This document shows, piece after piece, positions 1 through 48,464 of a stretch of DNA of 48,464 bases. This DNA is from Eubacterium sp. (GTDB lineage Bacteria; Bacillota; Clostridia; Lachnospirales; Lachnospiraceae), in NCBI GenBank assembly GCA_024681515.1, contig JAILAR010000163.1, positions 1-48,464 on the forward strand, in the 5' to 3' direction. A program made the position numbers and the translations under genes. The notes below the pieces were generated by a model. That model was given only the letters and a program-made list of their open reading frames with translations, was not told the DNA's origin and did no database searches. The first letter of the stretch is position 1. Each line of letters starts with the position of its first letter.

Positions 1-1
1 G

Positions 2-1459
2 AATAATATGAGGGAGCAGGGCACTGCGGATATGATGCCGGCCCGGCGTGATGAGGATGATCCTTCAGAAGCATCCGGCATGGATTGGAGTACTGTGTCC
101 TGGAAGGATCGAGAAACTGCGCAGCAGCTCCTCATCCGCTACGCCCATACGGTTCCTGACACAAATATCACCATGGAAGCCATTCGGGCACATTTCCCGG
201 AAGGGGAGAAGCTGGAGGCGGAGGAGATCACACCGTTCTCTTCAAAACTGAAATATTCCGAAATCCGTACAAAGGAAGGAACGTATCGGTTCGGCGCGCC
301 GGAATTCCTGCTTTCTGCGGAGCAGCTGGAAGCAAACAGGGAGCGGATCGAGGCCTATACCGGTAAGGGGCAGAGAGTTCTTGCGCTTGTAAGTGCAAGC
401 AATCATGCAGACGATCGTACGGATGCCCGCCCGCTTCTCTTCATCAGCCTCGCCAACGAGATCCGGGAGACGGCACCTGCCACCTTCTCTTACTTTGCGG
501 AGCAGGGAGTGAAGGTGAAGGTGATCTCCGGCGACAACCCGCTGACGGTCTCCCGTGTAGCCATGGCAGCGAAGATCGAGGATGCGGACCGGTACGTGGA
601 CGCGGCGACGCTGGAAACCGAGGAGGATTACAGGGAAGCAGTACGAAACTATACCGTCTTCGGCCGGGTAAAGCCGGAGCAGAAGAAGAACCTGATCGAA
701 GCAATCAAGGCAAACGGGCAGAGAGTGGCTATGACCGGCGACGGTGTGAACGACATTCTGGCCATGAAGGAGGCAGACTGTTCCATCGCCATGGGCGGCG
801 GTTCGGACGCGGCCCGTCAGGCGGCGCAGGTGGTGCTGATGGATTCGGACTTCTCACATATGATGCAGATCGTATCGGAAGGACGGCGGATCATCAACAA
901 CATGACCCGCTCCGGCATCCTCTTCCTGTATAAAAATATCTTCTCCCTGCTGACCGCCCTGTTTACTATTTTCCTGTCCATGCAGTATCCCATGCGGCCA
1001 ACCCAGATCTCCCTGATCTCGGGCTTTAACATCGGTCTGCCGGGCTTCCTGCTGGCCATGGAGAACAACACCCGGCGGCAGCGCGGACGGCTTCTGACCC
1101 GGACGCTTTCGGGAGCGGCCCCTGCGGCGATCCTGTCCTTTGTGCTGGTCTCGGCGCTGATGATCTTCGGCCGGGAGCTGGGGCTTACGGAGGATGAGAT
1201 CGGCGTTGCCTCCACTTACATGCTTTCCGCGGTCTGCTTCATGCTTCTCTGGGAGCTGATCCATCCGCTGAACAAATACCGCATCGTGGTATTCCTGATC
1301 TGCGTGGTAGCCATGATCCTCGGGATCTTTGCGCTCTGGAATGTATTCATCCTGGCAAAGGTATCCACCCGGGGCGGATGGATCGCAGTGGGTCTTGCCG
1401 CACTGTCCGGGGCCCTTATGTGGTGCATTTCCCTTGTAAATCGAAGGAAAACGGTGTAA
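2..1459 (+). CDS. P-type cation-transporting ATPase, 5'-truncated by window edge
   Basis: C-terminal part of a P1/P2-type cation pump. The frame is open to the left edge and begins just after the place where the next gene has its DKTGTITN phosphorylation motif, so the catalytic Asp and first membrane helices lie outside the window. Visible are the nucleotide-binding domain, the GDNPLTVSR segment, the hinge motif TGDGVND and about six C-terminal membrane helices. The family resembles the CtpE/CaxP-like calcium or metal pumps of Gram-positives; the ion cannot be read from sequence. It lies 74 bp upstream of a paralogue to which it is nearly identical around the TGDGVND region, so this is a tandem duplication. 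The ATG at 8 is internal, not the real start. Confidence 0.88.
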   Translation, partial: NNMREQGTADMMPARRDEDDPSEASGMDWSTVSWKDRETAQQLLIRYAHTVPDTNITMEAIRAHFPEGEKLEAEEITPFSSKLKYSEIRTKEGTYRFGAPEFLLSAEQLEANRERIEAYTGKGQRVLALVSASNHADDRTDARPLLFISLANEIRETAPATFSYFAEQGVKVKVISGDNPLTVSRVAMAAKIEDADRYVDAATLETEEDYREAVRNYTVFGRVKPEQKKNLIEAIKANGQRVAMTGDGVNDILAMKEADCSIAMGGGSDAARQAAQVVLMDSDFSHMMQIVSEGRRIINNMTRSGILFLYKNIFSLLTALFTIFLSMQYPMRPTQISLISGFNIGLPGFLLAMENNTRRQRGRLLTRTLSGAAPAAILSFVLVSALMIFGRELGLTEDEIGVASTYMLSAVCFMLLWELIHPLNKYRIVVFLICVVAMILGIFALWNVFILAKVSTRGGWIAVGLAALSGALMWCISLVNRRKTV

Positions 1460-1533
1460 AATGATAGAGTGTGCGCCTTATTGGTTGTCGCATGAATCAG
1501 TAAACCACAGGAAAGATCGACAGGAAGCGTTGA

Positions 1534-3936
1534 ATGGACGAAAGACAAAAACAGGTTGAACAACTGAATATCAAAGGTCTGTCGGAAGCAGAGGCGCAGC
1601 GGCTCACAAAGGAAGGCAAGTCAAATGCCCTTCAGAGCCACAGCTCGAAGAGTGTGTCCGCCATCATCATCGGAAATGTATGTACCTACTTCAACGCCAT
1701 CTTTCTCGGGCTGGCGATCCTGGTGATCGTTGCGGGTTCCTTCAAGAACCTGATGTTCCTGCCGGTGGTCGTCGCCAACATGCTGATCGGTATCATTCAG
1801 CAGCTGCGGTCCAAGAAGGTGCTGGACAGTCTGTCTCTTCTGGATACCACCGAATATGCGGTGATCCGGGACGGACAGGTCGGAATGGTGGATATAGAGA
1901 AACTGGTCCTGGGTGATTACGTCATGCTTTCGGCGGGGCAGCAGATCCCTGCGGACGCGAAGGTCATAAACGGAAAGATCTCGGCAAATGAATCCCTCCT
2001 CACGGGTGAATCCGATGAGATCGAGAAGGAAGTCGGCAGTGAGCTGATGTCCGGAAGCTTTGTAGTCTCCGGCAGCTGCATCGCGGTACTGACGAAGGTC
2101 GGTGCGGAATCCTATGCGGCGAAGCTGACAGCCAAGGCCAAGGAAGTCAAGGACAAGAAATCCGAGCTGATCAAGGATATCGAACTTATCATCCTGATCG
2201 CCGGTATCATAATCATTCCCGTGGGCGGCGGGCTTCTGTACGAGGCCATGGCCATCAACGGAAAACCTTTCGATGAAGCCGTCATCAGTATGGTCAGTGC
2301 CGTGATCGGTATGATCCCGGAGGGTCTGTACCTTCTGCTTACCATCGCGCTGACGGTAAGTGCTGCAGTGCTGGCGAAGAATAAGGTTCTTCTGCATGAC
2401 ATGAAGAGTATCGAGACGCTGGCGCGTGTTGACGTTCTTTGCGTGGATAAGACCGGAACCATCACAAATGATGTGATGAGCGTGACCGCGATCTTTGCAC
2501 CGGACGGACGCTCCGAATCACAGTTGAAGGAAGCGGAGGAGATCCTCAGCCATTACGTGCATTCCCTTCCGGATGCAAATATCACCATGGTGGCGCTGCA
2601 GAAGCATTATCCGAACATAGAGCCGCTGAAGGCGGAGGCCGTGATGCCCTTCAGCTCCAAGTTCAAGTATTCGGAGATCCAGCTCAGGGATCGGATCCTG
2701 CGGCTGGGTGCACCGGAATTTTTGCTGTCCGAAAGCCAGATGGAGAAGAACCGGGCAGGGATCGAGAACTATACCGGCAGGGGTCAGCGTGTGCTGGCAC
2801 TGGTGGAGCGGGCGGATGCAGGCACGGATGTGGATGAAGCGCACGTAACGCCGATCCTTTTCGTCAGTCTGGCAAATGAGATCCGCGAGACAGCTCCTCA
2901 GACCTTCTCCTACTTTAAGGAGCAGGGCGTGAAGATCAAGGTCATTTCCGGAGACAATCCGCTGACGGTATCCCGGGTGGCACTGGAAGCGCATATCGAC
3001 GGTGCGGAGAATTATGTGGATGCCGCAACGCTGAAGATGGATCGTGATTATCGTGAGGCGGTAAAGAAATATACTGTTTTCGGCCGTGTGAAGCCGGAGC
3101 AGAAGAAGAAACTGATCGAAGCCATCAAATCCAATGGAGAGAAGGTGGCCATGACCGGCGACGGTGTGAACGACATCCTGGCCATGAAGGAAGCGGACTG
3201 CTCCATCGCCATGGGCGGCGGTTCCGATGCGGCGCGTCAGGCGGCGCAGGTGGTCCTCATGGATTCCGATTTCTCCCACATGATGCAGATCGTAACGGAG
3301 GGACGCCGGATTATCAACAATATCACCCGGTCCAGTATCCTCTTCCTGTACAAGAACATTTTCTCGCTGCTGCTGGCAGTCTTCGCCATCGCAACGACTT
3401 TGCATTATCCGCTGAAGCCGACCCAGATCGCACTGGTTTCCGGATTCGTTATCGGATTGCCCGGCTTCTGCCTGGCATTTGAGAATAATACGAAGAGACA
3501 GCGGGGACGTCTGCTGACGACCACGTTGATCAGGGCCGCACCGGCAGCGGTATTTGCAACCGTCGCCGTGGCAACGATCATGCTGTTGGCAAAACCCTTC
3601 GGTATGACGGTGGATGAAGTCAGTGTGGCTTCCACCTATATGCTGACTGCCATCGGATTTGCGATGCTGCTCCGTCAGCTGCGGCCGATGAACAGGTATC
3701 GATTATTCGTTTTTGTCATCTGTGCGGCCGGATTTCTGCTCCTTACGTATTTCTTCTGGGGCACGTTCATCAATGCCGAGATCGAATTCAGCAACGGTCT
3801 GATGGCGGCAGGTGTATCCATCGGCGCGGCTATCGTGTCCTGGGCCCTGATGGCACTGTTCGAGAAGATCACCGGAGTGTCCGGCGGAGAGCTGGTTGAG
3901 GAGGAAACTTCCGAGACGGGTGCCGGAGCCGGATGA
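1534..3936 (+). CDS. P-type cation-transporting ATPase (CtpE/CaxP-like)
   Basis: Complete 800-residue ion pump of the inner membrane, driven by ATP. Actuator motif TGES is at residues 157-160, the phosphorylated Asp305 is in DKTGT, and the hinge TGDGVND is at 541-547. A PEGL motif in the fourth membrane helix is typical of calcium and CtpE-type pumps. There is no N-terminal heavy-metal-binding domain and no CPC motif, which argues against copper or cadmium transport. The start is supported by AGGAAG a few bases upstream. It follows its paralogue closely and the two are probably co-transcribed. Calcium or another divalent cation is the likely substrate, by family resemblance only. Confidence 0.9.
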   Translation: MDERQKQVEQLNIKGLSEAEAQRLTKEGKSNALQSHSSKSVSAIIIGNVCTYFNAIFLGLAILVIVAGSFKNLMFLPVVVANMLIGIIQQLRSKKVLDSLSLLDTTEYAVIRDGQVGMVDIEKLVLGDYVMLSAGQQIPADAKVINGKISANESLLTGESDEIEKEVGSELMSGSFVVSGSCIAVLTKVGAESYAAKLTAKAKEVKDKKSELIKDIELIILIAGIIIIPVGGGLLYEAMAINGKPFDEAVISMVSAVIGMIPEGLYLLLTIALTVSAAVLAKNKVLLHDMKSIETLARVDVLCVDKTGTITNDVMSVTAIFAPDGRSESQLKEAEEILSHYVHSLPDANITMVALQKHYPNIEPLKAEAVMPFSSKFKYSEIQLRDRILRLGAPEFLLSESQMEKNRAGIENYTGRGQRVLALVERADAGTDVDEAHVTPILFVSLANEIRETAPQTFSYFKEQGVKIKVISGDNPLTVSRVALEAHIDGAENYVDAATLKMDRDYREAVKKYTVFGRVKPEQKKKLIEAIKSNGEKVAMTGDGVNDILAMKEADCSIAMGGGSDAARQAAQVVLMDSDFSHMMQIVTEGRRIINNITRSSILFLYKNIFSLLLAVFAIATTLHYPLKPTQIALVSGFVIGLPGFCLAFENNTKRQRGRLLTTTLIRAAPAAVFATVAVATIMLLAKPFGMTVDEVSVASTYMLTAIGFAMLLRQLRPMNRYRLFVFVICAAGFLLLTYFFWGTFINAEIEFSNGLMAAGVSIGAAIVSWALMALFEKITGVSGGELVEEETSETGAGAG

Positions 3937-4069
3937 TGGATCTGCCGAGGCCTTCGAGTGCAAGAATCGTATAAAGATTTCGAATGACATTATCATGTTT
4001 TGATTCAAAAGGTTCAGCACAGAGCAGAACGAGATACAGGATATAAAGAGTTCTACAAGGAGAACGACC

Positions 4070-6163
4070 ATGCGGGACGGACATTCCTTACGCCTGTTGG
4101 AATACATCTATAACTCAACAGCGATCTTAAACTTCGGCGCGTTGTACAGCGATGGAACGGAGAATTTCTGTTCTCCGTCGGAACCGGACGTGGGGGATGA
4201 TCTCACCCTGCGTTTCCGGACGGCCATTGACAACGTGGACGGAGTTTTTGTTGTTGTAAATGATACCCGCTACGAGATGAAGGTGGTGGAGAGTGACACA
4301 CTATTTGATTACTATCAGGTGGTGATCCCGCACGTGACGGACCGGATCCGTTACTACTATGAGATCCATGCCGGACGGGTGGTGGTGTACTATAACCGTG
4401 TATCCAAGCATAAGGATCTGAACCGGAATTATGACTTTGAGATCATGCCGGGCTTCCATACACCGGACTGGGCGAAGGGCGCGGTGTTCTATCAGATCTA
4501 CGTGGATCGTTTCTGCAACGGCGACACCTCCAACGACGTGCTCACCGGAGAGTACTGCTACATCGGGCAGCCGGTGAAGAAGGTGGAAGACTGGAACAAA
4601 TTCCCCGAGAGTATGGATGTGGGGAATTTCTACGGCGGTGACCTGCAGGGGGTCATCGACAAGCTGGACTATCTGAAGGATCTGGGGGTCGATGTCATTT
4701 ATCTGAACCCGATCTTTGTGTCTCCGTCAAATCATAAATATGACATTCAGGATTACGATTATATCGATCCCCATTTCGGAAAGATCGTGAAGGATGAGGG
4801 CGAGCTTCTGCCGCCGGATTCCATGGATAACAGCCGGGCCACGCGGTACATCACCCGCGTTACGGACAAGGCAAATCTGGAGGCTTCGAATCAGGTGTTT
4901 ATCCGCCTGGTGGAGGAGGCTCATGCCCGCGGCATGCGCGTGATTTTGGACGGCGTCTTCAATCACTGCGGTTCCTTCAACAAATGGATGGACCGCGAGA
5001 AGATCTACGACCGGAATCCGGACTACCCGAAGGGGGCGTATGTGTCCTCGGAGAGCCCGTACCGTCGGTTCTTCCGGTTCCAGGACGAAGCGGCCTGGCC
5101 GGACAACGGAAGCTACAACGGCTGGTGGGGACATGACACCCTGCCGAAGCTGAATTATGAGGAGTCCGAGGAACTGTACCAGTACATTCTGGACATTGGA
5201 CGGAAATGGGTCTCTCCGCCGTACAACGCGGACGGCTGGCGTCTTGACGTGGCGGCCGACCTGGGTTATTCCGAGGAGTTCAATCACCGGTTCTGGCGGG
5301 ATTTCCGTGCGGCGGTGAAGGAAGCCAATCCGGAGGCCATCATTTTAGCGGAGCATTACGGAGATCCCAAGGCCTGGCTACTGGGCGACCAGTGGGATAC
5401 GGTCATGAATTACAGCGCCTTCATGGAGCCCATCACATGGTTCCTGACTGGCGTGGAGAAGCACAGCGATGAGTTCCGCGGCGACTTCCTGGGCAACCCG
5501 GATATGTTCGTGGGCTCCATGCGACATTACATGTCCACATTTATGACGGGATCTCTGGAGACAGCTATGAATGAGCTGTCTAACCATGATCATTCCCGGT
5601 TCCTGACCCGTACCAGCCGACGTGTCGGCCGGACCCATACTCTGGGTCCCGAAGCCGCAAATGAGGATGTGAACAAGGGCATCTTCCGACAGGCGGTGGT
5701 CTTCCAGATGACCTGGCCCGGTGCGCCCACTATTTATTATGGCGACGAAGCCGGTGTGGCAGGCTGGACCGATCCAGACTCCCGGCGGACCTATCCCTGG
5801 GGACACGAGGATCAGGAGTTGATTGCGTTCCATCGGGACATCATCCGGATTCATAAGAAATACGACGCACTGATGCACGGCTCGCTGGTGCATTTGCACA
5901 GCGAATACAAATGCATCGCCTACGGCCGTTTTACCCGGAAGCAGGCGGTGGCTGTCGTGATCAACAATGATTTCGGCGACAAGACATTGCAGCTGCACAT
6001 CCGCCATCTGGGCGTACCCAACAACCGTACCATGCACCGCGTAATGCTTACCACGGAAGAAGGCTACAACACCGACTTCCAGACCGTCATCACACAGAAC
6101 AATCAGATGACGGTGGTGGTGCCGAAGATGAGCGCGGCGATATATGTATGTAATTTGGAATAA
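4070..6163 (+). CDS. GH13 alpha-glucan hydrolase (neopullulanase/cyclomaltodextrinase-like)
   Basis: 697-residue alpha-amylase superfamily enzyme. An N-terminal beta-sandwich of CBM34 type (about residues 15-130) precedes the catalytic barrel. Conserved regions are visible: DGVFNH (region I), DGWRLD with nucleophile Asp393, LAEHYG with acid/base Glu428, and SNHDHS with transition-state Asp507. No signal peptide is present, so it acts in the cytoplasm on imported maltodextrins or on glycogen branches, complementing the glycogen phosphorylase at 17.6 kb. The start has AAGGAGA at good spacing. Subfamily (neopullulanase, maltogenic amylase or cyclomaltodextrinase) cannot be separated from sequence alone. 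A perfect GC-rich hairpin follows the stop. Confidence 0.9.
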   Translation: MRDGHSLRLLEYIYNSTAILNFGALYSDGTENFCSPSEPDVGDDLTLRFRTAIDNVDGVFVVVNDTRYEMKVVESDTLFDYYQVVIPHVTDRIRYYYEIHAGRVVVYYNRVSKHKDLNRNYDFEIMPGFHTPDWAKGAVFYQIYVDRFCNGDTSNDVLTGEYCYIGQPVKKVEDWNKFPESMDVGNFYGGDLQGVIDKLDYLKDLGVDVIYLNPIFVSPSNHKYDIQDYDYIDPHFGKIVKDEGELLPPDSMDNSRATRYITRVTDKANLEASNQVFIRLVEEAHARGMRVILDGVFNHCGSFNKWMDREKIYDRNPDYPKGAYVSSESPYRRFFRFQDEAAWPDNGSYNGWWGHDTLPKLNYEESEELYQYILDIGRKWVSPPYNADGWRLDVAADLGYSEEFNHRFWRDFRAAVKEANPEAIILAEHYGDPKAWLLGDQWDTVMNYSAFMEPITWFLTGVEKHSDEFRGDFLGNPDMFVGSMRHYMSTFMTGSLETAMNELSNHDHSRFLTRTSRRVGRTHTLGPEAANEDVNKGIFRQAVVFQMTWPGAPTIYYGDEAGVAGWTDPDSRRTYPWGHEDQELIAFHRDIIRIHKKYDALMHGSLVHLHSEYKCIAYGRFTRKQAVAVVINNDFGDKTLQLHIRHLGVPNNRTMHRVMLTTEEGYNTDFQTVITQNNQMTVVVPKMSAAIYVCNLE

Positions 6164-6176
6164 ATGTGTGGCGATC

Positions 6177-6212
6177 AGCCCCGGACCATCGTGGCATTGG
6201 TCCGGGGCTTCT
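6177..6212 (+). terminator. Intrinsic terminator-like hairpin after GH13 gene
   Basis: A perfect 12-bp stem (AGCCCCGGACCA with TGGTCCGGGGCT) and a 9-nt loop lie 14 bp after the GH13 stop. The U tract is weak (TTCTC), so termination may be incomplete. Confidence 0.7.
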
Positions 6213-6279
6213 CATATGATTGGGAATGAAGAACAGGATGTTGAATAACCGACGCACAGTGGGAGGTGAAATAACACTG

Positions 6280-9200
6280 ATGATCCGATTGAAACTGGAA
6301 CCCAGTGTGGTAGCCAAATATTATGAACATGAATGCGACCGTTATCTCTTTCTGAAGGAGGGATATGTGGTTCATGAGGAGTCTTCGGATTCCGGGAGCC
6401 GAAAGAATGACCGGAACACCGGAAGGGCTGACGAGGAAAGAACACTCACTCCCGTGCAGCTTGCAGGATACCGCTGGGAGAGAGAGTTTTACTGGCTGCT
6501 GAAACACAGCGGCGTAAGCCCGGATATCTCCTATATCGATTATGGTGACAAAGCGGAATTGATGAAGGAACCTTCCTGGATCCGCAGGCTGGAGAAGATC
6601 TGTGAGGAGGGTACTGGTGAAGAGACGGTTTATATCCTTCAGCCTACGATCATTGCTCCTGAAAGGCAGAGTGCATATCCGGATGTGGATGTACAATGGG
6701 CAAAGGCGCGGCCGGATCTGCTGCACGTGAAGATCCGGGAGAATCCGGAGGGCGGTCGGACGGCGGTGATCACGGTGCTGGATATCAAGCTGGCATCCAC
6801 GCCGCAGATGAGTCACAAGATTCAGATTGCGATCTACACCCGGTTGTTGGAAGAGATCCTGAAGGATCATGCCTTTCTGCGGGTGAATACGGATTTCGGT
6901 TATGTGATCAATAAGCCGGATTATGACGAGAGTCCGCGGATCGTCCGGGATGCAAAGGAAGGGATTATCGGGAATCGGATCCGTCTTCGCGGGGCGAGGA
7001 TCATTGTTAATGATTTCATGGATCGAAAGATTTTGGAGCTGGAGAAGGCGCTGCATCTCGGCTTCCTTCATAGTCATGAGGTTGAAGCTGAACATAAGAT
7101 CACGGTGGCAGAAGTGGAGGCTTTCCTGAAAACCTGCCGCTATCTGGTGGGCCCGGCCTGCAGAAACTGCTCCGGTCGGGAGCGCTGCTGTGTGAAATGG
7201 AATGACCACAGCATTCTGTTCCTGCCGTATATCTCAAAATCCGCTCAGGAGCATCTGTGGAGGCTGAAGAAGGAGTTCCCACAGGATGCGGATCTTCTGC
7301 ACGTCGACATCTTCCATCAGCTGGTTTACGAACAGAGAAGAGTGCAGAATGGGTTCTATGCTCGCCTTCGAGAAAATCCGTCCTGGGATAAATATCTGGC
7401 AGACGGTGAAAGCTTTCAAAAGTCCCTGGAAGTACTGCAGCAGTATTATCGCGGGGAGTTCTATCGGGGTGCGCTGGCAGAGCAGCGTTCGCCTTATATA
7501 AAAGCGAATGGCAGGTCTGCAGAACTTCCGCCTCCGCAGGATCCGGCGGTTTCCGTATTCCTTCATGTCGATGAGCAGTATTCGGACGGCGGATTTGAGC
7601 GGATCGCGGCAATCTCTTACTGCGCCCTTCATGTGTCCGGTGATCAGACGGAAAACTCCGGGACAGTGAGATTTGCCAATATCAAAATGGATGATCACAC
7701 GTTTCATATGGCGGATCCGGATTACCGCTTTGTCGTTTCTGTTCTTGACAGGTTGGAACAGTACGGCCGGGACACGGGCGTTCGGTTCTATGTGCTTCGG
7801 GACATGGAACGGGGGATCCTGAAAAGGATCATGTATCATTTGCTCTACAAACTGAGAAACCTTCGGCTTTCGGAGGCTCACCGGAAGGTGATCCGGCTTC
7901 TGCATTATCTTCAGGATGAAGACACGCTGCTGAAAAGAGCTACGCATCCGCTCATGTGTGTGGAAAGTGCGGTGGTGTCCCTGGTTGATGAGATCCGAAA
8001 GATCTATGTTCTTCCGGCAGTTATCGATTATACGAAGGAAGATCTGGAATATTTCTTTGACCGGGAGGAGGCGGATGCCTCCACACCGGAGGCACATCTG
8101 CAGCTGCTTCGGCGGATCCTGGATATGGTTCATGCGTATGCCGCAGATAAATGTTTCGGCAGGGCGCGCGTTTATTCCGATGATACGGAAACCATCGAAC
8201 AGACGCAGCGAAGCCCGGAGATGGAAATTGTATCCAAACTATACTATCAGGGGCTGTACGATGGGATGCTTCGGGATAAAACGGAGCTGCAGCGCTATCT
8301 GGACAGGGTCAGTTCCTACTACGAATTCTTCACGGCGACTTATGATCCGGAGGATGAGGTCTGCGACTTTGAGGAGCCTTTCAGTACACTCAGGGTAGAT
8401 AACAAGGACAAGGCAAAACGGCTGCTTACGGATGACAGCGTGAAAACCGAGTGGACCCTATACGAATCGGATCTGAAAACCATCGATTCGTTTTACCGCA
8501 GGGCGATCCGGGAATATGATTCCCTTTGTGAGATTCGAAATCATCCGCGGAATCCGGGCGGAGCAGGCGGATTCCCTGGATATGAGGTTCGGAAAGCGGC
8601 AGATTTTCCTGAGTTGGTTCGTGTCCGGAGTGATTTTTCGGATAGACGGGATCCCATTACCATCGCGGTAGCCCGGGGATTCTTTCCCGAAAGTCCGAAG
8701 ACCTATTCCGGAAATCTGGATCGGATGCGGAAAGTCATGCAGTATAAGCGCCTTCATCCGCTGGCGGATCAACTTTCACCGACGGAGATCCTTTTTCCCG
8801 CTACGGAAGAGGTGGATGGGGAGGATTCGCTGAGGTCGGAGGAGAGCATCCGGCAGATGATCGAACATGGAATGATCAACGTCGGTGGCGCGGAGACCGG
8901 ATTTACGGCATCGCAGCAGGAAGCGCTTCGGCATGTCTGCAGATTCCGGGATACTGTGGTTCAGGGGCCGCCGGGCACGGGGAAGACGGATTTCATCGCC
9001 CGATGCGTTGTATCGCTCTTTCGGTTCCTGACTGAGCAGAGGGGTGAGGAGGAACCGGTGCGGATCCTGCTTACCTCGAATTCCCATGCTGCGATCATCA
9101 ATATGGTAAATAAGATCTACGACCTGGCAGAGGACACGCCGGCGCTTCGGAATTCTCTGTATAAATATCTGGAAAACTCTTCCCTGGGAGGAGATGACCG

Positions 9201-10527
9201 GAGGCTGAAGATTGATGAAGATCATATGATCTATAAGTCCTGGGACCGGGAAGAGAAGGAATACCAGACCCTTATCATGGATGGAAATGCCCGGTTTGCA
9301 CCCGGCGAAAGGGATTCCCTTGTGATCGGTATGACAGCCTGGAGATGCTTTGAAGACGGGAAATACTGGTGGGGAGACGGAAAACTGTTCGGGAACTTTG
9401 ATCTTGTGATCCTGGATGAAGCGTCCCAGCTTCGGCTGGATCTCGGGATCTGGGCGATCGGCCTCAGAAAGAAGACTGGAAGGACCATGATCGTCGGGGA
9501 TGATGAGCAGCTTTCTGCTATTGTGGCCGGAAGGTATGAGCAAAGACGCGGAGAGACGGACCCGTATCATTCCGTCTTTGATTATTTCCGTAGCTACTAT
9601 GCTGCGCGCGGCTGCGAGGAACGGATGGTCTGCAGGCTGAATGAGAACTTCCGGATGAATGAAACGATCCTGTCCTACAGCAGGAAGCAGATTTACGGAG
9701 AACGTTACACCTCTTTTAGCGAGCAGATCGGACATCAGCTTCTTTCGTTAGCTGAGACGGAGGAAGGAGCACCGGGCTCTGCGGGAGATGAGATATCGCA
9801 GCAGAGCCAAAATCGGATTCTTAATCGGATTCTGGATCAAAACTATCCGTTGGTGGTCTGCTATCTGAAAGCGGATTCGCCAAAGCTGCAGGTTGAGATG
9901 GAACAGGCGCTGGTGAAGGATATCTGCATGGGCCTCTATGAGAGGATGGACTATGACTCGGTGGAGAGTTTCTTTGGGGAATCGGAAGAACATGCGACTC
10001 CGGGACTCGGGATCGTGGTTCCGCATCTTTACTACAGGGACCGGCTGAAGAGCACACTGACGAAAGCTTTTTCGGGGTATGAGGAAGCGGATCCGGATAT
10101 CCCTGCCGCCGATATAGAGGCACGAATCCGGAAAGCGTTGCTGGTGGATACGGTAGATAAGCTGCAGGGACAGGAGAGGGAAGCAATCATCGTGTCCTAT
10201 GGCGTTGCCGATCCGGAACTCATAAACCGTGAGGCGGAGTTTATATACAGCAGAAACCGGCTGAACGTTGCACTCACAAGAGCAAAGAAGAAAATGATCG
10301 TCTTCCTGCCGGAGGATTTTGCGGCCTATTCCCCGGAGATCCTGAGAAGGTCAAACGAAAAACTGGAACTGGGAATCGAGTATGTGGCCGGGCTGAAGGA
10401 CTTCATGCAGGAGGACGGGGACCGGCTGGAAAACCAGGAGATCTCAGGAACATACCTGGATCAGAGCGGTCGGGAGCAGGAATATTCCGGGTGGATATCT
10501 ATTTACAGAAAACCGGATGCCCGGTGA
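6280..10527 (+). CDS. RecB-like nuclease fused to superfamily 1 (Dna2/UPF1-like) helicase
   Basis: 1415-residue fusion. The N-terminal third holds a PD-(D/E)XK nuclease of the RecB/Cas4/TM0106 type: Asp146 (RPDLL), Asp168-Ile-Lys170 and the Q182xxxY186 motif. It is followed by four cysteines (286, 294, 297, 303) that could hold an iron-sulfur cluster or zinc. A middle region (about 420-700) resembles the degenerate second nuclease/RNase H-like domain of such fusions. The C-terminal half is a helicase: Walker A GPPGTGKT with Lys902, Walker B DEAS at 1046-1049, GDDEQ, an NFR segment, DKLQGQE and NVALTRAKK. The start at 6280 is chosen because GGAGGTGA lies 10 nt upstream; an in-frame TTG at 6220 sits before that site. 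Likely role is DNA repair, replication-fork processing or anti-phage defence. It stands alone between a hydrolase and uvrB. Confidence 0.85.
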   Translation: MIRLKLEPSVVAKYYEHECDRYLFLKEGYVVHEESSDSGSRKNDRNTGRADEERTLTPVQLAGYRWEREFYWLLKHSGVSPDISYIDYGDKAELMKEPSWIRRLEKICEEGTGEETVYILQPTIIAPERQSAYPDVDVQWAKARPDLLHVKIRENPEGGRTAVITVLDIKLASTPQMSHKIQIAIYTRLLEEILKDHAFLRVNTDFGYVINKPDYDESPRIVRDAKEGIIGNRIRLRGARIIVNDFMDRKILELEKALHLGFLHSHEVEAEHKITVAEVEAFLKTCRYLVGPACRNCSGRERCCVKWNDHSILFLPYISKSAQEHLWRLKKEFPQDADLLHVDIFHQLVYEQRRVQNGFYARLRENPSWDKYLADGESFQKSLEVLQQYYRGEFYRGALAEQRSPYIKANGRSAELPPPQDPAVSVFLHVDEQYSDGGFERIAAISYCALHVSGDQTENSGTVRFANIKMDDHTFHMADPDYRFVVSVLDRLEQYGRDTGVRFYVLRDMERGILKRIMYHLLYKLRNLRLSEAHRKVIRLLHYLQDEDTLLKRATHPLMCVESAVVSLVDEIRKIYVLPAVIDYTKEDLEYFFDREEADASTPEAHLQLLRRILDMVHAYAADKCFGRARVYSDDTETIEQTQRSPEMEIVSKLYYQGLYDGMLRDKTELQRYLDRVSSYYEFFTATYDPEDEVCDFEEPFSTLRVDNKDKAKRLLTDDSVKTEWTLYESDLKTIDSFYRRAIREYDSLCEIRNHPRNPGGAGGFPGYEVRKAADFPELVRVRSDFSDRRDPITIAVARGFFPESPKTYSGNLDRMRKVMQYKRLHPLADQLSPTEILFPATEEVDGEDSLRSEESIRQMIEHGMINVGGAETGFTASQQEALRHVCRFRDTVVQGPPGTGKTDFIARCVVSLFRFLTEQRGEEEPVRILLTSNSHAAIINMVNKIYDLAEDTPALRNSLYKYLENSSLGGDDRRLKIDEDHMIYKSWDREEKEYQTLIMDGNARFAPGERDSLVIGMTAWRCFEDGKYWWGDGKLFGNFDLVILDEASQLRLDLGIWAIGLRKKTGRTMIVGDDEQLSAIVAGRYEQRRGETDPYHSVFDYFRSYYAARGCEERMVCRLNENFRMNETILSYSRKQIYGERYTSFSEQIGHQLLSLAETEEGAPGSAGDEISQQSQNRILNRILDQNYPLVVCYLKADSPKLQVEMEQALVKDICMGLYERMDYDSVESFFGESEEHATPGLGIVVPHLYYRDRLKSTLTKAFSGYEEADPDIPAADIEARIRKALLVDTVDKLQGQEREAIIVSYGVADPELINREAEFIYSRNRLNVALTRAKKKMIVFLPEDFAAYSPEILRRSNEKLELGIEYVAGLKDFMQEDGDRLENQEISGTYLDQSGREQEYSGWISIYRKPDAR

Positions 10528-10552
10528 GGCTGCTGCAATTAACACTTTAATA

Positions 10553-10668
10553 TTGGTTCGATCTTAGTGCCGCCAGGGGCCCCGCAATTAGCCGCGAGGT
10601 GGTCCGAGAAAAGCATCTGTGGCCAGGCCATAGTGCCGAGGACAATTTATGTGATGGGAATCGTGCCA
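10553..10668 (+). other. Structured intergenic element, related to the 37.3-kb element
   Basis: Its 3' part aligns over about 55 nt with 37390-37446: CCGAG, AAAG, ATCTGTGG, CAGG and GCCG blocks occur in the same order and spacing. A small hairpin with a GCGA tetraloop is kept in both, with GCC/GGU pairing here against GGC/GCC at 37.4 kb. The 5' pairing arms of the 37-kb copy are not recognisable here, so this copy is partial or differently folded. It lies in the 366-bp gap before uvrB. Confidence 0.5.
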
Positions 10669-10703
10669 ACGATTACTTGACAGAGACAATGTTTAGGTGG
10701 CAT

Positions 10704-10732
10704 TAGACATTAGATGTAAAACGGGGTATACT
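10704..10732 (+). promoter_or_regulatory. Probable sigma-A promoter of uvrB
   Basis: TAGACA (-35), 17-bp spacer, TATACT (-10), about 160 bp upstream of uvrB. A TTGACA at 10677-10682 has no -10 at proper distance. No Firmicutes-type LexA box was recognised nearby. The leader holds a small hairpin (ACCCG, AAGA, CGGGT) at 10816-10829 and only very short ORFs. Confidence 0.55.
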
Positions 10733-10893
10733 GTAATACACAGCTTTGAATCTTTATCGAGAAGCAGTGCAAATGACAATGAAAGAAACAGCAGAAAAGA
10801 AAAGTAATATGATAACCCGAAGACGGGTAAGGCGGTGAATGAGATGTACCAGAAAAAGAAGGGTAAACCATTCTGGCTGATTGGAGGATTATA

Positions 10894-12888
10894 ATGGAAT
10901 TCAAACTTTGCTCAGAATACGCTCCCACCGGCGATCAGCCCCAGGCCATTGATGCGCTGGTGAAGGGATTTCAGGCCGGAAATAAACGACAGACCCTGAT
11001 GGGCGTTACGGGTTCGGGAAAAACCTTTACCATGGCGAATGTGATCAAAGCACTTGGGAAGCCGACGCTGATCATTTCTCATAATAAGACACTGGCGGCG
11101 CAGCTTTACGGTGAAATGAAAGCGTTCTTCCCGGAGAATGCGGTGGAGTATTTTGTGTCCTATTATGATTACTATCAGCCGGAGGCGTATGTGCCGACCA
11201 GCGATACCTATATCGCCAAGGATTCTTCCACCAACGACGAGATCGATAAGCTGCGCCACAGCGCCACGGCAGCGTTGATAGAGCGGAAGGATGTTATCGT
11301 GGTGGCGTCGGTGTCCTGTATCTACGGTATCGGTAATCCGGAGGATTACAAGGCCATGATGCTTTCTCTCCGGCCCGGAATGCAGGTGGATCGCGATGAG
11401 CTGATCGGCCGCCTGATCGATATGCAGTACACTCGCAATGAGATGGATTTTAAGCGCAGTACCTTCCGGGTGAAGGGCGACGTGCTGGATGTGATCCCGG
11501 CGAATACTAATGAAAACGCCATCCGTATCGAATTCTTCGGGGATGAGATCGACCGGATCGCCGAGTTTGACCCCCTGACGGGAGAGGTGAAGCGGACGGT
11601 GAATTTTGCGGCTATCTTCCCGGCGTCCTACTACGTGATCGCACCGGAGAAGATGAAAAGGGCTATTCAGGAGATCGAGGAAGAGCTGGATGAACGGGTG
11701 GCCTGGTTCAAGGCAAATGACAAGCTGCTGGAGGCCCAGCGGATCCTGGAACGTACCCAGTTTGATATTGAAATGCTCCGGGAGACCGGGACCTGCTCCG
11801 GCGTGGAGAATTACACGCGGATCCTCGCAGGCGGGAAACCCGGGGATCCGCCGGATACACTGATGGACTTCTTCGGAGATGATTATCTGCTGATCGTGGA
11901 CGAGTCCCATATGACCCTGCCCCAGGTGCGGGCAATGTTCGGCGGAAATAAGGCCCGGAAGCAGACGCTGATCGATTATGGCTTCCGACTCCCTTCGGCC
12001 ATGGACAACCGGCCGCTCAGTTTTGATGAGTTTGAGACACGGGTCGATAAGGCGCTGTTTGTTTCGGCAACCCCGGGACCCTATGAGGAGGAACATGAAC
12101 AGTTCCGGACAGAGCAGGTGATCCGCCCGACGGGTCTTCTGGATCCGCCCATCGATGTTCGCCCTGTGGCAGGTCAGATCGACGATCTTTACGCGGAGAT
12201 CCAAAAGGAAACTGCGGCAGGGAACAAGGTGCTCGTTACGACGCTTACCAAGCGAATGGCGGAGGAACTGACGGACTACCTTCGCGGTATGGATGTGAAG
12301 GTGAAGTATCTGCATTCCGACATCGATACCATGGAACGGACAGAGATCGTCCGGGATCTTCGGCTGGGTGTTTTCGACGTGCTGGTAGGTATCAATTTGC
12401 TTCGGGAAGGACTGGATATTCCGGAGATCACGCTGGTGGCTGTTCTGGATGCGGATAAGGAAGGGTTCCTTCGGTCCGGAACGTCTCTGATCCAGACCAT
12501 CGGGCGTGCGGCGCGAAATGTGGACGGTCACGTGATCATGTACGCGGATACGATTACGGATTCCATGAAGTATGCCATCGATGAGACCAACCGCCGGCGC
12601 GAAATCCAGCAAAGGTACAATGATGAGAACGGGATCACGCCGCAGACGATCCGGAAGGCGATCCGTGAGCTGATCAGCACCGGTGTGGCGGATGCCCAGG
12701 CGGATGCAAAACGTGGATCACGGCACAGCAAAGATCCGGATACCCTGAATAAGAAGGAACTCAGGAAAGAGATTGACCGGCTGACCCGCCGCATGAACCA
12801 GGCTGCAGCCGAGCTGAACTTCGAGCTGGCTGCGGAACTCCGGGATGAGATCAAGGAGCTGAAGGAAGCTCTTCGGGATCTGGAATAG
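10894..12888 (+). CDS. uvrB: Excinuclease ABC subunit B
   Basis: 664-residue UvrB, the damage-verifying helicase-like subunit of nucleotide excision repair that receives DNA from UvrA and recruits UvrC. Walker A GVTGSGKT has Lys43. The damage-probing beta-hairpin is visible in the segment [12 protein letters not shown], followed by helicase motifs including DESH. The C-terminal UVR coiled-coil motif that contacts UvrC lies at about 625-660. The start is set by GGAGG 7 nt upstream. Length is normal for the family. uvrA and uvrC are not in the window. Confidence 0.98.
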
Positions 12889-12894
12889 ACAATC

Positions 12895-12936
12895 GAAAAC
12901 GGACTGCCTGTAAATTCTACCGGCAGTCCGTTTTTA
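12895..12936 (+). terminator. Intrinsic terminator after uvrB
   Basis: Stem of GGACTGCC with GGCAGTCC extended by AAAAC/GTTTT, followed by TTTTT. It lies right after the uvrB stop. Confidence 0.9.
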
Positions 12937-12961
12937 TGTTGTATTCTTAATACATACGATA

Positions 12962-13010
12962 GTTGTTAATATACGGAGCGCCTCAGGCGCGAAGTATGGA
13001 TTAAAATAAC
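12962..13010 (+). promoter_or_regulatory. Leader hairpin of the GGA/GAA family
   Basis: The outer stem GTTGTTAAT/ATTAAAATAAC continues as ATAC/GTAT with a GG bulge. Then comes a 3x3 internal loop GGA opposite GAA and an inner stem GCGCC/GGCGC with loop TCA. It ends 5 nt before the ribosome binding site of the next gene. It has the same plan as the hairpins at 24.6-25.5 and 27.8 kb. Confidence 0.6.
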
Positions 13011-13028
13011 AATAGAAAGGACTTCTCG

Positions 13029-13364
13029 ATGATGAAAAAAAGAAACGACTTTGGTGCATATGCAAAAGATCTCTGGAACCTCTATCGGCTCTGCCCGGAA
13101 GAAAGCTGCGTTACATTTTCATTCTATAAAGATATGGAAACGCTCTGGAAGGAGGTGACGCTCTGGAAGAATAACGAAATGTCGATCCACCTCCCGGAGG
13201 ACCGGGAGCAAGGGAAGGATGCGCTGGATTATCCGTCCCGGACGGAAGCTGAGCGTAAGCTCTATGAGGCGATCGGGGGATTTGGCTTTGGTCCGTATCG
13301 ACTCAGCCTGGAATGGAACCATGGGTTCGGCAACAGTATCCACCTTCGGGTATATGAAGGCTGA
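13029..13364 (+). CDS. Small hypothetical protein
   Basis: A 111-residue soluble protein with no recognised domain, no signal peptide and no membrane segment. It is rich in aromatic and charged residues, with a Gly-Phe-Gly-Phe-Gly stretch near residue 90. The start ATG at 13029 is 8 nt after AAAGGA; ATG 13032 is an alternative. It is preceded by a leader hairpin of the family also found in front of the unknown, VWA and Nudix genes at 24-28 kb, which hints at shared control. Function unknown. Confidence 0.7.
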   Translation: MMKKRNDFGAYAKDLWNLYRLCPEESCVTFSFYKDMETLWKEVTLWKNNEMSIHLPEDREQGKDALDYPSRTEAERKLYEAIGGFGFGPYRLSLEWNHGFGNSIHLRVYEG

Positions 13365-13382
13365 TGAAGATCTCATGATATC

Positions 13383-13446
13383 AAAAGCGGGCCAGTACCT
13401 GCGGTTATGTCGGTTTCGACATCGCTGCAGGTATTGTCCCGCTTTT
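13383..13446. terminator. Bidirectional terminator between convergent genes
   Basis: A long stem pairs AAAAGCGGG and TACCTGC with GCAGGTA and CCCGCTTTTT, around an inner hairpin. The A tract on the left and T tract on the right let it serve both the 13.0-kb gene and the DUF1858 gene. Confidence 0.85.
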
Positions 13447-13499
13447 TGTATGGTTTCGCGCTGATTCCTGTCGCTGATTTCTGCTGCAAAATCCTGTCG

Positions 13500-13934
13500 T
13501 TACGGAGCGACAGTTTCGCCCGGATGCTCGATCAGCTCCGTAGTCAGCATGTCATTTACAACCTTGATCACATCGTCGGGATCCAGTCCGTGGACGTAGC
13601 TGGCTTCTTCCACACTCTCGTACAGTGCCACGCCGCAGGTCACGCAGTGCATTCCCACGGAGAGGAGCGCTTTTGCTGCGGAAGGATAGATCTCGATCAC
13701 ATCCCCGATCAGCATGTCCTTGGTGATGAACTGGTAGATCCCGTCCTCATCCTTCGGGATATCTTTGTACTTCTCTTCAGGTGTTACCGGAACAGGATCT
13801 GCAGAGGCATGGTCCGCATCGGTTGCGGATTCAGCAGCGGCCGGCGCTGCTTTATCGGTCTCTTTATCGGTTCCCTTATGTATATCGTCCCAGGAAACGA
13901 ATTCGCTTCGGAATCCATTCTTTGTATCGTCCAT
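13500..13934 (-). CDS. DUF1858 domain protein with CxxC motif
   Basis: A 144-residue protein. An acidic, low-complexity N-terminal half (about 1-65) is followed by a DUF1858 domain (about 67-135) with the motif MHCVTC (Cys97, Cys100). Such domains occur alone or attached to hybrid-cluster and redox proteins and are thought to bind a metal or take part in thiol chemistry; the exact role is not established. The start at 13934 is preferred over the ATG at 13949, because the first codons of the longer frame are themselves the GGAGG site. It diverges from ileS and has its own promoter. Confidence 0.85.
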   Translation of the reverse strand: MDDTKNGFRSEFVSWDDIHKGTDKETDKAAPAAAESATDADHASADPVPVTPEEKYKDIPKDEDGIYQFITKDMLIGDVIEIYPSAAKALLSVGMHCVTCGVALYESVEEASYVHGLDPDDVIKVVNDMLTTELIEHPGETVAP

Positions 13935-13966
13935 GTGTATGGCCTCCATGATCTGTATTCTACTGA

Positions 13967-13995
13967 ATTAAACCTTTTTTTCTCTCGTTTGTCAA
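13967..13995 (-). promoter_or_regulatory. Promoter of the DUF1858 gene
   Basis: On the minus strand TTGACA, a 17-bp spacer and TTTAAT, about 35 bp upstream of the chosen start. Confidence 0.65.
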
Positions 13996-14153
13996 GGGGA
14001 AGGCACCTTCGAACCATGACTGTGTCAAAGAATCGGCCGATTATGTAAACTACATGTTGCATATTGTATTATCAGACAGGAGAAAATGGTGAGATTATAC
14101 AAAAGAGGCCTTGTTTTGGTGCATTTTTCTACTCTTTTTCGGGTGTGTGAAGT

Positions 14154-14183
14154 TTGACACATGGAAAAGGGAAGTGATATACT
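14154..14183 (+). promoter_or_regulatory. Promoter of ileS
   Basis: TTGACA, 18-bp spacer, TATACT. The transcript would begin near 14190, which rules out the ATG at 14192 as start and leaves a leader of about 80 nt. No T-box (no UGGGUGG-type motif or long leader) was found. Confidence 0.75.
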
Positions 14184-14272
14184 TGTGAAGTGTGTATCCA
14201 GCGAAAGGTGACGACTTTTTGTGTAGAGTTTTGAATACAAGATACACAAGAACAGAAAGGAATCTGCAGATT

Positions 14273-17200
14273 ATGTACGACAAGGTTTCAAACAAGCTTG
14301 CATTCGTAGAGAACGAGGCCAAGGTGCTGGAGTTCTGGAACGAAAACAAGGTATTTGAGAAGAGTATCGAAGAGAAGAAGGATCTTCCGGTTTATACCTT
14401 CTACGACGGCCCCCCGACGGCAAACGGAAAGCCCCACATCGGTCACGTGCTTACCCGTGTCATCAAGGATATGATCCCACGGTACCAGACCATGAAGGGC
14501 CACAAGATCATCCGTAAGGCCGGCTGGGATACCCATGGACTTCCGGTGGAGCTGGAAGTGGAGAAGGAGATCGGCATCGACGGCAAGGAGCAGATCGAAG
14601 AGTACGGCATCGAGCCCTTTATCAGGAAATGTAAAGAGTCCGTATGGCAGTACAAGGGCATGTGGGAGCAGTTCTCCGGCAAGGTCGGCTTCTGGGCGGA
14701 TATGGATGATCCGTATGTAACCTATCACAATGACTATATCGAGTCCGAATGGTGGGCCCTGAAGAAGATCTGGGACATGGGCCTGCTGTACAAGGGCTTT
14801 AAGGTTGTACCCTACTGTCCGCGGTGCGGAACTCCGCTGTCCTCTCACGAGGTAGCACAGGGATACAAGTCCGTAAAGGAGCGTTCCGCAGTGGTTCGCT
14901 TCAAGGCAAAGGTTGCCGAGGGGGAAGAGCAGTACTATTTCCTGGCATGGACCACCACCCCCTGGACCCTGCCCTCCAACCTGGCACTCTGCGTAAATCC
15001 GTCCGAGACCTACGTAAAGGTGAAGGCCTGCGACGGTTACACCTACATCATGGCCAAGGCACTTCTGGACACCGTGATCGGCGGTCTCCTGCAGGAGAAG
15101 GACGGCGAGGGCAAGCCGAAGTTTGCTCCGCTTGCCAACGGCAAGGCCTATGAGATCCTGGAAGAGTATGTCGGAAAGGATCTGGAAGGCAGAGAGTACG
15201 AGTCTCTCTGGGCAGCCGCGGCGGATAAGGCCGAGAAGCAGCATAAGAAAGCACATTTCATTGTAGCGGATGACTACGTAACCATGACCGACGGTACCGG
15301 TATCGTACATATCGCACCGGCCTTCGGTGAGGATGACGGACGTGTGGGCCGGAAATACGACCTGCCCTTCGTTCAGTTCGTAGAAGCAGACGGAACCATG
15401 TCTGCGGAGACACCTTTTGCAGGTCTCTTCGTAAAGGATGCGGATCCCAAGGTTCTGGAGGATCTGATCTCCCGGAATCTGCTGTTTGCAGCACCCAAGT
15501 TCGAGCATGACTATCCCTTCTGCTGGAGATGTGATACTCCGCTGATCTACTATGCCCGCGAATCCTGGTTCATCAAGATGACCGAGGTCAGCGACCGCAT
15601 GGTTGCAAACAATGATACCGTAAACTGGATCCCCGAAGGTATCGGTAAGGGACGTTTCGGCGAATGGCTGAAGAACGTTCAGGACTGGGGTCTGTCCCGC
15701 GACCGTTACTGGGGTACACCGCTCAATATCTGGGAGTGTGAGGACTGCGCAAAGCGTGAGTCCATCGGCAGCATCGCCGAGCTCCGGGAGAAGGGCGTCA
15801 TGGCAGACGGCTCTGCGGTTCCGGAGGATATCGAGCTTCACCGTCCGTATGTGGACGGCGTGGTACTTACCTGCCCGGACTGTGGTAAGAAAATGCACCG
15901 TGTACCGGAGGTCATCGACTGCTGGTTTGATTCCGGCGCCATGCCCTTCGCACAGTGGCATTATCCGTTTGAGAACGAAGACATTTTCAAGGAGAACTTC
16001 CCGGCAGACTTCATCAGTGAGGCCGTGGATCAGACCCGTGGCTGGTTCTACAGTCTGATGGCGATCTCCACCCTGCTCTTTGATCAGGCACCTTATAAGA
16101 ACGTGATCGTTCTGGGACATGTGCAGGATAAGGACGGACAGAAGATGTCCAAGTCCAAGGGAAATGCCGTAGATCCCATGGAAGCACTGGAGAAGTACGG
16201 CGCAGATGCCATCCGCTGGTATTTCTATACGAATTCCGCACCCTGGCTGCCCAACCGTTTCCACGAGAAGGCAGTGACCGAGGGACAGAGCAAGTTCATG
16301 GGTACGCTGTGGAATACCTATGCGTTCTATGTACTGTATGCGGAGATCGATCAGTTTAATCCGCTGGAGCATGAGCTGGATTTTGAGTCCCTGTCCGTTA
16401 TGGACCGGTGGCTGCTGTCCAAGCTGAACTCTGCGGTGAAGACCTTTGACGAGAATCTGTCGAACTACCGGATCCCGGAGGCTGCAAAGGCTCTGGCGGA
16501 GTTCGTGGATGATATGAGTAACTGGTATGTACGTCGCTGCCGTGAGCGTTACTGGGTAAAGGGCATGCCGCAGGATAAGGTAAATGCCTACATGACCCTG
16601 TATACCGCCCTTGTAACCGTGAGCCAGGCGGCCGCACCCATGGTGCCCTTCATTACGGAGAATATCTATCAGAATCTGGTTCGGAACATCGATTCCGATG
16701 CGCCCATCAGTATCCACCTCTGCGAGTTCCCGGAGGTACAGGAGGAGCTGATCGATACCGAGCTGGAGCAGGCTATGGATGAGGTTTTGAAGACCGTTGT
16801 CTTCGGACGTGCAGCCCGCAACACCGCAAATGTGAAGAACCGTCAGCCGCTGGCAGCCATGTATGTGAAGGCACCGGAAGCACTGGATACGTTCTACACT
16901 GATATCATCAAGGATGAGCTGAATGTGAAGACCGTGGAGTTCCGGGACGATGTGTCCGGCTTTACCTCCTACAGCTTCAAGCCGCAGCTGAAGACCGTAG
17001 GTCCGAAGTACGGCAAGCTGCTGGGTGGTATCCGCAGCTACCTTACGGATTCCGACGGCTCAAAGCTGATGGCGGAGCTGAAAGCAAACGGCGTGATCCG
17101 CTTTGACGTAAACGGTGAGACCGTAGAACTGGCCGAGGAAGATCTTCTGATCGAGACGGCTCAGAGCGCAGATTACGTCAGCGAGGGTGACAACACCGTA

Positions 17201-17497
17201 ACTGTGGTTCTGGATGTGCGTCTTACACCGGAACTTATCGAGGAAGGCTTTGTCCGCGAAGTGATCTCCAAGGTACAGACCCAGCGGAAGGAAGCAGACT
17301 TCGAAGTTACCGACCGTATCACGCTGTACATTTCCGGAAATGATACCCTGGCGGGAATCGTTCAGAAGAACGAGGAGCAGCTGAAGGGTGCCGTGCTGGC
17401 TACTGATATTGTATACGATGCACCGGCAGCGGATGCCTACACCAAGGAGTGGGACATCAATAAAGAGCATGTTACACTTGGAGTGGCAAGGAAGTAA
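14273..17497 (+). CDS. ileS: Isoleucyl-tRNA synthetase, type 2 (long, eukaryote-like form)
   Basis: A 1074-residue class I aminoacyl-tRNA synthetase that charges tRNA-Ile. The ATP-binding motif HIGH is at residues 55-58 and KMSKS at 624-628. A long editing domain lies between them and an anticodon-binding domain follows. Length and the absence of the C-terminal zinc finger of the E. coli type place it with IleS2, the form generally associated with low mupirocin sensitivity (family knowledge, not tested here). The start at 14273 follows AGAAAGGAA and fits the promoter position. It is followed closely by glgP, but a promoter-like region separates them. Confidence 0.96.
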   Translation: MYDKVSNKLAFVENEAKVLEFWNENKVFEKSIEEKKDLPVYTFYDGPPTANGKPHIGHVLTRVIKDMIPRYQTMKGHKIIRKAGWDTHGLPVELEVEKEIGIDGKEQIEEYGIEPFIRKCKESVWQYKGMWEQFSGKVGFWADMDDPYVTYHNDYIESEWWALKKIWDMGLLYKGFKVVPYCPRCGTPLSSHEVAQGYKSVKERSAVVRFKAKVAEGEEQYYFLAWTTTPWTLPSNLALCVNPSETYVKVKACDGYTYIMAKALLDTVIGGLLQEKDGEGKPKFAPLANGKAYEILEEYVGKDLEGREYESLWAAAADKAEKQHKKAHFIVADDYVTMTDGTGIVHIAPAFGEDDGRVGRKYDLPFVQFVEADGTMSAETPFAGLFVKDADPKVLEDLISRNLLFAAPKFEHDYPFCWRCDTPLIYYARESWFIKMTEVSDRMVANNDTVNWIPEGIGKGRFGEWLKNVQDWGLSRDRYWGTPLNIWECEDCAKRESIGSIAELREKGVMADGSAVPEDIELHRPYVDGVVLTCPDCGKKMHRVPEVIDCWFDSGAMPFAQWHYPFENEDIFKENFPADFISEAVDQTRGWFYSLMAISTLLFDQAPYKNVIVLGHVQDKDGQKMSKSKGNAVDPMEALEKYGADAIRWYFYTNSAPWLPNRFHEKAVTEGQSKFMGTLWNTYAFYVLYAEIDQFNPLEHELDFESLSVMDRWLLSKLNSAVKTFDENLSNYRIPEAAKALAEFVDDMSNWYVRRCRERYWVKGMPQDKVNAYMTLYTALVTVSQAAAPMVPFITENIYQNLVRNIDSDAPISIHLCEFPEVQEELIDTELEQAMDEVLKTVVFGRAARNTANVKNRQPLAAMYVKAPEALDTFYTDIIKDELNVKTVEFRDDVSGFTSYSFKPQLKTVGPKYGKLLGGIRSYLTDSDGSKLMAELKANGVIRFDVNGETVELAEEDLLIETAQSADYVSEGDNTVTVVLDVRLTPELIEEGFVREVISKVQTQRKEADFEVTDRITLYISGNDTLAGIVQKNEEQLKGAVLATDIVYDAPAADAYTKEWDINKEHVTLGVARK

Positions 17498-17563
17498 TTG
17501 GCACACAATTGGCACACCATTTGGCACATAAATAAGGTATACTTGAAATGATGTATACTTGAT
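17498..17563 (+). promoter_or_regulatory. Repeat-rich control region of glgP
   Basis: Three copies of TTGGCACA start at 17498, 17509 and 17521, about one helical turn apart. They are followed by two direct copies of GTATACTTGA (17537 and 17553), each holding a TATACT -10 hexamer. No -35 hexamer lies at 16-18 bp from either, which suggests an activator-dependent promoter or operator array. Confidence 0.5.
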
Positions 17564-17583
17564 TTACAAGGAGGTTTATGAGA

Positions 17584-20058
<2,475 letters not shown>

Positions 20059-20136
20059 TTTGTTTTGATAAACCGGAACCGGTACGAAGACGGATAATGA
20101 TACGGATCGGAATCGGTTAACAGCGACAACAGAAAG

Positions 20137-20176
20137 AGCCTGTCATCCTTTGGCTTCGGGTGACAGGCTTTTGAAA
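20137..20176 (+). terminator. Intrinsic terminator after glgP
   Basis: Stem GCCTGTCA/TGACAGGC, with extra G-C pairs toward the loop, followed by TTTTG, about 75 bp after the glgP stop and before the acyl carrier protein gene. Confidence 0.8.
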
Positions 20177-20198
20177 ATGGTATAAAGCGGAGAACATT

Positions 20199-20435
20199 AT
20201 GATTTACGAAAAACTGGTAACCATTATGTCGGAGCGGCTTTCGGTCTCGCCCCAGGATATCACGCAGGATACCCTGTTCAAGGATGATCTGGCAGTGGAT
20301 TCCCTGGATCTGTATGATCTGATCATGGCTCTGGAAGAGGAATTCAATGTGGAGATCGCTCCGGAACGTATGAATGACGTGGAGCAGGTTTCGGACGTGA
20401 TCCGGGTACTGAAGGAACTGGGAGTCGAGGACTGA
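20199..20435 (+). CDS. acpP: Acyl carrier protein
   Basis: A 78-residue acidic protein that carries acyl groups on a phosphopantetheine arm attached to Ser35 in the motif VDSLD. Length and predicted four-helix pattern fit. It is followed 19 bp later by an acyl-ACP thioesterase, so the pair probably works together in releasing or trimming fatty acids. It may be a dedicated rather than the main ACP, because no fab genes are nearby. Confidence 0.88.
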   Translation: MIYEKLVTIMSERLSVSPQDITQDTLFKDDLAVDSLDLYDLIMALEEEFNVEIAPERMNDVEQVSDVIRVLKELGVED

Positions 20436-20454
20436 GTCTTGAAGGGGATATACA

Positions 20455-21165
20455 ATGTACTCATTTACAGAGAGGGTCCGATACACGGAACTGGACGAGA
20501 ACCGGAATCTGGCTCTTACATCTATAATCAATTATATGCAGGACTGCTGTATCTATGAGGCGGAGGACAGAGGCGTCGGGATCGACTGGCTGCTGGAACA
20601 TCACACCGCATGGATGCTGATCAGCTGGCAGGTGAAGATCTTCCGGAGGCCGGTGTTCTGCGAGCATGTGGAGATCGCCACCTGGGCCTGCGGGTTCCGG
20701 CATTTTCTCGGACAGCGGAACTTCACCATCAAGAATGCGGAGACCGGTGAAGTGCTGATCATCGCTTATTCGGAGTGGGCATATGTGAATGTGGTGGAGC
20801 AAAAGCCGGAGCGGCATGTTCCTGAAAAGGAACTCCAGGCTTATGGAACCAATCCGCCTATGGATTATCCCTTTGAGAAGGGACGGCTGGATATCCTCGA
20901 GAATCTTACGGCAAAGCCGCCCATCACGGTAACCGAGATGAATATCGATACCAACCATCATGTGAACAACGGACAATACGTGGCCCTGGCCTGTTCCGTG
21001 ATCCCGCAGGGTACCGCAGGCTTTACGGATTTTCGCTGTGATGTTCGGGCTCAGTCGGTGCTGGGCGATGTACTCTATCCGATGATCGGAGAAGAGGATG
21101 GGGTGGTAACGGTGGTTCTGAACGATCCAAACGGAAAACCGAAGCTGGTGGCCCGATTCAAGTGA
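20455..21165 (+). CDS. Acyl-ACP thioesterase
   Basis: A 236-residue double hot-dog thioesterase of the FatA/FatB-like bacterial family, which hydrolyses acyl-ACP to free fatty acid in the cytoplasm. The second hot-dog holds the conserved NIDTNHHVNN segment with the catalytic Asn/His region. The N-terminal hot-dog begins with RYTELDENRNL. It lies directly after an acyl carrier protein gene and is probably co-transcribed with it. The chain length released cannot be predicted from sequence. Confidence 0.9.
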   Translation: MYSFTERVRYTELDENRNLALTSIINYMQDCCIYEAEDRGVGIDWLLEHHTAWMLISWQVKIFRRPVFCEHVEIATWACGFRHFLGQRNFTIKNAETGEVLIIAYSEWAYVNVVEQKPERHVPEKELQAYGTNPPMDYPFEKGRLDILENLTAKPPITVTEMNIDTNHHVNNGQYVALACSVIPQGTAGFTDFRCDVRAQSVLGDVLYPMIGEEDGVVTVVLNDPNGKPKLVARFK

Positions 21166-21272
21166 TCATCGTGATTCGCGAAATGTGCGGAACAATAAGC
21201 CATGCAGGCTTGTGAGACATACTTTGTGTGTGCTTGCTCACGTATGAAACAGGATAATCAGGAGGCGTTGAA

Positions 21273-21998
21273 ATGAGAAGAATTCTCATCACAAATGATG
21301 ACGGGATCGATGCAGACGGGCTGCTTCGGCTGGTTCGTGCGGCCAAGGACTTCGGTGAGGTCTGGGTGGTAGCGCCGGATGGGCAGCGGAGTTCCTCTTC
21401 TCATTCCATTAATATCCGGAATACCATCGACATCGGACCGTATCCCTTTCCGGTGGAGGGGGTGAAGGCCTTTTGGTGCAGCGGTTCACCGGCGGACTGT
21501 GTCCGGGTGGGCGGTGTGCATATCATGCAGGAGAAGCCGGATATCGTGCTGTCGGGGATCAATTTCGGATATAATTCCGCAACAGATATCCAGTATTCCG
21601 GAACCTGTGGCGCGGCTTTTGAAGGAGCCTTCCAGGGCTGGCACTCCATTGCAGTCTCCGAGCAGGCTAAGGAGTGTCATGAAGTGACAGATCGGTATCT
21701 GCCCGAACTACTGGCAGAGCTGATCGAGACACCGCTTCCTTACGGAACCATTCATAACGTGAACTTTCCCGGCTGCCCACTGGCGGAATGTCGGGGTATG
21801 CTGCGGAATCGGACGGTATCCCGAAGCATGTTCTATCGGGACGGTTACGATGAGGTGCAGAAACTGGAAAGCGGCGGCAGGCGTGTGATCGTGAACGGAC
21901 AGCCGAACCGTACGGCAGAGGAAGGGACGGATATGAGGGCACTGGTGGAGAATTATGTGTCTGTCGGTGTGGTAAATAATGTCGGGGTTTCATTATAA
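21273..21998 (+). CDS. surE: 5'/3'-nucleotidase SurE
   Basis: A 241-residue metal-dependent nucleoside monophosphate phosphatase. The N-terminal LITNDDGID motif supplies the metal-binding Asp pair. SSSSHS and SGINFGYN, with the second Asn, complete the metal and phosphate site. The start is preceded by AGGAGGCG. Length is normal. It follows the thioesterase gene by about 107 bp on the same strand; whether they share a transcript is unclear. Confidence 0.94.
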   Translation: MRRILITNDDGIDADGLLRLVRAAKDFGEVWVVAPDGQRSSSSHSINIRNTIDIGPYPFPVEGVKAFWCSGSPADCVRVGGVHIMQEKPDIVLSGINFGYNSATDIQYSGTCGAAFEGAFQGWHSIAVSEQAKECHEVTDRYLPELLAELIETPLPYGTIHNVNFPGCPLAECRGMLRNRTVSRSMFYRDGYDEVQKLESGGRRVIVNGQPNRTAEEGTDMRALVENYVSVGVVNNVGVSL

Positions 21999-22087
21999 TT
22001 TCATCGGATGAACAGTTTGTCAACGACACCGTTGCGGAACAGGGAGTTTTTTGATAATTGATTGTGTGATTTTGCTCGAAAGATGTG

Positions 22088-22116
22088 TTGCGAACAATAT
22101 TGTCCTGCGATATCAT
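22088..22116 (+). promoter_or_regulatory. Promoter of the surface protein gene
   Basis: TTGCGA, 17-bp spacer, TATCAT, 36 bp upstream of the start at 22152. Confidence 0.5.
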
Positions 22117-22151
22117 AAAGATATCAAGTCTTTCAGAAAGAGGGTGGGTTC

Positions 22152-24425
22152 ATGCAAAAAAAGACAAGGTTACGTGGTGTTTCGTTACTTATTTTCTTAC
22201 TTCTTGTTTCTGTGGGCATCTGGTTTCTTCCCATTGGTGCAAAGGCCTCGACAACAGGCAGTGACATCGTACTGGTTACAATTTATGCGGATGATGGAAA
22301 GTTTGAGGATAAACATGCTTCCCATTCCGTCGAAGTGATCAAAGGCAAGGAGTTGGCTGAAGCTTTATTTGCTCCAGGGGTTGTTACGGAGATTCCCAAA
22401 TACAAGCATCATGAGTTGACAGGTTGGAAGGTTACTTACGAAACAAGTAAAAAAAGTGTGGATGCCGATTATGAATTGATCGGGATCTATGCAAAAGAAA
22501 ACATATCCCTTCATCCGATTTGGAAGGAACTTCCAGGGGCACAAATAACATTTGATGCAAACGGAGGATCTTTCCCGAACGGAAAAAGTACGTATTCTTC
22601 AAAATTCTATGGGGATTCTCGGATTATACTGGAAGATAACAATTATCCGCAGAAAAAGGGTGAGGTTCTGATTGGATGGGCATCCAAAAACAATCTGAAC
22701 TATCCGGAAATGCAAACTTACAAAGGGACAAAGATCATTTCCTATCTTGATTTTGAAAAATTCTGGAGTATGGGATATATTCCGTTGGCGGATGATACAC
22801 TGGTTGCACAGTGGACAAAAGGCTTCTATGTTACCATTGACTATAACGGAGGAACGAATCCGAATCTGGGTCCCGGTTGGTCTCCCAAATACACGCTGAA
22901 TATTCCCTCAGGGGAAACGATAAAGAAGAATGATCTTCCTTCCGTTCCAATGGCGGACAGTTATATGGCTTCGGGCGATTTCCTTGGCTGGAAATTGCTT
23001 GAAAGCAGTGATACAAAACTGTATACCACAGCGGAGGTTCTGTCCTATGTGCCGACAAAGGATGTTACTTTCTGTGCCCAGTTCCGATATACGGTTTCGA
23101 ATGGCTGGGTGAGCACCGGGAAAGGATATCTGTATCTGGTCGATGGGGTTCCTGCCAAGGGATGGATTCAGGAGGGATCTAAGTGGTTTTATGCCGATAA
23201 GGAAGGCGTTGTTCAGAGCGGATGGAAAAAACTCGGAGGGAAATGGTATTATTTCGGATCCGGTTTTGAAATGACGACTGGGTGGAAGAAGATTAAATAC
23301 AATTGGTATCTGTTTGATAAAAACGGTGTAATGCAAACCGGCTGGAAGAAATCCGGGGGCTCCTGGTATTATCTGGACAGTTCCGGGATCATGCAGACCG
23401 GAAAAGTTACCATAGACGGTGTTTTGTATAATTTTGCCCCGTCCGGTGAACTTTATGAAGAGGGGGAAGAGTACAGAAATACCGGAGTGGTGATCAATGA
23501 GACCAATTTTCCGGATCCGGTCTTCCGAAAGTTTATAAGTTACAACAGTTTCGATACGGATCACAATGAAATTCTGTCATGGAAAGAAATTCAAACTGTA
23601 ACATCGATCAAGATTGATGGAACTGTATGGACCGGAATGAAAAACATAAAGGGGATTGAAGTGTTCCGGTCACTGAAGGTATTAAATTTGTCCGGAATAC
23701 AGACAGAGTCCTTCAGCGTTGATGGTTTAGATACGATCGAGTCTCTTATCATCAGTTCCGGTGCTCTGAAATCTCTTTCAGTTTCCAATTGTGCGAATCT
23801 GAAGCTTTTGGATTGCAGCAGAAATAAGCTTACAAGCCTGGATCTCAGTAAGGTGAAAGGCTTGAAAGTACTGTATTGCGAACATAACTCAATGACGAAA
23901 CTCTCCATACTTCAAAATCCCTGCCTGTGTACGGCTTATAACAATAAGACGGGTGCGATTGATGAGGGAACTTCTACTATTTACATTTCGGAGAACGGTG
24001 ATTATCAATTTTCCGTGGACAATAATGTGTCTGTAAGCAGCCGCGTATTTTCTCATGAATGGTTTGACGGAAAATGGTATAATTCCGATGGTACCCAGAC
24101 TTATGGCTACACGTTGAAATGGAAGCATGACTCAAAGGGGTGGTGGATCACGGATTCGTCAGGCTGGTACCCGAAAAATCAATGGCAGAAGGTTGATGGG
24201 GTCTGGTACTATTTCAAAAAGAATGGTTACATGGCTGCAAATGAATGGGTAAAAGGATACTACTTCAATAAGGATGGTTCCTGGACATATACCTATAAAG
24301 GCGGCTGGCATCAGACAGAAAAGGGTTGGTGGTATGGTGATACCTCCGGATGGTACGCAAAAAACTGCACATGCGTAATCGATGGGAAAAAATATGTATT
24401 TGATTCCAGGGGTTATTTGAGATAA
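22152..24425 (+). CDS. Secreted cell-wall-binding repeat protein
   Basis: A 757-residue exported protein. A signal peptide (about 1-34, ending AKA) is followed by InlB/Flg_new-type repeats (about 55-312). Choline-binding-type GW repeats come next (about 318-435, pattern GWKK..G.WYYF). Then an EF-hand-like DTDHNEILS segment, a short leucine-rich repeat region (about 497-590), and further GW-type repeats (about 636-757). It is likely anchored non-covalently to wall teichoic acid or polysaccharide and may mediate adhesion; no catalytic domain is seen. The coding sequence is visibly AT-richer, with different codon choice, than its neighbours, which suggests transfer or rapid evolution. It has its own promoter and terminator. 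Confidence 0.88.
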   Translation: MQKKTRLRGVSLLIFLLLVSVGIWFLPIGAKASTTGSDIVLVTIYADDGKFEDKHASHSVEVIKGKELAEALFAPGVVTEIPKYKHHELTGWKVTYETSKKSVDADYELIGIYAKENISLHPIWKELPGAQITFDANGGSFPNGKSTYSSKFYGDSRIILEDNNYPQKKGEVLIGWASKNNLNYPEMQTYKGTKIISYLDFEKFWSMGYIPLADDTLVAQWTKGFYVTIDYNGGTNPNLGPGWSPKYTLNIPSGETIKKNDLPSVPMADSYMASGDFLGWKLLESSDTKLYTTAEVLSYVPTKDVTFCAQFRYTVSNGWVSTGKGYLYLVDGVPAKGWIQEGSKWFYADKEGVVQSGWKKLGGKWYYFGSGFEMTTGWKKIKYNWYLFDKNGVMQTGWKKSGGSWYYLDSSGIMQTGKVTIDGVLYNFAPSGELYEEGEEYRNTGVVINETNFPDPVFRKFISYNSFDTDHNEILSWKEIQTVTSIKIDGTVWTGMKNIKGIEVFRSLKVLNLSGIQTESFSVDGLDTIESLIISSGALKSLSVSNCANLKLLDCSRNKLTSLDLSKVKGLKVLYCEHNSMTKLSILQNPCLCTAYNNKTGAIDEGTSTIYISENGDYQFSVDNNVSVSSRVFSHEWFDGKWYNSDGTQTYGYTLKWKHDSKGWWITDSSGWYPKNQWQKVDGVWYYFKKNGYMAANEWVKGYYFNKDGSWTYTYKGGWHQTEKGWWYGDTSGWYAKNCTCVIDGKKYVFDSRGYLR

Positions 24426-24445
24426 AGTAGATTCATTTTCACGTA

Positions 24446-24490
24446 GAAACCGGATTTGGTTGTAAGAACAACTGAATCCGGTTTCTTTGT
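24446..24490 (+). terminator. Intrinsic terminator after the surface protein
   Basis: Stem GAAACCGGATT/AATCCGGTTTC, with an inner GGTTGT/ACAACT helix and a T-rich tail. Confidence 0.9.
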
Positions 24491-24508
24491 GTCTTTTTGA
24501 AAAAATGC

Positions 24509-24537
24509 TTGACATATTATCAAAAAGATAATAAGAT
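24509..24537 (+). promoter_or_regulatory. Promoter with operator palindrome, first unit
   Basis: TTGACA, 17-bp spacer, TAAGAT. The spacer is filled by the palindrome TATTATC, AAAAA, GATAATA (24515-24533). A near-copy of this promoter is at 27756-27784, and a second palindrome is at 24554-24572. Confidence 0.75.
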
Positions 24538-24553
24538 GTAATCGCAACAAAGA

Positions 24554-24572
24554 TATTATCAGAAAGATAATA
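24554..24572 (+). promoter_or_regulatory. Second operator palindrome
   Basis: TATTATC, AGAAA, GATAATA, centred 39 bp downstream of the first palindrome. It would lie in the early transcribed region. Confidence 0.6.
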
Positions 24573-24577
24573 AGTTA

Positions 24578-24698
24578 GGCGCGAAGTATGGAAGCCGAAT
24601 CATGGAGCGCGGACTCGAACTGAAAAATAAAGCAAATAATCGACATATACGCGCGATATGATTCGTAACGGAGCGCCGGAAGGCGCGAAGTATGGAAT
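24578..24698 (+). repeat. 104-bp-period hairpin array, copy A (leader of unknown gene)
   Basis: It begins with the right half of a hairpin (GGCGCGAAGTATGG, 24578-24591). The complete large hairpin follows (24596-24665: CGAATCAT/ATGATTCG, GGA opposite GAT, GCGCG/CGCGC, 38-nt loop starting GACTCG). A small hairpin ends the array (24661-24698: GGA opposite GAA, GCGCC/GGCGC, GGAA tetraloop). GCGAAG recurs at 24581 and 24685, exactly 104 bp apart. The array runs straight into GGAGGTGAT, the ribosome binding site at 24699. Confidence 0.7.
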
Positions 24699-24711
24699 GG
24701 AGGTGATGCTT

Positions 24712-25284
24712 ATGAACAATCTGATGAACGGGATGTTTGGGAAGATCGCACCGGGCATGTGCAGGCTGTCCATGAACGGAGAGATCGCCATCAAAACATC
24801 AAACGGCTACAAGACCTTTCGAAGCGAAATAGGTCAGCTGGTGAACTGCAGCAATTTCGTATTCCCCATCGGAGAGGAATTCTTCTTCCTGATCCCTACG
24901 AACCGGGTGAAGACAGGGGACATCATCCTGGTGAATGGGAAACCCAGATGTGTGATCACAGAGGAGGCGGATCGAATCACAGCGATCAACTACGAAGATT
25001 CCACTGTGGAGCAGATCCTTCCGGAGCGGTACATTTTCATGGGGAATACCTACTTCTACGGCAAGATCGTGTCCATGTTCGGAAATGACCTGAAGAAGGG
25101 GAACGATAAGATCCTGAAGTATATGATGCTTTCCGAGATGATGAAGGGAAACACAGCGACCGCCGGAGGAACGAATATGGGCGGCATGTCCGGAATGCTT
25201 CCGTTGCTTCTTCTGGGAAAGGGGGGCGACGGACTGTTTGAAGGGATCTTTGATTTCGACGGAGCAGATGACGCGAAGTGTTGA
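24712..25284 (+). CDS. Protein of unknown function, Met/Gly-rich C-terminus
   Basis: A 190-residue protein that I do not recognise. Residues about 1-125 look like a compact beta-rich domain, with segments such as GEIAIKTSNGYKTF and TGDIILVNGKPRCVI. The C-terminal part (about 135-185) is rich in Met, Gly and Leu, with MMLSEMMKG and a GGTNMGGMSGM run ending in a short hydrophobic stretch. There is no signal peptide. The start at 24712 is fixed by GGAGGTGAT 4 nt upstream; in-frame ATGs further up lie inside the leader. The last codons and the stop fall inside a copy of the 104-bp repeat. It is followed by a VWA gene and probably shares its transcript. Confidence 0.75.
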   Translation: MNNLMNGMFGKIAPGMCRLSMNGEIAIKTSNGYKTFRSEIGQLVNCSNFVFPIGEEFFFLIPTNRVKTGDIILVNGKPRCVITEEADRITAINYEDSTVEQILPERYIFMGNTYFYGKIVSMFGNDLKKGNDKILKYMMLSEMMKGNTATAGGTNMGGMSGMLPLLLLGKGGDGLFEGIFDFDGADDAKC

Positions 25285-25491
25285 CAATTATCATGGAGCA
25301 CGGACTCGGACATGAATAGTATGGCATATAAATGGGATATACGTGCGACATGATAATTCACGGAGCGCAGGAAGGCGCGAAGTGTGGATAATTATCATGG
25401 AGCACGGACTCGGACATGAATAGTATGGAATATAAGAGGGATATACGTGCGAAATGATAATTCACGAAGCGGCGGAAGCCGCGAAGTGTGG
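25268..25491 (+). repeat. 104-bp-period hairpin array, copy B (leader of VWA gene)
   Basis: Two full units and a partial one. GCGAAGTG occurs at 25273, 25377 and 25481, each 104 bp apart. The large hairpins are 25286-25358 and 25390-25462 (AATTATCAT/ATGATAATT, GGA opposite GAC or GAA, GCACG/CGTGC, 39-nt loop starting GACTCG). The small hairpins are 25359-25387 (CAC/GTG, GGA/GAA, GCGC/GCGC) and 25463-25491 (CAC/GTG, GAA/GAA, GCGGC/GCCGC, GGAA loop). Stem changes against copy A are compensatory. AATTATC and GATAATT arms of neighbouring hairpins can also pair with each other, so alternative folds exist. Confidence 0.75.
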
Positions 25492-25509
25492 AATAGAAAG
25501 GAGGCAATC

Positions 25510-26376
25510 ATGGGTAGCGGAATATGGAGAGTTGATACATTCAGAAGTTATTCCAGCCGGATGGGGAGAACCGTCGGCGCGGATGGCAAGGTGGCAGGCG
25601 ACCTGTCCAATCAGGAAATGTTTGCGGCCCGGAAGCTGGATCCGATGCTGGATCCGAAGGACGTGGTGCGGGAGTGCTGCGATACGCAGGAGCATCCGGA
25701 GACCATACCGGTGATCCTTGCACTGGACGTGACCGGTTCCATGGGACAGGCAGCGGTGGAAGTTGCAAAGGAGCTGAACGTTATCATGACCCGCCTGTAT
25801 CAGCAGGTAAAGGATGTGGAGTTCATGGTCATGGGGATCGGTGATCTGGCGTATGATCGGTGCCCGCTGCAGGTGAGCCAGTTTGAATCGGATATTCGGA
25901 TCGCAGAGCAGCTGGACAAGGTGTATTTTGAATTCGGCGGTGGCGGCAATGGTTATGAGTCCTACACTGTGGCATGGTATTTCGCGCTGAATCAGGTGCG
26001 GCTGGATGCCTGGAACCGTGGGCAGAGGGGAATCCTTATCACCATGGGCGATGAGGGAATCAATCCGTATCTGCCGGGCGAGCGTTTGGGAGAAATCCTC
26101 GGGAAACCGTTGGCAGAGGATGTGGAAACGGCCGGACTGTATCCGGCGGTACAGGAAAAGTATGATGTATATCATCTGTTTGTGGAACACCGTGCGAGCC
26201 GGAGCGAGGGATACATCAGGACCTGGAATGCGGTGATGGATCCGGAGCATTTTAAGGTGGTACGTCTGAATACCATCGCGGATGAGATCGTGCGGATCGT
26301 AACTGCGCATGCAGGAAATGAAGCGCTTCGCCGTGGCCGGGTTGAACTCCCGAAAGCAGCAGGAATCTCATGGTGA
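25510..26376 (+). CDS. VWA domain protein
   Basis: A 288-residue von Willebrand factor A domain protein, probably cytoplasmic because it lacks a signal peptide. The metal-ion-dependent adhesion site is intact, with DVTGS at residues 73-77 in a typical LALDVTGSMG strand-turn, followed by helices and a GIGDLAYD segment and later MGDEG. Such proteins usually act as scaffolds or metal-dependent partners of AAA+ ATPases or of modification systems; no AAA+ partner is in the window. GGAGG 5 nt before the ATG at 25510 decides the start. It lies between an unknown gene and a PurA-like gene, 42 bp from the latter. Confidence 0.85.
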   Translation: MGSGIWRVDTFRSYSSRMGRTVGADGKVAGDLSNQEMFAARKLDPMLDPKDVVRECCDTQEHPETIPVILALDVTGSMGQAAVEVAKELNVIMTRLYQQVKDVEFMVMGIGDLAYDRCPLQVSQFESDIRIAEQLDKVYFEFGGGGNGYESYTVAWYFALNQVRLDAWNRGQRGILITMGDEGINPYLPGERLGEILGKPLAEDVETAGLYPAVQEKYDVYHLFVEHRASRSEGYIRTWNAVMDPEHFKVVRLNTIADEIVRIVTAHAGNEALRRGRVELPKAAGISW

Positions 26377-26418
26377 CTATCATGGCGTGGCTCATATGAA
26401 AAGGAACAGGAGGTGCGT

Positions 26419-27741
26419 ATGCAGGACATCAAAGTTGTGATCGGCGGAAATTTCGGCGATGAAGGCAAGGGCCTGATGACGGATTATTTCGCGGCGGAAG
26501 CTGCAAAGGCCGGACGACGTGTACTGGTGGTCTGCAGCAACGGCGGCGCCCAGCGAGGACACACGGTCGTAACACCGGAGGGTGTTCGGCATGTGTTCCA
26601 TCATTTCGGTTCCGGAACCTTTGCGGGTGCGGATACCTGGCTCCCGGGCTATTTCATCGTAAATCCTATGATCTTCATGCAGGAGTATGAGGCGCTGACG
26701 GAAGCAGGTGCTTTTTCAAAGACCGGGCGCAGAGTCGGGAAGGGAGCTCGTGAGGAACGAGAAAAAAATCGTATTTTTATGGATCCGGAATGTCCGGTTT
26801 CGACTCCCTATGACATGATCGCCAATCAGATCCTGGAGAAACACCGTGGCGCAGGCAGGCACGGAAGCTGCGGTGTGGGAATCTGGGAGACCTTGATCCG
26901 GGACGGTCTGCGCCTGGGAGAACTATGCGGCATGACAGACGAAGCAATCCGAGACTGTCTATATGGCGAATGCAGAGATTATATGCGGCGAAGGCTTGCG
27001 GCAGCCGGGATCCATGAGATTCCGGCAGAATGGAAAGATATCCTGGAGGATGAAGGTTTGGTTGAGAATTATATCGCAGATTTTCGGCGTATGTGTGCCA
27101 TTGCTGAACTTCGGGAGATCGGGATCCTTCAGGAGTATGACCGGATCATTTTTGAAAACGGACAGGGTCTCCTTCTGGACCGGTCCAGAAAGGAATATGG
27201 ATGCCACACCACGCCAAGCAATACAGGTCTTCGGAATCCGGCGGCGCTGATTCGGGAGTATGTGCGATTGCTGCGAAATATGGATCAAATGAAACTGCTG
27301 TCCAACAACTACGCGAGAGGGCCAGAGCATCGGCAGGATAAGCAATCGTGGGATGACAACATACATGCCGGTATTATCGACGTCGAGGTTTGCTATGTGA
27401 CCAGAACCTACCTCACCCGCCATGGCGCCGGGCGCTTTGACGAAGAATGCGAGAAGGCAGAGATCAATGCTTCCATGGTGGACCGGACGAATGTTCCGAA
27501 TCCCCACCAGGGTACCCTGCGGTACGGACGGCTGGATGAGAAGGCGTTCCTTCGGAGGATCCGGGAGGATTACGACAGTGAACGACTGCCCGAAGGCTGT
27601 GTGAAAAGGATCACGGTGGCAGTGACACATGTAAATGAATATGCGACACCGCTCCTTCGGCGGGGATATTACATTTCCGACAGAGAGACCCGCGACAGTG
27701 TGAAGGAACGAGCCGGAGGGCGCCTTCGTAAATATGCGTGA
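26419..27741 (+). CDS. Divergent adenylosuccinate synthetase-like ligase
   Basis: A 440-residue member of the PurA superfamily. The GDEGKG phosphate loop is kept with catalytic Asp14, and the GHT motif keeps catalytic His48. IRDGLRLGEL and FENGQGLLLD align with the IMP-site and core segments of PurA. Three changes stand out. The TTGRRRR aspartate-binding loop is replaced by PHQGTLRYG at 362-370. The guanine-recognising TKLD is replaced by THVN at 403-406. The TTGRGIGP nucleotide loop is replaced by GSCGVG. The enzyme probably joins a different amine donor, uses a different NTP, or acts on a modified purine. It is unlikely to be the housekeeping PurA. The start follows GGAGG at 5 nt. It is the last gene of the unknown-VWA-PurA-like unit. 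Confidence 0.82.
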   Translation: MQDIKVVIGGNFGDEGKGLMTDYFAAEAAKAGRRVLVVCSNGGAQRGHTVVTPEGVRHVFHHFGSGTFAGADTWLPGYFIVNPMIFMQEYEALTEAGAFSKTGRRVGKGAREEREKNRIFMDPECPVSTPYDMIANQILEKHRGAGRHGSCGVGIWETLIRDGLRLGELCGMTDEAIRDCLYGECRDYMRRRLAAAGIHEIPAEWKDILEDEGLVENYIADFRRMCAIAELREIGILQEYDRIIFENGQGLLLDRSRKEYGCHTTPSNTGLRNPAALIREYVRLLRNMDQMKLLSNNYARGPEHRQDKQSWDDNIHAGIIDVEVCYVTRTYLTRHGAGRFDEECEKAEINASMVDRTNVPNPHQGTLRYGRLDEKAFLRRIREDYDSERLPEGCVKRITVAVTHVNEYATPLLRRGYYISDRETRDSVKERAGGRLRKYA

Positions 27742-27755
27742 GGATAAAAAAGTGC

Positions 27756-27784
27756 TTGAATAACTATCAAAATGATTATAAGAT
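27756..27784 (+). promoter_or_regulatory. Promoter-like site with operator palindrome, second unit
   Basis: TTGAAT, 17-bp spacer, TAAGAT. The spacer holds AACTATC, AAAAT, GATTATA, a degenerate copy of the palindrome at 24515. The flanking bases also match the first promoter, so the two control regions are homologous. Confidence 0.6.
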
Positions 27785-27793
27785 GAATATGTG

Positions 27794-27832
27794 AAAAGCG
27801 GTTGTGATCAGACTTGTCACAACCGCTTTTTT
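27794..27832 (+). terminator. Intrinsic terminator after the PurA-like gene
   Basis: Perfect stem AAGCGGTTGTGA/TCACAACCGCTT followed by TTTT. It begins only about 10 bp after the -10 of the promoter-like site at 27756-27784. Confidence 0.88.
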
Positions 27833-27836
27833 ATCT

Positions 27837-27865
27837 CACAGAGCACGTCAGTGTGAAGTGTGGAA
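27837..27865 (+). promoter_or_regulatory. Leader hairpin of the GGA/GAA family before the Nudix regulator
   Basis: CAC/GTG outer stem, AGA opposite GAA, GCAC/GTGT inner stem with loop GTCA, then TGGAA leading into GGAG. It is the same plan and 3' sequence as the small hairpins at 24661 and 25463. Confidence 0.6.
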
Positions 27866-27879
27866 TGGAGAATTTCAAT

Positions 27880-28779
27880 ATGATCCCATACAATATATCG
27901 GAAGAAGAAAAAGAATATCTGAAGGGGTATGATCCGTCGAAGTATGACCGGCCGTCGCTGACGGCAGACATGGCCGTCTTTGCAATCTTAAATGACGGGG
28001 AGGCTGTGAATTGCAGGAAGGATCCTGCGCAGCGGCTGGGGATCCTGCTGATCCGAAGAGGCGGTTTTCCCTACAAGGGGTATTATGCGCTGCCTGGCGG
28101 CTTTGCCATGCAGGGAGAGACCATCGAGGAGACGGCACTGCGGGAATTGAAGGAAGAGACTTCGGTGGACAGTGCATTTCTGGAATCCTTCGGAATGTTC
28201 AGTGCACCCGGGCGGGATCCCAGAGGATGGATCGTGTCTCAGGCATTTCTGGCTCTGGTGGATGCAGACAAATGTAGCCTTTCTGCGGGCTCCGATGCAA
28301 AGGAAGCAGCCTGGTTCTTCATCGATGTGGAGAGGGAGGAACGCAAGAAAACCGTAAACCGTGACAGCGCCTCTCTCAAGGCACGGCTGAAACTCTGGCT
28401 GGAGCATGAGAAGACGGTGCTTTCCGCCGTGGTGGAGGAGACGAGAGAGTTCAGAATGCACCACGAGAAGACCACATATAAGATAATAAAAAGCGATGGC
28501 ATCGCCTTTGATCATGCGGAGATCATCCTCCGGGCATTTCAGGCGCTCTGCGATCGAACAGAGCAGTCAGGACGGATCGTATTTGATCTGATGCCGGAGA
28601 CCTTTACGCTGTACAGTCTGCAGGAAGCCCATGAGATCATTCTCGGAGAAAAACTTCTGACACCGAATTTCCGGCGGAAGATCGCTCCCTTTGTGGAAGA
28701 AACCGGCGTTACCGTGACCGGTACGGGACACCGGCCCGCCATGCTGTTCCGGAGAAAACTGGATGCTTTTTATATGTGA
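27880..28779 (+). CDS. NrtR-type Nudix transcriptional regulator
   Basis: A 299-residue two-domain protein. The N-terminal Nudix domain has its box at residues 74-96 (G74 through RELKEE 88-93). The C-terminal winged helix-turn-helix of NrtR type spans about 205-299, where HEIILGEKL and NFRRKI are typical. NrtR proteins sense ADP-ribose or related nucleotides and repress NAD-metabolism genes. Here the catalytic RExxEE is intact, so hydrolysis of a nucleotide is also possible. The start at 27880 is chosen because GGAG is 9 nt upstream. It is the first gene of a unit with a diguanylate cyclase (17 bp later) and a methyltransferase. It may control both neighbouring units through the shared palindrome; this is inference. 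Confidence 0.85.
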   Translation: MIPYNISEEEKEYLKGYDPSKYDRPSLTADMAVFAILNDGEAVNCRKDPAQRLGILLIRRGGFPYKGYYALPGGFAMQGETIEETALRELKEETSVDSAFLESFGMFSAPGRDPRGWIVSQAFLALVDADKCSLSAGSDAKEAAWFFIDVEREERKKTVNRDSASLKARLKLWLEHEKTVLSAVVEETREFRMHHEKTTYKIIKSDGIAFDHAEIILRAFQALCDRTEQSGRIVFDLMPETFTLYSLQEAHEIILGEKLLTPNFRRKIAPFVEETGVTVTGTGHRPAMLFRRKLDAFYM

Positions 28780-28796
28780 ATTCGGGAGGAGAGAAG

Positions 28797-29888
28797 ATGC
28801 TGATTCTGAATGCATTCTTTGAAGACTATTTTTTAAATAACTATGTGCTGCTGGTCATGCTGGGCGGGATGCTTCTCCTGACCGTGCACGATGTGTATCT
28901 GGAGAATCGTGCGCTGGTGTGGCTCCGGCTGACCATCGCAGCGATCTTTGTATTATCGCTTTTTGAATACTTTGAAGAATGTTATAGCGCGCAGGCAGAA
29001 TCGTCAAACTGGCGGATCCTGTTCTCGGCGCTGTGCTACACGCTTCGTCCGGCCATCATCATGATGATCATGTTCAGTATCCACAAGCGCGTGTCTCTTT
29101 GGATCACGGTTCCTGCGATCATCAATATGCTGGTGGTATTCTCGGCGTTCTTTACGGACATCGCATTTTCATTTACAAGCGATAACTATTTTATCCGCGG
29201 ACCGCTGGGATATCTGCCCTACTTCGTCAGTGCGTTTTATCTGCTGGTCCTGATCATTCTTTCCATCCGGTCTCTTTCGAGAAATACGATCCGGGAACAG
29301 ATCGTGGTCTTTTTTATCGGCCTTGCCGCAGTGGGTGCGGCGCTGCTTTCACTGTTCGCACACGACTGGGTCGTGATCCCGACCTATGCTGCCGGCATGC
29401 TGCTGTATTATCTTTTCACATATGCACAGTACACGAAGCGGGATGTACTGACCGGCCTTCTGAACCGGCAGTCCTTCTACAGTGATATCGACAAATATGA
29501 CAATGACGTACGGGGCGTGATCTCCATCGACATGAATGAATTGAAATGGCTGAATGATAATTACGGACATACAGCCGGAGATAAGGCCCTTGCGGTGGTC
29601 TCGGAATGTTTCCTGAAATGCGCGACGGCTGCGGAGCGGGTATATCGGGTCGGCGGTGATGAATTTGTGGTCCTTTCGAAACGTGGAGATCCGGATTATC
29701 TGAGCAGCCTGATGGAGCAGATGCGGGCCGCTGTAGACGACACAGAGTACTCCTGCGCCTTTGGTTATTCTGAGGGGAGGGATGCGGAGGATATGGTTCG
29801 GGAAGCCGACGAACGGATGCTGGCGGACAAGGCGGCCATCAAGGAGCGGATGCATCAGGAGGGAAGAACCATACATTTCAGAGATTGA
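28797..29888 (+). CDS. Membrane diguanylate cyclase (GGDEF)
   Basis: A 363-residue inner-membrane protein. About seven hydrophobic helices occupy residues 1-200 and are followed by a GGDEF domain starting at DVLTGLLNR. The active-site motif GGDEF is at 286-290, so cyclic di-GMP synthesis is expected. The RxxD product-inhibition site is absent at the usual distance (the residues there are TAAE). The membrane part is probably a sensor of unknown signal. The start is set by GGGAGGAG. It is 17 bp after the Nudix regulator and 9 bp before the methyltransferase, hence co-transcribed. Confidence 0.9.
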   Translation: MLILNAFFEDYFLNNYVLLVMLGGMLLLTVHDVYLENRALVWLRLTIAAIFVLSLFEYFEECYSAQAESSNWRILFSALCYTLRPAIIMMIMFSIHKRVSLWITVPAIINMLVVFSAFFTDIAFSFTSDNYFIRGPLGYLPYFVSAFYLLVLIILSIRSLSRNTIREQIVVFFIGLAAVGAALLSLFAHDWVVIPTYAAGMLLYYLFTYAQYTKRDVLTGLLNRQSFYSDIDKYDNDVRGVISIDMNELKWLNDNYGHTAGDKALAVVSECFLKCATAAERVYRVGGDEFVVLSKRGDPDYLSSLMEQMRAAVDDTEYSCAFGYSEGRDAEDMVREADERMLADKAAIKERMHQEGRTIHFRD

Positions 29889-29897
29889 GAGAAAAAC

Positions 29898-31988
29898 ATG
29901 AATTCCTGTAAATCAGAAAAATGGTACCAGTACCTGTACTACACGGAGCATCGAGCCGTGAACGTGGAGCGGCTGGAGCAGATCGAAAACGTAACGGGTC
30001 ATGAGACGCTGGACTATGTTCTGCGTACCCTGGATATCCTGGAGCAAAGTGATGCCGGGGAAGAGGTGAAGCGGATCGTTCGGACGGTACTCCGGTGGTC
30101 CGAAGTGGCAAAGGGCGGAACGGCGAGAGATCGTGCTGTCTGGGAAGGAAAAGGGTATCCGCTGGATATCCATAATATCGCATCGGCAGAGATCTATCTG
30201 GATGAGACGAAAAATAGTGAGATGAAGGATGAAGATCCGGCACTGATCCATACATTGATCAAAACGCACGGAATGATCGGACAGTGTCTCCGGGGCGAGG
30301 TGCCGGTCGCCGGAAATGCTCCGCTTCTCGAGGCTCCCGTGAAGGATCAGAAAAATATCCGGGAGATCCTCTATGTTCTGAATGAGTGTATCATCCGCGG
30401 TGTTTCGGAGGAACTCTGGATCCGTGTCCGGGAGGAGGTTTATGCTTTGATCGACCGGATCCTGCGGGGAGATCTCAGCGAGTTTCCGGCAGAGTATCGT
30501 GTACGGCGTTTGCTCCCGGGGCTTTCGGAGGTACCGCAGGAACTGATCGATTTCTTTGCTGAAAAGCTGTTCCCGAGGTATGAACTCTGGTATTTTGAGG
30601 CTGCGCTGTCGGATTTCGACGCAAAGCAGATCCTCGAAATTCTCACCGGACTTGTGGAAGGTATGGGAAGTGAGGTGACGGATTACATCACTTTCAAGCC
30701 GCTGGCGGACAGCCTCTACTATGATTACGAAGGGAAGAAACATATCAATGTCTATAAAAAGCGGATCATAGAAAAGCATCTTCGCGATAACAGCGTGGAG
30801 AATGTGGCTCTGGATATCCGCAGACGCGGAAATGCCGTGCAGGTGGATTTTGCTTTTTCCAGAGTGTGCGAGAAACTGATCGATTTTTGTGTGGAAGCGG
30901 AGCGCAGTGGTCTGCTCACCTTTGAAAAGAGCATTACCGTGCTCTATGACATGTTTGGATTCCGGCGGGACGAGTTTGACCGGCTGAACAATGAAGACAA
31001 GTATCTGGCAACCATGAATTCCACGGAGGAATCGACGAAGAATTCCATCGTGGATTATGTGGTGGGGCAGACGGTGGTAGATGTGGGCAGCGGAGGCGGC
31101 GTACTGTTGGATCTGCTGGAGGAGCGGTATCCGGATAAACACGTGATCGGCACGGACATTTCCGAAAATGTCATCGCTGTCCTGAATAAGAAACGTGTGT
31201 CCGAGGGACATCGCTGGACGGTGGAACGTCATAATTTCGTGGACGGGCCGTTCCTGGTGGACGGAGTAAAGGGATGTGTGGATACGATCATTTTCTCGTC
31301 CATCATCCATGAGATCTTTTCGCATACGGAGACTCCGGAGGGACGTTTCCGGATCGAAGTGGTGGAGCAGGCGCTCCGTAACGCCATGGATTCACTGGCT
31401 CCCGGTGGCCGGATCGTGATCCGGGACGGGGTGCGGACCATGACAGCGGCGGAAGCGGCGAAAGTGCCGGATGGTTTGTCGGGTGCTATGGAAGCGTTGG
31501 ACGGGTCATCAGGTGCCGTGGAAGCACCGGACAGGTTGTTGTCGCCTGTGGAAGCGCCGGAAATGGTTGGAGAGGATAAGCTCATTATATACCCTGACGG
31601 TCTTCTGACGGTTACATTCATGGATCGGTCCGGACTGGACTTCTTTAAAAACTACATGCAGGATTTCGAAGGACTGACGGATATCGAGGACAGGAGGATC
31701 ACGGTGGATGAGGAAAACCTCCGTGTCAGTGCCTGCGTGGATTTCATGCGGGAGTTCCTCTATACCTACACCTGGGGCCGGGAATCCTACAGCCATGAGG
31801 TGCAGGAACAGTTCGGATACTATACCATCGGGGAATACCGGGAGGTATTGGAACGACTTGGTGCCCGTGTGCTCCGGGCGGATGCATTTCTGGAACCGGG
31901 CTATCCGGAGCATCTCCGGCCGCTGGTGACACTTGAGCCGGATGTGTATCCCGATTCCAACTGCATTGTGGTGGCGGAGAAACCGTAA
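29898..31988 (+). CDS. Large SAM-dependent methyltransferase domain protein
   Basis: A 696-residue soluble protein. Residues about 1-370 form a helical N-terminal region that I do not recognise. A class I methyltransferase domain follows, with the SAM motif VVDVGSGGG at 393-401 and TDIS at the next strand. An insert at about 522-558 is made of 10-residue repeats (EAxDxxSGAV-like) and is probably a flexible loop. The substrate is unknown; small molecule, protein or RNA are all possible. It is last in the Nudix-cyclase-methyltransferase unit and is followed by a strong terminator. Confidence 0.8.
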   Translation: MNSCKSEKWYQYLYYTEHRAVNVERLEQIENVTGHETLDYVLRTLDILEQSDAGEEVKRIVRTVLRWSEVAKGGTARDRAVWEGKGYPLDIHNIASAEIYLDETKNSEMKDEDPALIHTLIKTHGMIGQCLRGEVPVAGNAPLLEAPVKDQKNIREILYVLNECIIRGVSEELWIRVREEVYALIDRILRGDLSEFPAEYRVRRLLPGLSEVPQELIDFFAEKLFPRYELWYFEAALSDFDAKQILEILTGLVEGMGSEVTDYITFKPLADSLYYDYEGKKHINVYKKRIIEKHLRDNSVENVALDIRRRGNAVQVDFAFSRVCEKLIDFCVEAERSGLLTFEKSITVLYDMFGFRRDEFDRLNNEDKYLATMNSTEESTKNSIVDYVVGQTVVDVGSGGGVLLDLLEERYPDKHVIGTDISENVIAVLNKKRVSEGHRWTVERHNFVDGPFLVDGVKGCVDTIIFSSIIHEIFSHTETPEGRFRIEVVEQALRNAMDSLAPGGRIVIRDGVRTMTAAEAAKVPDGLSGAMEALDGSSGAVEAPDRLLSPVEAPEMVGEDKLIIYPDGLLTVTFMDRSGLDFFKNYMQDFEGLTDIEDRRITVDEENLRVSACVDFMREFLYTYTWGRESYSHEVQEQFGYYTIGEYREVLERLGARVLRADAFLEPGYPEHLRPLVTLEPDVYPDSNCIVVAEKP

Positions 31989-32011
31989 CGAATAATAAAA
32001 CTGATAAAAAA

Positions 32012-32058
32012 ACGCCTTCCTGCGTAATGTAGACAGCAGGAAGGCGCTTTGCTTTATG
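32012..32058 (+). terminator. Intrinsic terminator after the methyltransferase
   Basis: Perfect 11-bp stem CGCCTTCCTGC/GCAGGAAGGCG, preceded by an A tract and followed by CTTTGCTTT. Confidence 0.88.
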
Positions 32059-32106
32059 CGCGATTTATTTACCGGACTTTGAAATGAAATTCGGTTTATC
32101 CGGATT

Positions 32107-32715
32107 TCAGTCAACCGGAGGTTTGCCCATCGGAGGTCCGCCAACCGGAGGTCCGTCTATCGGGGGTCTGCCGTTTGGAGGTCCGCCAACCGGAGGTCTG
32201 CCAGCGGGAGGTTTGCCGAGACCTACGGCCCGTAACACGAGCGGAGAGATCAGGAGCGCCAGCACATATCCGACCAGGATGGAAATCCACAGTGTATCGA
32301 TCCACTGACTAAACCACATCTTGATGAGCGGTGGTTTGTTGGGGTTCATGTTCTTCCCGTAGGACGTGGCAATGCCGATGAAACTGCAGACGGCGCTGCA
32401 GACGATGGCGTTGATCAGTGCAAAGGGAATGCTGTTCAGCAGTGAGAATTTTACTGACGGCGGTTTTGCCCCGAACTTGGCCGAAAGAGCCCGGCCCAGC
32501 TTTCCGATAGGGATCACAAGGGCAATGATGACTCCCACTGTAATGGATTCCAGCATGCTGATAAGGCAGTCAACGACAACCGGCGGCATTTTTTCCAGTG
32601 CCTGAGGTTCCGCATTATGCCTCTTCACGAATACGAAGATCAGTCCCATGATGGCTGACAGGATGACGGCCATTATGATCCCCATAAGTTTTTCCTTTTT
32701 TTCCATATCATTCAA
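32107..32715 (-). CDS. Four-helix membrane protein with XGXPP repeat tail
   Basis: A 202-residue membrane protein with about four hydrophobic helices (around 10-30, 45-70, 85-110 and 135-160). The arrangement resembles paired two-helix DUF2798-like units, but the assignment is uncertain. The C-terminus (about 167-202) is seven copies of a five-residue Gly/Pro repeat of the form x-G-x-P-P, unusual for such a protein. A TTG start at 32715 is chosen because GGGGAGGAGG lies 7 nt upstream; the ATG at 32739 would place that site inside the gene. It has its own promoter and diverges from the topoisomerase genes. Confidence 0.65.
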   Translation of the reverse strand: MNDMEKKEKLMGIIMAVILSAIMGLIFVFVKRHNAEPQALEKMPPVVVDCLISMLESITVGVIIALVIPIGKLGRALSAKFGAKPPSVKFSLLNSIPFALINAIVCSAVCSFIGIATSYGKNMNPNKPPLIKMWFSQWIDTLWISILVGYVLALLISPLVLRAVGLGKPPAGRPPVGGPPNGRPPIDGPPVGGPPMGKPPVD

Positions 32716-32810
32716 TTGTTTGCCTCCTCCCCTGATCATGACCGGTCGGCTTCGTACCGGCGGATGATACGCAGCACGAACGACGTTTGTGTTCTTTACC
32801 CCCTGTCATC

Positions 32811-32839
32811 ATTGTATCAAAACTAAGGGGGACGTTCAA
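32811..32839 (-). promoter_or_regulatory. Promoter of the membrane protein gene
   Basis: On the minus strand TTGAAC, 17-bp spacer, TACAAT. The 317-bp gap 32740-33056 holds this promoter and the divergent topoisomerase promoter, and nothing else recognised. Confidence 0.7.
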
Positions 32840-32960
32840 TAACCACACTTGTTATTTATATTGAATCGGCGGGCATTTTGCGGTATGATAGAAAACTGTG
32901 TGGCGATGTGACATGGGCGAGACGATGTTTACGGAATGCGAATACATGTTCGATTTTTCC

Positions 32961-32989
32961 TTGACATTTCCATAGGGGAAACATAGAAT
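32961..32989 (+). promoter_or_regulatory. Promoter of the topoisomerase operon
   Basis: TTGACA, 17-bp spacer, TAGAAT, about 70 bp upstream of the first gene. Confidence 0.8.
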
Positions 32990-33056
32990 AGATTACAGGA
33001 TTACAGGGTCTGGCAGAATATAACAGGCAGAAACCATATCATATAAGGAGCAGCAA

Positions 33057-34997
33057 ATGGCATATAATGCAGAAAAGATCGAGGTCCTGAAGGGCCTGGA
33101 ACCGGTGCGGAAGCGGCCGGGTATGTATATCGGAAATACGGGACGGAGCGGCCTGAATCACCTGGTGCAGGAGATCATCGACAACTCCGTGGATGAGCAT
33201 CTGGCGGGTTTCTGTACCCGGATCGATGTGGTGGTAAATGAGGACGGCTCTGCCACCATCTCCGACAATGGGCGGGGTGTTCCGGTGGACATGCATCCCA
33301 CCGAGAAGATGCCGGCGGAGCGGGTGGTATACACCGTGCTGCACGCGGGCGGAAAGTTCAATTCCTCGACATATAAGATCAGCGGCGGTCTTCACGGCGT
33401 CGGTTCGGCAGTTGTGAACGCACTTTCCAAAGAACTGACGGTGGACGTGTACCGCGGCGGCTATGTCTATCATGATACCTATGCTTACGGCGTGCCAACC
33501 ACTCAGCTGGTGGACGGGGAACTCCCGAAAGAGAAGCTTTCCGAGACCACCTGCAAGAACGTGTATGGAGAACGGATCCCGGCGAAGTTCACGGGAACCA
33601 CAGTGACCATCCGTCCGGATGAGAGCATTTTCGAGACCATCAAGTTCAAATGCTCTGCCATCAAGCAGCGTATCAAGGAAACGGCTTACCTGAACCCGGA
33701 TCTCACCATTACATTCTGGAACAAACGGGACGGTGAGGAACCGGAGACCTTCCATCAGCCGGGCGGGCTGAATGCCTTTGTGGAGGATATCGCAACCGGT
33801 CTTACCCATACATCTCCCATCGTGGAGATCCGGGGAGAGAAGGATGGGATCTCCGCGCAGATCGATTTCGTCATGACGGAAGACGGAGACGAGAATATCA
33901 TCGGATTTACAAACAATATCACGAACCCGGAGGGCGGTACCCACGTGACCGCATGGAAATCCGCGTTTGCGAAGGTGGTAAACCAGTACGCGCGAAACGA
34001 TCTGGGTCTTTTGAAAGAGAAGGACAGCAACCTGTCCGGTGCGGATATCCGGAGCGGAATGATCGCTGTGGTTTCCGTCCGTCATCCGGATCCGCAGTTC
34101 GAGGGACAGACGAAGACGAAGCTGTCGAATACGGACGTTCTGAAGGCAGTGGACGATATCGTCCGCGAGCAGCTGACGATTTATTTCGACCGGAATTATG
34201 AGGTGCTGAAGGACATCGCAGACCGTGCGGTGGTGCTGTCCAAAAAGCGCGCGAATGAGAAGAACAAGATCAACCTGAGTAAGTTCTCCTTTGAGGGGAA
34301 CGGCAAACTGGTGCGGCAGGAGTCAAACGATGCGGAGAAGTGTGAGATCTTTATCGTGGAGGGAGATTCCGCAGGCGGCTCGGCAAAGTCTGCCCGTAAC
34401 CGGAAATATCAGGCGGTTCTGCCTCTCCGCGGTAAGATCCTGAACGTGGAGAAGGTACCTGTCAGCAAGGTGCTGGAGAATGCGGAGATCAAGGCCATGA
34501 TCAATGCTTTCGGCTGCGGCTTCCTGCAGGGGTATGGAAATGATTTCGATATCAGCAAGCTGAACTATGGCAAGATCATCATCATGACCGATGCCGACGT
34601 GGACGGAGCCCATATCGCAACGTTGTTGCTGACATTTTTCTATCGGTTCTATCCGGATCTGATCAACGAGGGACACATTTACATCGCCATCCCGCCGCTG
34701 TACCGCGTGGGAGACGGCAAGAATATGAAGTACCTCTACTCCGATGCGGAGCTGGAAAAGTACCGCAGGGCACATCAGAAGAAATTTACGATCCAGCGTT
34801 ACAAGGGACTGGGTGAGATGGATGCGGAGCAGCTCTTCGAGACCACTATGGATCCGGAGAACCGTCTGATCAAGCAGGTATCCATCGACAGTATGGCGGA
34901 GGCTACATCCCTGACGCATATCCTGATGGGAAATGAGGTCGGACCGCGTAGAGAGTATATAGAGAAACACAGTCGGGAAGCGAATGTGGATCTGTAA
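33057..34997 (+). CDS. parE: Type II DNA topoisomerase subunit B (ParE/GyrB family)
   Basis: A 646-residue ATPase subunit. GHKL motifs are visible (EIIDNSVDE, DNGRGVPV, GLHGVGSAVVNAL), as is the TOPRIM domain with EGDSAGGSA and DADVDGAHI. It ends with the C-terminal QRYKGLGEM segment. It pairs with the subunit A gene 21 bp downstream. Whether the pair is topoisomerase IV or a second gyrase cannot be settled from this subunit. The lack of a GyrA box in the partner favours topoisomerase IV, and the symbol is given on that basis. dnaA, recF and other origin genes are absent, which also fits a second pair away from the replication origin. Confidence 0.85.
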   Translation: MAYNAEKIEVLKGLEPVRKRPGMYIGNTGRSGLNHLVQEIIDNSVDEHLAGFCTRIDVVVNEDGSATISDNGRGVPVDMHPTEKMPAERVVYTVLHAGGKFNSSTYKISGGLHGVGSAVVNALSKELTVDVYRGGYVYHDTYAYGVPTTQLVDGELPKEKLSETTCKNVYGERIPAKFTGTTVTIRPDESIFETIKFKCSAIKQRIKETAYLNPDLTITFWNKRDGEEPETFHQPGGLNAFVEDIATGLTHTSPIVEIRGEKDGISAQIDFVMTEDGDENIIGFTNNITNPEGGTHVTAWKSAFAKVVNQYARNDLGLLKEKDSNLSGADIRSGMIAVVSVRHPDPQFEGQTKTKLSNTDVLKAVDDIVREQLTIYFDRNYEVLKDIADRAVVLSKKRANEKNKINLSKFSFEGNGKLVRQESNDAEKCEIFIVEGDSAGGSAKSARNRKYQAVLPLRGKILNVEKVPVSKVLENAEIKAMINAFGCGFLQGYGNDFDISKLNYGKIIIMTDADVDGAHIATLLLTFFYRFYPDLINEGHIYIAIPPLYRVGDGKNMKYLYSDAELEKYRRAHQKKFTIQRYKGLGEMDAEQLFETTMDPENRLIKQVSIDSMAEATSLTHILMGNEVGPRREYIEKHSREANVDL

Positions 34998-35018
34998 ATC
35001 TAAAACACGGAGTATGAT

Positions 35019-37268
35019 ATGGCAGAAAAAATATCAACTGTAGATTATGAATCGGAAATGGGACAGGCGTATGTGGATTATGCCATGTCCGTCATTACGG
35101 AGCGAGCCCTTCCGGATGTGCGGGACGGTCTGAAACCGGTGCAGCGGAGGATTCTTTACTCCCTGTCGGAGCTTACCTCCTCGGATGCTCCCCACCGGAA
35201 ATGTGCCCGTATCGTGGGTGATACCATGGGTAAATATCACCCACACGGAGACAGCTCCATCTATGAAGGCTTAGTTAACCTGGCTCAGAGCTGGAAGCTG
35301 CCCATACCGCTGGTGGATCCTCACGGAAATTTCGGAGATGTCTCCGGATCAGGGGCTGCGGCCATGCGTTATACGGAGGCGAGGATCTCCAAGTATACCG
35401 AAGAGGCCTGCATGAAGGATCTCCGGTTCTGTAAGGACGATTTTGTTCCGAACTTTGACGGGGAGGAGATGGAACCGACCTATCTTCCGTTCCAGGTGCC
35501 GAATCTGCTGGTCAGCGGTTCCATGGGTATCGCGGTAGGTATGGCAACGAACATCCCGACCCACAATCTCATCGAAGTGATCGACGCTACCGTGGCGTAT
35601 CTTCGGAATCCGGATATCACTACGGAAGAACTGATGGAGTATATCCAGGGACCGGATTTTGCAACCGGTGGGATCATCAATGCTTCGAAGGAGACGCTGC
35701 TGTCCATTTATGAGACCGGACAGGGACGACTTCGTGTGCGAGGCAAGGTGGAAGTGCGGGATGCAGGCTACGGACGCAGGTCCATCTGCGTAACACAGCT
35801 TCCGGTGACCATGATCAACGGAACGGAGAAATTCCTTACTACGGTAGGGGAACTGGCCCGGAATCGGGAGCTTCCTCAGGTGGTGGATATTGCGGACCGC
35901 GGTGATAAGAACGGCGAGTGCCTGGCCATCGATGTAAAGAAGGGCACCACGGACGAAGAGATCGCAAAGATCATCAACATTCTGTATAAGAAAGCCGGTC
36001 TGGAGGATACCTACGGCGTCAACATTAACTGCATCAACCGGGGCAAGCCCGAAGTTATGGGCCTTCGCCGGATCCTGGAACTGTATACCCGCTTCAAATC
36101 CGAGGTTTATAACAAGAAATATACCAAGCTGCTGGCGGAGCAGGAGGATGTACGGGAAGTAAAACAGGGCCTCCTGGAAGCTATCGATGTCATCGATCTG
36201 ATCATTGAGATCCTGCGCGGTTCCAAGACCCTGCAGATGGCGAAGAAATGCCTGATGACCGGTGAGACCGAGGGGATCAAATTCCGCTATAAGGGCTCGG
36301 AAATGGATGCCCGGGAACTGCATTTTACGGAGAAACAGGCAGATGCGATCCTGGCCATGCGGCTCTCCCGGCTGATCGGTCTGGAAGTGGACGTGCTGAG
36401 AAAAGAGCTGGCGGATGCGGAAAAGAAGATCGCGAAGTACAGTAAGCTACTTTCTTCGCCGAAGGCCATGCGGGATCAGATGATCCAGGATATGGAAGCC
36501 CTGAAGGAATTCGGGAAACCCCGTATGACGGTCATTCAGGATCTGGGTGAGGTCAAGGTGGAGAAGGTGGAAGAGAAGCCGACGGAGGTTACGGTACTTC
36601 TGGACCGCTTCTATTACCTCAAATGCATCGACCGCGCTACCTACGACAAGAATGCGGAGCAGATCGCAAAGGAATACCGCGCGTCCGTAAATATCATGTC
36701 CAATGAACGAGTGCTGCTCTTTACCGATGCAGGATGGGTATATACCGTGAAGGTCAGCGAGCTGGTTAAAAAACAGGCAAAGAAGCTGACCGGCAAAGGC
36801 ATTTTCGCCAAACTGTCGGATAAGGGAATTCAGGTTTTTGAATTCTGTGAGATGGACAAGACGGAGAATATAGTTTACATAACGCTGGCGGAAACGGTGG
36901 CAACAGAGCAACTGCTCTTTGTCACAAAGGAAGGCCATGCAAAGCGCGTGGAAGGCTCCGCCTTCGATACCTCCCGGAAGAAGGCAGCTGCCGGAAAGCA
37001 GGATGAGACAGCCCTCTGGATCGGTCCGGTAGATGAAAATGACCAGGTAATGGCCCGCAGCGCCAAGGGCTTCTACGTCCGCGTGAAGGTCAGCGACATC
37101 TCCTTCAAGGGAAAAGGAGCCACCGGTATCATGCTGATCAAACTCACCGACGGCGACACGATCGAAGCTGCAGTAGCCGGCAAGCCGGACTCGTCACTCG
37201 AGGATGTTGCTTTCAATCGAGTGAAGATAACCTGTACGGGCAATAAGGGAACTAAACTTCGCAAGTGA
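35019..37268 (+). CDS. parC: Type II DNA topoisomerase subunit A (ParC/GyrA family)
   Basis: A 749-residue DNA breakage-reunion subunit. The catalytic Tyr118 is in AMRYTEAR. The quinolone-determining region HPHGDSSIYEG keeps the susceptible Ser and acidic residue. The C-terminal beta-pinwheel (about 510-749) shows no QRRGGKG-type GyrA box, so true negative supercoiling is unlikely and a decatenating topoisomerase IV role is favoured. It is co-transcribed with the B subunit upstream. Confidence 0.85.
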   Translation: MAEKISTVDYESEMGQAYVDYAMSVITERALPDVRDGLKPVQRRILYSLSELTSSDAPHRKCARIVGDTMGKYHPHGDSSIYEGLVNLAQSWKLPIPLVDPHGNFGDVSGSGAAAMRYTEARISKYTEEACMKDLRFCKDDFVPNFDGEEMEPTYLPFQVPNLLVSGSMGIAVGMATNIPTHNLIEVIDATVAYLRNPDITTEELMEYIQGPDFATGGIINASKETLLSIYETGQGRLRVRGKVEVRDAGYGRRSICVTQLPVTMINGTEKFLTTVGELARNRELPQVVDIADRGDKNGECLAIDVKKGTTDEEIAKIINILYKKAGLEDTYGVNINCINRGKPEVMGLRRILELYTRFKSEVYNKKYTKLLAEQEDVREVKQGLLEAIDVIDLIIEILRGSKTLQMAKKCLMTGETEGIKFRYKGSEMDARELHFTEKQADAILAMRLSRLIGLEVDVLRKELADAEKKIAKYSKLLSSPKAMRDQMIQDMEALKEFGKPRMTVIQDLGEVKVEKVEEKPTEVTVLLDRFYYLKCIDRATYDKNAEQIAKEYRASVNIMSNERVLLFTDAGWVYTVKVSELVKKQAKKLTGKGIFAKLSDKGIQVFEFCEMDKTENIVYITLAETVATEQLLFVTKEGHAKRVEGSAFDTSRKKAAAGKQDETALWIGPVDENDQVMARSAKGFYVRVKVSDISFKGKGATGIMLIKLTDGDTIEAAVAGKPDSSLEDVAFNRVKITCTGNKGTKLRK

Positions 37269-37280
37269 TTCAGTAAGTGA

Positions 37281-37445
37281 GGCGTTAAATGGACTGCCAC
37301 GATACTTTCCGAGGTCATTTCGGGTCTCGGTTCTTAGCAATCCGCGAGCCGTAAGACGAAGCGGGAAGCTTAGAACCGCAAGGGGTACCCGAAGCTAAGG
37401 CGCGAGCCGGGCCGAGGAAAGTATCTGTGGGCAGGACATAACGCC
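37281..37445 (+). ncRNA. Highly structured intergenic element, candidate RNA
   Basis: Nested pairings are GGCGTTA/TAACGCC (37281-37287 with 37439-37445), CTGCCAC/GTGGGCAG with one bulge, and a perfect GATACTTTCC/GGAAAGTATC (37301-37310 with 37416-37425). Inside come TTCGGGT/ACCCGAA, then GGTTCTTAGC/GCTTAGAACC with one mismatch, TCCGC/GCGGGA, and a small GGC/GCC hairpin with a GCGA tetraloop. It lies between subunit A and the aminotransferase gene. The 3' part recurs at 10.6 kb with a covarying tetraloop stem. I do not recognise it as a known riboswitch. It could be a leader of the aminotransferase gene or an independent RNA or mobile palindrome. Confidence 0.55.
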
Positions 37446-37475
37446 GTAACTTGGAAAGAATAAAAGGAGTACACT

Positions 37476-38663
37476 ATGACAACTAACGAGATAATAACGA
37501 CGGCCGAAGAACATCTGATTCACACCTACAACCGGTACCGGATCGCCTTCGATCACGGCGACGGCGTATACCTTTACGACAGCGACGGCAAGGAGTATCT
37601 GGACTTCTGCGCCGGTATCGCGGTTTTCGCTTTGGGCTACAACAACGAGAGTTACAAGAACGCTCTGAAGGCCCAGATCGACAAGGTGATCCACACCTCC
37701 AACTACTACTATACCGAGCCGCTGGCAAAGGCAGCAAAGATGATCACGGAAGCTGCCGGCATGAAGAAAGCCTTCTTTACCAACAGCGGAACCGAGGCAG
37801 TTGAGGGAGCGCTGAAGCTTGCGAAGAAGTATGGATATCTGAAGGACGGAAGGAATGATCATGAGGTGATCGCCATGGAGCACAGCTTCCACGGACGGAG
37901 CATGGGAGCACTTTCCGTAACCGGAAATGCCCATTACAGGGAGGCCTTCGGACCGCTGATCCCCGGGATCCGGTTCGCAAATTACAATGACCTGGAGAGT
38001 GTTAAGGCTCTGGTGAATGACCGGACCAGCGCCATCATTCTGGAGACTGTACAGGGGGAGGGCGGTATCCGGCCGGCTGACACGGCATTTATGGAAGGAA
38101 TCAAGGCTCTGTGTGAGGAGCATGACCTGCTGCTGATCCTGGATGAGATCCAGTGCGGCATGGGCCGGACAGGTACCATGTTTGCATACGAGCAGTATGG
38201 CATAAAGCCGGATGTGGTTACGGTGGCGAAGGCCATCGGCTGCGGAATCCCCATGGGTGCTTTCCTGGTGGGTGAGAAGGCGGAAGGTGTACTGGTGGCC
38301 GGTGATCACGGCTCTACCTACGGCGGAAATCCTCTGGCCTGTGCTGCCTGCGTAAACGTTCTGGAGCAGTTTAAGGAGAGAGACCTGCTGGCACATGTGA
38401 AGGAAGTGGGTGCTTATCTGTATGATGTACTGGAAGCCCTGAAGGCGGAGAACCCGACGATCATCGATCATAGAGGAATGGGTCTCATGCAGGGACTGGA
38501 ATTCGCTCCGGAGGTGAAGGCAGCGGATATCGTAAAGCGGGCCCATGAGAAGGGGCTGGTGCTGATCACTGCGGGAGGAAATGTGATCCGGTTTATCCCG
38601 CCGCTGGTGATCGAGAAGGAGCATGTGGATAAGATGGCCGGGATATTGAGGGAGTGTTTCTAA
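37476..38663 (+). CDS. argD: Class III aminotransferase, acetylornithine aminotransferase-like
   Basis: A 395-residue PLP enzyme of the acetylornithine/ornithine/4-aminobutyrate aminotransferase family. Typical segments are TNSGTEAVEGALKLA, FHGRS, LDEIQCGMGRTG, and the PLP-Lys in VAKAIGCG. Length and motifs fit ArgD, which converts N-acetylglutamate semialdehyde and glutamate to acetylornithine and 2-oxoglutarate. No other arg gene is in the window, so a related substrate (ornithine or 4-aminobutyrate) is possible. GGAG lies at normal distance before the ATG. The structured element at 37281-37445 is in its leader. Confidence 0.82.
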   Translation: MTTNEIITTAEEHLIHTYNRYRIAFDHGDGVYLYDSDGKEYLDFCAGIAVFALGYNNESYKNALKAQIDKVIHTSNYYYTEPLAKAAKMITEAAGMKKAFFTNSGTEAVEGALKLAKKYGYLKDGRNDHEVIAMEHSFHGRSMGALSVTGNAHYREAFGPLIPGIRFANYNDLESVKALVNDRTSAIILETVQGEGGIRPADTAFMEGIKALCEEHDLLLILDEIQCGMGRTGTMFAYEQYGIKPDVVTVAKAIGCGIPMGAFLVGEKAEGVLVAGDHGSTYGGNPLACAACVNVLEQFKERDLLAHVKEVGAYLYDVLEALKAENPTIIDHRGMGLMQGLEFAPEVKAADIVKRAHEKGLVLITAGGNVIRFIPPLVIEKEHVDKMAGILRECF

Positions 38664-38690
38664 AAAGAGTATGCGCTGCGGACGTTCCGG

Positions 38691-38740
38691 TGTCGCGTGC
38701 TTCGCACGCACGCGGTTCGTCTGTCGCCGAACCGCTCACA
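38691..38740. repeat. Double GC-rich hairpin downstream of the aminotransferase
   Basis: GCGTGC/GCACGC with a 3-nt loop, directly followed by GCGGTTCG/CGAACCGC with an 8-nt loop, both enclosed by GTGT/ACAC. Possibly a REP-like element. Confidence 0.5.
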
Positions 38741-38741
38741 C

Positions 38742-38795
38742 AAAATAAAAGAAAGTGCCCTTTCATGCAAGCATGAGGGCACTTTCTTTTATTTT
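38742..38795. terminator. Bidirectional terminator (long near-perfect palindrome)
   Basis: The arms AAAATAAAAGAAAGTGCCC and GGGCACTTTCTTTTATTTT are fully complementary, with an inner CATGC/GCATG. It serves the convergent aminotransferase and lipoprotein genes. Confidence 0.92.
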
Positions 38796-38825
38796 GTGTC
38801 GCCGGACTTGGCTTGTTACTCGAGC

Positions 38826-39206
38826 CTACTTCTTCTTCAGCTTCATGTTCTGGCCATTTGCGGTAATGGTGATGACACCGTCCTTGATGGTTGCGTCCAT
38901 GGTCTGATTGTCAGCTGTGAGCTTCAGGGTTTCGCCGCTTACCTCGTAGGTACCGGTGCCCATGGTCTTTCCCATAACAGTCATGGAGAAGTTCTTGCCG
39001 TCTGTGAAAGACATTGTGCAGATCTCTTCCGCTGTAATACTCTGTCCCATTGCTTCATATCCCTTAATAGCTTCGTCTACACTCTTGCCGTCAGCTTCGA
39101 AGACAACATAGGTACCGTCAATGTTTGCGCCGCCACAGGAGCAGAGGGTAACTGCCATCATAGCTACCATAAGAGCAGCAAGTACAAGTTTCTTTGCGTT
39201 TTTCAT
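38826..39206 (-). CDS. Small secreted lipoprotein
   Basis: A 126-residue protein with a lipoprotein signal peptide. A Lys-rich start and hydrophobic core are followed by the lipobox LCSC with lipidated Cys24. The mature part is a short beta-rich domain with GTYVV, GTYEVSGETLKLT and a Lys-rich end, similar in plan to the truncated lipoprotein at 48196. No enzymatic motif is seen; lipocalin-like or DUF-type stress/sensor folds are possible. The start at 39206 is set by AAAGGAG. The longer in-frame start at 39242 precedes that site. Confidence 0.82.
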   Translation of the reverse strand: MKNAKKLVLAALMVAMMAVTLCSCGGANIDGTYVVFEADGKSVDEAIKGYEAMGQSITAEEICTMSFTDGKNFSMTVMGKTMGTGTYEVSGETLKLTADNQTMDATIKDGVITITANGQNMKLKKK

Positions 39207-39247
39207 CTTGGTTCTCCTTTGCCAAAAGATTAATAATAACAATGTAG

Positions 39248-39276
39248 ATTATAGACAGTTTATTTAAAAAAGTCAA
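39248..39276 (-). promoter_or_regulatory. Promoter of the small lipoprotein
   Basis: On the minus strand TTGACT, 17-bp spacer, TATAAT. The -35 hexamer is part of the 3' arm of the terminator at 39266-39304. Confidence 0.8.
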
Positions 39277-39304
39277 GCACACCTTTCGGTGTGCCTGACT
39301 TTTA
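39266..39304 (-). terminator. Terminator of the cellobiose phosphorylase gene
   Basis: On the minus strand AGTCAGGCACACC pairs with GGTGTGCTTGACT around a GAAA loop, followed by TTTTT. Confidence 0.9.
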
Positions 39305-39330
39305 TGAAACCTTTTGGATTATGGAGCCTG

Positions 39331-41784
39331 TCAGCCCAGGACTACAACAACCTTGTGTGCCTTTCCGTCGCCCTTTACCGGGATCACGCATCCCTCTACG
39401 GCTTCACCGTCTACGGTCATGCTCTTAACACCCTTGCAGACATGATCCGGATTCTGGATCTCGATCTCGTAGGTGTCGCCACGGAACTGACGGGATGCCT
39501 TGAAGCCGTCCCATGCAGACGGAATGGAGGGATCTACCTTAAGTCCGTTCCAATCCGGTGTGATGCCCAGAATGTACTGGGAGATGGCTACAAAGTTCCA
39601 TGCAGCAGTACCTGTTAGCCAGGAGTTCTTTGCCTCACCGCTTCTTCCTGCATCCTTACCTGCGATCATCTGCGCGTATACATACGGCTCGGTTCTGTGC
39701 AGATCGGAGATATCCTCCAGGAATGCCGGAGCGATACGGCTGTACCAGTCATATGCTACATCGCCCTTGCCTGCATAAGCGGCAGCAGCGATCATCCATG
39801 CGTTATTGTGGCAGAAGACGCCGGCGTTCTCCTTGTATCCTGCCGGATAAGTGGAGATCTCACCGTACTCGATGAAGTACTTGGTAAATGCAGGGTTGTT
39901 CAGTACGAGACCGTACTTGCATCCCAGACGCTCCTCAACGGCAGCAATCACCTTGTCAGCCCAGCCTTCTTCCTTGCCGATGTCGGACATGATACCGAAG
40001 CCCTGCGGCTCGATGAAAATCTTGCCTTCCTCGTTCTCCTTGGAACCAACCTTGCGTCCCAGGTCATCGTATGCACGGATGAACCAGTCGCCGTCCCAGC
40101 CGAACTCTTTGATCTTATCCTTCATCTTGTCGATCTCAGTCTGAGCCTTCTCAGCCTCAGCGGTATCGCCCTTGTACTTGCAAAGTGCTACATACTCCGG
40201 TCCTGCATAGGTGAACAGGGTGGCTACGAAGATGGACTCAGCCACATCCGAGAATCCCTTGTCGCCGTACTTCGGAGAAGTGTAGGTCTGGAAGCTCTCG
40301 CCCGGTGTATCGGACCAGCAGGAGAGGTTCAGGCAGTCATTCCAGTCAGCACGCATGGACAGCGGCAGTCCGTGAGGACCTGTGCTGTTTGCTACCTTGT
40401 AGAAGGACTGATGCAGGTGGTGCATCATGGACTGAGCCAGAGACTCGTCGTTGCGATACGGAACCTGCTCGTCAAGGATGGTGTAATCACCGGTCTCCTT
40501 GATATAGGAAGCGGTGGACAGGATCATCCACAGCGGATCATCGGAGAAGTTACCGCCCAGGGTATCATTTCCCTTCTTGGTAAGGGGCTGATACTGATGG
40601 AAGCATCCGCCGTCCTCGAACTGGGTAGCTGCCAGATCCAGGATACGCTCGCGTGCGCGGTCCGGAATCTGATGTACGAAGCCCAGAAGGTCCTGGTTGG
40701 AATCACGGAAGCCCATACCACGGCCGATACCGGACTCGAAGTAGGAAGCAGAACGTGACATGTTGAAGGTAACCATACACTGATACTGGTTCCAGATGTT
40801 CACCATACGGTTTACCTTGTCATCCGGAGTATCTACGTTGTACTTGGAAAGGAGTGCGTCCCACATCTCCTTATTTGCAGCAAATGCAGCGTCAACCTTC
40901 TCTACGGTATCGAACTGCTTCATCATCTCGTAAGCCTTGGACTTGTTCATGGAGCCGTCAGCGTTCCACTTGTTGTCCTTGCCGTTCTCAACATAGCCCA
41001 GGATGAAGACATATGCCTTCTCCTCACCCGGTGCCAGAGAGATCTTCAGGCTGTGGGAAGCAATCGGTGACCAGCCGTCAGCCTTGGAATTGGAAGACTG
41101 ATCATTTACAACTACGTCCGGACGGTCGAAACCATTGTACAGTCCCAGGAAGGACTCGCGGTCGCAGTCATAGCCGTCGATATCTGCATTTACGGTGTAG
41201 AATGCGAAATGATCGCGGCGCTCTTTGTACTCGGTTCTGTGGAAGAGGGTAGAACCTTCAACCTCCATCTCACCGGTACTGAAGTTACGCTGGAAGTTGG
41301 TGGAATCATCCTCTGCATTCCAGAGGCACCACTCAAGGAAGGAGAACAGGGTGAAGCTCTTCGGAGAGGTTCCCTCGTTCTTCAGAACGACCTTCTGGAT
41401 CTCACCGTTATAACCCTGCGGTACGAAGAAGGTAACTTCTGCCTTCAGCTCACGCTTCTTACCTGTGATCACGGTGTAACCCATACCATGACGGCACTGA
41501 TAGAAGTCCAGTGTGGTCTTCACCGGAGACCAGCCCGGATTCCAGATCTCGCCCTCATCGTTGATGTAGAAGTAACGTCCTCCCACATCCACCGGAACGT
41601 TGTTGTAACGATAGCGTGTGATGCGGCGCATACGTGCGTCCTTGTAGAAATGATAGCCGCCCGCTGTATTGGAAATCAGCGAGAAGAAGCTCTCGGTCCC
41701 CAGATAGTTGATCCACGGATATGGAGTCTTCGGGGATGTGATGACATACTCTTTTGCTGCGTCGTCAAAGTAACCAAATTTCAT
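39331..41784 (-). CDS. Cellobiose phosphorylase (GH94)
   Basis: An 817-residue enzyme that splits cellobiose with phosphate into glucose 1-phosphate and glucose, saving ATP. There is no signal peptide, so it is cytoplasmic. An N-terminal beta-sandwich is followed by an (alpha/alpha)6 barrel. The motif RADWNDCL gives Trp481 and Asp483, the position of the catalytic acid in clostridial homologues (family knowledge). Further family segments are NFSDDPLW and [14 protein letters not shown]. It lies downstream of an aldose epimerase gene on the same strand but has its own promoter and terminator. Confidence 0.94.
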
Positions 41785-41912
41785 TGAGTTGACCTTCCCT
41801 TCCTAAATTTTTTTCGAAGAATTACGGAGATCTTTAGAATATATCAGATTATAAATTAAGAGATCTGCCGTCTTCCGCGAGGTTTGATGCAACTGTCGCA
41901 GAGTTAACACTT

Positions 41913-41941
41913 ATTATAAATGATTTGAGGGTAAATGACAA
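41913..41941 (-). promoter_or_regulatory. Promoter of cellobiose phosphorylase
   Basis: On the minus strand TTGTCA, 17-bp spacer, TATAAT, leaving a leader of about 120 nt. Nothing else was recognised in that leader. Confidence 0.75.
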
Positions 41942-41990
41942 GGCGAAATCAGATAAAAACATGGATACTGCCGTACCGGCCGTATTGCGC

Positions 41991-42026
41991 AAAAAACACC
42001 GGTATAGCTGAGCGCCGTACCGGTGT
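41991..42026 (-). terminator. Terminator of the aldose epimerase gene
   Basis: On the minus strand CACCGGTA pairs with TACCGGTG and is followed by TTTTTT. Confidence 0.88.
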
Positions 42027-42069
42027 CTGAATTCATCAAATTGAAATTATGTAAATCGATCCGTTCTCG

Positions 42070-43083
42070 TCATGCCTTCCGTGCGTAGATTCTCTCTGTA
42101 ACGGTCTTGGACTCGCCCGGTGCCAGTTCCCGATAGCCGGATTCATCGGCCGGGATCGGAAGGTTCGGAGCGTTGATCATCCAGGTACAGGGCTCCGGAC
42201 AGAAGTATTCCTTCTCGCCCCATTCATTCCAGAGGATCCAGAACTTGAACTCATCACAGATCTCGTAAACGATATCCACCTTGGCCTTCAGGTCTGTTAC
42301 AACAGCTCCGCGGAACGGCTTGCCGTTGTATTCACCGATCTCGGTGGTATATACATCGTTATCGATCTCCTGTTTTACGGGGATCTGGGATCCGGTCAGA
42401 TACTGACGGTCATGATTGCCGTGAGGAACCATGTCCAATGTCGGGCAGAGGTCGCGGCCCAGTTCCCATTTCTCTCCGATGGGAACGTAGAGGCGGGTGT
42501 CCATACCGTCGGAACCCTCGATGAACGGTGCCTTGATGGTGGTATGGTTGCACATGCCGAAGGGCAGCTGACGGTCCTCAGACAGATTCGTCATGGTGAA
42601 TTCATATCTCAGTCCGGAAGCATCCAGTGTGAAGGTATAGTCCGCGCGGAAGCTGACCGGGAAGGTTTCGAACATCGGATCCTTCTTGTCATAGGTGTAG
42701 CTTGTTTTTGCGATGGCTGCGGTCGCGGTGGTTTCCACAGCAACGATCTCATGCTCCCGAAGATGCAGGAAACCGTGGATGGAGTTGCCGTAGTCCGGCT
42801 CATTCACGGGGAACTGATAGGTGTAGTCACTGCATTTCAGAACACCGCCGGAGAGACGGTTGTGCAGATACAGTGTGGGGAATCCCCAGGTCACGCGGTC
42901 AGCCTCGATCTCTTCGAGGGAACGGCTGTCGTCATTTCGGAAGAAATCCACTCCTGTGGCAGAGTCCTGCATGCGGATCACGTTGCTGCCGAGGAAAGGA
43001 GCCACGGTGGCTGTATAGGTACCGGCGGTAAGAGAGATCACGTCCTTACCTTTCCATTTTGTTACTTCTGCTTTGATGCTCAT
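42070..43083 (-). CDS. Aldose 1-epimerase family protein
   Basis: A 337-residue GalM-superfamily beta-sandwich protein that interconverts alpha and beta anomers of sugars, or binds a related carbohydrate. Family segments are GNSIHGFLH, HTTIKAPF and FCPEPCTWM. The last two hold the His and Glu region expected for the active site. It is cytoplasmic. The start at 43083 is set by AGGAGG; the frame upstream of it has no suitable site. It lies upstream of the cellobiose phosphorylase, so epimerisation of glucose or its disaccharide is a reasonable guess. Confidence 0.83.
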   Translation of the reverse strand: MSIKAEVTKWKGKDVISLTAGTYTATVAPFLGSNVIRMQDSATGVDFFRNDDSRSLEEIEADRVTWGFPTLYLHNRLSGGVLKCSDYTYQFPVNEPDYGNSIHGFLHLREHEIVAVETTATAAIAKTSYTYDKKDPMFETFPVSFRADYTFTLDASGLRYEFTMTNLSEDRQLPFGMCNHTTIKAPFIEGSDGMDTRLYVPIGEKWELGRDLCPTLDMVPHGNHDRQYLTGSQIPVKQEIDNDVYTTEIGEYNGKPFRGAVVTDLKAKVDIVYEICDEFKFWILWNEWGEKEYFCPEPCTWMINAPNLPIPADESGYRELAPGESKTVTERIYARKA

Positions 43084-43180
43084 GGATGCACCTCCTGTTT
43101 GAAACCCCATTCAAATTCTGTAATTGTATCGGATTTTGGTGTTGTAGATTCTTTTGTGTCCTTGTAAAGGATGGACTTAT

Positions 43181-43210
43181 ATTGTAACACAAAAACGGAT
43201 ATGATACAAT
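43181..43210. promoter_or_regulatory. Overlapping divergent promoters
   Basis: The plus strand reads TTGTAA (43182-43187), 17 bp, TACAAT (43205-43210). The minus strand reads TTGTAT (43204-43209), 17 bp, TACAAT (43181-43186). Each -10 overlaps the -35 of the opposite promoter, so the epimerase and membrane protein genes should compete for polymerase. Confidence 0.7.
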
Positions 43211-43224
43211 ACGGCTGTATAATT

Positions 43225-43247
43225 GGAGATCCATTTATCGGATCTCC
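43225..43247 (+). promoter_or_regulatory. Leader hairpin of the membrane protein gene
   Basis: Perfect GGAGATCC/GGATCTCC stem with a 7-nt loop, a few bases after the expected transcription start. It contains a GGAG that the hairpin would hide. Confidence 0.5.
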
Positions 43248-43287
43248 GGGTGCATTGTCATGTGTAGTAGATGGAGGACACGCTGTC

Positions 43288-44268
43288 ATGCAGATGTGGA
43301 TGGTTTGGATGATATGGATCGTATTCCTGGCGGTGATGTTCGGCCTGTTGGCGGATGCGGTCTCGGAATGTAAAGGATATGCGAAGTCCTGGTTTTATGC
43401 GGGGCTCTTTCTAGGCCCCATCGCCCTTCTGATCCTGCTTCGGAAGAAGGATCCGGAAGGACAGGTGCAGTATGTGGATACCAGAAATGCCATGCCGCAG
43501 GAACCGCGCCTGATGCGGGACCCTGCGACAGGCATGATGGTGCCGTCCATGGTGACGGAATCGAATCCGAAACTGGTCTACCGAAGCGGACATCAGAGGG
43601 ATGTGACCAAACTCATGCAGATCGGGGGGGAGCTGGCGGCCATCGCCATCATCCTTCGGCTGATCACCCTGATCCTTTCCTTTTTTTCAGGAGAATCTGA
43701 GGGAGAGGGGATGCATATCATCATCGGTTTCAGTTCGCTGATCATCCTTTTTGTCACCTGCCTGCTTTGCACGGAGAAGAACAAGGCGCTGGCTCTGGGA
43801 CTCCTGCCGTTGCTTCTGCTCTTTATTTCTCACGTTGTTGATATGAGCCGTCTGGTCGAGGGTGGAGGAAAGGCCCACGGATTCAGTTACGGCTGGGGAG
43901 AGTACGGCTGGTATATCGTGTCAACGGTCGTTCTCCTTGTGTGTTATTTCCTGCTGATCCTCCGGGCTCAGAAGAGTCCGGCAGCTTCGGTCTGGGATGA
44001 AAATGATATGGCGGCCGGTCAGCCGGTGAAACCGAGAAACCGTGTGATCGAGTGGGCACCGTTTGCGCTTGGGATCGCATCGTCGCTCATGTTGGTCAAC
44101 CGCGTGATCCAGGGCGCCGTGAACATCAGAGAATATGTGGATATGAAATATGCCAATACGGGGCTGGCCATCTGGGGGCTGCTCCTTTCCACATTGATCA
44201 GCTGCTGCTTTTATCTGGCGTATTTTTGTATCGCACTGAGGGAGGGACTGGCCAGGGAAGTAAACTGA
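43288..44268 (+). CDS. Multi-pass membrane protein of unknown function
   Basis: A 326-residue integral membrane protein. The N-terminal hydrophobic helices (about 2-50) carry AKSWFYAGLFLGPIALLIL, a pattern common in small bacterial membrane proteins. A cytoplasmic loop (about 50-110) follows, then about six more helices. No transporter or enzyme motif was recognised. The start at 43288 is chosen because GGAGG is 11 nt upstream; the frame is open further up, but through the promoter and leader hairpin. The stop codon lies in the left arm of a long inverted repeat. Confidence 0.72.
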   Translation: MQMWMVWMIWIVFLAVMFGLLADAVSECKGYAKSWFYAGLFLGPIALLILLRKKDPEGQVQYVDTRNAMPQEPRLMRDPATGMMVPSMVTESNPKLVYRSGHQRDVTKLMQIGGELAAIAIILRLITLILSFFSGESEGEGMHIIIGFSSLIILFVTCLLCTEKNKALALGLLPLLLLFISHVVDMSRLVEGGGKAHGFSYGWGEYGWYIVSTVVLLVCYFLLILRAQKSPAASVWDENDMAAGQPVKPRNRVIEWAPFALGIASSLMLVNRVIQGAVNIREYVDMKYANTGLAIWGLLLSTLISCCFYLAYFCIALREGLAREVN

Positions 44269-44341
44269 TTCACAGTCCACCACCTGACGGCGACGGATCC
44301 GCTGTGCTGCGCACATCGGGCGCGCTGACGCACTGTGAATC
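44267..44341. repeat. Long inverted repeat overlapping the stop codon
   Basis: GATTCACAGT (44267-44276) and ACTGTGAATC (44332-44341) pair perfectly. An inner hairpin TGTGC/GCACA lies at 44313-44325. It has no T tail, so it is more like a REP or RNA-stabilising element than a terminator. Confidence 0.6.
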
Positions 44342-44349
44342 GTGTCAAA

Positions 44350-44367
44350 ATATGACATATGTCATAT
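44350..44367. promoter_or_regulatory. Perfect 18-bp palindrome, candidate operator
   Basis: ATATGACATATGTCATAT is fully self-complementary, as expected for a dimeric repressor site (TetR or MarR type). It lies just before the terminator-like hairpin in front of the ABC transporter genes. Confidence 0.5.
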
Positions 44368-44374
44368 GAAAAAC

Positions 44375-44432
44375 ATACCATCCGATGACAGAGCTCACTT
44401 ACAGTCTCTGCCGTCGGGTGGTATATTTTGTT
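44375..44432 (+). terminator. Intrinsic terminator or attenuator before the ABC genes
   Basis: A long stem pairs ATACCATCCGATGACAGAG with CTCTGCCGTCGGGTGGTAT, apart from a few mismatches and G-U pairs, followed by ATTTTGTTT. It ends the membrane protein transcript or attenuates the ABC operon. Confidence 0.8.
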
Positions 44433-44494
44433 TAGAACGAAAAACAAGGCATATTTGACACAAACAGAAACTGTCCGTCAGAAAGGAAGCTGCC

Positions 44495-45442
44495 ATGAGC
44501 GAAACGATTGTAAAAGTTACGAATCTTGTGAAAAGGTATAAGGAACTGATCGCGCTGGATAATTTCAGTCTGGAGATCGAGAAAGGCGAGGTCTTCGGTC
44601 TGCTGGGACCCAACGGTTCCGGTAAGTCCACCACCATCAACTGCCTTCTGTCGCTGCTCACATATGATAAGGGTGAGGTTCAGCTCTTCGGTCAGAAGAT
44701 GACCAAGGACCGCCGGGATCTGAAAGCACGGATCGGTCTGGTGAGTCAGAATGTGGCGGTCTTCGATGAACTGACGGTACAGGAAAATGTGGATTTCTTC
44801 TGCGGTCTGTACATCCAGGATAAGAAGACCCGGGACAAATACGTGCAGGAGGCCATCGATTTCGTCGACATCGGGGATTTCCGGAAGTTCTTTCCGAAGA
44901 AGCTTTCCGGCGGTCTTCTCAGAAGACTGAACATCGCCTGCGGCATCGCACACAAGCCGGAGCTGATCATTTTCGATGAGCCGACGGTAGCGGTTGATCC
45001 CCAGTCCCGGAACAAGATCCTGGAAGGGATCACGGAGCTGAATAAGAAGGGCGCCACCGTGATCTACACCTCCCACTATATGGAAGAGGTAGAGCAGATC
45101 TGCTCCCGGATCCTCATCATGGACAAGGGCCACGAGGTGGCCTCCGGTACCTCCGAGGAACTGAAGGCGAAGATCAAGAATACCGAAAATGTCATCGTGG
45201 ATATCAAGAAGCTTTCCGCAGAGGACATCGAGGGCATCCGGAAGCTGAACCACGTATACGAGGTGAGTTACCAGAATCAGCGGCTTACCATTAAGTGCAG
45301 CGGCGGTAAGCACAATATCTCCCACGTCATCGAGTATTTTGCAGAGAAAAACCTGAGCTACGGCCGGATCTATTCCGAGCTGCCCACACTGAATGATGTC
45401 TTCCTGGAGATCACGGGCAAGGAGCTGAGGGACAAAGAGTGA
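44495..45442 (+). CDS. ABC transporter ATP-binding protein (ABC-2 export type)
   Basis: A 315-residue ATPase. Walker A GPNGSGKS has Lys44. The signature is LSGGLLRRL (LSGGL rather than LSGGQ), followed by Walker B LIIFDEP. A C-terminal extension (about 220-315) is typical of ABC-2 exporters. It powers the two membrane subunits encoded downstream. The start is preceded by AGAAAGGAAG. The substrate is unknown; drugs, peptides, sodium or lipids are all handled by this group. Confidence 0.93.
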   Translation: MSETIVKVTNLVKRYKELIALDNFSLEIEKGEVFGLLGPNGSGKSTTINCLLSLLTYDKGEVQLFGQKMTKDRRDLKARIGLVSQNVAVFDELTVQENVDFFCGLYIQDKKTRDKYVQEAIDFVDIGDFRKFFPKKLSGGLLRRLNIACGIAHKPELIIFDEPTVAVDPQSRNKILEGITELNKKGATVIYTSHYMEEVEQICSRILIMDKGHEVASGTSEELKAKIKNTENVIVDIKKLSAEDIEGIRKLNHVYEVSYQNQRLTIKCSGGKHNISHVIEYFAEKNLSYGRIYSELPTLNDVFLEITGKELRDKE

Positions 45443-45444
45443 CA

Positions 45445-45512
45445 GGATTCTTCACTCGCTGCGCTCGTTCAGAATGACATGTCATCCTGAGCCGCAAGCG
45501 GCGAAGGATCCC
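45445..45512. repeat. REP-like double palindrome inside the ABC operon
   Basis: Two inverted copies of a unit meet head to head in TGACA|TGTCA (45475-45484). The unit reads TGTCAT, YCTGA, a GC-rich hairpin, GAAG, RATCC. In the right copy GCCGC/GCGGC with an AA loop is flanked by TGA opposite GAA and ATCC/GGAT. The whole can form one long hairpin or two small ones. Confidence 0.75.
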
Positions 45513-45556
45513 ATCACCGGAACGATAAATGAGTCAAGACGGATACGGAGGAAATC

Positions 45557-46786
45557 ATGTTACGAATTTACGTATTCTATATAAAGAAGCTGCTCCGATC
45601 GAAGAGCATCCTCTTCTGGAGCCTGGCCTTCCCGATCATTCTGGGAAGCCTGTTCTACTTCGCGTTCAGTAACATTTACGGAGATCAGGCCTCGAAGGCC
45701 ATGAAGATCGCCATCGTCGGTGAGAATGCGGAGGAGCACCCGTTCACGAAGGTGCTGCAGGATCTGACCTACGAGGACGGATCGAAAATGATGAACATCA
45801 CATTCACGGATATGGATACGGCAACCGCGATGCTGGATGAAAGTACGAAGGGCGATGCAATGGCCAAGGCCATCTTCGGTTCTTCCCTGGAGAAGGACGA
45901 GGACACATCGGAAACGTCGGACAGCACGAAGACCAAACGGGTCATCGGCGTCATCGAGGTAGGCGGTGAGGCAGGCGTTACCCTGACCATCAAGGAAAAT
46001 GACATGTACCAGAGCATCCTCTCGGGTATAGTCAGTGCGTACCGCCAGAAGGCAGACTTCCTGACAAAAAGCGCAAAGCAGGGAGAGGAAGCCTACGCCA
46101 AAGCCGTGGCCATCGTATCCGAGGATATTGCATATGTTGTAAATAAGGGCGTGGCAGGAGAGAACAAGGATCCCTATGTGGCTTACTTCTACAACCTCAT
46201 CGCCATGATGTGCATGCTGAGCTCCAGTGCGGCGCTGACGATGTTCGTCAGTGTACTGCCGAATGAAACGAATACCGGTCTTCGGATCGGTGCTTCCGGA
46301 GTCAGCCGTCTGAAATATGACTGCGCCATCTTCCTGGCATTGTTCACGCTGCAGATGGTCTGCACAGGCATTGCACTGATCTATCTGATCCCGATCCTGG
46401 GGATCAACTTCGGCGGAAATGCAGGCATGATCCTGCTGACGACTACCATCGGCAACCTGATGGGACTCTCCCTGGGTTACATGGTATCCCATATCGGACA
46501 TTTCTCTTACAAGAAGAAGGATACGATCCTGACCATCATCACTCTGGGCGGCGGCGCCATCTCCGGCCTCTATGCTATCCAGCTGAAGGCAGTGGTGGAA
46601 GCGAAGGCCCCCATCATCAACCGGATCAATCCCATGTCCGTCATAACGGATGCATTTTACTCACTGAATATCTTCGGGACAGGCGACCGCTACCTGCGGG
46701 CGATCCTGACCATGATCGGCCTGTCGGTCATTTTCTTCGTCGTCGGTGTACTGCTGGGAAGGAGGAACCAGTATGAGTCTTTATAA
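45557..46786 (+). CDS. ABC-2 type transporter permease
   Basis: A 409-residue membrane subunit. One N-terminal membrane helix (about 15-38) is followed by a large extracytoplasmic domain (about 40-215), then five or six helices at the C-terminus, the standard ABC-2 plan. The external domain is rich in Asp, Glu, Ser and Thr. It works with the ATPase upstream and overlaps the start of the second permease by 14 bp, so the products are probably a heterodimer. The start is preceded by ACGGAGGAAA. Confidence 0.9.
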   Translation: MLRIYVFYIKKLLRSKSILFWSLAFPIILGSLFYFAFSNIYGDQASKAMKIAIVGENAEEHPFTKVLQDLTYEDGSKMMNITFTDMDTATAMLDESTKGDAMAKAIFGSSLEKDEDTSETSDSTKTKRVIGVIEVGGEAGVTLTIKENDMYQSILSGIVSAYRQKADFLTKSAKQGEEAYAKAVAIVSEDIAYVVNKGVAGENKDPYVAYFYNLIAMMCMLSSSAALTMFVSVLPNETNTGLRIGASGVSRLKYDCAIFLALFTLQMVCTGIALIYLIPILGINFGGNAGMILLTTTIGNLMGLSLGYMVSHIGHFSYKKKDTILTIITLGGGAISGLYAIQLKAVVEAKAPIINRINPMSVITDAFYSLNIFGTGDRYLRAILTMIGLSVIFFVVGVLLGRRNQYESL

Positions 46787-47984
46787 GGCTTTTTTCAAGA
46801 TCGTAAGGAAAAATTGGGTTTCCATCGTTATATTCTTCGGCATTACTCTGGGCATCATCGCGCTCCTCAGCGGGATCTACAAGCAGAAGGCAGACGAGAA
46901 GGCAGTGATGGACAGTTACTCCATCTATGTGGAGGACGAGGATCAGTCCGAAGCGTCCAAAGCGCTGGTGACGTACCTCTCCAAGGTTCACAGTGTATAT
47001 TCGGAAAAACTTACCGAGGACGGTATCCGCGACAACCTGTACTACGAACAGATCGTATCCTGCATCCGGATCCCCAAAGGCTTCGGTGAAACCTTCCTGA
47101 CAACGGGTGAGAATCAGGTGGTCAATACCTACGACGATTCCATGCCGGTGGGAATCTCCATCTCCCTGCAGATCGACAATTTCCTGGAATCCATGCGCAG
47201 TTATGTGCTGTCGGGAGACAGTGTCGCTGATGCGGCTGCGAAGGCCACGGAGTCTCTGGATGTCGCAAAGTATGTAACCATCCGCGCCGACGAGAGAGCG
47301 TCCAACGGCGGGCTCCGCGGTGCATTTAACTACCTTCCCTTCGGAATTCTGTCGGTACTGATCACCGGTATCTTCCCGGTGGTGGCAGGCTTCAATCAGG
47401 GCGAGAAGAAGAACCGGATCCAGGTATCCGCCATGGCACCGGGCAAGCGTACCACGTGGATCCTTGCGGCATCCGCAACCTTCGCGGCAGCCGTTCTGGT
47501 GATCCTGGTGGTGGTTGCAACTATCTCCGGCGGCTCCGGAGTCTCCGGAGGCAACATGCCGGGCAGCGGGACCGATGCTTCTGCAGCTTCCAGAACCATG
47601 GAGGTCTTTACCGAGACCTGGTGGCTGGCCGTGCTGAATGCATTTGTTTTCAGTGCAGTGGTGGCCATGCTCATTTCCATGCTGGCAAATGTACCGTTCT
47701 TCGCGAAGGCACCGGCCACGGTCTTCTCCACCATCGTCGGCCTCGGCTTCTGCTTCCTGGGCGGAACCTTCGTACCCCTCAGCGTGCTTGGTGACAGCGT
47801 AAAAGCCGTCGGCAGATTTCTTCCCACTTACTGGTATTCAGTGGCAAATGACCGCATCTTCACCGGTGGAAATATCTCGGACCTCTGGGAGTGCTTTGCT
47901 CTGCAGCTGGTATTCGGGTTCGCGTGCCTGTTCATCGGACTGGCAGCGGCACGGATCTCGGCGGAGCGGAAGCAGGTGGCGTGA
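46773..47984 (+). CDS. ABC-2 type transporter permease, second subunit
   Basis: A 403-residue membrane subunit with the same plan as its neighbour: an N-terminal helix (about 17-37), an external domain to about 190, and C-terminal helices. A Gly/Ser-rich loop lies between two late helices. The start at 46773 follows AAGGAGG and overlaps the end of the first permease, which indicates translational coupling. With the ATPase and the first permease it completes one exporter. Confidence 0.9.
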   Translation: MSLYKAFFKIVRKNWVSIVIFFGITLGIIALLSGIYKQKADEKAVMDSYSIYVEDEDQSEASKALVTYLSKVHSVYSEKLTEDGIRDNLYYEQIVSCIRIPKGFGETFLTTGENQVVNTYDDSMPVGISISLQIDNFLESMRSYVLSGDSVADAAAKATESLDVAKYVTIRADERASNGGLRGAFNYLPFGILSVLITGIFPVVAGFNQGEKKNRIQVSAMAPGKRTTWILAASATFAAAVLVILVVVATISGGSGVSGGNMPGSGTDASAASRTMEVFTETWWLAVLNAFVFSAVVAMLISMLANVPFFAKAPATVFSTIVGLGFCFLGGTFVPLSVLGDSVKAVGRFLPTYWYSVANDRIFTGGNISDLWECFALQLVFGFACLFIGLAAARISAERKQVA

Positions 47985-48019
47985 GGACCGCAGTGCAGAG
48001 AGGCGCAATCGACGGAATG

Positions 48020-48064
48020 TGCCGGCAGTAATGATTGCGGTAATGGCTGCCGGTGTGTTTTTGG
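48020..48064 (+). terminator. Terminator of the ABC operon
   Basis: CCGGCAG/CTGCCGG stem with an 18-nt loop, followed by TGTGTTTTT. Confidence 0.7.
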
Positions 48065-48070
48065 AAGGTA

Positions 48071-48098
48071 TTGACAGAGCAAAATGAGATGTTATAAT
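48071..48098 (+). promoter_or_regulatory. Promoter of the last lipoprotein gene
   Basis: TTGACA, 16-bp spacer, TATAAT, both hexamers matching consensus. Confidence 0.85.
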
Positions 48099-48195
48099 CA
48101 CATACGGTAAGGGTAAACGGTAACTTCCGAGGAAGTAATCGGGAGAATACACAGATATGCATACAGGTATGCATGCGGAAAGGATGGTAAAGGGT

Positions 48196-48464
48196 ATGAA
48201 GAAAGTAACAAGAAAACTGGCACTTCTTCTTTGCCTCGTGATGCTTGCAACGGCACTGGTTGCCTGCGGCGGAAGCTCTGACGGAGGAAGCTCTGACAGC
48301 GGAAAGACCGACGCAGTGACCGGAACCTGGAAGCAGACCGATGAGGTAAACGGCGACTGGACCTGGACCTTCAGCGGCGGCAGCAAGGCGAAGCTGGTCG
48401 GTAACACAACAGGCTTCGAGAGCGAAGGAACCTACACACTGGATGAGGCAAACAAGAAGCTGAA
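48196..48464 (+). CDS. Small secreted lipoprotein, 3'-truncated by window edge
   Basis: The first 89 residues are visible. A lipoprotein signal peptide ends in LVAC with lipidated Cys24, followed by a Gly/Ser/Asp linker and a beta-rich domain with TGTWKQ and EGTYTLDEANKKL. The plan resembles the lipoprotein at 38826-39206. ATG codons at 48157, 48169 and 48184 are in the same frame. The one at 48196 gives the best signal peptide and lies 12 nt after GGAAAGG. Function unknown. Confidence 0.8.
   Translation, partial: MKKVTRKLALLLCLVMLATALVACGGSSDGGSSDSGKTDAVTGTWKQTDEVNGDWTWTFSGGSKAKLVGNTTGFESEGTYTLDEANKKL

What the first reader, a model, noticed from the sequence alone, without database searches (positions are those of the whole stretch)
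24578..25491. Hairpin arrays with an exact 104-bp period and covarying stems
Seen: GCGAAG recurs at 24581/24685 and at 25273/25377/25481, always 104 bp apart, in two arrays separated by a gene. Each unit has one large and one small hairpin with a 3x3 internal loop (mostly GGA opposite GAA or GAY) between an outer and an inner stem. Stem sequences change in both arms together: CGAATCAT/ATGATTCG vs AATTATCAT/ATGATAATT, GCGCG/CGCGC vs GCACG/CGTGC, GCGCC/GGCGC vs GCGGC/GCCGC. The large loop always opens with GACTCG. Keeping pairing and period while sequence drifts points to selection on an RNA (or DNA) fold. I know no riboswitch of this form. Candidate roles: regulatory leader, protein-binding RNA, or a mobile palindromic repeat.
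Basis: seen in the sequence. Interest (0 to 1): 0.86.

Follow-up and report, generated by a model that had tools for sequence, protein, structure and literature searches.

The report
Repeated hairpin leaders before many genes
A gut bacterium of the family Lachnospiraceae carries more than a hundred copies of a hairpin sequence, most of them placed just in front of the ribosome-binding site of unrelated genes, which looks like a spreading RNA leader element whose function is still untested.

Summary
The 104-bp unit (large hairpin L, then small hairpin S) belongs to a dispersed family: 143 matches to a whole-unit covariance model in the own genome, 114 to a model of S alone. Covariation is strong, also against a tree-aware null. 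No Rfam match. Copies are tied to gene starts: of 104 sites, 73 have a sense Shine-Dalgarno and start codon within 30 nt of the S end, 1 has one in antisense. Downstream genes share no pathway, so a riboswitch is unlikely. The family is narrow: 5 of 61 genomes of the genus, and in a family-wide draw only the genome itself, 1 of 299. Unit edges are sharp; arrays grow and shrink, and elements change faster than flanking genes. Best reading: a spreading, modular, transcribed leader/intercistronic hairpin element, BOX/STAR-like in dynamics but placed at the ribosome-binding site. Its RNA-level effect (insulation, processing, stability) is inferred. A selfish DNA hairpin element with a target preference is the main rival.

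The parts
24509..24537 (+). promoter-like TTGACA-17-TAAGAT upstream of array 1 (consensus match only)
   Evidence: 1 found, 1.8 expected from shuffles of the region
24577..24593 (+). S-tail remnant (AGGCGCGAAGTATGGAA) at the 5' edge of array 1
24596..24665 (+). L hairpin of array 1: outer stem 24596-24603/24658-24665, 3x3 loop GGA/GAT, inner stem 24607-24611/24650-24654, apical loop of 38 nt between
   Evidence: model match 24595-24698
24668..24698 (+). S hairpin of array 1 with tail TGGAAT: GGA 24670-24672, GCGCC/GGCGC with GGAA loop, GAA 24687-24689
   Evidence: model match 24663-24698
24699..24703 (+). Shine-Dalgarno GGAGG directly after the S tail
24712..25284 (+). 190-aa protein read from the ATG behind that Shine-Dalgarno (the mechanical ORF starts at 24658); no Pfam match; its last codons and stop lie in the next S tail
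25270..25285 (+). S tail at the 5' edge of array 2 (GACGCGAAGTGTTGAC), overlapping the upstream stop codon
25286..25390 (+). array 2, first L+S unit
25390..25494 (+). array 2, second L+S unit
25495..25504 (+). extended Shine-Dalgarno AGAAAGGAGG directly after array 2
25510..26376 (+). 288-aa downstream protein (looks like a von Willebrand A-type protein by eye; no Pfam match)

Best explanation
A dispersed, modular, transcribed leader element. The unit is one L hairpin directly followed by one S hairpin and the tail TGGAAT (about 104 bp). SHOWN: more than 100 S copies, conserved pairing, sense orientation, position just 5' of Shine-Dalgarno and start codon at most sites, sharp unit edges, tandem growth and loss, narrow host range. 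INFERRED: 72 of 81 classified sense sites have 24 nt or less between S and the start codon, so no promoter fits between them and these mRNAs should carry the hairpins at the 5' end or between cistrons. There they most likely act in cis on the message: they keep the ribosome-binding site in a fixed single-stranded setting, separate it from the cistron upstream, and serve as a stability or processing barrier, with array length as a possible tuner. The unit spreads as DNA by an unknown route.
For: 143 whole-unit and 114 S matches in the genome. Covariation: 182 doubly changed cells against 48 in shuffles, 0 of 500; against a tree-aware null without pairing, observed 92.3% paired / 166 cells / 17 pairs versus means 82.6 / 28 / 8.9 and maxima 88.2 / 79 / 13 in 200 runs. 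Position: 73 of 104 sites sense versus 1 of 104 antisense; shifted controls 63 of 918 and 18 of 920. In 64 of 81 L+S rows a same-strand ORF ends within 200 nt upstream, in 44 within 44 nt or overlapping, so many copies fill a gap inside an operon. By eye, of 19 congener S sites shown, 11 sit directly before a sense Shine-Dalgarno and start and 2 more at a longer spacing. A Clp ATPase gene (L008, Pfam) has the element between a CIRCE-like site and its start codon (CIRCE recalled). The predicted Shine-Dalgarno is not sequestered and is slightly more open with the element: 0.60 versus 0.53, p about 0.05, 45 leaders.
Against: No transcript data; no effect on expression is shown. The accessibility effect is weak and not significant against shuffled elements (p about 0.09). 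Of the 31 sites failing the strict test, 13 are not leaders by eye: for example L074 and L024 precede terminator-like hairpins, and L064 (C57:10694) precedes TTGACA-17-TATAAT. Of 19 congener sites, 5 are not leaders and 1 runs into a contig end. Covariation and position could also come from a DNA hairpin element that inserts next to AGGAG. The G019 copy at the window's orthologous locus has lost one L and part of its pairing while its genes stay intact, so the structure is not indispensable there. A3 was fitted to the model and leans to its structure, and the tree null uses A3 too; A2, made by MAFFT alone, agrees but holds 19 copies. The best fold of array 2 is not the local one.
Confidence: 0.5

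Rival explanations
1. A selfish DNA element: a hairpin-bearing unit moved as single-stranded DNA by an unknown enzyme, inserting next to an AGGAG-like target. The target's strand fixes the orientation; purifying selection removes insertions inside genes. Pairing is kept for the enzyme, not for the mRNA.
For: Sharp edges at both ends in 99 close pairs of copies from different loci; fixed orientation; head-to-tail arrays and, by eye, no target duplication in the close pairs shown. Close pair L073/L074: one is followed by AGGAGG, the other is not, so the unit ends at GGAAT. At panD the Shine-Dalgarno resembles that of congeners lacking the element. An element tract is exchanged between flanks of 94-97% identity.
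Against: No cognate enzyme found: the only Y1 transposase match in the genome is cut off at a contig end, and the hairpin in front of it looks unrelated to S. Y1 matches do not follow S copy number: 11 versus 3 in G002, 0 versus 12 in G019. Other enzyme families were not searched. Several non-leader copies have no AGGAG next to them. Well diverged copies still pair.
Confidence: 0.33
2. A protein-bound RNA regulon: a trans-acting RNA-binding protein reads the GGA/GAA 3x3 loops, which occur in both hairpins, or the GGACT...AA.GC loop, and controls translation of about a hundred genes.
For: Both hairpins share the GGAGC...GCGAA architecture. Conserved unpaired letters: A19, C20 and T21 at 87-96%, A35 and A36 at 89-97%, G38 at 96%, TGGAAT tail at 91-97%. 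An L-prime variant with another stem keeps a similar loop, by eye.
Against: CsrA, one candidate reader, was found in 0 of 8 genomes searched, although the control rang in 3 of 14 known genomes; other RNA-binding proteins were not searched. No common pathway downstream. Nine orthologous genes compared in G002 and panD in 19 congeners do without the element.
Confidence: 0.14
3. A ligand-binding riboswitch or another known RNA family.
For: Structured leader next to the ribosome-binding site.
Against: No Rfam match at gathering level in the window or in five further loci, only matches far below gathering scores at E up to 10, none over a unit; unrelated downstream genes; no convincing covariation inside the 38-nt loop.
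Confidence: 0.03

Closest known systems
BOX elements of Streptococcus pneumoniae (PMC3049150, passages read)
   Same: Short, modular, hairpin-forming dispersed repeats with variable tandem copies of a module; few clear relations to the function of flanking genes.
   Different: The paper reports BOX over-represented between convergent genes (Table 1 as seen: 70 upstream of at least one CDS, 16 convergent, P 0.0017); here copies are mostly sense and directly before the Shine-Dalgarno. L and S have no boxA/boxC-type distinct ends. BOX sequences were not compared with ours.
STAR elements of Staphylococcus (PMC3532100, abstract and passages read)
   Same: Lineage-specific abundance, different loci in different species, expansion and contraction at a locus.
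   Different: Described as interspersed intergenic direct repeats; the terms stem-loop, secondary structure and start codon have 0 occurrences in its main text. At the gapR locus a STAR-associated site is given as 368 bp upstream of the ATG.
TAACTGA repeats of marine Beggiatoaceae (PMC4679880, abstract and section list read)
   Different: A heptamer repeat; ours is a covarying 104-nt two-hairpin unit next to a canonical Shine-Dalgarno.
[quoted passage not shown]
   Same: Intergenic stem-loops within operons of a clostridial bacterium, linked to transcript stability.
   Different: Main protection there is attributed to 3' ends; here the hairpins lie at the 5' side of the cistron and form one dispersed sequence family.
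REP/BIME with RAYT, and IS200/IS605-derived elements (recalled)
   Same: Short palindromic units, arrays, no target duplication.
   Different: No Y1 transposase with S- or L-like ends was found in the own genome.

Membership tests
BOX-type modular repeat | dispersed intergenic hairpin repeat built of modules, one repeated in tandem | tested here: met
   L+S, S only, L+S arrays, S arrays of 33-37 nt period in congeners
BOX-type modular repeat | distinct end modules boxA and boxC around boxB | tested here: not met
   units begin with L and end with S and arrays repeat the same unit, by reading; BOX sequences themselves not compared
BOX-type modular repeat | excess between convergent genes | tested here: not met
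   automatic calls of upstream/downstream strand: +/+ 60, -/+ 23, +/- 9, -/- 3, incomplete 9, of 104; several of the +/- calls have a sense start in the same table and are miscalls
STAR-type repeat | copy number varies locally while flanks are stable, and loci differ between species | tested here: met
MITE | terminal inverted repeats | tested here: not met
   unit starts (A/G)ATTATC and ends TGGAAT, by reading
MITE | target-site duplication | tested here: inconclusive
   none seen by eye in close pairs, but no clean empty site at strain level
REP/RAYT or IS200/605 derivative | cognate Y1 transposase in the genome, with matching hairpin ends | tested here: not met
   one Y1 match, cut off at a contig end, with a different hairpin in front; the assembly has gaps
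known Rfam family or riboswitch | match to a curated covariance model | tested here: not met
riboswitch | downstream genes of one pathway | tested here: not met
   86 candidate downstream proteins plus L36 scanned, 74 of 87 with a Pfam family, no common pathway by reading
CsrA-controlled leaders | csrA in the genome | tested here: not met
   0 of 8 genomes, own included
SRPS stem-loops | processed RNA ends at the element | not testable with these tools
   needs RNA data

The most novel reading that the evidence does not exclude
A mobile 5'-leader cassette: a self-spreading two-hairpin unit that lands exactly in front of ribosome-binding sites and so places about a hundred unrelated genes, among them those for CodY, MecA, a RelA/SpoT-domain protein, a Clp ATPase, RecG, PanD and ribosomal protein L36, under one shared, tunable post-transcriptional control layer that arose within one narrow lineage.
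Probability: 0.25. Interest if true: 0.87.

Novelty: new variant of a known kind. Interest (0 to 1): 0.68.

Why it matters
Dispersed hairpin repeats in bacteria are often seen as parasites that gather where they do least harm. Here a repeat sits at a very sensitive place, directly before the ribosome-binding site, in sense, at some 70 to 90 genes including core ones, and keeps its pairing while its sequence drifts. Either the RNA is useful, which would show how a new global control layer arises by spread of one leader, or an element targets ribosome-binding sites without killing its host, which would be a new insertion habit. Both can be tested directly.

Tried and rejected
Rfam at gathering level and at E up to 10: no family. 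A tRNA-derived origin, suggested by GGACTCGAAC being the reverse complement of a tRNA T-arm (recalled): ARAGORN finds no tRNA in L001 and other copies read CTGTAT at that place (13 of 79 contain it), so dropped. Extra pairing inside the 38-nt loop: the mutual-information scan has stem pairs at or near the top, its first place is an S-loop length effect, and no loop pair is convincing. Sequestration of the Shine-Dalgarno: not seen. CsrA: not found. RAYT/IS200-type mobilisation: no cognate enzyme found. Horizontal sharing as the reason for congener copies: some congener loci with elements are 90-97% identical to this genome against 80-84% at the pan locus, so part of the copies in G019 and G017 may have come with recombined DNA; not pursued. 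Literature: seven searches that ran listed nothing that describes this element; the library is open-access PubMed Central only and I saw listings and abstracts' beginnings except for the papers named.

Limits: E-values of my models are rough. The 143 matches come from 150 scored of 1451 first-look candidates, so the number may be low. Large genus and family searches use stricter filters and score few candidates per genome (113 and 23), so weak relatives can be missed; the family draw took about one genome per genus. The genome is a 197-contig assembly, 97% complete with 4.6% contamination, and repeats break contigs. Site counts use 113 of 114 S hits, because one hit (C26:32298) lay outside the DNA I held. 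My gene calls are simple ORF rules; the neighbour classes contain miscalls. The script that should show the region before the 288-aa gene in congeners picked the wrong start in 10 of 15 loci; of the five read properly, two are own and G019, and L327, L330 and L334 show no L or S by eye. 'By eye' marks readings of printed sequence without a test.

Full report
WHAT WAS GIVEN AND WHAT IS THERE. The five GCGAAG positions and the 104-bp period are exact. Each unit is a large hairpin L (outer stem 8-9 bp, 3x3 loop, inner stem 5 bp, about 38-nt apical loop) followed almost without spacer by a small hairpin S (outer stem 3 bp, 3x3 loop GGA/GAA, inner stem 4-5 bp, short loop) and a tail TGGAAT. Array 1 (24577-24698) lies between a promoter-like TTGACA-17-TAAGAT (24509-24537; one found where shuffles give 1.8) and the GGAGG of a 190-aa gene read from 24712. 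Array 2 (25270-25494, two units) fills the gap between that gene and the next at 25510, and its first S tail contains the stop codon of the upstream gene.

A GENOME-WIDE FAMILY. A BLAST search of the own genome with 218 bp gave 40 places, all that were scored of 138 candidates. A covariance model of the whole unit, R1, from 19 copies, gave 143 matches at E up to 0.01 among 150 scored candidates; I read 80 distinct near-full-length copies. A model of S alone, R2, from 51 copies gave 114 matches. Forms seen: L+S, tandem L+S, S alone, S arrays with a 33-37 nt period in congeners, and an L-prime variant with another stem but a similar loop (by eye).

STRUCTURE. On the MAFFT alignment A2 (19 copies) 96.0% of cells pair, 27 cells are changed on both sides against 7.9 in shuffles, and slid controls pair at 11-53%. 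S alone, 51 copies: 98.2% paired, 28 doubly changed cells against 9.3; the outer pair is U-A in 28 and C-G in 18. On the model-fitted alignment A3 (86 distinct rows) 92.2% pair and 182 cells are doubly changed against 48, 0 of 500 shuffles. Because related copies can mimic covariation, I simulated unpaired evolution on a FastTree tree of 79 copies with the observed number of changes per column: observed 92.3% / 166 cells / 17 pairs, simulated means 82.6 / 28 / 8.9 and maxima 88.2 / 79 / 13 in 200 runs. Mutual information has stem pairs at or near the top; the first place and some others involve the S loop, whose length varies. Some copies replace two outer pairs by a tandem G-A mismatch (AATCAGAAC opposite GTGATGATT, by eye). 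Against this: the minimum-energy fold of array 2 pairs unit with unit.

POSITION. I merged 113 of 114 S hits into 104 sites. With a strict rule (Shine-Dalgarno core, start codon within 30 nt of the S end, ORF of at least 60 codons) 73 of 104 sites are leaders in sense and 1 of 104 in antisense; shifted positions give 63 of 918 and 18 of 920. Reading the 31 failures by eye, about 18 more have a sense start that the rule missed (a short ORF such as ribosomal protein L36 in L040, a GGGG-type or weak Shine-Dalgarno, or a longer spacing) and 13 are not leaders. The median distance from the S end to the start codon is 13 nt among 81 sites, 72 of them at 24 nt or less, which leaves no room for a promoter in between. 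After the tail the commonest letters are AGGAGG (69 sites). In 64 of 81 L+S rows a same-strand ORF of at least 100 codons ends within 200 nt upstream, in 44 within 44 nt or overlapping by up to 12. Of the 19 congener S sites printed (G002, G017, G019, G036), 11 lie directly before a sense Shine-Dalgarno and start by eye, 2 at a longer spacing, 5 do not (L110, L112, L113, L123, L126) and 1 runs into a contig end.

GENES. All 86 candidate downstream proteins of my ORF rule, plus L36, were scanned; 74 of 87 have a Pfam family (one gene counts twice because two S copies precede it). Among them: CodY, MecA, RelA/SpoT-domain, RecG, aspartate decarboxylase, leucyl/phenylalanyl-tRNA transferase, aconitase, RNase HII, ammonium transporter, histidinol dehydrogenase, ArgJ, HU-type DNA-binding protein, FeoA/FeoB, phosphate acetyl/butyryl transferase, queuine tRNA-ribosyltransferase, Clp ATPase. 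I see no common pathway; no enrichment test was run.

DISTRIBUTION. R1: 5 of 61 genomes among the relatives drawn (own and 4 of 36 congeners; 0 of 24 from other families of the order). R2: 5 of 61 in the genus with 114, 12, 7, 3 and 3 hits; a wider request returned the same 61 genomes. Family draw: 1 of 299, the own genome. G002 has the contig length of Lachnospiraceae bacterium AC2029, JNLK01000001.1, so the window comes from the genus of that isolate; the organism itself was not named.

EMPTY SITES AND TURNOVER. Between panC and panD the element is present here; of 22 congener loci tried, 19 could be read by my script and none shows it by eye. In the 400 kb of G002 that I held, nine orthologous sites could be compared and all lack it by eye. 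Spacers are too diverged to show a clean insertion, and at panD the element nearly fills the whole gap. Close pairs of copies at different loci (99 pairs at 80% identity or more) lose similarity at the first bases outside the unit, apart from an A preference at -3 and the Shine-Dalgarno. Neighbouring units in an array are the most alike (0.905-1.00); median identity over all pairs is 0.70; one dispersed pair is 0.99. At the window's own locus G019 has 535 of 549 and 835 of 867 identical coding bases, but array 2 keeps only 120 identical of 153 aligned of 226 bases, with one L lost between GCGAA repeats. Coding sequence is constrained, so part of this contrast is expected. At L066/L108 flanks are 94-97% identical while the element tract is an L-prime+S in one species and two L+S units in the other.

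READING. The anatomy and spread I regard as established. That the hairpins act in the mRNA follows from their likely transcription, the sense bias and the maintained pairing, but none of this excludes a DNA-level element that prefers Shine-Dalgarno sequences. I looked for one kind of machinery for that rival and did not find it. CsrA, a natural candidate for GGA-rich leaders, was not found. The predicted opening of the Shine-Dalgarno is small.

KNOWN RELATIVES IN KIND. BOX (PMC3049150), STAR (PMC3532100) and TAACTGA repeats (PMC4679880) are the nearest kinds that I found; stem-loops of selective RNA processing in a clostridial bacterium (PMC4423207) are the nearest mechanism. In what I read of them, none combines a covarying two-hairpin unit, a tie to the ribosome-binding site and such a narrow host range. 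My literature searches listed no description of this element.

Noticed in passing
window 24514-24535 and 24553-24574: Two copies of ATATTATCARAAAGATAATAAG, an operator-like palindrome (ATTATC-N5-GATAAT) overlapping and following the promoter-like site of the operon; the L outer stem of many copies reads ATTATC/GATAAT as well, which may be coincidence.
   Followed up: no
window 26413-29888: Behind the array follow, on the same strand, an adenylosuccinate-synthetase homologue (Pfam match over residues 8-273 only), a NUDIX protein with an NrtR-type winged helix and a GGDEF protein; the set may be a nucleotide-related operon.
   Followed up: partly
L008:1466-1492 (own genome, C42): A CIRCE-like inverted repeat (TTAGCACTC-N9-GAGTGCTAA, name recalled) lies just upstream of the element before a Clp ATPase gene (Pfam); the L left arm is missing there.
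   Followed up: no
L019, L045, L046, L085, L095, L101 (own genome): Other repeated sequences stand next to elements, for example TTATGAGCCGGCTTCC...GGCCGGCTCATAAG, GATTCTCC...GGAGAAT and GGAGCAATCGGAGAGGGAGGCATGGCTCATAT, so this genome seems to hold more than one dispersed repeat family.
   Followed up: no
L283-L302 (G002, first 400 kb): G002 has its own dispersed 14-mer GGGACGGTTCTGAT, 24 occurrences in 400 kb over both strands, and 11 Y1 transposase matches in its genome; a REP/RAYT-like system seems possible there.
   Followed up: no
L245, L243 (own genome), L108 (G017): An L-prime hairpin with stem AGCGC/GCGCT keeps a loop like that of L by eye; congeners may carry further variants that my models miss.
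   Followed up: partly
L057/L325 (G019 C196), L108 (G017 C116), L126 (G017 C26): Some congener loci that carry the element are 90-97% identical to this genome although the pan locus is only 80-84% identical, suggesting recent recombination between species at these places.
   Followed up: partly
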